Origin: Acidimicrobiales bacterium | Lineage (GTDB): Bacteria > Actinomycetota > Acidimicrobiia > Acidimicrobiales > SZUA-35 | Direction of reading: 5' to 3' | Length of the DNA stretch: 39,385 bases | NCBI GenBank assembly: GCA_020630065.1 | Contig: JAHDCC010000012.1 | Span: forward strand, 70,171 to 109,555 | Part shown: in pieces, positions 1-39,385 of the stretch | Layout: each line of letters starts with the position of its first letter | Numbering within the stretch: the stretch's first letter is position 1 | Program-made: the position numbers and the translations under genes | The notes under the pieces: model-generated | Told to the model about the DNA's origin: nothing | The model's database searches: none | What the model saw: the letters and a program-made list of their open reading frames with translations, nothing else

Positions 1-1
1 C

Positions 2-664
2 TATGTCGCCGAGAGCAACGGTCAAGACATCAGGGCCTTTGTTGTAGGTGACCGGGTAGTTGCTGCAATCCGACGGACGTCGCGAGGCGATGATTTCCGT
101 AGCAATATTCATCGTGGGGGAAGAGCCGAAGCTATCACCCTCGACAAAGACTATGCCCAGACGGCAGTGCGGGCAGCCCAAATCATGGGTTTGAGGGTTG
201 CCGGCGTTGATATGTTGATTTCAGATAGCGGTCCGCTGTTGCTAGAGGTCAACTCATCTCCTGGCCTCGAAGGCATCGAGACTGCAACCGGGCTCGATGT
301 GGCCGGTGCCGTGATCGACTACATGTCCAACCAAGTAGGTTTTCCAGAACTCGATGTGCGCCAGCGTCTAGGGGTAAGTACCGGATACGGTGTCGCAGAA
401 CTGCTGATTCGGGATGAGTCTGAATACGTCGGCAAAACGATCTACGACTCTGGTCTACGCGAACGCGATATTACGGTCTTGTCTCTGCACCGCGACACCT
501 TGGTGATACCAAACCCCAGAACTTCCCGCCTCATTGAAGCCAACGACCGTCTCCTATGTTTCGGAAGTCTCGAGGCTATGAAAAGCCTCATTCCGTTACG
601 TCGAAAACGTCGAGCTAAAGTTCAGGTGCTTCCAGACGAACCTCTGGAACACGACGAGCTTTGA
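2..664 (+). CDS. RimK-type ATP-grasp glutamate ligase fused to a TrkA-C domain (5' partial)
   Basis: The gene enters from outside the window; the reading frame is open from base 2. The first ~100 visible residues are the C-terminal half of an ATP-grasp ligase of the RimK family: DIRAFVVGDRVVAAIRR, then FRSNIHRGG, then GVDML and the metal/ATP-binding LLEVNSSPGLEGIE. RimK enzymes add glutamate to protein or peptide C-termini using ATP. After a short linker the last ~85 residues (GYGVAELLIRDESEYVGKTI to LLCFGSLEAMKSL) resemble a TrkA-C/RCK_C regulatory domain, normally found in K+ channels and transporters, and a basic-acidic tail ends the protein. An internal GTG at 167 lies inside the ATP-grasp domain and is not a credible start. 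The substrate is unknown; the ATP-grasp call is firm, the TrkA-C call likely. Confidence 0.88.
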   Translation, partial: YVAESNGQDIRAFVVGDRVVAAIRRTSRGDDFRSNIHRGGRAEAITLDKDYAQTAVRAAQIMGLRVAGVDMLISDSGPLLLEVNSSPGLEGIETATGLDVAGAVIDYMSNQVGFPELDVRQRLGVSTGYGVAELLIRDESEYVGKTIYDSGLRERDITVLSLHRDTLVIPNPRTSRLIEANDRLLCFGSLEAMKSLIPLRRKRRAKVQVLPDEPLEHDEL

Positions 665-752
665 GGTCTATTGAGACCGTGTTCCTCATTCTGCTTGTGC
701 CATTTTACGCCCTCTGGTGCGCAACCAGATCAGCAAGATCAAAACATCGTCT

Positions 753-1453
753 ATGAGAACCATCGCAACCATGTTCGAGCCGGACTATGTAACAAGTACC
801 GACATCAGGTTCGGCAGCTCGGTTCTCTGGCGTTCTGATTGCCATCGCACGGGGGCCACACATGTCCTTCCCGACTTGTCTCGCGATCTACTATGGCTTC
901 CAGGCGAGCTTCCAACAGTGCTAAATCGAACGTCGGTGCCTTTTCTCGCCAGGGTTGAACAAGGTCAAACAGCCATCGGGATCCGATTCAGCCCAATGGT
1001 CACCACGATTGAGATTGACAGCGGCTGGCCCGGCTGGCGCGCGGCAAAACCAGACCCTGCTTCTCGGACCGCCCGCATTGCCAAAGCGCTACAACAAGGT
1101 GCCTTGCATTACGTGAGTGACAAACGGCTAGAAGCAGTGGTTCGATATCTAGACAACCCAGACATTCGAATATCAGACGTGGCGGACCGCCTCGGAATTT
1201 CCGACAGGCAACTACGCCGCTGGACCACAACGGCAATCGAACTAACCCCCAAACAACTCCAACGTCACCTACGTCTTCAAAGGTATATATCTCACAAACC
1301 CACAGACTCTGTGGCCGTACGCGCCATAAACACTGGCTCTACGACCAGGCCCACGCCGCAAACGAAATCAGGGCCTTGACCGGGCTAACGATCACCGAAC
1401 TAGCAACATTTGAGGCCGCAACAGAAACCACCATTGCCTCACCTGCCATCTAA
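753..1453 (+). pseudogene. AraC-family transcriptional regulator, frameshifted near its C-terminus
   Basis: The first frame (ATG at 753 or 771; a GTG lies further up at 717) runs to a stop at 1377-1379. It contains an N-terminal AraC-type sensor-like region (THVLPDLSRDLLWLPG, IGIRFSP) and the first HTH of an AraC domain (ISDVADRLGISDRQLRRW). After ...AVRAINTGS the expected second HTH is lost in this frame but continues in frame 2 as YDQAHAANEIRALTGLT, ending at 1451-1453. Restoring one T near 1337 turns the junction into the family consensus GFYDQAH, so a single-base deletion explains the break. This may be a real pseudogene or an assembly/sequencing error. The regulator lies between the RimK-like gene and a VOC gene on the same strand; its target is unknown. 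Confidence 0.75.
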
Positions 1454-1564
1454 ACCACAAACCTGTAGTAGAAGTTCCGACTAGAGCAATGTCCGTTTTA
1501 TCCAAGACCGACGTTCGGAAGCAGGCCAAACTGTGAGAAACACACAAAAAAAAGGAAATTGGCG

Positions 1565-1972
1565 TTGAAGCTCGGATACACCATCATCTATGTTCCCAAC
1601 ATCGTCGAAGCCGTCCGCTTTTACGAGGACGCGTTCAGTATGGAACGACAGTTCGTGCACCCTGGAGGTGACTACGCAGAGATGGCGACAGGAGGCACTC
1701 TATTAGGTTTTTGTAGTCACGAACTGGCCAAGTCCGTTGTGCCCTGTGGCTTCGCGCCAATCGATCCAGATACTCCCCCCGCCGGTTTCGAAATATCGCT
1801 GACTACCGAAGACGTGGCAGCAGCGTTCAACCACGCAGTGAGTTCGGGAGCGAAACCAATAGCTGAACCAGAAGAAAAACCCTGGGGACAGACAGCCTCA
1901 TACGTGCGTGACCCTTTTGGGGTTCTCGTAGGCATTGTGTCACCTATCGACCCGGCTTCACAACAGGGTTGA
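1565..1972 (+). CDS. VOC (glyoxalase/bleomycin-resistance/dioxygenase fold) protein
   Basis: A 135-residue single-domain VOC protein. The N-terminus KLGYTIIYVPNIVEAVRFYE is the classic first strand-helix of the fold, and the C-terminus AEPEEKPWGQTASYVRDPFG supplies the paired motif with WGQ and the final DPFGVLVGI strand. Such proteins are usually metal-dependent isomerases, dioxygenases or drug-binding proteins; the substrate cannot be read here. I prefer the TTG start at 1565 because AAGGA at 1552-1556 then sits 8 nt upstream; a TTG at 1559 would leave only 2 nt. The 3' end overlaps the convergent copper chaperone gene by 15 nt, so no terminator separates them. Confidence 0.82.
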   Translation: MKLGYTIIYVPNIVEAVRFYEDAFSMERQFVHPGGDYAEMATGGTLLGFCSHELAKSVVPCGFAPIDPDTPPAGFEISLTTEDVAAAFNHAVSSGAKPIAEPEEKPWGQTASYVRDPFGVLVGIVSPIDPASQQG

Positions 1973-2158
1973 ACCGTAACCAGCCTCATCGATTGCCGAC
2001 GTTATCTCATCGAGGGCCCCACCGGTGACACTAACCGTCTTGGCGTCGGCGTCGACGTCAACCGTAGACACCCCGTCCAACGACGAAACCTCCGCAATAA
2101 TAGCGTTGTGGCAGTGTTCGCAATGCATATCGGGAACCGAGAATATTCGTGTCGCCAT
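1958..2158 (-). CDS. copZ: CopZ-like copper chaperone (single HMA domain)
   Basis: A 66-residue protein made of one heavy-metal-associated domain. The metal site is MHCEHC (CxxC) at about residues 11-16, followed by the usual babbab pattern and a GYGSTLL end. CopZ-type proteins carry Cu(I) in the cytoplasm and hand it to CopA or to a copper sensor. The ATG at 2158 has AAAGG about 8 nt upstream on the minus strand; longer in-frame extensions reach back into copA and are less likely. The gene starts 28 nt after the copA stop and is very probably cotranscribed with it. Its 3' end overlaps the convergent VOC gene. Confidence 0.9.
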   Translation of the reverse strand: MATRIFSVPDMHCEHCHNAIIAEVSSLDGVSTVDVDADAKTVSVTGGALDEITSAIDEAGYGSTLL

Positions 2159-2186
2159 ATTCGTTGACCTTTCTTGATACGTACTT

Positions 2187-4352
2187 TCAACTTGTTGATC
2201 TATAACCTTCGAAACTTCTAAGCCGAAGACTATTAGAGGCAACAAAGAGCGATGATAGCCCCATTGCCCCCGCCGCGATCATGGGGTTTAACAAACCAAG
2301 TGCAGCGAGTGGAATGGCAGCGGTGTTGTAGGCGAACGCCCAGAATAGGTTTCCCTTGATCGTTGACAGCGTCCGTCTGGCTAGGGCGATTGCATCGGCT
2401 ACCGCTCTGGGGTCGCCGCTCACTATTGTCAGATCTGACGCTTCGATGGCGACATCGGTGCCCGTACCGATTGCGATACCCAGATCAGCTTGTGCAAGTG
2501 CTGGAGCGTCGTTAATGCCGTCTCCGACCATAGCTACGCGTGCGCCTTGGGTTTGAAGACGGCTGATTTCGGCCGCCTTTTCGCCTGGGAGTACCTGCGC
2601 GATTACCCGGTCGATGCCGACTTTGGCTGCCACTGCGTCGGCGGTTCGCTGGTTGTCGCCAGTCACTAACGCAATCGACATTCCTTGTTCGCGAAGCGCC
2701 AACACCGCATCACGAGACGCCGGTTTGATCTGGTCTGTGACAACAAGAACCGCTTCGGCTTTCCCTTCACGCCCGACCAGAACCGCTGTAGAACCAGTGC
2801 CTTCGGCAGTGGTCGCCAGTTTGTCGACCTCAGGTGAAACCTCGTCGAACAACGAACGACGGCCAACTCCGACCAGTTTGTTATCTACTAGCCCGGTTAC
2901 ACCAATGCCCGGATGGTTCTTAAAGTCCTCGACATTCAGTTTTTCACGGTGAGCCGCCGCTATCGCCTCTCCGATTGGGTGTTCCGAACGTGACTCAACC
3001 GAAGCAGCAATCTGTACCAGGTAGTTGGCGTCAGTTGGGGGAACGTCTGGCAGCTCAACACCCTCGAATTTCATCTTCCCTTCGGTGATGGTTCCCGTCT
3101 TATCGAATACCACAACGTTAACTGCTCGGGTATCTTCGAGAACTTCCCCACCCTTGATCAGGAGACCTTGTTGCGCTCCTCGACCGGTGCCAACCATGAT
3201 CGCTAATGGAGTTGCCAAACCCAACGCACATGGACAGGCGATGATCAGAACCGCCACGGCCGAGGTGAATGCTCGATCCAGGTCGCCGCTTACCATAATC
3301 CACCCGACTAAGGTGGCAACTGCGACAACGATAGCGGTAGGCACAAAGAACGCCGATACCTGGTCGGCCAGCCTCTGGACCTGTGCTTTACTTCCTTGGG
3401 CTTTGTCTACCAAGTCCGTTATTTGGGCCAGTACGGTATCGGCACCAACTTTGGTTGCTTCCACTACGAGTGATCCGTTTGTGTTGGTGGTTCCGCCGAC
3501 CACGTTGTCGCCGGTCGACACATCAACGGGCACCGGTTCACCCGTGACCATAGACATATCAACTGCCGAGTGACCGTCCCGTACGGTGCCATCGGTAGCA
3601 ACTTTTTCTCCCGGGCGAACCACAAAACGCATACCGGGGAGAATCGCCGATGGGTCGATGTCTGTTCCGTCTTCGAGACGTACGACTTGTGTGCCTAAGT
3701 CGGCCAATGCCCGGATTGCGTCACCAGATCTCTTCTTTGCCTTGGCTTCAAGCCACTTGCCGGCCAGGATCAGCGTGACTATTACGGCTCCTGTCTCGAA
3801 ATATATTTCGCCCTTACCGAGAGTCAGGCCAAATATCGATCCGACCAAGACTGTGGTCGACCAACTCCATGATGCGACTGACCCGAGCGAGACGAGGGTA
3901 TCCATAGTCGTTGACCCGTGTCGAATATTCATGCTCGCGGCACGGTGGAAGGGCCAGCCGGACCAGAAAATGGCTGGCGTAGCCAAGGCAGCGACTACCC
4001 ATCTCCAACCAGCAAATTGTGTTGCTTCGACCATCGACAAAACCATCGCCGGCACCGTGAACAGTGCCGCTACTATCAGTCGCTGTTTAAGTTCGGTTTC
4101 TCGCCGAACATGCACCGAATCTTGGTCGGCGGAATCTACAACCACATACCCAAGGCCAGTTATGGTGGCCCGGACTTCGTCCTCGATAGCATCGTCAGAA
4201 TGCAACACTGACACTCGACCGGTAGCGAAATTGGCGTGGGAGTCTGACACCCCATCGAGTTTGGCCAGCTTTCGTTGGATCCTGCTCGAACATGCGGCAC
4301 AACTCATGCCATCAACAACCAGGTCTAGTCTGTTATCGGAGCGAACGGTCAT
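2187..4352 (-). CDS. copA: Copper-exporting P1B-type ATPase
   Basis: A 721-residue P1B-1 ATPase that pumps Cu(I) out of the cytoplasm. One N-terminal HMA domain carries CAAC (C18, C21). The membrane metal site is CPC at residues 373-375 (CPCALGLATP). The phosphorylation site is DKTGT at D417, the SEHP histidine motif follows, and the hinge is GDGINDAP. Eight membrane segments are expected for the family and hydrophobic stretches fit. The ATG at 4352 is chosen over a TTG one codon upstream. There is no Shine-Dalgarno; instead a -10-like hexamer ends 6 nt upstream of the ATG, suggesting a leaderless mRNA under a CueR-type promoter. It lies directly downstream of its MerR-family regulator and upstream of copZ. 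Confidence 0.96.
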   Translation of the reverse strand: MTVRSDNRLDLVVDGMSCAACSSRIQRKLAKLDGVSDSHANFATGRVSVLHSDDAIEDEVRATITGLGYVVVDSADQDSVHVRRETELKQRLIVAALFTVPAMVLSMVEATQFAGWRWVVAALATPAIFWSGWPFHRAASMNIRHGSTTMDTLVSLGSVASWSWSTTVLVGSIFGLTLGKGEIYFETGAVIVTLILAGKWLEAKAKKRSGDAIRALADLGTQVVRLEDGTDIDPSAILPGMRFVVRPGEKVATDGTVRDGHSAVDMSMVTGEPVPVDVSTGDNVVGGTTNTNGSLVVEATKVGADTVLAQITDLVDKAQGSKAQVQRLADQVSAFFVPTAIVVAVATLVGWIMVSGDLDRAFTSAVAVLIIACPCALGLATPLAIMVGTGRGAQQGLLIKGGEVLEDTRAVNVVVFDKTGTITEGKMKFEGVELPDVPPTDANYLVQIAASVESRSEHPIGEAIAAAHREKLNVEDFKNHPGIGVTGLVDNKLVGVGRRSLFDEVSPEVDKLATTAEGTGSTAVLVGREGKAEAVLVVTDQIKPASRDAVLALREQGMSIALVTGDNQRTADAVAAKVGIDRVIAQVLPGEKAAEISRLQTQGARVAMVGDGINDAPALAQADLGIAIGTGTDVAIEASDLTIVSGDPRAVADAIALARRTLSTIKGNLFWAFAYNTAAIPLAALGLLNPMIAAGAMGLSSLFVASNSLRLRSFEGYRSTS

Positions 4353-4358
4353 CAACCC

Positions 4359-4390
4359 AGTCTATACCTTCCAGCCAACTGGAAGGTCAA
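4359..4390 (-). promoter_or_regulatory. CueR-type copper-responsive promoter/operator of copA
   Basis: On the minus strand -35 TTGACC (4385-4390) is followed by either TATAGA (4361-4366, 18-bp spacer) or TAGACT (4359-4364, 20-bp spacer). Between them lies a perfect dyad with 9-bp arms, ACCTTCCAG/CTGGAAGGT, around CCAA (4366-4387). This is the ACCTTCC...GGAAGGT operator known for CueR/MerR-family activators, which act on over-long spacers. TAGACT places +1 on the A of the copA ATG. The site begins 1 nt after the regulator's stop codon. Confidence 0.88.
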
Positions 4391-4391
4391 G

Positions 4392-4799
4392 TCATTGTTT
4401 CTCGGCGGCCAGAATCGTCTGACAGCGGTTCGGGTCAACACAGGACGACGCATCAAGAGACTTTGCTCGTTCTACTAGAGACATCAACACTCCCCTGGTT
4501 TCCTGCAAGCGTTCAATCTGGGAGTCAATATCAACTAGATGCCGTTCCAAAAGCATTGTGGTGTGGGCACACGAACTTTTACCCGACCGCTTAATCTCAA
4601 TGATCGTTGTTATTTCTGCCAGGGTCAAACCGCTCGCCTGGGCGTCACGGATAAACGCCAATTGTTCAACCGCCGCTGGTTCATAGTTGCGGTAACCAGA
4701 TTCAGTTCTCATCGGTTCCGGCAAAATCCCAAGAGACTCGTAGTAACGGATCGTCTTGGTGGTGACACCTGTCAGCTCGGCTAATGCCCCGATTTTCAT
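4392..4799 (-). CDS. MerR-family copper-responsive regulator (CueR-like)
   Basis: A 135-residue MerR regulator. Residues 1-70 form the winged HTH (MKIGALAELTGVTTKTIRYYE, then SGYRNYEP), followed by the long dimerisation helix (TTMLLERHLVDIDSQIERLQ). Metal-ligand candidates are C77 at the start of that helix and the C-terminal pair C120 and C126 (SSCVDPNRC). CueR uses a C-terminal Cys pair for Cu(I), so the pair and the gene context point to copper; three Cys also resembles Hg(II)-sensing MerR, so another soft metal is possible. The ATG at 4799 has no Shine-Dalgarno but a TATCGT hexamer exactly 6 nt upstream. It likely activates copA/copZ through the dyad just after its own stop. Confidence 0.9.
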   Translation of the reverse strand: MKIGALAELTGVTTKTIRYYESLGILPEPMRTESGYRNYEPAAVEQLAFIRDAQASGLTLAEITTIIEIKRSGKSSCAHTTMLLERHLVDIDSQIERLQETRGVLMSLVERAKSLDASSCVDPNRCQTILAAEKQ

Positions 4800-4805
4800 A
4801 CCCGT

Positions 4806-4835
4806 ACGATAACAGTCGTGCCGGGTCCGACCCAA
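4806..4835 (-). promoter_or_regulatory. Probable leaderless promoter of the CueR-like gene
   Basis: On the minus strand TTGGGT (4830-4835), an 18-bp spacer and TATCGT (4806-4811) precede the ATG at 4799 by exactly 6 nt, so transcription would start on the start codon. A short dyad GGGTC-C-GACCC (4823-4833) lies in the spacer region. No ribosome-binding site is visible. The -10 is convincing, the -35 weak. Confidence 0.5.
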
Positions 4836-4842
4836 AACCGGA

Positions 4843-5706
4843 CTATGCCGCGTGAACCTGTGCGCCAACGGCGTTTCGAACCGACTGCACAACCAACATG
4901 AGGATGAAGATCGAAACCGAACACAACGCCATCGTGGCAGATGGAGCAGAACCATAGTGCCAGCTCAGCAACAATCCCAGAAAAACTGAGATGGAGCCGA
5001 GCAGAATTCCTGTGGCCATTATCATCGGGACTCGTCGTGCCACCAAAGTCCCGGCAGCTGGCGGAGCTATCAGGAACGCAAAAACCAGCAAATTTCCGAC
5101 AGCCTCAAACGAGGTCACGATCGCACCTGCAACAAGCACAAGAAGGACTAGTTGTGACAGACCCGGACGTAGTCCAAGCAGTTTTGCTTGTGATTCATCG
5201 AACGTCATCACTAAAAACGAGCGGTAGAAGATAACCGTTACTACGACCGTCACGATTGTCGCTACGGCCTGGCGTATGATGTCAGCGTTATCGACTCCCG
5301 TGATCGAACCAAACAGAAATCGATTTAGGTCCCCTACGTAGGATCCGGACTTGCTCGACATGATGACCACCGCCAGGGCAAGAAACCCAACAAACAGTAC
5401 GCCAATCGACGCATCTTCAGGTAGCGGGGAATGAGATTTGATGAGGTTTGTTCCGAGAATCATCGCTATGGCGGCGACAGCTGCGCCTATGGAAGTATTG
5501 ACGCCGAAGATGAACGCTATGGCGATTCCTGGCAGCACACCGTGGGCCAGGGCATCACCCAAGAAGCTCATTCCGCGTAGTACGACCCACGTTCCGACAA
5601 CCGATGTTGCCACAACTGTCAGCAAACCAGCAACGAGCGCGTTAAGCATGAACCCTTCAGCGAAGGGGGCTATCCACCAGTCATAGGTGTGGTCGAGAAC
5701 ACTCAT
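4843..5706 (-). CDS. ABC-3 family metal (Zn/Mn) ABC transporter permease, ZnuB/MntB-like
   Basis: A 287-residue polytopic membrane protein of the ABC-3 (ZnuB/MntB) family, with about eight hydrophobic segments. Diagnostic stretches are VVLRGMSFLGDALAHGVLPG near the N-terminus and AVGNLLVFAFLIAPPAAGTL in the C-terminal half. These permeases import Zn(II), Mn(II) or Fe(II) with a periplasmic/lipoprotein binding protein and an ATPase. A matching binding protein lies 1.6 kb upstream on the same strand, but no ATPase gene lies between or elsewhere in the window. The start is ATG 5706; a Fur/Zur-like box sits 57 nt upstream. The SoxR-like gene precedes it by 75 nt, so read-through is possible. The metal is unproven; zinc is the best guess from the binding protein. 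Confidence 0.92.
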   Translation of the reverse strand: MSVLDHTYDWWIAPFAEGFMLNALVAGLLTVVATSVVGTWVVLRGMSFLGDALAHGVLPGIAIAFIFGVNTSIGAAVAAIAMILGTNLIKSHSPLPEDASIGVLFVGFLALAVVIMSSKSGSYVGDLNRFLFGSITGVDNADIIRQAVATIVTVVVTVIFYRSFLVMTFDESQAKLLGLRPGLSQLVLLVLVAGAIVTSFEAVGNLLVFAFLIAPPAAGTLVARRVPMIMATGILLGSISVFLGLLLSWHYGSAPSATMALCSVSIFILMLVVQSVRNAVGAQVHAA

Positions 5707-5762
5707 GACTTTTTATGGTAACGCATGCGGTGTTTCTGATACCTCTGACTGACTCAACGACA

Positions 5763-5777
5763 TGAGAATGACTCTCG
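5763..5777. promoter_or_regulatory. Fur/Zur-like box upstream of the metal permease
   Basis: TGAGAATGACTCTCG, an imperfect 7-1-7 inverted repeat similar in layout to actinobacterial Zur/Fur boxes (TGAAAATGATTTTCA type). Its first eight bases are identical to a box at 8504-8518 upstream of the binding-protein gene. It lies in the short gap after the SoxR-like gene. The promoter it would control is not obvious. Confidence 0.45.
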
Positions 5778-5781
5778 CTAT

Positions 5782-6189
5782 CTAGAAATGGTCTGCGGGA
5801 TTTTGCACCGAAGGAATACCGCATTCGGAGATCGCCTTGCACCCACATCGAACGAACTCTTCGAGTAGACGTATCATTGCTTCAATTTCTTCTTGTTGTT
5901 GACGCAGCTCGAATACTTTTTCGGTGATCAGCGAAGCAGATGAACGTGTGGTCCCACTAAGCAGCTGAGTTATCTCGTCTAACGAGAATCCGGCTCGCTG
6001 GGCGGTGCGAACAAATCCAACCTGTGGGACTGCAGTTTCGGAGAAACGTCTCTGCCCGCTAACCCGGGTAACCGGGGAGACGATACCTAGCTCGTCGTAG
6101 TATCGCAGCGCCGAAACGGTAACCCCGGTTCTCTTTGCTAACTGTCCGATACTCAACAGATCGCCGTCTAGGTCTGATGTTGTGGTCAT
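5782..6189 (-). CDS. SoxR-like MerR-family regulator with an incomplete cluster motif
   Basis: A 135-residue MerR-family protein: HTH at residues 12-60 (LSIGQLAKRTGVTVSALRYYD, VSGQRRFSE), coiled-coil helix around 88-112, and a C-terminal metal motif. SoxR binds a redox-active [2Fe-2S] cluster with C-x2-C-x-C-x5-C. Here C115, C117 and C123 match the last three ligands, but the first is F112. The protein may bind a cluster differently, bind a metal, or sense something else. The start is ATG 6189 with AAGGGG upstream. It is almost certainly autoregulated through a SoxR-box promoter (6222-6252). The gene precedes the metal permease by 75 nt. Family membership is firm; the signal is unknown. Confidence 0.88.
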   Translation of the reverse strand: MTTTSDLDGDLLSIGQLAKRTGVTVSALRYYDELGIVSPVTRVSGQRRFSETAVPQVGFVRTAQRAGFSLDEITQLLSGTTRSSASLITEKVFELRQQQEEIEAMIRLLEEFVRCGCKAISECGIPSVQNPADHF

Positions 6190-6221
6190 TGGGCGCCCCT
6201 TGTTCGTCTGCTGATACCAGC

Positions 6222-6252
6222 ATCATATGACCTCAAGTGGGCTTGAGGTCAA
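6222..6252 (-). promoter_or_regulatory. SoxR-box promoter in front of the SoxR-like gene
   Basis: On the minus strand -35 TTGACC (6247-6252), a 19-bp spacer and -10 TATGAT (6222-6227). The spacer is filled by a perfect dyad, TGACCTCAAG/CTTGAGGTCA around a 4-nt centre (6228-6251). The core CCTCAAG-N4-CTTGAGG is the SoxR box of the enterobacterial soxS promoter, and 19 bp is the long spacer expected for a MerR-family activator. Predicted +1 is near 6215, giving a 26-nt leader with a ribosome-binding site. Confidence 0.88.
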
Positions 6253-6261
6253 TACAGCTGT

Positions 6262-7041
6262 CTATGCGTTTATTTGGACAGGGGCTCCAAGGGGAACTGT
6301 TTCTGCCAGAAAGGTCACGACTTCGTTCGGAATTCTCACACATCCGTTCGATCGGTACTGACCTACCTGTTCAGGGTTGGTGGTCCCATGAATCGCTATC
6401 ACTGGAAGCCCACCATTAAAGGTCTCGTGTACCTCTGAGAAACCAGATAGCGCCAAGGCCCAAGGGCCCAGATATGGCTCTTCATTTTGTTTCTTTGCCG
6501 TCACGTAGAATGTACCGACAGGAGTTGGTGTAACTGAAGATCCAACAACAGCTTGGGTCTGGGCGACGATTTCGTTCCCTTCGTAAACGACAACTGAGGT
6601 GTCTGATAGATCCACTTCAGCTCGAATTGAAGTTGACGTGAACGTGAAATCCGCTTCCTTTATCCAGCCTTCTTGGCCATTCGGACGGATCGGAAGCTGC
6701 ACCTTGAGCCAGCCATCACCAGGCTCACCCTCTGTCACCATCAGGGCCATCGGACCGCCAAACTGGTGAGGATTCGGAACTTCGAACGGAAAGTCTATGA
6801 GCGCCCCATCCGGCGTCTGATACGCTTCGAGCCGCTCGATGTGAGGTTTCGCTTCCGCCACCCACGTCCTGACAATTGGGTCAGGGATGGTTGTTGTTGT
6901 CGGAATGTCTGATTGAAGATTTGGGAGTGGAGCGGCAACTGGCTCAGCCCCACAGGCAGCGACGAATAAAGCAAAACACACCAGCATTGCGTTGGAACGG
7001 CCAACGAATCCGTTCCACTTTTTGTAGTGCCGAGCATCCAT
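6262..7041 (-). CDS. L,D-transpeptidase (YkuD domain) lipoprotein
   Basis: A 259-residue secreted protein. A basic N-terminus and hydrophobic stretch lead to a lipobox ending VAAC (C30), so it is likely a membrane-anchored lipoprotein. A Thr/Pro linker follows, then an SH3-like segment (residues ~95-135, ending GWLKVQLPIRPNGQEGWI), then a YkuD catalytic domain from about 140. The active-site signature is IHGTTNPEQVGQYRSNGCVR, with the catalytic Cys in SNGC. L,D-transpeptidases form 3-3 peptidoglycan cross-links or attach proteins to the wall. The ATG at 7041 follows the small membrane-protein gene by 32 nt. Its stop lies 10 nt before the SoxR-box -35, so that promoter does not drive it. Confidence 0.92.
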   Translation of the reverse strand: MDARHYKKWNGFVGRSNAMLVCFALFVAACGAEPVAAPLPNLQSDIPTTTTIPDPIVRTWVAEAKPHIERLEAYQTPDGALIDFPFEVPNPHQFGGPMALMVTEGEPGDGWLKVQLPIRPNGQEGWIKEADFTFTSTSIRAEVDLSDTSVVVYEGNEIVAQTQAVVGSSVTPTPVGTFYVTAKKQNEEPYLGPWALALSGFSEVHETFNGGLPVIAIHGTTNPEQVGQYRSNGCVRIPNEVVTFLAETVPLGAPVQINA

Positions 7042-7073
7042 AGCAAAGACATCGACTCAAACACTTCTAAACG

Positions 7074-7334
7074 TTACTGAGAATTTAGGGATCTCTTAGA
7101 AAACCAGACCGCTCGATCACCTAATCCAACGCCGAGAAGCGACAGGGCGATACTGGACGCAGTCGGGCTTGTTGGCCCTGTCGCCAACTGCGAGAGCTGC
7201 TCTGTCACGACCAGGGCGACCATAACCATACTTGACTGAAGAATGGTTAGTCGGCCCACGGTCGTGATGTTGCATTTCATCAACCAACCAAGAACGAAGG
7301 TGATAAACGCTATGACGAGAAGTCGCGCTATCAC
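7074..7334 (-). CDS. Small membrane protein coupled to the metal-binding protein gene
   Basis: An 86-residue protein with two or three hydrophobic segments (LLVIAFITFVLGWLM near the N-terminus; a central region about 30-50; ASSIALSLLGVGLG near the end) and a basic C-terminus. I do not recognise the family. The GTG start at 7334 overlaps the TGA of the upstream metal-binding-protein gene as GTGA, indicating translational coupling. That suggests a role with the metal importer or simply a membrane function in the same operon; this is inference. Confidence 0.6.
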   Translation of the reverse strand: MIARLLVIAFITFVLGWLMKCNITTVGRLTILQSSMVMVALVVTEQLSQLATGPTSPTASSIALSLLGVGLGDRAVWFSKRSLNSQ

Positions 7335-8443
7335 TCGTTCCCGGAGAGGGCGTCTGATATCAGCGTCGAGTTTGAACGCATGAAGTCGACGTAGTTGGTG
7401 GAATCACCTAACGTGTCGGTCTGGAGTATCACGACCTCGACGACGTCTAATGAAGACGCCAGTTGTTCTGCGGTATCAGATGAGGATGTCGCATCAACAA
7501 AGATCGCACTGACCGAATTCTGTTCAAGCTCGTCGGATAGTTCCGCTAGCTCGGCCGGGTTGGCCTCGGTGAGGGTTGAGGATCCTGGGATTACGGTCCC
7601 TAATAGCTCGAAGTCGTAGTGATCAGCGAAGTAGCCTAGCGACTCGTGGTTCGTGACGAGTTTACGAGAGCCGTCTGGGATCGTTGCTAATGTTTCCGAA
7701 ACTTCCGTATCCAGGTCTTCCAATTGCTTCTGGTAGTCCTCAACGCAGCTATCGAGTGAGCCCGATTCGAGTTCGAACTCGGTTTCTATTTGTCCTGCCA
7801 GCTCTGGAATAACAGTTGATACTCGTTGCGGGTCAAACCAAAAGTGAGGATCTCCACCTGAGTGATCATGCCCCTCGTGGCCTTCTTCGTCATCATGGCC
7901 TTCTTCGTCATCATGGCCTTCTTGGTCATCATGGCCTTCTTCGTCATCATGGCCTTCTTCGTCATCGTGGCCTTCTTCGTCGCTGTGGCCCTCTTCATCG
8001 CTGTGGCCCTCACCGCCGAATTCGAGAATTTCAACGTGGTCGGTGAGGGTGAAGACTGGGGTACCTGATTCTTCTACGACCGAAAGAGTGTCTTCGAGAC
8101 CTTCTTCTAGACCTAGACCATTGGCAACAATTAGCGAGGCCGATTCCATATCAGCTCTACTCGCCAACGGTAATTCGAAACTGTGAGGATCAACGCCAGA
8201 TGGAATCAACGCTTCGACTTCTATGCCACCTTCGCAAGCAACGTTCGAAACAACATCGGCCCACAAACTGGTCGTCACCAAAAGAGCTCCCGAGCCGGTT
8301 GATTCAACTTCAGGACCTAAGGTTGAATCGTCCGAAGCCGAGTCATTCGATGCCGAACCACACGATGACGCTACTAGGGCAATAACAGCCGGAGCCAAGA
8401 ACGGCCGCCAGCTTCGTCGACGTGGGGTTTGAGAACTACGCAT
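7331..8443 (-). CDS. Zinc/manganese ABC transporter substrate-binding lipoprotein with His/Asp repeat (ZnuA-like)
   Basis: A 370-residue cluster-9 (ZnuA/TroA-type) binding protein. The signal peptide ends in lipobox VASSC. Metal ligands expected for the family are visible: H in SGVDPHSFEL, H in GDPHFWFDP, H in TNHESLGYF, and an acidic residue in FVDATSS. A long acidic-histidine loop of about eight EGHxDE units precedes DPHFWFDP; such loops in ZnuA proteins recruit or buffer zinc. The ATG at 8443 has AGGA about 10 nt upstream and precedes the signal peptide; the longer frame to 8497 lacks a reason to be used. A Fur/Zur-like box overlaps the upstream promoter. The ABC-3 permease at 4843-5706 is the probable partner; no ATPase is nearby. 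Confidence 0.93.
   Translation of the reverse strand: MRSSQTPRRRSWRPFLAPAVIALVASSCGSASNDSASDDSTLGPEVESTGSGALLVTTSLWADVVSNVACEGGIEVEALIPSGVDPHSFELPLASRADMESASLIVANGLGLEEGLEDTLSVVEESGTPVFTLTDHVEILEFGGEGHSDEEGHSDEEGHDDEEGHDDEEGHDDQEGHDDEEGHDDEEGHEGHDHSGGDPHFWFDPQRVSTVIPELAGQIETEFELESGSLDSCVEDYQKQLEDLDTEVSETLATIPDGSRKLVTNHESLGYFADHYDFELLGTVIPGSSTLTEANPAELAELSDELEQNSVSAIFVDATSSSDTAEQLASSLDVVEVVILQTDTLGDSTNYVDFMRSNSTLISDALSGNE
7878..8003 (-). repeat. 18-bp tandem repeat encoding the EGHDDE metal-binding loop
   Basis: Seven head-to-tail copies of an 18-bp unit (plus-strand TGGCCTTCTTCGTCATCA and variants) within the metal-binding-protein gene. In frame they encode EGH(S/D)D(E/Q) units. Four of the first five differ from one another by at most one base, while the copies nearest 8003 are more diverged. 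Because the unit is a multiple of three, copy-number changes would keep the frame. Confidence 0.92.
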
Positions 8444-8496
8444 TAGGAACCGTCCTAGGGGATTCGTATCAAAGTGTGGTAAGGGGAACTCCACCA

Positions 8497-8518
8497 ATAA
8501 TAGTGAGAATGGTTCTTA
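8497..8518 (-). promoter_or_regulatory. Promoter with Fur/Zur-like box for the metal-binding protein operon
   Basis: A -10 hexamer TATTAT on the minus strand (8497-8502) lies beside TGAGAATGGTTCTTA (plus strand, 8504-8518), an imperfect 7-1-7 inverted repeat. The first eight bases match the box at 5763-5777. A repressor bound here would occlude the promoter spacer, fitting zinc- or iron-dependent repression. The -35 (about GTGGAA) is poor. Confidence 0.55.
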
Positions 8519-8572
8519 TTTCCACTTTGCTTAACGTCACAGGACAGGCGGCAGCCGAAAGGTAACGCCCTC

Positions 8573-9256
8573 TCAGGAGCTACCAGTCGATAATTTCACT
8601 TTGCACCCAGCCTTGTGGGCGTTACGCGGAAGCAGTTCGACAACCGACTCCGGTTCCATCAGTGAAAGAAATCCATCGAGAAGCCCCCTATGAAGCTCAC
8701 ATACAATATCGGGACTCTTTACCGCAACGTCAGCAAACGGGCAACGCTCAAGAGTCACGACCCCCCGAGATGACACTAAAGGCTCAAACCCATGAACACT
8801 CAGCTGATGGAACAGTTCATCAACCAGCTTGCGATCACCAGCAGGCCTGCCAACAACGTATGATCCTGCCGAACGAAACCCGATGTCGTACGGCGACTCG
8901 GTCGAAGAGGCCACCTCAACCAACAGGCCAGCCAGCATGCCGTACGCACCTGACACAGACGCAAAAGCATCTAGCGCATCGGAGCGAAGATGGTATTGCT
9001 TCCGAGGGCGACCCCTCATTGGCCTCTGCTCAGTCGACTCGACAAAGATGCCGGCCTCTATCAGAACGGCCAAGTGCTGACGAATAGCGTTGTGGTTAAA
9101 ACCAAGAAATTCTGTCAGCTCAGCGACACTGACCGGACGGCTGGCGTCGACCACAAACCTAAACAACTTGAAACGACTCGGATCACTAAGCGCCTTCGCC
9201 TGAAGCTGCATTTCCTCGGTCACATTCACCCTGTAGACCTTACCATTTATATTCAC
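8573..9256 (-). CDS. Winged-helix regulator with C-terminal cysteine motif (ArsR/SufR-like)
   Basis: A 227-residue transcriptional regulator. Residues ~15-95 form a winged helix of the ArsR/SufR type (LSDPSRFKLFRFVV, HNAIRQHLAVLIEAGI, wing RGRPRKQYHL). The C-terminal part holds CPFADVAVKSPDIVC, then LHRGLLDG and a third Cys near the end (AGC). This Cys pattern resembles actinobacterial SufR-like regulators that bind an Fe-S cluster, but it could also be a metal or thiol switch. The GTG at 9256 is the longest start; GTGs at 9229 and 9223 are alternatives. It diverges from the membrane-protein/TetR pair across a perfect 31-bp palindrome (9281-9311), a likely operator for this protein or for the TetR regulator. 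Confidence 0.8.
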   Translation of the reverse strand: MNINGKVYRVNVTEEMQLQAKALSDPSRFKLFRFVVDASRPVSVAELTEFLGFNHNAIRQHLAVLIEAGIFVESTEQRPMRGRPRKQYHLRSDALDAFASVSGAYGMLAGLLVEVASSTESPYDIGFRSAGSYVVGRPAGDRKLVDELFHQLSVHGFEPLVSSRGVVTLERCPFADVAVKSPDIVCELHRGLLDGFLSLMEPESVVELLPRNAHKAGCKVKLSTGSS

Positions 9257-9280
9257 TGCAGACTAGACAAACTCCGTCGT

Positions 9281-9311
9281 ACAAAGTACTTTACTTAGTA
9301 AAGTACTTTGT
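9281..9311. promoter_or_regulatory. Perfect 31-bp palindromic operator in a divergent promoter region
   Basis: Two exact 15-bp arms, ACAAAGTACTTTACT and AGTAAAGTACTTTGT, flank a single T. Each arm contains its own palindrome AAAGTACTTT, giving two stacked sites. It lies between the start of the winged-helix gene (9256) and the membrane-protein gene (9325). Its place over the probable -35 regions of both promoters suggests a repressor site for two dimers. Confidence 0.8.
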
Positions 9312-9318
9312 GTACTCT
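9290..9318 (+). promoter_or_regulatory. Probable leaderless promoter of the membrane-protein/TetR operon
   Basis: TTTACT (9290-9295), 17-bp spacer and TACTCT (9313-9318), with exactly 6 nt to the ATG at 9325. Transcription would begin on the start codon; no Shine-Dalgarno is present. The -35 lies inside the 31-bp palindrome. Confidence 0.5.
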
Positions 9319-9324
9319 AGAACT

Positions 9325-9720
9325 ATGGACAATCCCCTATCAACAAGTCTCCTACTTAACGCTGTACTCTCAGCAGCCACCGGCGTCGCCTTAACCCTGG
9401 CCCCGCACACCATCTCAAGATGGCTCGGACATGACACCGCAGGCTGGCTACGACTATTCGGACTCGCCCTGATTGCACACTTCGCACTACTACTCTGGGT
9501 CAGAACCCGGCCCAATTTACGTCTGTGGACACGGATAAATTTAGCCACGGTCGCCCCCTATCCGTTACTGCTACTCGGCATATTGATGGCCAATATCGTG
9601 TCAGAAACCCCGGGACGACTCCTACTTGCTGCCGATGCCGCTGCCGTCGCTGCGGTCGCAACTCTCCAATGGCGAGGACTCAATCGACTACCAGCTCGAC
9701 CAAACACGACTACGGCATGA
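9325..9720 (+). CDS. Small four-helix membrane protein of unknown function
   Basis: A 131-residue protein with about four hydrophobic segments (residues ~8-28, 43-60, 70-92, 98-112) joined by short charged loops, and a polar C-terminus. I do not recognise a functional family. The ATG at 9325 follows a -10-like TACTCT by 6 nt; an in-frame upstream codon at 9310 falls in the palindrome and is unlikely. Its TGA overlaps the ATG of the TetR-family gene (ATGA), so the two are one operon. The TetR protein probably controls this gene, which makes it a candidate for a ligand-linked membrane function; that is inference. Confidence 0.65.
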   Translation: MDNPLSTSLLLNAVLSAATGVALTLAPHTISRWLGHDTAGWLRLFGLALIAHFALLLWVRTRPNLRLWTRINLATVAPYPLLLLGILMANIVSETPGRLLLAADAAAVAAVATLQWRGLNRLPARPNTTTA

Positions 9721-10301
9721 ATCCAACCGCGATAGAACTCCTCGACGCAGTCGACCGCGTGATCCGTTCCCACGGCCCCGCAGGGGTAACGTTGCGCCGA
9801 GTTGGAACCGAAGCTGGGCTGTCCCACACGGCCGCCGCCCACTACTACAAGAACAAGCCAGGACTATTCACGGCGTACTTGACCCGAGCCTGGAACCAGG
9901 TCGCAATCGGAGTCGAACAAGCTAGCCAAATCTCTACTGACCGGGATGCACTCCTAGCCTGCGGCGAATCGTACGCACAATTTGCCATCGATAACCCATC
10001 GGCATTCAGTGTTCTAGGACGACTCGAACTAGCTAATATCGACGCACCCGAACTTTGGGAAGCACGCGAGCGAGGTTTCTTCTGCCTCACTCAACTCGTA
10101 GTACGAGCCCAAACCAACGGATGGGCCCCGAACGGGAACACGTTAGACATCGTCGCCACGACCTGGAGTTTTGTGCACGGGTTCGTAGACCTCTGGGTCG
10201 GTGGCCCGCTTGCAGCCCCCTACGACGGACAAGATTTGATCCCGACGATGCGTTCCAACTTAGAAGGCCTCCTCGACGGCCTCGACCAACGCTACGCATA
10301 G
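9717..10301 (+). CDS. TetR-family transcriptional regulator
   Basis: A 194-residue TetR regulator. Residues ~5-50 are the HTH (ELLDAVDRVIRSHGPAGVTL, GTEAGLSHTAAAHYYKNK, with YYKNKPGLF as the family's YxHFxxKxxL-type end). The rest is a helical ligand domain (ESYAQFAIDNPSAFSVLG, TWSFVHGFVDLWVGGPL). The ATG at 9717 overlaps the TGA of the upstream membrane-protein gene, showing translational coupling; longer frames would overlap that gene. It likely represses its own operon, with the 31-bp palindrome as the best site. A T7 tract follows the stop (10313-10319) but no clear stem precedes it. Confidence 0.9.
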   Translation: MNPTAIELLDAVDRVIRSHGPAGVTLRRVGTEAGLSHTAAAHYYKNKPGLFTAYLTRAWNQVAIGVEQASQISTDRDALLACGESYAQFAIDNPSAFSVLGRLELANIDAPELWEARERGFFCLTQLVVRAQTNGWAPNGNTLDIVATTWSFVHGFVDLWVGGPLAAPYDGQDLIPTMRSNLEGLLDGLDQRYA

Positions 10302-10466
10302 TCGCACCAAACTTTTTTTGCCTACAACCACCGTTTCGCTTGCAGGACTTACAAACATGTGTAAGTCTGCAGTTTGTGGGCTGGCCCTGTTCATGAATTG
10401 CGCCGAGTTTTTGAACGGGGCCTGTCCACACCATACGAACATCTACTCCCGTTATGCTGCGCCTCT

Positions 10467-11054
10467 ATGGCCACAACCGATCTCACAACTCTTCTGACCA
10501 ACATCCGGTCGTGTGAAATCTGCATCGACGAGCTACCCGAAGGACCGAGACCTGTAGTGCAAGTAGGGTCAAAGGCAGCTATCACAATCATTGGCCAAGC
10601 CCCTGGGCGCCGGGTCCATGAAAGCGGAGTTCCGTGGGACGACCCGAGCGGCGACCGCCTACGAAGCTGGCTAGATATCTCCTCTGAACAATTCTACGAT
10701 CCAGACGTGCTCGCAATTGTTCCAATGGGTTTTTGCTTTCCCGGCACCGGCAAGTCAGGCGACAACCCGCCGCGGCCAGAGTGTGCACCTGCCTGGCACG
10801 ACCAGCTACTACAACAATTACCTTCGCAACGACTTGACATCCTGATCGGCAGCTACGCTCAACGTCGCTATGTCCCCGATCGGGCTAAGACCCTCACCGA
10901 AACGGTGGCAAGATGGCGTGAATACTTGCCAACCCAAGTCGTGCTACCACATCCCTCCCCTCGCAATAATATTTGGCTGAAAAAGAACCCATGGTTCGAA
11001 CAAGAAGCCATTCCCGCAATCCGAGAAATTGTGCAATCCCACCTCCAAGACTAG
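10467..11054 (+). CDS. Uracil-DNA glycosylase superfamily protein with four cluster-type cysteines
   Basis: A 195-residue UDG-superfamily enzyme that would remove uracil from DNA. Motif A is IIGQAPGRRVHESGVPW (~41-57) and the C-terminal motif is HPSPRN (H162). Four Cys in the arrangement C16-x2-C19 and C90-x15-C106 match the [4Fe-4S] layout of family 4/5 UDGs, so a cluster is likely. The ATG at 10467 removes an N-terminal extension that lacks homology. No clear ribosome-binding site is seen; TATGCT (10453-10458) lies 8 nt before the ATG and could give a near-leaderless mRNA. The gene stands alone between the TetR operon and the two-domain VOC gene. Confidence 0.85.
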   Translation: MATTDLTTLLTNIRSCEICIDELPEGPRPVVQVGSKAAITIIGQAPGRRVHESGVPWDDPSGDRLRSWLDISSEQFYDPDVLAIVPMGFCFPGTGKSGDNPPRPECAPAWHDQLLQQLPSQRLDILIGSYAQRRYVPDRAKTLTETVARWREYLPTQVVLPHPSPRNNIWLKKNPWFEQEAIPAIREIVQSHLQD

Positions 11055-11227
11055 ATTTCACACGCTGACAGCGTTACCCGAAATAAGATACTCAAATTTC
11101 GATGTCGTCTCGTCGACGCAGGCATAGCCGGATCATCGGGTAGTTCCATTTCATGCGAGCAGTATCTGACCTAGGGTGTAACGAGCTGCTCACAGCAGCG
11201 ACCTTTCCATTCCTCAAAGGAGAATCT

Positions 11228-12010
11228 ATGCCAGAACGCACTAGCTACGCCCACGGAACGCCGTCTTGGATCGACCTTTCCACCACCGACCCCGATGATG
11301 CTCGGCGGTTTTATGGCGCCCTGTTTGGGTGGGAGTTCGACGAACAGCCAACCGACCAGGGTGGCACCTACATTATGGCAACAAAAAACTCGAAGGCTGC
11401 GGCAGGAATGATGCAACAACCGCCTCCCCAGGCTGAGCAGGGTATGCCCCCGATGTGGTTGAGCTACGTTACCGTCGACAACCTCGAGACCACGGTAGGC
11501 AAAGCCGGAGGCGCAGGCGGTCAAATTTTGATGCCAGCTATGGACGTCATGGAAGCTGGCAAAATGGCCGTCATCGGCGATCCAACAGGTTCGGCAATCG
11601 CTCTTTGGGAACCCAAGGCCCGGATCGGAGCTGAGATCGTGAACGAGCACGGCGCGTTGATCTGGAATGAATTGATGAACTCCGACGTCAACGGGGCAAT
11701 GGATTTCTATTCACAGCTATTTGGATGGACCACAGCTGAACAGCAGATGCCGTTCGGCCCATACACGCTGTTTAACGTAGGTGAAGACACCGTTGGTGGA
11801 GCGATGGCTCCGCCAATGCCGGCGATACCAAACCATTGGGCCGTATATTTTGGAGTCGACGATATTGAAGCATCAATCTCAATAGTTGCCGAACAAGGGG
11901 GAACGGTTCTTAACGGCCCAATGGACATCGGAATCGGCAAAATAGCGGCCGCTCAGGACCCACAAGGAGCGTCGTTCCATCTAATGCAGCCTATGAACGA
12001 AACTTCGTAG
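11228..12010 (+). CDS. Two-domain VOC family protein
   Basis: A 260-residue protein with two VOC repeats. Repeat 1 starts at SWIDLSTTDPDDARRFYGAL and contains FGWEF; repeat 2 starts at LIWNELMNSDVNGAMDFYSQ and contains FGWTT. Each ends in the DP(T/Q)G strand (IGDPTGSAIALWEP; AQDPQGASFHLMQP). This layout is common in actinobacterial VOC/hydrolase-like proteins (the 27-kDa antigen Cfp30B-like group); the reaction is unknown. The ATG at 11228 has AAAGGAG about 6 nt upstream, so longer frames are rejected. A strong bidirectional terminator follows 31 nt after the stop. Confidence 0.9.
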   Translation: MPERTSYAHGTPSWIDLSTTDPDDARRFYGALFGWEFDEQPTDQGGTYIMATKNSKAAAGMMQQPPPQAEQGMPPMWLSYVTVDNLETTVGKAGGAGGQILMPAMDVMEAGKMAVIGDPTGSAIALWEPKARIGAEIVNEHGALIWNELMNSDVNGAMDFYSQLFGWTTAEQQMPFGPYTLFNVGEDTVGGAMAPPMPAIPNHWAVYFGVDDIEASISIVAEQGGTVLNGPMDIGIGKIAAAQDPQGASFHLMQPMNETS

Positions 12011-12041
12011 GCTGCCCTGTCAACAAATTTGAACCTAATCG

Positions 12042-12072
12042 AAAGAAGCCCGCCAATTAGGCGGGCTTCTTT
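12042..12072. terminator. Bidirectional Rho-independent terminator
   Basis: A perfect 13-bp stem AAAGAAGCCCGCC/GGCGGGCTTCTTT with loop AATTA. The stem ends in U-rich tracts on either strand, so it can stop both the two-domain VOC transcript (plus) and the tRNA-Leu transcript (minus). Confidence 0.92.
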
Positions 12073-12080
12073 AGCAGTTT

Positions 12081-12167
12081 TGGTGTCGGAGATGGGACTT
12101 GAACCCACACGAGATTTCTCTCACTGGCTCCTTAAGCCAGCGCGTCTGCCAATTCCGCCACTCCGAC
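12081..12167 (-). tRNA. tRNA-Leu(AAG)
   Basis: Class II cloverleaf on the minus strand, CCA encoded (12081-12083). The acceptor GTCGGAG pairs with CTCCGAC, the D-arm is GCG/CGC with GG in the loop, and the variable arm is GAGA-GAAA-TCTC. The T-loop is TTCAAGT. The anticodon stem is CTGGC/GCCAG with loop TTAAGGA, giving anticodon AAG (decodes CUU, and with inosine CUC/CUA). The long variable arm and anticodon both indicate leucine. Most bacteria use GAG here. Confidence 0.93.
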
Positions 12168-12214
12168 GTAGCTCAGAAATACTAACAAATTTTGAACCGT
12201 TTCCGTACTTCAAT

Positions 12215-13633
12215 TCAGTATCGAAACGTGTCCAATGTGCCATCTGCCCGGATCACCAATGACGTTGTCTTCTCGTTAGTCCTGACTTTGCTACGAATAG
12301 CCCCGAGGGGGACGATCACATCGCTTGAAATCGCACGTGTTTCAGCTTCCGAGATAAGATCCCATCGCCTTTGGTCATCCCCTATTTTGGATGCCTCAAG
12401 AAGGAGCCGGTCGATCTCGTCATCCCGCAGCTGAAAAATGTTGCCGGGAGCTTTCGATTGCAACAATGAAGGAACCACTGCGTCAACTGAACTGGCTCCA
12501 GCTACCCAACCGAATACCGAAAGGTCTATCTCACCTGCCGAGATCATGGCCGCCAACCTGTCAGGGGAAGCCGACACGATCTCTATTTCGATCGTGGAAT
12601 CAGCAAATGCACGCTGAATCGACTCAGCTACTTCAAGGTCCACCTCGGCACCAACCCCTAGCCTTAGCTGCGTCTCGATCGGAGTTGTGGCGCCCTGCTC
12701 AGGTCTATAGGTGCAGGAACCTTCACAAACCAGAGACGTCGACCCCGCCAACGCAGGCGATGACAACCCATCGATCTCGACGACCGAGCTAATCGAACCC
12801 TCACGTGCGCTCGTTATAGAACCGATCGTCGACCGAACCGACATTCTCGTGTTTGCGTCGGCCAACAACGCCGATTCTGAGTTGATGGCTACAAACCTTA
12901 CGTGACCTAGCGCTGGGGCCGAAGCGGATGCTTGACTGCTGCCGATAGCTACATCGACTCCATCAGAATCAAGCAACGCATATGCATCTTGTTCAGTTGC
13001 CGTCCATCGGATATCGATGTCGGACAAACCATCAGGAGATACGAGAATCATGCCGTTGTTATCTTCAGAAATAATGTTCAGCCGGCCGGTAGGAACATCA
13101 TTCTCCGTCGTGACAGCCATCCCCGGCCCCGATATCAGCCAGGGGAAGCCTGCTGAGGATGCTAACAAGTCAAACCGCACCTCAAATTCGGAAAGCACCT
13201 CGATCGAGTCAACTATCGACATGAGTTGTCGCACAACCGCTGACTGTTGATTGCCTTGCCGCTCGAAACTCGACTTTACCTGTTCAGCGGTCAGTCGATC
13301 TGAATCAAGCGTAAATGTCCAAGAGGTAAAGTCTCTGTTCGATATCCACGAAGTTGCAAGGCCCGGCCGCAGCCTTCCCGAATTGGCCTCGACCTCAGTT
13401 AATCCGTCATACAACAGATCAGACAGTATTACTTGAGCTTGATCTGTTAACACCAGGTCTGCCGGGTTAGCAGAACCTGGCTTGACCATAGCTATGCGTA
13501 GGACATCGTCCTGGCCATCAAATTCCATCCCTGAAGGCGCCGAAACACCCGGCTGTACCGAAGGTTTCGCTTGTGGCTCTGAGCACGACACAAGAAGAAC
13601 CATCATGGCGGTGATGAAGGCTACGTAACGCAC
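12215..13633 (-). CDS. ABC transporter substrate-binding lipoprotein, family 5 (DppA/OppA-like)
   Basis: A 472-residue extracellular binding protein with signal peptide and lipobox LLVSC at residues ~13-17. The body has family-5 features: LSDLLYDGLTEVEANSGRLR, SWTFTLDSDRLTAEQVKSSF, and late ISAGEIDLSVFGWVAG. It is shorter and more divergent than the other binding protein at 16669-18471. The start is GTG 13633; an internal ATG pair would truncate the signal peptide. It follows secG by 95 nt on the same strand, and secG follows an oligopeptide-type ABC operon, so it is likely an alternative binding protein for that transporter. The ligand is unknown. Confidence 0.82.
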   Translation of the reverse strand: MRYVAFITAMMVLLVSCSEPQAKPSVQPGVSAPSGMEFDGQDDVLRIAMVKPGSANPADLVLTDQAQVILSDLLYDGLTEVEANSGRLRPGLATSWISNRDFTSWTFTLDSDRLTAEQVKSSFERQGNQQSAVVRQLMSIVDSIEVLSEFEVRFDLLASSAGFPWLISGPGMAVTTENDVPTGRLNIISEDNNGMILVSPDGLSDIDIRWTATEQDAYALLDSDGVDVAIGSSQASASAPALGHVRFVAINSESALLADANTRMSVRSTIGSITSAREGSISSVVEIDGLSSPALAGSTSLVCEGSCTYRPEQGATTPIETQLRLGVGAEVDLEVAESIQRAFADSTIEIEIVSASPDRLAAMISAGEIDLSVFGWVAGASSVDAVVPSLLQSKAPGNIFQLRDDEIDRLLLEASKIGDDQRRWDLISEAETRAISSDVIVPLGAIRSKVRTNEKTTSLVIRADGTLDTFRY

Positions 13634-13728
13634 ACGTAAACAACGACCACAAAGCGGTCGAAGTTAAGCAAAAGGAAGCTGAGCGTCCGAATTTCTGGCT
13701 GTTACAACGCGGACCGAACCTGCGGTAG

Positions 13729-13968
13729 CTAGGTTGCGCTGGTATCCAACAGGAAGACCAATATCACGGTCATGAGGACAAAAATGAGGCTGGACACAAT
13801 AGTGAGGCGATCCAGGTTTCGTTCCATAGAGGTAGAAGCCTGGGCCGAACCACTCAGTCCACCACCAAACATGTCGGAGAGACCGCCGCCACGACCACTA
13901 TGCAACAACACAAGGGTAACGGTGACCACACCCACAAGAACATATGCGATACCGAGTGCGATTGTCAT
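13729..13968 (-). CDS. secG: Preprotein translocase subunit SecG
   Basis: A 79-residue membrane protein with two hydrophobic helices (residues ~2-21 and 55-75) separated by the conserved loop LHSGRGGGLSDMFGGG. SecG is the small auxiliary subunit of SecYEG. The ATG at 13968 gives the usual length; longer frames add a non-homologous, ABC-gene-overlapping extension. In most actinobacteria secG directly follows tpiA; here an oligopeptide-type ABC operon of about 4.5 kb lies between them. Confidence 0.93.
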   Translation of the reverse strand: MTIALGIAYVLVGVVTVTLVLLHSGRGGGLSDMFGGGLSGSAQASTSMERNLDRLTIVSSLIFVLMTVILVFLLDTSAT

Positions 13969-14080
13969 TAGCCTAATGTTCCTAACTAGCAAATTCTGAA
14001 ATGGCGAACCACCGCATACTAGCAGAAGAATATCCGATTGCTTACGGTGAGAGCAGCCTGCGTCCGATATGTCATAAGGC

Positions 14081-14827
14081 TCACTCCACAATCTTTCCTG
14101 CCGAGATTTCCCGGATCTCGTCACACATATACGCGGCAACGTTCGGATCGTGAGTAATTATCACATACGTCAGCCCACGTTCGCTTTGCCGTTGCTTGAG
14201 ATCATCGAGCACCGAGAGCTGCACTACGCGATCAAGAGAAGAAACAGGCTCATCGAAGATCACGACAGCTGGATCGACGATAAGAGCGCGAGCGATCGAT
14301 ACTCGCTGTTGTTGCCCTCCAGACAACTCAGATGGATATCGGCCAGCCACTATCCTGGGAAGGGACATACTTTCTAAGATTTCGTCTACTCGCTGTTCCC
14401 ACGCCCCTGGCTCGACCCCAAAGTTACGAAGCGGTTCGGTCAAGATATCGCTGACCCGATGGTACGGGCTGAGTGACGATGTGTTCTGCAAAACAAGTTG
14501 AATTCTCTGTCTCGTTCTACGCAGCTCAGGCGAAGACATCGCCAACAGATCCAACCCATCAAGCAACACGCTGCCTGCCGCTGACGGAATCAAACCGCTC
14601 GCCGCTCGAGCCAACGTGGACTTCCCGGCACCAGACGGGCCCTGAATCCCCATCGTTGTTCCTTCGATGACGTTCAAATTTACTCGATCGATAATCGTCG
14701 GACTCCTGGGAGCCCGAAACAGGGTTCGCCGGGGCGCCTGAACGGTTAGATTCACAAGTCTGAACACCGTGTTGTCTGGCTCCGGTGACGCCGTCGAAAT
14801 CATGTCAGGCATGAGTAGACGCTCCAT
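14081..14827 (-). CDS. Oligopeptide-type ABC transporter ATP-binding protein (DppF/OppF-like)
   Basis: A 248-residue ABC ATPase. Walker A is GPSGAGKST, the signature LSGGQQQRVSIARAL, Walker B VVIFDEP followed by VSSLD, and the switch His lies in ITHDPN. The DppF/OppF-like insert VLQNTSSLSPYHRVSDIL is present. The ATG at 14827 overlaps the upstream permease end by 23 nt; ATGs at 14812 and 14803 are alternatives. Dpp/Opp systems normally have two different ATPases (D and F); only one is here, so it may act as a homodimer or pair with one elsewhere. It is the last gene of the four-gene transporter operon, 112 nt before secG. Confidence 0.92.
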   Translation of the reverse strand: MERLLMPDMISTASPEPDNTVFRLVNLTVQAPRRTLFRAPRSPTIIDRVNLNVIEGTTMGIQGPSGAGKSTLARAASGLIPSAAGSVLLDGLDLLAMSSPELRRTRQRIQLVLQNTSSLSPYHRVSDILTEPLRNFGVEPGAWEQRVDEILESMSLPRIVAGRYPSELSGGQQQRVSIARALIVDPAVVIFDEPVSSLDRVVQLSVLDDLKQRQSERGLTYVIITHDPNVAAYMCDEIREISAGKIVE

Positions 14828-15635
14828 GATCTTGCCCCAACGTGTCCGGACGAAGCTGAGCGACTCCACGACTGATGAGATAGAACGACAACAGAATCAT
14901 CATCAACAGCAAGGCAGGAATAATCATCCGGCTGGTCTCGTCAGTCACTGATCCTTTAGCATCGTGAAGCGCCAAACCTAGCGACAACTTATCTCCAAAC
15001 TGCAGAAACCCTAACGTGGCTTCGAACGCAGACGAAAGCGCCATCACAAACACCAGCTCAGCTGCGACCACGCCCGAAAGACGGGGCCAGAAATGACGCC
15101 GGAAGAGAGAACGCTTCGTTGAGCCAGAAACTACCGCTGCCAAAATAACGTCATTGGCCAACATGGCCTGAATATGTGACCTGACTATTCTTGCTATCCG
15201 ATCAGCCGACACAATTCCGAATAATATTCCGACCCCGCCTGGTATCCCGAGGAACCACGGTGCGACGACAAGAACAAACGACCAGTTCGAGATCGATACG
15301 ATCAAATCGACCACCTGCACCAACACACCATCAAGTTTTCGGAACAGGCCGGCCAATGCGCCGATACCAGCCCCGACGACCAGTGTCGTTAGTCCAGCGG
15401 CAAGTGCGGTGACAAGAGATTGCCTGCCGCCGTAGGCCAGTCGCACAAATAGATCACGTCCAAGCTCGTCGGTACCAAACCATGACTGGTATGAAGGCGG
15501 AGCCTCGATGCGGGTTAAATCCTGATCCGTCGGGTCTAGTCCACTTAGGATCGGGCCGAACACAAACACCAACGCTAAAAGCGAAAGCAAAGCCAGCCCG
15601 GCCACAAGCTTCAACGACCCTGTGCGTTCGATCAT
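14805..15635 (-). CDS. Oligopeptide-type ABC transporter permease (DppC-like)
   Basis: A 276-residue inner-membrane permease of the DppC/OppC family, with an N-terminal helix (LKLVAGLALLSLLALVFVFG), the motif WFGTDELGRDLFVRLAYGGR typical of DppC, and about five further helices. The EAA-loop region includes RIVRSHIQAMLANDVILAA. Its ATG at 15635 overlaps the TGA of the DppB-like gene as ATGA, and its 3' end overlaps the ATPase gene. With the DppB-like subunit it forms the membrane channel for a peptide or similar ligand. Confidence 0.94.
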   Translation of the reverse strand: MIERTGSLKLVAGLALLSLLALVFVFGPILSGLDPTDQDLTRIEAPPSYQSWFGTDELGRDLFVRLAYGGRQSLVTALAAGLTTLVVGAGIGALAGLFRKLDGVLVQVVDLIVSISNWSFVLVVAPWFLGIPGGVGILFGIVSADRIARIVRSHIQAMLANDVILAAVVSGSTKRSLFRRHFWPRLSGVVAAELVFVMALSSAFEATLGFLQFGDKLSLGLALHDAKGSVTDETSRMIIPALLLMMILLSFYLISRGVAQLRPDTLGQDHGASTHA

Positions 15636-16597
15636 TTACGCCACTCACGAATTCGAGGATCGATAATCGCCTGAGCCACATCGATCAAGATTCCGCTTAG
15701 TAACACCACGACAACCGGCACAATTGCGAGGAACAATGAGAGTTCGATATCTGAGCTTCGTAGAGAAGACAGCAACAACTGGCCCACCCCAGGCCACGCA
15801 AACACAATTTCGACTACCACAGCTCCGCCGAGCAGCAGAGAAATTTCGCTCAACGTACCCGCCAAGAACGGCCCGCTCACCAGACGCGGAATATGTCTAG
15901 TGATTATCTGTCTGCGAGGCACTCCACGGGCAATTGCGGCTTCTATATGTGGCTCTTTGAACGCAGCTTCAACCGCTGTTCGTATTACCGCGTAACGTCG
16001 AGAAACCAGCATCAAAACTAGAATGGTTACCGGTAGCACAGCGCTGGAAATGAAAGCGACCGGAGACTCCGCCTTTAGCCCCTGTGATCGAAATGGTTTA
16101 AACCCCCAACGATCAGCCACCAAAACCACTGCTGTTTGAAGCATCAAGCCAGTTAGAAATGCCGGCACCGCAAGCCCCCAGATACCTAACAATCGTGACA
16201 AGGCTGACCTCACTTTTGTCGGGTTAGAAACGGATGTGAGCGACAAATACATCGTTAGCAGTGTCGCCATCACCCACGCAGGGGCAACCAGCCAAAGCGT
16301 GTTGACCAGTCGAGCAAACGTGACCTCGATTACTGGTTGATCGCCCTGTGAACTGGCAGGCTCGAGGTTTCCGGTACCGATTCGTTTTACCCAGTCCAGA
16401 TACTGCACCACAAATGGTTCGTCAAGTCTAAAGGTTTCGACGTCGTCGTCGTAGGCTGACTGGTCACAATCTATGCAAGTCGCCAATCGATCCCGCGGGT
16501 CACCATTCGCAGAAGTAACCGAAGCGAATACGATCACAGACGCAACAACCAACGTCAGCGAACCGATTACTAGTCGTTTGAGAACGTAGAAAAACAT
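15632..16597 (-). CDS. Oligopeptide-type ABC transporter permease (DppB-like)
   Basis: A 321-residue DppB/OppB-family permease. The N-terminus MFFYVLKRLVIGSLTLVVAS is typical (first helix), followed by the short external domain with LDEPFVVQYLDWV. About six helices follow, with the cytoplasmic coupling loop RTAVEAAFKEPHIEAAIARG and the end GILIDVAQAIIDPRIR. The ATG at 16597 is preferred over a TTG at 16636 because homology begins there and AGGA lies just upstream. It follows the binding-protein gene by 71 nt. An external Cys pair (CIDC) is visible and unusual, but its role is unknown. Confidence 0.93.
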   Translation of the reverse strand: MFFYVLKRLVIGSLTLVVASVIVFASVTSANGDPRDRLATCIDCDQSAYDDDVETFRLDEPFVVQYLDWVKRIGTGNLEPASSQGDQPVIEVTFARLVNTLWLVAPAWVMATLLTMYLSLTSVSNPTKVRSALSRLLGIWGLAVPAFLTGLMLQTAVVLVADRWGFKPFRSQGLKAESPVAFISSAVLPVTILVLMLVSRRYAVIRTAVEAAFKEPHIEAAIARGVPRRQIITRHIPRLVSGPFLAGTLSEISLLLGGAVVVEIVFAWPGVGQLLLSSLRSSDIELSLFLAIVPVVVVLLSGILIDVAQAIIDPRIREWRK

Positions 16598-16668
16598 GAA
16601 TCCTGAGCGTTGCAGCGGTACCGCTCTACCCCACAATCTAGTGGATTGATCTTGATTCTTGTGGACGC

Positions 16669-18471
16669 TTATTCTACTAGTTGATAGTCGGCTGCGTTCG
16701 CCAACGGTCCTCCAGCGACCGAATCACTGACAATGGGAACGGTTGAAACAAACTCGCTGTTGTATCCGAAATACGATGGCTGCTGAGTTATCGGGATCGA
16801 AAACAGCCCGTCTGGGCCCTGATCCAACGTAGTGGCAAACGTATCAAGCTCGTTGTAGCAAATAACTTGGGCCGCAGTATCTATCTCAGCATTACATTCG
16901 TTTAGGAGGCGATCGTACTCGTCGTTAGCAAACCCATAGATATTTTGTTGTCCGCCGGTTCGATAAATTGTGCCGATGTTGCCAGGCCAAGGACCGCTGG
17001 TCCAAGAAAACTGGGCGATGTCCCAAACGGTCGGGTCTCCTTCAGCGCCTTGGGTCGATGCTGCCAACAAAGCCTGCTCTGAAGCGATCGTTTCCGCGAA
17101 AAAATTCTGCGGCCCGGGTTCAATCACAATTTCGATACCAGCTTTTTCTAGCTGAGACGCTATCAATTCGATCTGAAGTTGCCGCAATCGGTTACCTGGA
17201 GGCGTTGTGACCCGCAAAGATAACCTTCCGAGCTCAGGGTGGGAGTAGAAACCATCCTCTTGCTTCTCATAACCGACTTCTTCTAAGGACCGCTCAGCTT
17301 CCGAAACGTTAGCTGTCTCATACTTAGATTGGTGATTGATATATCCAGGCTGGTTTGACATCCAAAACGAATTACCTAACCCTTCAGGATCTATCCGGTT
17401 GCCGAACAACGGTTCATACAGGACAGAAACGACTTGTTCTTTATCAATCCCATAGGCGATTGCTTCACGAACCTCAGGATTAGCCAGATGAGGGTTGAGT
17501 ACGTTGAGTGCCCAATGTTCGAACTTCGGGCCCGGTTCAGCTGCGAGCACAAACGACGACGAGTTACCAAGACGATCTAGCGTTTCGTCTGGGCTGGCCA
17601 TTACAACATCGATCTCGCCGGCAAGAACCCCAGACACCTGACTGTCGAGATCGCTAGAGAAGACAATCTCGATATTTGAGACGTAGGCGACGCCCTGATT
17701 ACGAGCATCAGGGCTGGTGGAACCATGGTAATTTTCGTTGCGAGCCAAAACTATTGCGCGACCGCGGGCCCAGCCCCCGAATGTCATAGGACCCGAAGAT
17801 GGCAGTACGCCGTCGGGGCCGGTCATCTCAAGCAAGTTCTCGTTTAGTTCGGCTGACGTCTCGCCATAGGCATGTTTGGCAAATATCGGCCCAAACAGGC
17901 TCTTCCAACCGGCGTACTGGGATGCGAGAGTAACCGAAAACTCGGTCTCGTTTTTGACCTGAAAGTCGGTTATTAGGTCGACGCCCGATCGGTCCCGCCG
18001 CTCAAATACACAGCCGTCATCGACGCCTGCCGCATCTACGATCGAGCCGTCAGGATCTTTAGCGCAGCCTTCGATCAGGCGTTCGAACGTGTACGCCACA
18101 TCTTCCGATGTTAGTGGCTTCCCATCAGACCAACTGAGGCTACTTCGAAGCAAATATTCGATGGTTACGGTGTCATCGCCGTTTGTTGTGACGGTAGGTT
18201 CAGTTGCGAGAAGCTCCGGGGTGTATTCAAGATTTTTTGACACCCCAAAAAGGCTGTCAAGTAACGCCTCCCTGATCCATGCCGTCACAAGTAAACCGTT
18301 AGTAGGTCGGTCCACGTGAAGATCGGGTGGTTCAAGCTCCAAGGCAATAGTGAGGGTCTGGCTATCATCAACCTCGGTTGGGTTCGCTGAAGGAACCGAC
18401 GGTGTACAGCTCGTCAGAACCAAAACGAACGCAACCGCAACGATCCATCTCGTCGCCACTTTTCGCGTCAA
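16669..18471 (-). CDS. ABC transporter substrate-binding lipoprotein, family 5 (peptide type)
   Basis: A 600-residue family-5 binding protein. A basic N-terminus and hydrophobic core lead to lipobox VLTSC (C22). The family's features include LSWSDGKPLTSEDVAYTFER, ending in a large C-lobe with ANPEVREAIAYGIDKEQVV. It heads an operon with two permeases and one ATPase and would deliver peptides, nickel or similar small ligands. The TTG start at 18471 is supported by an AGGGGGA Shine-Dalgarno about 3 nt upstream; the spacing is tight, and a GTG four codons later is the alternative. A 13-bp inverted repeat lies 25 nt upstream. Confidence 0.92.
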   Translation of the reverse strand: MTRKVATRWIVAVAFVLVLTSCTPSVPSANPTEVDDSQTLTIALELEPPDLHVDRPTNGLLVTAWIREALLDSLFGVSKNLEYTPELLATEPTVTTNGDDTVTIEYLLRSSLSWSDGKPLTSEDVAYTFERLIEGCAKDPDGSIVDAAGVDDGCVFERRDRSGVDLITDFQVKNETEFSVTLASQYAGWKSLFGPIFAKHAYGETSAELNENLLEMTGPDGVLPSSGPMTFGGWARGRAIVLARNENYHGSTSPDARNQGVAYVSNIEIVFSSDLDSQVSGVLAGEIDVVMASPDETLDRLGNSSSFVLAAEPGPKFEHWALNVLNPHLANPEVREAIAYGIDKEQVVSVLYEPLFGNRIDPEGLGNSFWMSNQPGYINHQSKYETANVSEAERSLEEVGYEKQEDGFYSHPELGRLSLRVTTPPGNRLRQLQIELIASQLEKAGIEIVIEPGPQNFFAETIASEQALLAASTQGAEGDPTVWDIAQFSWTSGPWPGNIGTIYRTGGQQNIYGFANDEYDRLLNECNAEIDTAAQVICYNELDTFATTLDQGPDGLFSIPITQQPSYFGYNSEFVSTVPIVSDSVAGGPLANAADYQLVE

Positions 18472-18496
18472 ACGTCCCCCCTAAGCATTTGCGCTA

Positions 18497-18534
18497 TCGA
18501 ATCGCGGGCAACCCTCAGTAAGCCCGCGATTCGA
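18497..18534. repeat. Perfect 13-bp inverted repeat in the leader of the peptide-transporter operon
   Basis: TCGAATCGCGGGC and its exact complement GCCCGCGATTCGA around a 12-nt loop. On the minus strand it lies between tpiA and the binding-protein start, ending 25 nt before the TTG. No U-tract follows, so a standard terminator is unlikely; an operator or a leader mRNA stem-loop fits better. Confidence 0.7.
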
Positions 18535-18633
18535 CATCGTTGAATCAAGGATATCGCCAGCTCAACAAGGTTCTGAGCAATTCCTTAATTTATTTGAAGC
18601 TAGATAATCAGCACCATTTGGCTGATTTAGCTG

Positions 18634-19410
18634 TTACGCCTGGTTTCGATACTGAACGATTCGGGCAAACGAATCCGCCGCCAGGCTCGCTCCGCCAACC
18701 AACGCACCATCGATGTCAGGTTGTGACATGAGTTCGTGAGCGTTGACAGGTTTGACCGAGCCTCCGTATTGAACACGAACAGCGTCGGCGGCTTCGGCTC
18801 CGAAGAGAGAAGAGACCGTCGAACGTACAAAAGCACACATCGACTGGGCGTCCTCGGCTGAAGCCGTCTTGCCGGTGCCAATTGCCCAAATAGGTTCGTA
18901 GGCAACAACCATCGAGCCGACGTCTTCTGGGGTAATACTTGCTAGACAGGCTTCAAGCTGTGCAGCAACGCGAGATTCGGCATCGCCGGCGTCTCGTTCC
19001 GCCAATGTTTCACCAACACACAAGATCGGTGTCATCTCTGCGTTAAATACCGATTTGATTTTCTTGTTGACTAACTCGTCGGTTTCGCCGAAAACTTCGC
19101 GGCGTTCCGAGTGCCCAACAATGACGTACTCGACGCCAAGTTTTTGAAGCATTACCGGCGAGATTTCACCGGTAAAAGCACCCGAGGTCTCGTTGTGGCA
19201 GTGCTGAGCACCGAGCTGAAACGGGATCTTATCTGACTCAAGTACGGTCTGAACCGTTCTCAAATCGGTGAACGGAGGATGGACTGATACGTCTACCTCG
19301 TCGATGTCTTCCCGAGTAATCGCATAGCTAAGCTCTTGGACCAGCTTCAATGCCTCGAAGTGATTCAAGTTCATTTTCCAGTTACCGGAAATCAAAGGTT
19401 TACGTGACAC
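18634..19410 (-). CDS. tpiA: Triosephosphate isomerase
   Basis: A 258-residue TIM-barrel enzyme interconverting dihydroxyacetone phosphate and glyceraldehyde-3-phosphate. The catalytic residues are all present: K12 in GNWKMN, H100 in VGHSERR, and E172 in AYEPIWAIGTG, with the flexible lid loop after it. The GTG at 19410 has AGGAG 5 nt upstream. It starts 13 nt after the pgk stop and is the last gene of the gap-pgk-tpiA operon. Confidence 0.98.
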   Translation of the reverse strand: MSRKPLISGNWKMNLNHFEALKLVQELSYAITREDIDEVDVSVHPPFTDLRTVQTVLESDKIPFQLGAQHCHNETSGAFTGEISPVMLQKLGVEYVIVGHSERREVFGETDELVNKKIKSVFNAEMTPILCVGETLAERDAGDAESRVAAQLEACLASITPEDVGSMVVAYEPIWAIGTGKTASAEDAQSMCAFVRSTVSSLFGAEAADAVRVQYGGSVKPVNAHELMSQPDIDGALVGGASLAADSFARIVQYRNQA

Positions 19411-19423
19411 AAATTCTCCTAGA

Positions 19424-20545
19424 TCAGTTTCGCAGGGCTTCTAGACCCGGCAAGTCGCCCTTTTCAATGAGTTCTAACGAGGCGCCACCACCGGTTGACA
19501 CGTGGTCTACCTGGTCGTCCACCCCAAATTTCTTTGCCGCCGCAGCCGAGTCTCCGCCGCCTACAACCGTAAACGCCGAACTCTCAGCGATTGCTTGCGC
19601 AACGGTTTCGGTACCGGCCGAAAAGCGAGGATCTTCGAATACTCCCATCGGGCCATTCCAAAGAACCGAACCTGCATCGGCAATTATGTCGCTGAATTTA
19701 GCCGACGTTTCCGGGCCGATGTCAACAGACTCCCATTCGTCAGGGACGTCGGCACCAACAATTTTGACTTCGGACGTGTCGTCTGGATCGCACAATTTAC
19801 CGCCAGGCGCCATGGCGACACCGTCTACGGGCAAATGGATAGGCTTGTCGCCCTTAAGCAGTCGACCACATGTTTCAACCATGTCGTCTTCACACAGGGA
19901 ATTCCCGATTGAATGTCCGAGCGACTTTTGGAAGGTGTACGCCATGCCTCCACCAATCACCAGAGCGTCTACGTGACCGAGCAGAGCTTCGATAACACTC
20001 AGCTTGTCGGAAACTTTGGCGCCACCCATGACCGCGACTAACGGACGACGAGGCTCTTCGCGGACGCCGAGAAGAACGCCTATCTCCTTAGCGAGAAGTC
20101 GACCCGCAGCCGATGGAATTCGTGAAGGAACCCCAACGACCGAAGCGTGAGCACGGTGAGACGCTCCGAACGCATCGTTGACATAGAAATCGTGGTCGGC
20201 CACAAGCTCATCAACAAACGCAGGATCGTTAGAAGTCTCGCCCGGGTTAAACCTGAGGTTCTCCAAAAGGGTCACCTCAGGCAAGACCTCAGCGAGGTAG
20301 GTTCGAACAGGTTCCATCGAGAACTTAGGGTTAACTTCACCCTTTGGTCTCCCAAGATGAGAGCAAGCGGTAACGCTAGCTCCCTGATCGAGTAACCATT
20401 GCAGCGTGGGTAACGCTGACTTGATTCGAAAGTCGTCGGTTATTTGTCCACCCTCACCGAGAGGAACGTTAAAATCGACTCGTACTAAAACTGACTTCCC
20501 CGACACATCGCCGAGATCTTCTAACTCCGGGACGCCGAAAATCAT
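19424..20545 (-). CDS. pgk: Phosphoglycerate kinase
   Basis: A 373-residue glycolytic kinase that makes ATP from 1,3-bisphosphoglycerate. Signatures: RVDFNVPLGEGGQITDDFRI, SHLGRPKGE, DAFGASHRAHAS, the nucleotide-binding AVMGGAKVSDKL, and the C-terminal VVGGGDSAAAAKK plus HVSTGGGASLE. It is about 20 residues shorter than many bacterial enzymes but no catalytic block is missing. Its ATG overlaps the gap TGA as ATGA. Confidence 0.98.
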   Translation of the reverse strand: MIFGVPELEDLGDVSGKSVLVRVDFNVPLGEGGQITDDFRIKSALPTLQWLLDQGASVTACSHLGRPKGEVNPKFSMEPVRTYLAEVLPEVTLLENLRFNPGETSNDPAFVDELVADHDFYVNDAFGASHRAHASVVGVPSRIPSAAGRLLAKEIGVLLGVREEPRRPLVAVMGGAKVSDKLSVIEALLGHVDALVIGGGMAYTFQKSLGHSIGNSLCEDDMVETCGRLLKGDKPIHLPVDGVAMAPGGKLCDPDDTSEVKIVGADVPDEWESVDIGPETSAKFSDIIADAGSVLWNGPMGVFEDPRFSAGTETVAQAIAESSAFTVVGGGDSAAAAKKFGVDDQVDHVSTGGGASLELIEKGDLPGLEALRN

Positions 20546-21555
20546 TTGCTGTTTGCAGCCCCTACGTGGAGAGCCATGTCAACAAGGCGGTTTGAGTAAC
20601 CCCACTCGTTGTCGTACCAACCTGCGGTCTTAACCAAAGAACCTTGTGTCATGGTCAAACCACCGTCGATGGTACAAGACGCTGGAGAGGTCACCATGTC
20701 AGAGCTAACAACGGGCTCCTCGGTGTAGTCAAGAACGTTAGCAAGACGACCATCAGAGGCAGCCTTCTGGAACGCAGCATTGACTTCCTCAGCCGACGGC
20801 TCTGCTTCGAGAACAGCACTAAAGTCAGTCAACGAACCGGTAGGAACCGGGACGCGGATAGCGATGCCGTCGAGACGACCTTGCATCGATTGGAGAACCA
20901 AACCGGTTGCTCGAGCAGCTCCGGTAGACGTTGGGATAATGTTGATCGCTGCAGCTCGGGCCCGACGCAAATCTTTGTGAGGGCCATCTACCAACGCCTG
21001 ATCGCCAGTGTAAGCGTGGATGGTGGTAATCAAGCCGTGCTTGACACCGAACGCTTCGTCAAGGACCTGAACCATCGGAACGAAACAGTTTGTGGTACAC
21101 GAGGCGTTAGAAACAACTTTGTGAGTTTCAGGGTCGAAGGTATCTTCGTTGACGCCATAAACAAAGGTTGAATCCGCTTCGGCACAAGGAGCAGAAACGA
21201 TTACAAACGGGGCGCCGCCATCGAGGTGCTGGCCGGCTGCAGCCCGGTTATTAAACACACCGGTCGACTCGATCACGACGTCGACGCCAAGATCGCCCCA
21301 AGGCAGATCTGACGGGTTCCGTTCACTGAGAACTTTGAGGACGTCGCCGTCAACAGCAAGGCCACCCTCAACAGCGCTAATATCGTTCTCTAGTTTCCCA
21401 AGAACCGAATCATATTTGAGGAGATGGGCCATTGTGTCGAGCGAGCCCAAGTCGTTGACGGCAACAAAATCAATGTCTGCGCCTGACTTCTTTGCGGCGC
21501 GGAAAAAGTTGCGGCCGATACGGCCGAATCCGTTAATACCGACTCTAATAGTCAT
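20542..21555 (-). CDS. gap: Glyceraldehyde-3-phosphate dehydrogenase
   Basis: A 337-residue phosphorylating GAPDH. The N-terminus has the NAD-binding GINGFGRIGR and an acidic residue after the second strand (AVNDLG), favouring NAD. The active-site block SNASCTTNC holds C153, and H180 lies in TTIHAYT. The C-terminus WYDNEWGYSNR is intact. The ATG at 21555 has AAGGAAAGG upstream. It is the first gene of the glycolytic operon, 170 nt after yvcK; whiA, which normally sits in between, is missing. Confidence 0.98.
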   Translation of the reverse strand: MTIRVGINGFGRIGRNFFRAAKKSGADIDFVAVNDLGSLDTMAHLLKYDSVLGKLENDISAVEGGLAVDGDVLKVLSERNPSDLPWGDLGVDVVIESTGVFNNRAAAGQHLDGGAPFVIVSAPCAEADSTFVYGVNEDTFDPETHKVVSNASCTTNCFVPMVQVLDEAFGVKHGLITTIHAYTGDQALVDGPHKDLRRARAAAINIIPTSTGAARATGLVLQSMQGRLDGIAIRVPVPTGSLTDFSAVLEAEPSAEEVNAAFQKAASDGRLANVLDYTEEPVVSSDMVTSPASCTIDGGLTMTQGSLVKTAGWYDNEWGYSNRLVDMALHVGAANSK

Positions 21556-21724
21556 GAAGGTGGGGACCTTTCCTTATTTTGTATAGATGCGTGAGCTTCG
21601 TTGAGCCCTTTGTCTGCGGGTACCGTGCGCTTCATTGCGGACTGGTCCAAAGCCGCTTAACCTATCAGACCATATCCGCCAGACGTACAGAAACGGAACG
21701 TATGCGGCAATGTTGAGACAGCCG

Positions 21725-22630
21725 TCACCTGGCCGAAAGGTACACTTGTCTCAGTGCTTGTGCTAGACGGTCCCGATCGTGGCTAAGACCATGCCGGTCT
21801 GCCAAGTCGGCCTGCACCACGTGGGTATCCGTGATCTGACTGACGTCTTGAGCCGAATCGGCCAAAACAACATCGATCTTCAACCCGTGTTCGGCCATTG
21901 CGTCGATATGACTTGAAACATCCACCGGCAACCGTTCATCGGGCGAACCCGAAATGTTGGCTACCAAAACACGTTGAGCTTCGGTGGCTCCCAAAGCTCT
22001 GCGAACAGAGGGCAAACTGGCGGAGGCCAAGACACTGGTAAAGAATGAGCCAGGCCCGAGAACAACCTGGTCCGCCTCAGAGATCGCGTTCAAGACCCCT
22101 GACGGCACGGGAGGATCCGGGGGCAAATAACGAAGTTCATGAATTCCTTCGGCCTCATCAATCGCCACTTGGCTAGAGACTGTTCCTTGATCAGATTCGG
22201 CGACCAAGGTTACTGGAACTTTCGTAGCCGGAAAGATTTTGCCGACCGCACCCACCAAATCTGCGACCTCGGCAACAGCGGCCTCGAAGTCGTCGGCAGC
22301 CAACGTTAAACCAGCGAGAAGTAGATTCCCGACCGGGTGTCCGTCAAGACTACCGTCGGATACCCGATGCTCTAGGTGTTGACCAAGAAACGAATCATGA
22401 TCGGCCAAAGCCGAGAGACACCGCCGAATGTCGCCTGGAGGAGCCACGGCATATTCTTCGCGCAGTGTGCCACTCGATCCCCCATCGTCTCCTAACGAGA
22501 CCACAGCGGTTATTTCACTGGCGTAGAGCCGAGTTGCTTCCAACGTTCGAGCCAGCCCGTGCCCACCACCTAGTGCGACAACTGCGATGCTCTGAATATC
22601 GGTGCTCTTGTTTCTAGCGCTCGATGTCAC
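21725..22630 (-). CDS. yvcK: YvcK/CofD-family gluconeogenesis factor
   Basis: A 301-residue protein of the YvcK/CofD family, which binds UDP-sugars and supports growth on gluconeogenic carbon and correct envelope synthesis in other bacteria. Signatures: VVALGGGHGLARTLEATRLY at the N-terminus, VSLGDDGGSSGTLREEY, PPGDIRRCLSALA, and VVLGPGSFFTSVLA. The GTG at 22630 has AAGGA about 9 nt upstream and overlaps the rapZ end by 17 nt; longer frames would overlap rapZ by over 100 nt. It belongs to the uvrC-rapZ-yvcK block conserved in Gram-positives. Confidence 0.95.
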   Translation of the reverse strand: MTSSARNKSTDIQSIAVVALGGGHGLARTLEATRLYASEITAVVSLGDDGGSSGTLREEYAVAPPGDIRRCLSALADHDSFLGQHLEHRVSDGSLDGHPVGNLLLAGLTLAADDFEAAVAEVADLVGAVGKIFPATKVPVTLVAESDQGTVSSQVAIDEAEGIHELRYLPPDPPVPSGVLNAISEADQVVLGPGSFFTSVLASASLPSVRRALGATEAQRVLVANISGSPDERLPVDVSSHIDAMAEHGLKIDVVLADSAQDVSQITDTHVVQADLADRHGLSHDRDRLAQALRQVYLSAR

Positions 22631-23477
22631 GGTGTGAAATCCTTGATGACCAATTCCGCTCCTTAAGCATGCGGGAGACGGTTTCTGCCACGGTGACAGA
22701 ACGGTGATGACCACCGGTACAACCAAAACCGACCGTGAGATACGATTTACCCTCAGTCTGATAGGCCGGTAAAAGCTTTTCGAGTAAATCTACAACATCT
22801 TGAACAAATTCGGTTGAAAGTTCAGGTTCCAGCACATACTCCTGGACTTCGGCACTCGTGCCAGTCAACCGGCGGAGTTTCTCATCCCAGTATGGATTCG
22901 GCATGAACCTGCAGTCAAACATCATGTCAATATCGAGCGGGAGGCCGTGTTTGAATCCGAACGATGTCAATGTGATTTGCATCGAGTCTTCGTCTAAGTC
23001 GACGGCAAAGTAATCTTTAAGCCTGTCCCCGAGCTCGTATGGGTTCAGGTCGCTTGTGTCGATGATAATGTCGGCTGAAGCTCTGGTTTGCTGTAAAAGT
23101 TCACGCTCGTACTCGATAGCTTCGGTGACACTTTGTTCTAACGCATACGGGTGTCGACGTTTTGTGGTTTTGTAGCGTCTAACCAACGTGTCGGTTGACG
23201 CTTCCAAGTAGACGACGGTCAAGTTGCCCAACTCTTTGCGAAGCATTTCGACTTGCAGGCCACCTTCGGAGTCCGACGAGCCCATAACTAGCGCTACCCG
23301 TTCGTATGCCCCAAGATTTGAGTGTGCAAGTTCTGAGACTTTGGGGACAAGCACGGCTGGCAGGTTATCGATCACAAACCAACCAAGATCCTCGAGGCGG
23401 TCAGCGGTAACCGACCGCCCCGCTCCTGACATTCCGGTAATTACGATGAATCGACTCACATGGTTATTGTGCCACAC
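22614..23477 (-). CDS. rapZ: RapZ-like nucleotide-binding protein (YvcJ family)
   Basis: A 287-residue P-loop protein. Walker A is GMSGAGRS with Arg in place of Lys, as often seen in actinobacterial members. DLGWFVIDNLP follows, then TKRRHPYAL, and the C-terminal domain has the conserved FGFKHGLP and GFGCTGGHHRSV. RapZ controls amino-sugar metabolism through small RNAs in Enterobacteria; in actinobacteria its partners are unclear. The start is uncertain: GTG 23477 is the longest and GTG 23459 lies six codons in; neither has a clear ribosome-binding site. Its 3' end overlaps yvcK. Confidence 0.95.
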   Translation of the reverse strand: MWHNNHVSRFIVITGMSGAGRSVTADRLEDLGWFVIDNLPAVLVPKVSELAHSNLGAYERVALVMGSSDSEGGLQVEMLRKELGNLTVVYLEASTDTLVRRYKTTKRRHPYALEQSVTEAIEYERELLQQTRASADIIIDTSDLNPYELGDRLKDYFAVDLDEDSMQITLTSFGFKHGLPLDIDMMFDCRFMPNPYWDEKLRRLTGTSAEVQEYVLEPELSTEFVQDVVDLLEKLLPAYQTEGKSYLTVGFGCTGGHHRSVTVAETVSRMLKERNWSSRISHRDIER

Positions 23478-23533
23478 CTGGAAAGGGTTAGAGGTGAGTT
23501 GTCCCCCACTTGAAATTTACGCCCCAGGGTTCT

Positions 23534-24304
23534 TCAGCGTCGTCGACAACGCAAAACCAAAAGGCGAGGTATGTTGGCGGCCGCCTGATACGAAAACCCT
23601 TGTGCTAGGTAGCCGGCGGGTGGCGCCGGCTCATTCATGTGTTCGATCGAGAACCCTGAGGCCGATAAGGCATTCACGTACCGAGAAAGTGGGCGATGGA
23701 TGAATCTTATGAAGACATCTTTCTGCACTTCTTCAATCGTTTCTTGCTCGTGAAGGTAGTCCCCAATCCTCCAGTATTGTTCGGGCGGTTCTAGATACTG
23801 ATCGTCGATCCACCCGCTATTAGGGGTCTGTAGGAGAGGATGGTTCAACAAAAAAAGAAACGTTCCCCCCGGCTGCAAAACCCGAGACACTTCGGCCAAA
23901 GCTTCATCAACCGCGTCGATATGCTCGAATACCAGACAGGCAACAGCAGCCTCGAATGATCCATCGGCAAACGGCAAACCGTCAGCTGCCGATCGAGCGA
24001 AAGCTGGTTCTCGACCACCATGCCGGTTCGATCGCTCAACCGCTAGATCGATCTGGCTAGCGATTGGGTCAACGCCTACTACCTTTCCAACTCCAGCTTC
24101 GACCAGATAGCGAGACACCTGCCCTTCCCCAGCGCCTATATCGAGCACCGACGAAGACGACTTCAGCGCGTCGACGATCAAAGGCAAGATTTGTTCGGTG
24201 TACTCTGGATCGACCCCGTTGGTAAATTCATCCTGCCACCACGTCGCATGACTGTTCCAGAGCCTGATCGACTCGTCCTGGGTGGTTGGCTCCGAATTGT
24301 CCAC
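23534..24304 (-). CDS. Class I SAM-dependent methyltransferase
   Basis: A 256-residue Rossmann-fold methyltransferase. Motif I is VLDIGAGEGQVSRYL, the acidic end of strand 2 is GVDP, and DGLPFADGSFEAAVACLVFE is the typical motif II region, followed by VLQPGGTFLFLLNHP. The substrate is unknown. The GTG at 24304 is chosen because AAAAGAG lies 8 nt upstream and it starts just after the uvrC stop; a longer frame would overlap uvrC. It lies between uvrC and rapZ, an addition to the usual block. Confidence 0.85.
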   Translation of the reverse strand: MDNSEPTTQDESIRLWNSHATWWQDEFTNGVDPEYTEQILPLIVDALKSSSSVLDIGAGEGQVSRYLVEAGVGKVVGVDPIASQIDLAVERSNRHGGREPAFARSAADGLPFADGSFEAAVACLVFEHIDAVDEALAEVSRVLQPGGTFLFLLNHPLLQTPNSGWIDDQYLEPPEQYWRIGDYLHEQETIEEVQKDVFIRFIHRPLSRYVNALSASGFSIEHMNEPAPPAGYLAQGFSYQAAANIPRLLVLRCRRR

Positions 24305-24329
24305 TATTCGACTCTTTTCTTCACGATAA

Positions 24330-26225
24330 CTAGTTCCGTTTGGGAACATCTTTGACTTGTTTGATAGGGGCCAAACCGTGTGTCTTGTCATAGATTGCCC
24401 GGGCGACCGCCTCGGGTAGCCAATCCACTTGAAGAAGCTTCTCTAGGTTTGCCTTTCGGACCGCGGCCACGCCGCCGAACTCGGCAATCAGTTTCTTCTT
24501 TCGAACCGGGCCGAGGCCGCGAACGTCGTCGAGGACAGACTCGGTCATTTGTTTCTTTCGGAGCTGGCGATGATATGTGATAGCAAACCGATGCGATTCG
24601 TCGCGGAGGCGCTGCAAAAGGTAGAGGGCTTCGGATTTACGTGGGATAACGACCGGTTCCGATTGACCAGGAATAAAGACTTCTTCGAACTGTTTGGCGA
24701 GAGCGGCTACGGGAATTTCGTCGGTTAAACCAAGTTCTTTTACCACCCGAACCGCTACTCCTAGTTGCCCCTTACCGCCGTCAACCATCAACAGTTGAGG
24801 CGGGTACTGAAATTTGCCTCGTTCGGAAACTGGTTTTTGCCGATCGTTTACGTAGTTCGTTAATCTACGGCGCAACACTTCTTCCATAGCCGCATAGTCG
24901 TCGCTTTGGTCGACAGTCTGAATTTTGAATCGCCGGTATTCCCGTTTTGCTGCCAACCCGTCTTCAACTACTACCATCGAGCCCACATAGTTCGTGCCCT
25001 GCAAATGGCTCATGTCGTAGCATTCGATCCGCAACGGCGATTCGGGCAACTTGAGCCAGGTTTGGAGCTCGTTAAGGGCCTTTGCTCTGCTGTTATGGTC
25101 GGAAGCTCGTTTCAGACGAAACCTGGTGAATTCCTCTTTAGCGTTTCGGTTTGCCGTCTCTAGCAGCTCTTTCTTAGCTCCCCGTTTGGGCACCCGAATT
25201 TCGACTTTTGATTCACGGAGCGAAGACAACCAATCCTCGTAGAGTTCGGTGTCCGATGATTCTTCGTTAACCAGGACGGTCTTGGGCATACCTTGAACTG
25301 GTGGGTCATCGTATACGCCTTCCAGTATCCGGTCGATCAGTTCATTGTCGTCAAGCGCCTCGACCTTGTCTACGACTAGTGAACGCCGTCCGAGAACCAA
25401 ACCTTTACGAACTATGAGTAAAAAGACCGCGGCCTCAAGTTCGTCCTCAGCCAATCCAATAACATCGACGTCCTCTCGCGAGTCACCGACCATCTGCTGC
25501 TTCTCAATAGCTTTTCGTACCGTCGCTAGTCGATCCCGAAGCCTGGCCGCCCGTTCGAACTCTAAGTCAGAGGCCGCTTGAGCCATTTCGTCTTCGAGTC
25601 TGGCCAAAACGGGTTGGGTGTTCCCAGACAAGAACCCACACAATTCCTCGACCAACGTTGTGTAGTCGTCTGGTGATATTTCACCCACGCACGGGCCTGA
25701 ACACTTTTCGATGTGAAAGAGCAAGCACGGCTTGCCCAGTTTTTCGTGACGTCGAAGTTTGTTGTCGCTACAGGTCCGAATCGGGAAAATGCGGAGAAGT
25801 TGATCTAGCGTTTCTCGAATCGCATAAGCGTGGGCGTATGGGCCGAAATAGCGCGTGCCCTTCTTTTTACGGCCTCGCATCACTTGGGCACGCGCCCAGA
25901 TATCACCGGTAGTTACCGCCAGAAACGGGTAACTCTTATCATCGACAAGCCGAACGTTAAATCGTGGCCGATGCTGTTTGATCAGGTTGTATTCAAGCAT
26001 TAACGCTTCGACGTCGTTATCAACCTGCACCCATTCGACAGATTCTGCAGTGGCCACCATCTGTGCGGTCCTTGGATGCATGGACCGCATATCTCCAAAG
26101 TAGTTACTCAATCTCGAACGTAAAGACTTGGCTTTGCCTACATAAATTACACGACCGTTGCCATCTAGAAACTGATATGACCCTGGTGTGTCGGGAATTG
26201 TGCCTGCAGGCGGACGAGTAACCAC
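24330..26225 (-). CDS. uvrC: UvrABC excinuclease subunit C
   Basis: A 631-residue nuclease that makes both incisions in nucleotide excision repair. The N-terminal GIY-YIG domain starts at PGSYQFLDGNGRVIYVGKAK. The UVR helical motif (LEDEMAQAASDLEFERAARL) follows, then the RNase H-like domain with RIECYDMSHLQGTNYVGSMV, and the C-terminal helix-hairpin-helix region (LDDVRGLGPVRKKKLIAEFG). The start is GTG 26225; a TAGGCT hexamer lies 8 nt upstream. It diverges from nadA. Confidence 0.97.
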   Translation of the reverse strand: MVTRPPAGTIPDTPGSYQFLDGNGRVIYVGKAKSLRSRLSNYFGDMRSMHPRTAQMVATAESVEWVQVDNDVEALMLEYNLIKQHRPRFNVRLVDDKSYPFLAVTTGDIWARAQVMRGRKKKGTRYFGPYAHAYAIRETLDQLLRIFPIRTCSDNKLRRHEKLGKPCLLFHIEKCSGPCVGEISPDDYTTLVEELCGFLSGNTQPVLARLEDEMAQAASDLEFERAARLRDRLATVRKAIEKQQMVGDSREDVDVIGLAEDELEAAVFLLIVRKGLVLGRRSLVVDKVEALDDNELIDRILEGVYDDPPVQGMPKTVLVNEESSDTELYEDWLSSLRESKVEIRVPKRGAKKELLETANRNAKEEFTRFRLKRASDHNSRAKALNELQTWLKLPESPLRIECYDMSHLQGTNYVGSMVVVEDGLAAKREYRRFKIQTVDQSDDYAAMEEVLRRRLTNYVNDRQKPVSERGKFQYPPQLLMVDGGKGQLGVAVRVVKELGLTDEIPVAALAKQFEEVFIPGQSEPVVIPRKSEALYLLQRLRDESHRFAITYHRQLRKKQMTESVLDDVRGLGPVRKKKLIAEFGGVAAVRKANLEKLLQVDWLPEAVARAIYDKTHGLAPIKQVKDVPKRN

Positions 26226-26233
26226 AAATTATG

Positions 26234-26239
26234 AGCCTA
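26234..26239 (-). promoter_or_regulatory. Possible -10 element of uvrC
   Basis: TAGGCT on the minus strand, 8 nt before the GTG start, predicting a leader of about 2 nt. The same hexamer lies 6 nt before the uvrA start. No -35 is clear. Confidence 0.3.
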
Positions 26240-26305
26240 GGCCGTCTCAATCCATATACTGGTTGTTATTGGTTGTAACCGTTCTCGGCTATAGAAAGTG
26301 GCACC

Positions 26306-27400
26306 ATGCTACGAATTCAACGCCCCCTACCCGATCGATATATCGAAGCTACAGACGACGAGCTACGCGCGTCGATTACAGCCTCCAAGGAAACGCTTGG
26401 AGACAGACTCTTTATTCTCGGACACCACTACCAGCGCGATGATGTAATCGAGTTCACTGATGCCCGGGGAGACTCGTTCAAATTATCGGTCTTGGCGAAG
26501 GAACGACCTGAGGCAGAATACATCGTTTTTTGTGGCGTTCACTTCATGGCGGAGTCAGCAGATATTTTGACCGCAGACGATCAAGTAGTGATCTTGCCCG
26601 ATCTCAACGCCGGTTGCTCAATGGCCGATATGGCCAATATCGACGAAGTTGAAGAAGCTTGGGATGTACTCGGCCAAACGGTCGACATCTCAAAGGTTGT
26701 TCCTATCACCTACATGAATTCATCTGCAGCGATCAAATCATTCGTCGGCCAGAACGGCGGAGCTGTCTGCACCTCATCAAACGCTGGAGCGGTCTTGCGT
26801 TGGGCGTTGGACAAAGGCGAAAAGGTACTGTTCTTTCCCGATCAGCATTTGGGCAGAAACACCGGTATGTCGATGGGCTACACACCTGACGATATGCGCC
26901 TGTGGGATCCGCGACAAGACCGAGGCGGGCTAACCGAGGCAGACTGTAAAGATTCAACGTTCTTTCTTTGGAAAGGACACTGCACAATCCATCAACGTTT
27001 CCGTCCTGAACAGGTAGACGCTTTTAGAGCAGAGCACCCAGACGGTGTTGTGATTATGCATCCAGAAGCCCCACACGAGACCTGTGTCATGGCCGACCAT
27101 GTCGGTTCAACCAATTTCATTATCGACAAGGTGGCGGAACTCCCACCAGGTTCGGTTGCCGGAATCGGAACAGAGGTTCACCTTGTGAGCCGGCTTGCGA
27201 CCGATAATCCTGATAAAACGATCGTGAACTTGGACCCCACTCTTTGCCCATGTTCAACCATGTTCCGAATCGATTTGCCACACCTGGCATGGGTTTTAAA
27301 TAATCTCGTCGATGGCAAGGTGATCAACAAGATTTCGGTTGATGAGGAGACCACAAAGTGGGCGAAGGTTGCTCTCGATCGGATGCTTGAGATCACCTGA
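26306..27400 (+). CDS. nadA: Quinolinate synthase
   Basis: A 364-residue [4Fe-4S] enzyme that condenses iminoaspartate with dihydroxyacetone phosphate to form quinolinate, in de novo NAD synthesis. Signatures: LGHHYQRDDVIEF, the first cluster Cys in FCGVHFMAESADIL, YMNSSAAIKSF, CTSSNAGAVL, the second Cys in GHCTIHQRF, and the third in CPCSTMFRIDL. nadB and nadC, its usual partners, are not in the window. The ATG at 26306 follows GAAAGTGG, a weak ribosome-binding site. It ends 12 nt before the convergent sugar-transferase gene. Confidence 0.97.
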   Translation: MLRIQRPLPDRYIEATDDELRASITASKETLGDRLFILGHHYQRDDVIEFTDARGDSFKLSVLAKERPEAEYIVFCGVHFMAESADILTADDQVVILPDLNAGCSMADMANIDEVEEAWDVLGQTVDISKVVPITYMNSSAAIKSFVGQNGGAVCTSSNAGAVLRWALDKGEKVLFFPDQHLGRNTGMSMGYTPDDMRLWDPRQDRGGLTEADCKDSTFFLWKGHCTIHQRFRPEQVDAFRAEHPDGVVIMHPEAPHETCVMADHVGSTNFIIDKVAELPPGSVAGIGTEVHLVSRLATDNPDKTIVNLDPTLCPCSTMFRIDLPHLAWVLNNLVDGKVINKISVDEETTKWAKVALDRMLEIT

Positions 27401-27412
27401 TCTACGCGAGTA

Positions 27413-28753
27413 TCAGCGTCCTTGTTGTCCAACTACGGCTCGAGCCGTTCGGGCTATGATCCGGGCATCCAGCATCAAACTTTGATGCCGCAGATAGTAG
27501 AATTCGTACTGCAATTTCTCGACAGCATCTTGTTCAGTCGCACCATATTGATACTTGACCTGTGCCCAACCTGTAAGCCCCGGCCGGACCAAATGCCTCA
27601 CATCATAAAACGGAATTTTCTCGCGTAATTCGTCGACGTAGTTTGCCTGCTCCGGACGGGGGCCGACCAGTGAGAGATCTCCGCGCAAAATATTGACAAC
27701 CTGTGGCAGCTCGTCGAGGTGGGTACGTCGCATAAACCGGCCAAACGTTGTCACGCGACTGTCCTCGACTTGAGTCCAGGTTGACGGCCCATCGTATGGA
27801 AGCATCGAACGAAACTTGAATATTTCGAACGGCTGTCCACCTTTACCAATACGGTCCTGACGAAAAAGCAGCGGACCCCGATTTGAAAGAACATTTCCCG
27901 CAATCACGACCGGGACGACCATGGCTAAAGGAACCAGTAACAGTACGGCAAACATGATATCGACCAGCCTCTTAAGCCGGTTGTACCGTGCCCGATGGAG
28001 TTCACCAATGTCAAAGAGAAGCGAAACCCGCTCAAGCTCGGTTACCGGAAGTTTGCCCAAATACTCTTCGGTAAACAGCGACAACGTTCTGATTCGGATT
28101 CCCGCTTCGTGGGCGGCGGCTGCTTGACGCACAATACGGGGTACCGCCTGCGCCGCAACATCCAGGATTAGTACCGACGCACCAGCGTCTTCAATCGATC
28201 GCAACACAACGTCATCGTCAACGAAGGAACCATCAACCTCGTCAGGCGTCAAATGCACCGCTATTGTTGCGGGCCGCTCGACCTGACCTGTTAGATCAGT
28301 CACGAGATCACTTGCGCCATCTGGTTCGGCCAACAGCACAACCTGTTCTTTGGCTGCAGCCAGCCGTTGGCGATCGTCGGCCACATTCCAGGCCAGCAGC
28401 TGAACAGGCAGAACAAGAAATCCACCAACACCTACTACAGACCTAGGTAACAACGGGGTGCCGAGCAGCAACTGAAAAAGTGAAACAAAGACGATGGACC
28501 CGGCTAAGGCAAGAACGGTCGAACCGACAACCGACCGACGACTAGTAGCTAGTTCGGGTAGCCCCATTGCGTATAGTCCCGCTAAGACACCTGCTACAAA
28601 AAGAACTGTCCAAGGAAAAACCGACGTCCCTATTGGATCGTAGGTGGTCGGATCGATTTGGGTAGCGTGCACCCACCCGAATCCGAAAATAGCGCTGGCC
28701 GTCCCGAAGAACGACAGAAACCGTGCAACTGACATTGAAGTTTCTATCGGCAT
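27413..28753 (-). CDS. Polyprenyl-phosphate sugar-1-phosphate transferase (WcaJ/RfbP-like)
   Basis: A 446-residue enzyme that starts polysaccharide repeat units by moving a sugar-1-phosphate onto undecaprenyl phosphate. The N-terminal third has about four hydrophobic helices, then a CoA-binding-like middle domain. The catalytic C-terminus starts at LKRLVDIMFAVLLLVPLAMV and holds FRQDRIGKGGQPFEIFKFRS, THLDELPQVVNILRGDLSLV, GPRPE and RPGLTGWAQVKYQYG. The ATG at 28753 lacks a ribosome-binding site; an ATG six codons in is an alternative. With the two GT-C-like genes at 32-35.7 kb it suggests surface polymer synthesis, but the sugar is unknown. Confidence 0.92.
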   Translation of the reverse strand: MPIETSMSVARFLSFFGTASAIFGFGWVHATQIDPTTYDPIGTSVFPWTVLFVAGVLAGLYAMGLPELATSRRSVVGSTVLALAGSIVFVSLFQLLLGTPLLPRSVVGVGGFLVLPVQLLAWNVADDRQRLAAAKEQVVLLAEPDGASDLVTDLTGQVERPATIAVHLTPDEVDGSFVDDDVVLRSIEDAGASVLILDVAAQAVPRIVRQAAAAHEAGIRIRTLSLFTEEYLGKLPVTELERVSLLFDIGELHRARYNRLKRLVDIMFAVLLLVPLAMVVPVVIAGNVLSNRGPLLFRQDRIGKGGQPFEIFKFRSMLPYDGPSTWTQVEDSRVTTFGRFMRRTHLDELPQVVNILRGDLSLVGPRPEQANYVDELREKIPFYDVRHLVRPGLTGWAQVKYQYGATEQDAVEKLQYEFYYLRHQSLMLDARIIARTARAVVGQQGR

Positions 28754-28814
28754 AACCAGCGGGTGACGTAAGTTTGTATGTGCCTAATCAACTCGTATGC
28801 CGGGTAGTTTCGGT

Positions 28815-29300
28815 TTACAAGTATGTCCCGGAGTCCCGTCGATCTTCGCAATAACCTTGTGCGGTATCCCGCAATGTGCGCAGCATCGATTCGAGCTTTT
28901 CGATATCGATCGGCGAAAGTGGGTCTCGTGTGTGCGTTACCAGCGACTCCAACGTCCGTTTCGCCCATGACCGGGCCATCTCGTGCCCTGAAGCCGTCAG
29001 CGTGATTTGGGTCGCCCGCCCGTCGAGCACATCCACTTCGCGTGTGATAGCACCGAGAGCTTCTGCCTCTTGAATAACTCGTGTGATACCGCTCGGCGGG
29101 GTTGACAACGCTCTACCCAGCTCGGTAGGTCTGAGTTGATGGTTCTCAGATCGCGCAAGCCGGATAAGCAGCCCAACCAGGTCCCAGCTCACTCGACCAA
29201 GGTCTCGCATATCTAGTTCCTTAGCTGTTTCTATCGCTAGATACGCCTCTTTAAGTAGTCCAAAGGTGTCCCATTGAGGATCTTCGAAAATATCACCCAT
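28815..29300 (-). CDS. MarR-family transcriptional regulator
   Basis: A 161-residue MarR regulator. The winged helix spans ~38-105: LVGLLIRLARSENHQLRPTE, LGRALSTPPSGITRVIQEAE and the wing DVLDGRATQITLTASG. MarR proteins usually repress efflux or stress genes and are released by small molecules or oxidants. The ATG at 29300 has TAGTAT exactly 6 nt upstream and no ribosome-binding site, suggesting a leaderless transcript. It lies between uvrA and the sugar-transferase gene on the same strand; its target is not evident. Confidence 0.92.
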   Translation of the reverse strand: MGDIFEDPQWDTFGLLKEAYLAIETAKELDMRDLGRVSWDLVGLLIRLARSENHQLRPTELGRALSTPPSGITRVIQEAEALGAITREVDVLDGRATQITLTASGHEMARSWAKRTLESLVTHTRDPLSPIDIEKLESMLRTLRDTAQGYCEDRRDSGTYL

Positions 29301-29306
29301 GCCAGG

Positions 29307-29312
29307 ATACTA
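29307..29312 (-). promoter_or_regulatory. Probable leaderless -10 element of the MarR gene
   Basis: TAGTAT on the minus strand, exactly 6 nt before the ATG at 29300, predicts transcription starting on the start codon. No Shine-Dalgarno is visible and the -35 is weak. Confidence 0.45.
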
Positions 29313-29398
29313 GCAGCGATAACTGTCTACGCTTGTTACCTTTTGTGACCAACTAACTGCCAGGGAGTTATCAAGATGTTGTTCAATCGGATATTTGG

Positions 29399-32248
29399 TT
29401 ATTTATTGGTCAGCAACGGCGCCAAGAAACGACCGGTGAAAGATGCGTTCGTCTTTGCAATCTCTTCTGGTGGCCCACTGGCGACGATGGTCCCACCACC
29501 ATCTCCCCCGTTAGGGCCGAGATCTACTACCCAGTCCGCGGTTTTGATGACGTCAAGGTTGTGTTCGATAACTAAAACCGTGTTTCCTTGATCGACCAGA
29601 CGTGTCAGTACGGTTAGCAACCGTCGTATATCTTCAAAGTGAAGTCCGGTTGTTGGTTCGTCAAGAAGGTAGATTGTGTGGCCAGTCGAACGTTTAGCTA
29701 GCTCTGACGCTAGTTTCACCCGCTGAGCTTCGCCGCCCGAAAGCGTTGGCGCTGACTGACCCAACCGAACATAACCAAGCCCTACGTCAAATAGGGTTTG
29801 TAGGTGTCGAGCGATTGAAGGCTGGTTTGAGAAAAAGTCGAGCGCTTCCTCAATTGGCATATCGAGAACGTCCGCAATATTTTTGCCTTTAAAGAAGATC
29901 TCCAACGTGTCTCGGTTGTAGCGGGCCCCTTTGCAAATCTCACAAGGAACATACACATCCGGCAAGAAATGCATTTCGATCTTGATAGTTCCGTCTCCAG
30001 AACACGACTCGCACCGACCGCCCGCAACGTTGAACGAAAACCTTCCGGGCTGGTAGCCCCGTACCTTCGCTTCGTTAGTTTGGGCAAATAGCTTACGAAT
30101 TTTGTCGAATACGCCTGTGTAGGTCGCCGGGTTAGATCGCGGTGTACGGCCGATAGGCGACTGGTCGATGTCGATTACCTTGTCGAGGTTTTCCATACCA
30201 TCGATGCCTTTGTGCAGTCCCGGTGGAACCTTGGAACGGTAGATAGTTTGCATCAACGATCGAAGAAGAATGCCGTTTATTAAGGTCGACTTTCCGGAAC
30301 CTGAAACGCCGGTGACTGCAACGAAACAGCCCAGTGGAATAGTGACGTCGATGTTCTTGAGGTTGTGTTCACGAGCGCCTCGAATAACTAATTCAGCGTC
30401 GGTGGGCTGACGACGCTTTTCCGGGACGGCAATGGTTTTCTTACCCGACAGGTACTGACCGGTCATCGACGATTTGCGTTTCATCAGCCCTTTGACCGTG
30501 CCGCTGTACACCACCTCACCGCCGTGTTCGCCAGCACCAGGACCGACATCTACGATATGGTCGGCGACCCGAATGGTCTCTTCGTCGTGTTCGACAACGA
30601 TTACAGAGTTTCCGATGTTTCGAAGCCGTTGTAGCGTGCCAATCAGTTTTTCGTTATCACGCTGATGCAAACCAATCGACGGTTCATCGAGAACGTAGAG
30701 GACACCGACAAGCCCCGACCCGATTTGGCTAGCGAGCCGAATACGTTGTGCTTCACCACCCGAAAGTGTCGACGCCGAACGGCTAAGGCTCAAGTAGTCG
30801 AGTCCGACGTCGAGTAAGAAACTGACTCGAGCGTTGATCTCTTTCACGACGCGGTCGGCGATTAAGGCGTCACGGTCGGATAGTTGAAGACCGGCGAGCA
30901 CCTTGGCTGATTCACCAATCGACATCGAGCAAATATCGAAGATACTGTAGCCATCGACGGTACAAGCTAATGGGAATGGGGCTAGACGGGCTCCTTCACA
31001 TGTCGGGCAGTTGACCTGCCGCATGTATCCTTCGATTTGGTCGCGTTGGGCATCTGAGTCGGTCTCTGAATGACGCCGTCGCAGGTAATGGACGACCCCT
31101 TCAAACTTTGTCATGTAATTTCTGGTTCGCCCATACCGGTTCTTGTATCGGACCTCGATTTTCTTCTTGCTGGTGCCCTCAAGCAGTTTCTTCTGCGCGG
31201 TCTTAGATAGCTTCTTCCAGGGCTTATCTGGGGCGATCCCGAACTCTTCGCAGGCCGCAAGGACAAGACGAGAATAGTACCGGCTCCGTCCGGCCGACCA
31301 TGGATGAATCGCGCCGTCTTCCAACGTAAGATCGGGGTTAGGGACCACGAGTTCCGCATCGACTTCGTAGGTGGTTCCCAAACCGTCGCAAGCATTACAT
31401 GCCCCGTATGGCGAGTTAAAGGAGAAGTTTCGGGGAGCTAACGCTTCGAAGCTTTTCCCGTCGCTCGGACGCGAAAGATGCTGACTGAAAACGAGCCGTT
31501 CAGGCGCAGCATCTGGATCGTCTTTACCGGGTACGATTTCGATTTCAGCTACACCTTCAGCCAACTGAAGTGCTGTTTCCATCGAATCGGTTAGACGCCG
31601 CTCGATACCATCGCGTCTGACCAACCGGTCGACGACAACGGCGATGTCGTGAGTCTCGTAGCGAGCTAACTCGGGCAGATCTCCACCAAGCTCAACCGGC
31701 TCGCCATCTACGATAGCTCGGGCGAAACCTTGGCCTGCTAGTTGTTGAAGCAACGTGTCATAGGTGCCTTTACGACCCCGTACGACTGGAGCAAGAACTT
31801 GGAATCTAGTTTTGTCTGGCAGTTGAAGGACCTGGTCGACGATCTGTTGTGGGGTCTGTTTGACGAGCCGCTCCCCCGTCTCGGGGTCATGGGGAACCCC
31901 AATGCGTGCGAACAACAAACGAAGATAGTCGTATACCTCGGTGACGGTGCCAACGGTCGAACGTGGGTTTCTGCTGGCTGATTTCTGATCGATCGATATC
32001 GCTGGCGACAAGCCTTCAATAACGTCTACATCTGGTTTATCCATCTGGCCGAGAAACTGACGAGCGTAGGCGGACAACGATTCAACATACCGACGCTGAC
32101 CTTCGGCGTAGATTGTGTCGAACGCTAAAGATGACTTTCCCGATCCAGACAACCCGGTGAAAACCACCAGCTTATTTCGAGGGAGGTCGAGGTTTACATC
32201 TTTGAGGTTGTGCTCTCGGGCACCACGAATAACCAGTTTCTCTGCCAC
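29399..32248 (-). CDS. uvrA: UvrABC excinuclease subunit A
   Basis: A 949-residue damage-recognition ATPase of nucleotide excision repair. It has two ABC modules: Walker [10 protein letters not shown] and GVSGSGKST, and two LSGGEAQR signatures with Walker B VLDEP and LLDEP. The zinc-binding Cys pairs include [22 protein letters not shown] and [10 protein letters not shown]. The N-terminus [19 protein letters not shown] is typical. Length and order are normal. The start is GTG 32248, which has TAGGCT exactly 6 nt upstream and no clear ribosome-binding site, suggesting a leaderless mRNA. uvrC lies 3.2 kb further on; uvrB is not present. Confidence 0.98.
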
Positions 32249-32254
32249 CTTCGC

Positions 32255-32260
32255 AGCCTA
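32255..32260 (-). promoter_or_regulatory. Probable leaderless -10 element of uvrA
   Basis: TAGGCT on the minus strand lies exactly 6 nt before the GTG start of uvrA, predicting +1 on the G of the start codon. No classical SOS box is visible in the short region towards 32316. Confidence 0.42.
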
Positions 32261-32342
32261 GCGGATCATGGTGACACCAGGCTGACCAAATAGACGGGAA
32301 CATTCACTACAAATCGTGTTATTTAGGCCGATTCGTATACAT

Positions 32343-34064
32343 ATGGCTTTCCAACCCCAGCTGGCGGACAACCTAGCCTCCGGCCGATGGGTGCGTGCTA
32401 GATATTCACTTACCCTTCATTGGCTGCTAGCTTCGCTCGTGCTGCTTGGTTTGCTTCCAATTATCGGGGCAGCCGATGTCTGGTCAGCCGACGTAGGGGC
32501 TCAACTTGCCCAGAGCCAACAATTAGCTACCGGTGGAGGCTGGTACTTCAGCCACCCGTTACCTCAAGCCGACCCGTCTGGAGAATGGTTTACGTACCAT
32601 TTGTCGGGACGCGTTGACGGCGACTACGTAGTTTTGGCGAAACATCCTGCGTTTTCGTGGCTGGTAGCCGGGTTGCTTCAGCTGGGTGGCTTTGGCGCTG
32701 TGCTCGCCTTTTCGGCGCTTTCGACTTCGACGGCCGGACTCGGCGTCGCTTTTCTTGCTCGGATGACGGTCGATGAGCGGTCGGCTGTTGTGTTGTTATG
32801 GATCGTTGCCGTCATGAGCCCACTAGCGTTCGATGGATATCTGGGTTATGCCCACACGTTCGCAGCTGCACTCACAATCTGGTCGATGTATGCTGCGGTC
32901 TTGCATATCCGTTCTGGACGCGTCTTCCATCAAGGCGTCTTGTTGAGTTGTGTGCTGGCCGCCGCAGGGCCCTTTGTTAGAACCGAAGCAGTATTGGCTG
33001 GTGTTGCGCTTGGACTGGCGTTGATAACGACGTCAAGAACCTGGTGGACGGTTACCCAGCGGCGTGTAGCGTTGATCAGCGGCAGTCTAGTCGTCATCTC
33101 TGCTCTGATCGGTTTTGTCGGTGATCGCCTCATTTCGATTCAGGCCGACAGCTACATCGGTCAGACCACGGAATCGGTCGGGTGGCTTGCGGGACGATTT
33201 CTTGGATTTAACGCTACCTGGCTCTGGGCGAGCAGTTCCGGGTGGCGGACTCAGGACATATTGTTAATCGCAGTACCAATCTTGTGGTATTTGGGTGGAC
33301 GGGCCGCGGCGCGCTCTTCGGAACAATCCCATCGGTACCTGATAGTGGGAGCTGGACTGATGGTTCTGTGGTGGCTTTTAGACCCCCAACACGTCGTTCC
33401 TGGCTTACTGTTAGCTTTTCCGCTTCTAACGCTTTTGGCCAGCTTAATAACTATTGACTTCTTGGATGCTCCGGTACAAGTCCTTGGATTGGCCGCATTC
33501 GCCTTCTTCGCTGGCACCGTCATCTTAACCCAGTATCCGCAAGGGGGAACAGCCGAATGGGGAGGCCGGTACTTTGCTGCTGGCATTCCCTTTGTGATGG
33601 TAGGGGTAAGTAGCAGTGTCAAACGACTGATCAACCCGTCGACTCAGAGACTGTCAACAACGATACTGCCGGTCGGTATCGCCTCTGTCCTATTAATCTC
33701 GACCGGGTTTGGCGCCTTGCGTCAGTCAAAACTCTTGGTCGCCGACCTAGGGGCCAGCGTCGAGCAAACTATCGCTGGCACTGAACAGTCGTATGATGAC
33801 GATGACGTTGTCGTTATCTCTACCTCCAATGCCGTGAGCAGACTTTTGTGGGATCAGACATCGACAGAACCTTGGCTTCTCGTTCCACCAGAAGAGTTAG
33901 AAGAAGCGATGGCTAATCTCAACACGATAGGCGTGGACCGAGTTGTCGTAATCGCCGAGCGCCATCAAGAAACCAACAGAACGATCGGCCCGTACGTTGA
34001 TGTCGAAGTTGTCGAACCTTGGGCCACAAGTCCGGTAGAAATATTGGCGTTCCATGCAGAATAG
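32343..34064 (+). CDS. Polytopic GT-C-like membrane glycosyltransferase (first of tandem pair)
   Basis: A ~573-residue membrane protein with about ten to twelve hydrophobic helices and a soluble C-terminal tail. Family-like features shared with its downstream neighbour: an acidic first loop (SADVGAQLAQSQQ), a KHPAFSWLVAGLLQLG segment, AHTFAAALT, FVRTEAVLAG, and a late EWGGRYFAAGIPF motif. This layout resembles ArnT/PMT-type GT-C transferases, which use polyprenyl-phosphate sugars, but I cannot prove the class. In the first loop the neighbour's DD pair is replaced by DV. The ATG at 32343 or a GTG at 32316 may be the start; neither has a good ribosome-binding site. It overlaps the next gene by 11 nt. 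Confidence 0.72.
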   Translation: MAFQPQLADNLASGRWVRARYSLTLHWLLASLVLLGLLPIIGAADVWSADVGAQLAQSQQLATGGGWYFSHPLPQADPSGEWFTYHLSGRVDGDYVVLAKHPAFSWLVAGLLQLGGFGAVLAFSALSTSTAGLGVAFLARMTVDERSAVVLLWIVAVMSPLAFDGYLGYAHTFAAALTIWSMYAAVLHIRSGRVFHQGVLLSCVLAAAGPFVRTEAVLAGVALGLALITTSRTWWTVTQRRVALISGSLVVISALIGFVGDRLISIQADSYIGQTTESVGWLAGRFLGFNATWLWASSSGWRTQDILLIAVPILWYLGGRAAARSSEQSHRYLIVGAGLMVLWWLLDPQHVVPGLLLAFPLLTLLASLITIDFLDAPVQVLGLAAFAFFAGTVILTQYPQGGTAEWGGRYFAAGIPFVMVGVSSSVKRLINPSTQRLSTTILPVGIASVLLISTGFGALRQSKLLVADLGASVEQTIAGTEQSYDDDDVVVISTSNAVSRLLWDQTSTEPWLLVPPEELEEAMANLNTIGVDRVVVIAERHQETNRTIGPYVDVEVVEPWATSPVEILAFHAE

Positions 34065-35664
34065 AACAACATCACAGAACCCTTTCTCGACTGCCCTAGT
34101 CGTGCATCTGTTGATATACGCCGCGTTGGTTACTGGGCTACTGGTGCTATTTCCCGACAGTGGTTCATTCAGCTCAGATGATGGAGCGTATGCTGGGCAG
34201 GTCTTTGCGGTTCAACACCAAGACTGGGCTTTAGATCGTGCCGTAGTCACAGTTGCCCCGGAAAACGAAGGCTGGATCAATACATACATCAGTTCTGATG
34301 GTCCTCTGCCCTATGTTCGTCATCCCGCCTATGTCTACTTATTGTTAGGTTCATCGGCGCTATTTGGCGATACCTACGGACTTGGAGTGCCTTCCGCGAT
34401 CGGTGCGGTTCTGTGTGTCTTTGCTGCATGGCTACTCACCACTGAGTATGACCATCGTAGTGCACCAGCCGCGTTTTGGATAGTCGGTCTGAGCCCTTTG
34501 TTGATTAATGCCACTACCTTTTGGGGTCACACGATCGCTTCCGGGCTCGTCGGCGTAGGTTTGTGGGCGGCGGTACGAGCAGCGAAAGATCGGTCCAGCA
34601 GCTATAGAAAAGTTTGGCTGTGGGGTGGCCTAGTTGGGGTAACAAACGCGGCTGCGATCTTCATCCGTACTGAGGCGGTGTTGTGGTTTGCCGGGCTGGT
34701 AATAGGACTGACCGTGTTGAACCGCTCTAGGCATTTCGTCGGGACAATGGGGGTTGCGCTGATTCCGGCCGTCGGAGCGTTTGTTACTGATCGGTGGTGG
34801 AGCCAATCGATACTCAACCAGTACGAGGTTATCGACCTGTCGGCTCCCGAAGAAGCAGCCTGGCTTGGGTCACGTGTACCCGCCGGCTTTCACCTGCTGC
34901 TGTCGCCATCTGATGGCGCCGGAGCGCTCTTTGTTGTAGTGGGTTTGTGTTTGTTAGTCTATGGCGCTGTCAAATTTCGTCTCGATAGTCAAGCCAGGTT
35001 AGCGACACGACTTCTTGTCGTTGGCGGTTCACTATTTGTCATTCCCGTTGTCAACAACCCCTCGACGATCACGGGTTTGGTTTCGGCTTGGCCACTTCTG
35101 CTAGTGGCAGGAATTGTTGGGTTTAGAGCATCTTCAACACAGAACCTGGCCCCAACTTCGTGGCTGTATGTACCGATGGGAATTCTGACGGTGCTGGTTC
35201 TCGCGACACAATACGCGGGCGGCGGTGGCCTCGAGTGGGGTGCGCGTTATCTAAGCACAGGTTTTGTAGGTATAGGCGTTTGGGCTGCGCTCAACTTGCG
35301 GGACCTGCTTGCCAGAACGCCCAGCGCAGTTTTGGCGATAGTGTGCTGTCCCGCTTTTCTCGGGCTATTCGTCACCTACCAATATCACAGCCGAAACGCA
35401 GACTTCGTTGCCGCTGCGACAGCGTATGAACCTGAGGTAGTGATCGCCAACCAGCCTGCGGGAACTCGTATAGCTTGGGCATCTTTGCCAACTTCGTGGT
35501 ACACCGCCGACGAGGACAACATAGTGGTGTTACTTGACCAAGTCATCGAAGCTGACGTCAAACGAATTACCGTCGTTGGTTTCGACGGGTTTGAACTAGA
35601 CACTCCTCGCAGCTACGACAGGATAGAGGAATCTGACAACCTCGTTCATTTCGTAGCCGACTAA
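34054..35664 (+). CDS. Polytopic GT-C-like membrane glycosyltransferase (second of tandem pair)
   Basis: A 536-residue membrane protein paralogous to the gene before it. The first external loop has SSDDGAYAGQVFAVQHQDW, with the DD pair typical of GT-C catalytic loops, then VRHPAYVYLLLGSSALFG, WGHTIASGLVGVGLWAA, FIRTEAVLWFAGL and GGGLEWGARYLSTGF. The C-terminal tail is soluble (about 100 residues). The ATG at 34054 lies inside the end of the upstream gene, implying translational coupling. The likely role is sugar transfer to lipid, protein or glycan on the outer face of the membrane. Substrate unknown. Confidence 0.75.
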   Translation: MQNRTTSQNPFSTALVVHLLIYAALVTGLLVLFPDSGSFSSDDGAYAGQVFAVQHQDWALDRAVVTVAPENEGWINTYISSDGPLPYVRHPAYVYLLLGSSALFGDTYGLGVPSAIGAVLCVFAAWLLTTEYDHRSAPAAFWIVGLSPLLINATTFWGHTIASGLVGVGLWAAVRAAKDRSSSYRKVWLWGGLVGVTNAAAIFIRTEAVLWFAGLVIGLTVLNRSRHFVGTMGVALIPAVGAFVTDRWWSQSILNQYEVIDLSAPEEAAWLGSRVPAGFHLLLSPSDGAGALFVVVGLCLLVYGAVKFRLDSQARLATRLLVVGGSLFVIPVVNNPSTITGLVSAWPLLLVAGIVGFRASSTQNLAPTSWLYVPMGILTVLVLATQYAGGGGLEWGARYLSTGFVGIGVWAALNLRDLLARTPSAVLAIVCCPAFLGLFVTYQYHSRNADFVAAATAYEPEVVIANQPAGTRIAWASLPTSWYTADEDNIVVLLDQVIEADVKRITVVGFDGFELDTPRSYDRIEESDNLVHFVAD

Positions 35665-35695
35665 CCCCCGAGCAGCATTCTTCGACCTCTGGAGA

Positions 35696-36058
35696 CTATG
35701 CGGTAACTATCTGTTCCCGAAGTGGAGCAATCGCCGAACCGATCTCTTCGATCACGTCGGCCACCACATTTAGCTCAATTAACGTGTCGACAAGATGACC
35801 GACCACGAGATCAAAATGTTCGTTTGTTATTTTCAGCTGTGCGTGAGCCGGACCCATATCCATTCCGGAATAGGTTCCTGGCCCACTCATCACTGAGGTA
35901 AGAAAAGACCGTTGATGGGCTTTCAATTTCGGAATGTCGACCCCATCGAAATAAAGTTTCAGCTCAGGATCACCGAGGACCTTTAGATAAAAAATATCTA
36001 CTGCCGCCTCGATAGCTTCCTCACCACCGATTCGTTCAAACAACGTCGACCCGCTCAT
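35696..36058 (-). CDS. Truncated haemoglobin, group I
   Basis: A 120-residue 2-on-2 globin of the group I (GlbN/trHbN) type: TLFERIGGEEAIEAAVDIFY at the N-terminus, with a B10 Tyr in DIFY; LKAHQRSFLTSVMSGPG; then GPAHAQLKITNEHFDLVVGH, where the NEHF His is the expected proximal haem ligand. Such proteins bind O2 or NO and often detoxify NO. The ATG at 36058 has GAAGGA about 8 nt upstream. It converges with the second GT-C-like gene (31-nt gap) and diverges from the BrkB gene. Confidence 0.92.
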   Translation of the reverse strand: MSGSTLFERIGGEEAIEAAVDIFYLKVLGDPELKLYFDGVDIPKLKAHQRSFLTSVMSGPGTYSGMDMGPAHAQLKITNEHFDLVVGHLVDTLIELNVVADVIEEIGSAIAPLREQIVTA

Positions 36059-36236
36059 CGTCTTGTCCTTCTCTGTTGACCCATACCGTTACGATGCAGA
36101 CTACGATCCAAGGATTTCTATCATGTCACCAGGTTGTGAAAGGAACCTCCCACGTGCGTACAGCCGGTGTTAGTTTGATGGTCGAACCAAGCTGGACTCA
36201 TTAGTCAACGCTGACGTTTGGTTAAGGCGATAGTCT

Positions 36237-36273
36237 ACGGTAACGAGTCGCCACTTCGAGCACTCGTTACCGT
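36237..36273. repeat. Perfect 12-bp inverted repeat upstream of the YihY/BrkB gene
   Basis: ACGGTAACGAGT and ACTCGTTACCGT around a 13-nt loop, ending 26 nt before the ATG at 36300. It may be an operator for a dimeric regulator or a stem-loop in the mRNA leader. The rest of the 242-nt divergent region towards the globin gene shows nothing else I can support. Confidence 0.7.
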
Positions 36274-36299
36274 CGAATGTCCATGGAATAAACAGCTCA

Positions 36300-37271
36300 A
36301 TGTCAAACCAATCAGCAAGCTTGAAGACCACAGTTCTAGCGGTCAAAGACCGCATCAAAGACCACAACGTAACTGTCAGCGCCGCAGGCATCGCGTTCTA
36401 CGGTCTGCTGGCGCTGGTTCCTACGTTGATTGCCTTAGTTTCGGTATATGCGTTGGTGGCTGATCCAAATCAAATCGAACAACAAGTCACCGATGTCGCG
36501 GGTTCGTTAGACGACGACACTCGTCGCTTCGTCGAAAAACAATTGACCGACATTGTCGGCGATGTCGAAGAGCAAGACGGCTCGCCAGGGTTGGGGCGTT
36601 GGTTTGGGCTTGGCATCGGAATCCTGTTGGCATTGTTTTCTGCATCTGGAGCGTTGCAGAAACTTATCAACACAATCGCGATCGCATATGACGCCGATGA
36701 TTCTCGACCTGGCTGGAAAGTCAGACTGCTCGCATACGGATTTACGGCTGGAGCCATTGTTGGTATCGCGGTATTGACCCTGGCCGTTGCCGTCGTGCCG
36801 GTATGGTTAAACCGGCTCGGACTCGGTTCGGTAGCGTCGGCGGCTATTCAAGTAGCTCAACTCCCGGTTCTAGGGATTCTGTTTGCAGGAGGATTGACTG
36901 TTCTCTACCGGTACGGGCCCGACCGGACCATCAAAACCCCTTGGCGCAATATCGGTGCAGTGGTCGGCACAGGCTTGTTCGTTTTGTTTGCGGTTCTATT
37001 CAGTATTTACTCGCGGAACGTCGGTGCGATGCCAGCCTCATATGGCCTTTTAGGGAGTGTTGCTGCCTTGATGACCTTTCTGCAATTGACATCGTTGGCA
37101 ATCATCATCGGAGCCGAGGTAAACGCGTTTCGAGAAGAGCACATTGAACAGACAAATCCAGCGGCACGCACAAACGTCTCGAATGAGGTGATCTCGCCTG
37201 AACCAATCAGCATGGGTAAGGCCATAATCGGTTTCATCGCCTTGTATATCTTGGGCCGTCAACCAAAGTAG
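36300..37271 (+). CDS. YihY/BrkB-family membrane protein
   Basis: A 323-residue membrane protein of the YihY/BrkB family (formerly annotated as RNase BN). Typical stretches: AAGIAFYGLLALVPTLIALV near the N-terminus, an external helical region (residues ~55-95), GILLALFSASGALQKLINTI, LYRYGPDRTIKTPWRNIGAV and YGLLGSVAALMTFLQLTSLA with IIGAEVNA. Six helices are expected. The role is uncertain (possible transport or envelope function). The start ATG 36300 has only a weak GGA upstream. The C-terminal tail has an extra hydrophobic stretch. Confidence 0.9.
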   Translation: MSNQSASLKTTVLAVKDRIKDHNVTVSAAGIAFYGLLALVPTLIALVSVYALVADPNQIEQQVTDVAGSLDDDTRRFVEKQLTDIVGDVEEQDGSPGLGRWFGLGIGILLALFSASGALQKLINTIAIAYDADDSRPGWKVRLLAYGFTAGAIVGIAVLTLAVAVVPVWLNRLGLGSVASAAIQVAQLPVLGILFAGGLTVLYRYGPDRTIKTPWRNIGAVVGTGLFVLFAVLFSIYSRNVGAMPASYGLLGSVAALMTFLQLTSLAIIIGAEVNAFREEHIEQTNPAARTNVSNEVISPEPISMGKAIIGFIALYILGRQPK

Positions 37272-37360
37272 CTGTCATCCTTGTAGTGCAATTTCGTTCA
37301 ACGGCGTCTTACTCAGCTTCGCTATACCGCCGTCCGGTAGGGAACCTTTACTAACAGCGG

Positions 37361-38185
37361 CTACGAACTTGACAGTCGGTACTTCCTAATCGACAACAAC
37401 GAAAACACCACAATCATTCCTACCGACCAGGCCAACGACCAACCAACGCTGCTGCCAGGGTCGTTACCGTTGTAGAGCGCTCGAGAAGCGTTAGTTACCT
37501 GTGTAAACGGGTTCACGTCAGCGGCCACCGTCAGCCAACCCGGCAACGTGTCGGTAGCGATAAAAGCCGACGACACAAATGTCAAAGGGAACATCCATGT
37601 GAAACCCGCGGCATTCGCCGCCTCAACCGAGCTTACCGACAATCCAACCAACGCCTGTACCCAACTTAGACCGTAACTAAAGAACAGCAGCAACGCCGTC
37701 GCTGCGGCGGCAGCCCCTAAACTTCCTTCGATACGAAAACCGAGTAGGAACGCCACCACTATCATCACCACAAACGTGATTATGTTGCGGACAAAGTCGG
37801 AAATGGTTCGCCCAATCAGAACTGCGGCCTGAGAGATCGGCAAGGAACGTAACCGGTCGATAAGCCCTTTGGAAAGATCCTCGGCTATCCCAACGCTGGT
37901 AAATGAGGTTCCAAAAACTAGCGTCTGGGCGAAGATCCCCGGCATTAGGTACTGGTCATACTCGTCAAACCCCGGGATCTGAATTTCTCCTCCGAATACG
38001 ACGCTGAACAGCAGAATAAACATGATCGGCTGAATGGTTGCAAAGACCAAGATTTCTACGTTTCGCGGCAGGATGCGAATATGACGACCGGCCTCGGTCA
38101 CCGAATCGGTCCAAATATTTCCAGCGCGTGCAGTGGGAGAAGGCGTTGGGCTGGTGTCTTGTAGTTCCATCGTCGCTTTCATCAC
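37361..38185 (-). CDS. ABC-2 type exporter permease (DrrB-like)
   Basis: A 274-residue ABC-2 membrane subunit with about six helices: ILVFATIQPIMFILLFSVVF near the N-terminus, GTSFTSVGIAEDLSKGLIDR, then LRSLPISQAAVLIGRTISDF and a C-terminal domain ending in basic residues. DrrB-like proteins export drugs or lipids. The GTG at 38185 overlaps the ATPase TGA as GTGA; an ATG follows as the second codon. It pairs with the ATPase immediately upstream. Substrate unknown; no resistance or biosynthesis genes are adjacent. Confidence 0.92.
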   Translation of the reverse strand: MMKATMELQDTSPTPSPTARAGNIWTDSVTEAGRHIRILPRNVEILVFATIQPIMFILLFSVVFGGEIQIPGFDEYDQYLMPGIFAQTLVFGTSFTSVGIAEDLSKGLIDRLRSLPISQAAVLIGRTISDFVRNIITFVVMIVVAFLLGFRIEGSLGAAAAATALLLFFSYGLSWVQALVGLSVSSVEAANAAGFTWMFPLTFVSSAFIATDTLPGWLTVAADVNPFTQVTNASRALYNGNDPGSSVGWSLAWSVGMIVVFSLLSIRKYRLSSS

Positions 38186-39153
38186 GCCACCTGATCTTGG
38201 ACTGATTCGTCTGAGTTAGTGAGATGTCCGGTCAGCGACAAAAACACGTCGTCCAAGGTAGGTCTGGTCACCTCAACGTCTCTAACGTCAACACCAGCCG
38301 CATCTAGGCGGCGAATGATATTCGGAACCACTCCTCCCCCGGTCCAAATCGGCGCCGTCAACGTAAGTGGTGAACCAGGTTCTTGTTCGACAACACCAGC
38401 GCACAAATCGGTGATCGCTTCCTTCGCAACGTCGATGTTTTCGAGCTTTACGATGGAGACACGAACTTTGTCCCCTCCGACTTGGTCTTTGAGTTCATCT
38501 GGGGTTCCCTCAGCGATCTTTATGCCACGATCGATCACAGCAATCTTTTCAGCAAGCTGATCGGCTTCCTCCAGATACTGTGTGGTGAGAAGCACAGTTG
38601 TTCCGACGTCTCCAAGTTTGTTGATGAAGTCCCACATGGAGATGCGGCTTCTGGGATCTAGACCCGTGGTCGGCTCGTCCAAAAAAAGAACTGAGGGTCG
38701 ATCAACCAAACTCATTGCAATGTCCAGACGGCGACGCATACCTCCGCTGTAGGTCTTCGCAGTTCGGTCACCTGCTTCGACGAGATCGAACATTTCGAGC
38801 AGTTCCGAAGCTCGGACTTTTCGATCTGATTTCTTGTGGTGAAAATAGCGGGCCATCAGCTCCAGGTTTTCTCGGCCGGTTAGACGCTCCTCGACTGCGG
38901 CGTACTGTCCGGTCAAACCGATCGAAGAACGCACGCCACCCGGGTTCTCGACGACGTCCACCCCATTCACCGTCGCATAGCCTGAAGACGGTTTAGTTAA
39001 TGTCGAGAACACTTTGACCGACGTGGTTTTACCGGCGCCGTTAGGACCCAACAACCCGAAAACTGAACCTGTTGGAACGTCAAGATCAAGTCCCGCTAGG
39101 GCCGCCGTCTTCCCGTAATATTTCGTCAAGGCTTCGCATCTCACCGCACTCAA
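38182..39153 (-). CDS. ABC exporter ATP-binding protein (DrrA-like)
   Basis: A 323-residue ABC ATPase of the DrrA/daunorubicin-resistance type. Walker A is GPNGAGKTT, the signature is YSGGMRRRLDIAMSLV, Walker B is [13 protein letters not shown], and the C-terminal domain has RVSIVKLENI and VTRPTLDDVFLSLTGH, typical of DrrA. The TTG at 39153 has GAGGTG about 6 nt upstream. Its stop overlaps the permease start, so the two are coupled. It would power export by the adjacent ABC-2 permease. Confidence 0.95.
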   Translation of the reverse strand: MSAVRCEALTKYYGKTAALAGLDLDVPTGSVFGLLGPNGAGKTTSVKVFSTLTKPSSGYATVNGVDVVENPGGVRSSIGLTGQYAAVEERLTGRENLELMARYFHHKKSDRKVRASELLEMFDLVEAGDRTAKTYSGGMRRRLDIAMSLVDRPSVLFLDEPTTGLDPRSRISMWDFINKLGDVGTTVLLTTQYLEEADQLAEKIAVIDRGIKIAEGTPDELKDQVGGDKVRVSIVKLENIDVAKEAITDLCAGVVEQEPGSPLTLTAPIWTGGGVVPNIIRRLDAAGVDVRDVEVTRPTLDDVFLSLTGHLTNSDESVQDQVA

Positions 39154-39364
39154 GTTGGCACCTCATCCATTCCGAGACGTATTCTTACCTGGGCAATCTC
39201 TTCGACTCTATCTAACCGAGGTGCTCTTGTCTTCGAATAAACCAGCACCACTACCCGGGTTCTACATTTGTACCCTGTTCTGAGCGGGACAATAGTTCAA
39301 ACTCGTCAGACGCAAGCAAGTCCACCTGGGGTCTCCTTGGTTATTGGTGTTAGACGACGCACCT

Positions 39365-39385
39365 ATCGTTCTGTGACCGAACGAT
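39365..39385. repeat. Inverted repeat at the window edge
   Basis: ATCGTTC and GAACGAT around a 7-nt loop, ending at the last base of the window. It may extend beyond the edge. The 39154-39385 stretch upstream of the exporter genes otherwise holds no gene I can support. Confidence 0.4.

Follow-up and report, generated by a model that had tools for sequence, protein, structure and literature searches.

A MerR-family regulator with three loop cysteines behind a SoxR-type operator: a candidate soft metal(loid) activator separate from SoxR

What does a MerR-family regulator sense when its gene stands behind an exact SoxR-type palindrome and its product keeps only part of the SoxR cluster loop? Such a gene is found in a 39,385-nucleotide stretch of DNA from an Acidimicrobiales bacterium (contig JAHDCC010000012.1), which is referred to here, at its full length, as the window. 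It was originally predicted that this gene is driven by a SoxR box within a 19-bp spacer, that its product has three of the four SoxR cluster ligands with Phe in the first position, and that DNA recognition is kept while sensing has changed. The sequence observations themselves hold. The palindrome has zero mismatches, and the sole other site in the window with three or fewer mismatches has three. The protein has exactly three cysteines, none of them outside the loop F112-x2-C115-x-C117-x5-C123, which defines what we call the three-cysteine (3C) group. SoxR needs a C-x2-C-x-C-x5-C loop, whose first cysteine is replaced here by Phe112. The features considered below are collected in Table 1.

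Table 1. Positions of the regulator, its predicted operator, its neighbours, and related sites elsewhere in the same genome (window coordinates unless a contig is named)
Feature	Position	Strand	Remarks
MerR-family regulator gene, 135 aa	5782-6189	-	ATG at 6189
Loop codons	5821-5856	-	Phe112 5856-5854, Cys115 5847-5845, Cys117 5841-5839, Cys123 5823-5821; from window sequence and alignment
MerR-type promoter	6222-6252	-	-35 TTGACC 6252-6247, 19-bp spacer, -10 TATGAT 6227-6222
SoxR-type palindrome CCTCAAG-N4-CTTGAGG, CCTCAAGTGGGCTTGAGG	6231-6248	.	Predicted operator of the regulator
AztB-like zinc/metal ABC permease	4843-5706	-	Next gene downstream, starts 75 bp from the regulator
Zur-like site TGAGAATGACTCTCG (tentative)	5763-5777	+	In front of the permease
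Zur-like site TGAGAATGGTTCTTA (tentative)	8504-8518	+	In front of the AztC/ZnuA-like binding protein gene
AztC/ZnuA-like zinc-binding protein gene (His-rich product)	7331-8497	-	Family model match
Second MerR, CadR/CueR-like	4392-4799	-	3' of the permease, same strand
P-type ATPase	2187-4355	-	After the second MerR
HMA protein	1961-2170	-	After the P-type ATPase
CCxF gene and small membrane protein	contig C8 (G000), L084 5212-5747	-	Own box TTGACCTCATGTTGACCTGAGGTTC-TAAGGT, away from the regulator
Third, weaker box TTGACCTCAAGGAGACTCGAGGTTGTACGTT	contig C41 (G000), L085 4708-4738	-	Precedes small membrane protein gene 4245-4709

The protein has the features of the MerR superfamily, namely a MerR helix-turn-helix, a dimerisation helix, and a promoter of the type with a 19-20 bp spacer, and a domain search places it above the cut-offs of PF13411, PF00376, and PF09278. 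However, it scores 71.8 bits against the SoxR model TIGR01950, 45 bits short of the cut-off of 116.9, and in the tree described below it falls outside the SoxR clade; consequently, the description "SoxR-like" is not borne out in the strict sense. The protein is also far below the curated cut-offs of the CueR, CadR, and ZntR models TIGR02044, TIGR02047, and TIGR02043 (60.2, 44.8, and 55.9 bits vs 147.4, 151.45, and 167.95, respectively). In an AlphaFold monomer model (pLDDT 89.7, pTM 0.72), a long helix (residues 83-115) stops at Cys115, with Cys117 and Cys123 directly beyond it. When PDB matches of this model are ordered by E-value, SoxR comes first (TM 0.54), followed by CadR, NmlR, and the mercury-responsive MerR (Hg-MerR), which is also the closest solved sequence. 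A SoxR query at an E-value of 0.001 retrieved only the window regulator and the neighbouring MerR from the window's genome (3.7 Mb, 95% complete), and judged from these searches the source organism seems to have no four-cysteine SoxR. As a separate observation, the tail NPADHF (window 5785-5802, minus strand) resembles the NPxD found in SoxR after the last cluster cysteine; it is absent from the 16 other rows of the regulator's clade and may have arisen by chance.

In an alignment of 22 rows, Phe112 occupies the column of the first SoxR cluster cysteine, and the cysteines of CxCx5C line up with the last three of SoxR. An earlier alignment of 13 rows had instead placed a 7-residue gap at this position, and there is no cysteine in either alignment. 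Among the 17 rows of the regulator's clade, the position holds Ile in 5, Val in 4, Met in 4, Phe in 2, and Ala and Ser in 1 each. The original prediction had staked itself on the fourth cysteine being missing from close homologues as well, and it is missing from all 17, a result that supports the idea of a changed sensing function. The idea that Phe112 is a recent point mutation can thus be discarded. The C-x-C pair and the third cysteine with its x5 spacing are equally invariant (17/17). No conserved ligand residue is found in the tail or at the two positions that follow. An acidic residue occupies the third position in 10 of the 17 rows, where the window protein has Arg, so a further ligand remains a slight possibility. 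An extra tail cysteine occurs in 9 of the 17 rows, the window protein not being among them, and a tail histidine occurs in the window protein only.

The clade has a support of 99/96, which becomes 99/98 when the motif columns are removed. Of the 17 four-cysteine SoxR rows in the tree, 15 form a group of their own (support 100/99) apart from it; the Hg-MerR rows group elsewhere, and the CueR row lies outside the window's side. Within its three-row subclade the window regulator has the longest branch. In all, 36 of the 68 tree rows have CxCx5C, the window protein among them; the tree requires five changes for this state, and a single origin is not rejected (p-AU 0.199). A class-wide draw found a member in 7 of 296 genomes, a phylum-wide draw found one in 1 of 396, namely the window itself, and no relative was found among viral contigs. 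By sequence and phylogeny, then, the regulator belongs with a MerR subfamily that stands apart from SoxR, a clade rather than an odd single protein, and the proposition that it is a SoxR fails on the loop cysteines, the TIGR01950 score, and the clade. The three-cysteine branch is apparently unstudied. Two four-cysteine MerR proteins with the SoxR motif were seen outside the main SoxR clade (loci L058 and L175, the latter on a Streptomyces plasmid), and both have an MFS transporter gene as their divergent neighbour.

The operator is a constant feature of the clade. It lies in a 19-bp-spaced promoter at 16 of 17 clade loci, the exception being that of the outlying member L046 (locus L051), and a consensus, TTGACcTCAAGTngaCtTGAGGTcgTAnngT, was drawn from 17 sites, these being the 16 clade loci and the site on contig C8 in the window's genome. 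A 31-nt box pattern, composed after inspection of the clade boxes, has three sites in the 3.7-Mb genome at two or fewer mismatches, compared with none for a reversed control. The boxes at the clade loci and those of other relatives are best-scoring windows, and that of L034 is weakly palindromic (12 of 22). At 13 clade loci the operator precedes a gene for a small protein that we call CCxF, at 1 a CCxF remnant, and at 2 (the window and L093) the regulator itself.

It had also been proposed that the palindrome ties the protein to SoxR through conserved DNA recognition, and this part of the prediction is not supported. When some 85,000 species genomes were scanned for similarity and the best 80 loci of a longer match list were taken, both half-site cores were present in a similar promoter window at 37 of the 56 loci with other types of MerR gene, or at 38 of 58 when the two SoxR-type loci are counted among the controls. 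Box scores overlap as well, ranging from 16 to 21 at 11 CxCx5C loci and from 12 to 20 at the 58 others, with 16 or less in 330 shuffles. The operator is therefore widely shared among MerR proteins and is not diagnostic for SoxR, and the rule that a SoxR box means SoxR has to be rejected.

CCxF is a protein of about 100 to 120 residues with three invariant cysteines (AC...ExxCC). Six sequences gave no Pfam match, and fold searches were uninformative: Foldseek gave no match at an E-value of 0.001 or better, and the best VIA Z was 6.9. At 13 of the remaining 16 clade loci, an intact CCxF gene is the immediate upstream neighbour of the regulator and stands behind the box. A truncated CCxF stands behind the box at L095. 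No CCxF was found at the L093 locus, whose box, like that of the window, faces the regulator gene, and there is only a weak CCxF match (E 6.6e-8) at L046. In addition, at least six clade loci (L032, L035, L037, L047, L093, and L099) have, as read by eye, a small membrane protein gene 3' of the regulator. No CCxF gene is found beside the window regulator; elsewhere in the same genome, however, a CCxF gene and a small membrane protein gene with a matching box of their own are located on contig C8, and this pair is likely a target of the regulator in trans. The outlying L046 differs in another respect: a P-type ATPase gene lies upstream, with the weak CCxF match between it and the regulator gene (L051 5019-5459 and 5529-7529, minus strand).

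Relatives with CxCx5C in other phyla mostly have such a partner gene as well. The 80 best loci comprise 22 with CxCx5C and no first cysteine (11 of them clade loci), 2 with four cysteines, and 56 with another pattern. A CCxF or ArsB-type gene is present in the flank at 19 of the 22 CxCx5C loci vs 0 of the 58 others; the corresponding p value of 1.3e-15 does not count as independent evidence, since the loci are related, the list is a best-80 list, and the profiles were partly built from those loci. Two matches, H50 and H51, of the same genus and query identity as H49, were left out of the locus survey. Among the 36 CxCx5C rows of the tree, an intact CCxF or ArsB gene is adjacent in 29, and the seven rows without one are the window (with its CCxF in trans), L046, L093, L095, L011, L014, and L165. 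No partner gene was found at L165, L011, or L014, nor at L176, a CxCx5C locus outside the tree, which had no CCxF match. At the 16 CxCx5C loci outside the clade that were scored, the best 19-bp-spaced box faces a divergent partner, ArsB at 7 and CCxF at 9.

At all seven Cohnella loci, which represent one genus, arsB lies divergent to the regulator, and the box promoter is oriented towards it. Two of these ArsB proteins were scanned and scored 720 and 710 bits, compared with a TIGR00935 cut-off of 415; the first of the two shares 84-89% identity with the remaining five. A divergent CCxF gene stands behind the box in Gracilibacillus, in a Chloroflexota genome, and in a Gemmatimonas genome, as well as on three Bacilli plasmids and in three further Bacilli genomes. 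The wider surroundings, in which most genes were named by eye from translations, vary. Around the copy on a Cytobacillus plasmid are arsR-type, arsC, arsD, arsN1, and SBF-family genes; the genes near a Peribacillus copy (L172) include merR1-merA and one for an "arsenic resistance protein"; and a Paenibacillus copy has no annotated arsenic or mercury gene around it. Three SBF proteins matched no NCBIfam model at an E-value of 1e-10, and no ArsB or SBF/ACR3 gene was detected in the window's genome (95% complete). At L172 (3686-3922) and L173 (3666-3917), the gene for a small, Cys-rich membrane protein (ALCCALP) separates the three-cysteine regulator from CCxF. These membrane proteins presumably resemble MerF, for which they gave no Pfam match.

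Given all of these findings, we consider it probable that the regulator is a three-thiolate MerR activator for a soft metal(loid), mercury excepted. As the ligand, As(III) or Sb(III) would be preferred to Hg(II). This choice, drawn from gene neighbours in other phyla, is tentative in itself, although it accounts for the larger share of our confidence in such an activator, and it relies on an analogy with the three cysteines of AfArsR, on the Cohnella ArsB behind the box, and on the ars genes in another lineage. The failure to detect an ArsB or SBF/ACR3 gene in the window's genome and the mercury genes at two relatives' loci speak against it. AfArsR, an As(III) sensor, uses three cysteines placed close together in a single chain to bind As(III)/Sb(III) (PMC11212059). 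The likeness concerns the site, together with the arsenic-linked genes near the window's relatives, but not the protein, since AfArsR has an ArsR/SmtB fold rather than a MerR fold. In this model, an apo dimer would sit on the 19-bp-spaced promoter and hold it in an inactive state. The three thiolates of one chain would then bind a soft metal(loid), with As(III) and Sb(III) as the likeliest, and the loaded regulator would activate the promoter by distorting the DNA, in the manner of other MerR proteins. In the source organism, it would act on its own gene and, in trans, on the genes for CCxF and the membrane protein that lie together on contig C8, and CCxF, with its three invariant cysteines, would serve as a binding or hand-over partner.

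The same three-thiolate site could instead respond to Hg(II) or an organomercurial, held in three-coordinate fashion as in MerR, a reading that we regard as unlikely but as the most serious competitor. Hg-MerR (Tn501) shares with the window regulator the MerR fold, the C-x-C in the loop, and the principle of three cysteines, which coordinate mercury in a planar trigonal arrangement (PMC9909328, as far as its text was available), and the closest solved sequence is that of Hg-MerR. The AfArsR loop peptide, moreover, has been studied with Hg(II) as well (PMC11212059, available text). However, the third cysteine of Hg-MerR, C82', comes from the partner subunit (PMC9909328, same text), and it has no counterpart near the start of the long helix in the window regulator, whose cysteines are confined to the loop; in the tree, too, the Hg-MerR rows branch separately. 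Only two CxCx5C loci had recognisable mercury genes (merB upstream of the regulator in L047 and merR1-merA at L172), whereas ArsB faces the regulator at every one of the seven Cohnella loci. An iron-sulphur cluster held by three cysteines and some other ligand, with the regulator still acting as a redox or NO sensor, is less probable again. Clusters with three cysteines do have precedents, both in the IscR-like arrangement of three cysteines plus one further ligand and in three-cysteine [4Fe-4S] clusters. The register of the loop with the last three SoxR cysteines, the place of SoxR as the first structural match of the model, the operator type, and the SoxR query that left room for a takeover of the SoxR role in this genome would all agree with it. 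Against this stand the missing conserved fourth ligand, for which neither the tail cysteine nor the tail histidine can make up across the clade, and the finding that no CCxF gene occurs at any of 18 four-cysteine SoxR loci within up to 1.5 kb. In SoxR, mutation of any single cluster cysteine leaves no detectable cluster while DNA binding is kept (PMC12818246, available text). Because of this and the clade-wide absence of the fourth ligand, a SoxR-type [2Fe-2S] cluster is unlikely here. What the window clade shares with SoxR is thus the MerR fold, the operator type, and three of four loop cysteines in register; it differs in the first cluster cysteine, the family score, the clade, and the linked genes.

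Two further readings would do without a soft metal(loid). The regulator could be a thiol or electrophile sensor, in which the CxC pair forms a disulphide or an adduct without any metal. CxC pairs can be redox-active, and AdhR, to judge from the title of a reference, is reportedly a MerR-family regulator of responses to carbonyl electrophiles. Nevertheless, the third cysteine is as invariant as the CxC pair, and the linkage to ArsB and to a three-cysteine CCxF suits metal(loid)s better, so we give this idea little credence. Least probable is that the regulator senses Zn, Mn, or Cu on behalf of the adjacent transporter cluster. Certainly, the neighbourhood invites this reading: the permease gene is followed on the same strand by the second MerR, the P-type ATPase, and the HMA protein genes, no terminator-like site was found between the regulator and the permease, and the two may share a transcript. 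CueR, CadR, and ZntR also resemble the window regulator in promoter architecture and, presumably, in the logic of activation by distortion, although they differ in the cysteine pattern of the loop. But the permease, which falls just under the AztB model cut-off (261 vs 280 bits), has a Zur-like site of its own, and no metal permease was recognised beside the regulator in those clade relatives whose open reading frames were read by eye, where the transporter neighbourhood as a whole was likewise not recognised. The second MerR would be the natural regulator of the ATPase, the two with the HMA protein (1958-4799) making up a likely copper cluster, and within the same genome the matching box precedes the CCxF partner. 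Thus, the original argument for metal sensing survives in part: metal(loid) sensing remains plausible, but the permease has to be set aside as evidence for the ligand.

The Zur-like sites themselves follow the pattern TGAGAATGnYTCTnR, which has two copies in the window and no more. Expectation is 0.19 copies and 1 of 100 shuffles reaches two, figures that are optimistic since the pattern was drawn from its own two sites. A looser version has six sites in the genome vs one for a control, and a generic Zur consensus has no match in front of the permease. No gene for the ATPase of a zinc ABC importer was seen among the open reading frames between the permease and the binding protein gene.

To our knowledge, regulation in response to arsenite or antimonite is otherwise known only for ArsR-family repressors. 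In the available parts of the literature compared, MerR-type activators are described for mercury, copper, gold, zinc, cadmium, lead, cobalt, and redox stress, and none is named for arsenic. One review of the MerR family covers Cu, Cd, Hg, Zn, and SoxR sites, and the stem "arsen" is absent from its main text as available (PMC9909328); a paper on Frankia lists, for the family, roles in copper/silver, gold, mercury, zinc, cadmium, lead, and cobalt responses, oxidative stress, and non-metal responses (PMC4531530, in part); and "MerR" is absent from the main text, as available, of a review of arsenic resistance genes (PMC6205960). No published report of the three-cysteine MerR group was found among the matches listed for MerR with arsenic, SoxR, or the motif, or for cluster-less SoxR-like proteins, a search that covers the subscription literature thinly. 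The three-cysteine group is a concrete candidate: its operator is defined, its site of three thiols is clear, and the protein family linked to it is uncharacterised. It is conceivable, though we would not yet wager on it, that CxCx5C proteins are widespread MerR-family activators for arsenite/antimonite, or a related soft metal(loid), working with CCxF as a new three-cysteine binding protein, and that the iron-sulphur site of SoxR stems from such a three-thiolate loop by the gain of one cysteine. If the three-cysteine loop were ancestral, this would provide a route from a metal(loid) switch to an iron-sulphur redox switch. A more immediate caution is that a "SoxR box" does not identify a SoxR regulon.

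The CCxF link exists outside the CxCx5C group too. CCxF genes without an adjacent three-cysteine regulator (L087-L090) also have, by eye, MerR-type promoters with a 19-bp spacer, and on four proteobacterial plasmids CCxF lies beside other types of MerR gene, near SBF-type or merA genes. On two Rhodococcus plasmids (L052 4512-5291 and L053 4500-5291), CCxF is fused to a MerR regulator in one chain, with an SBF gene adjacent.
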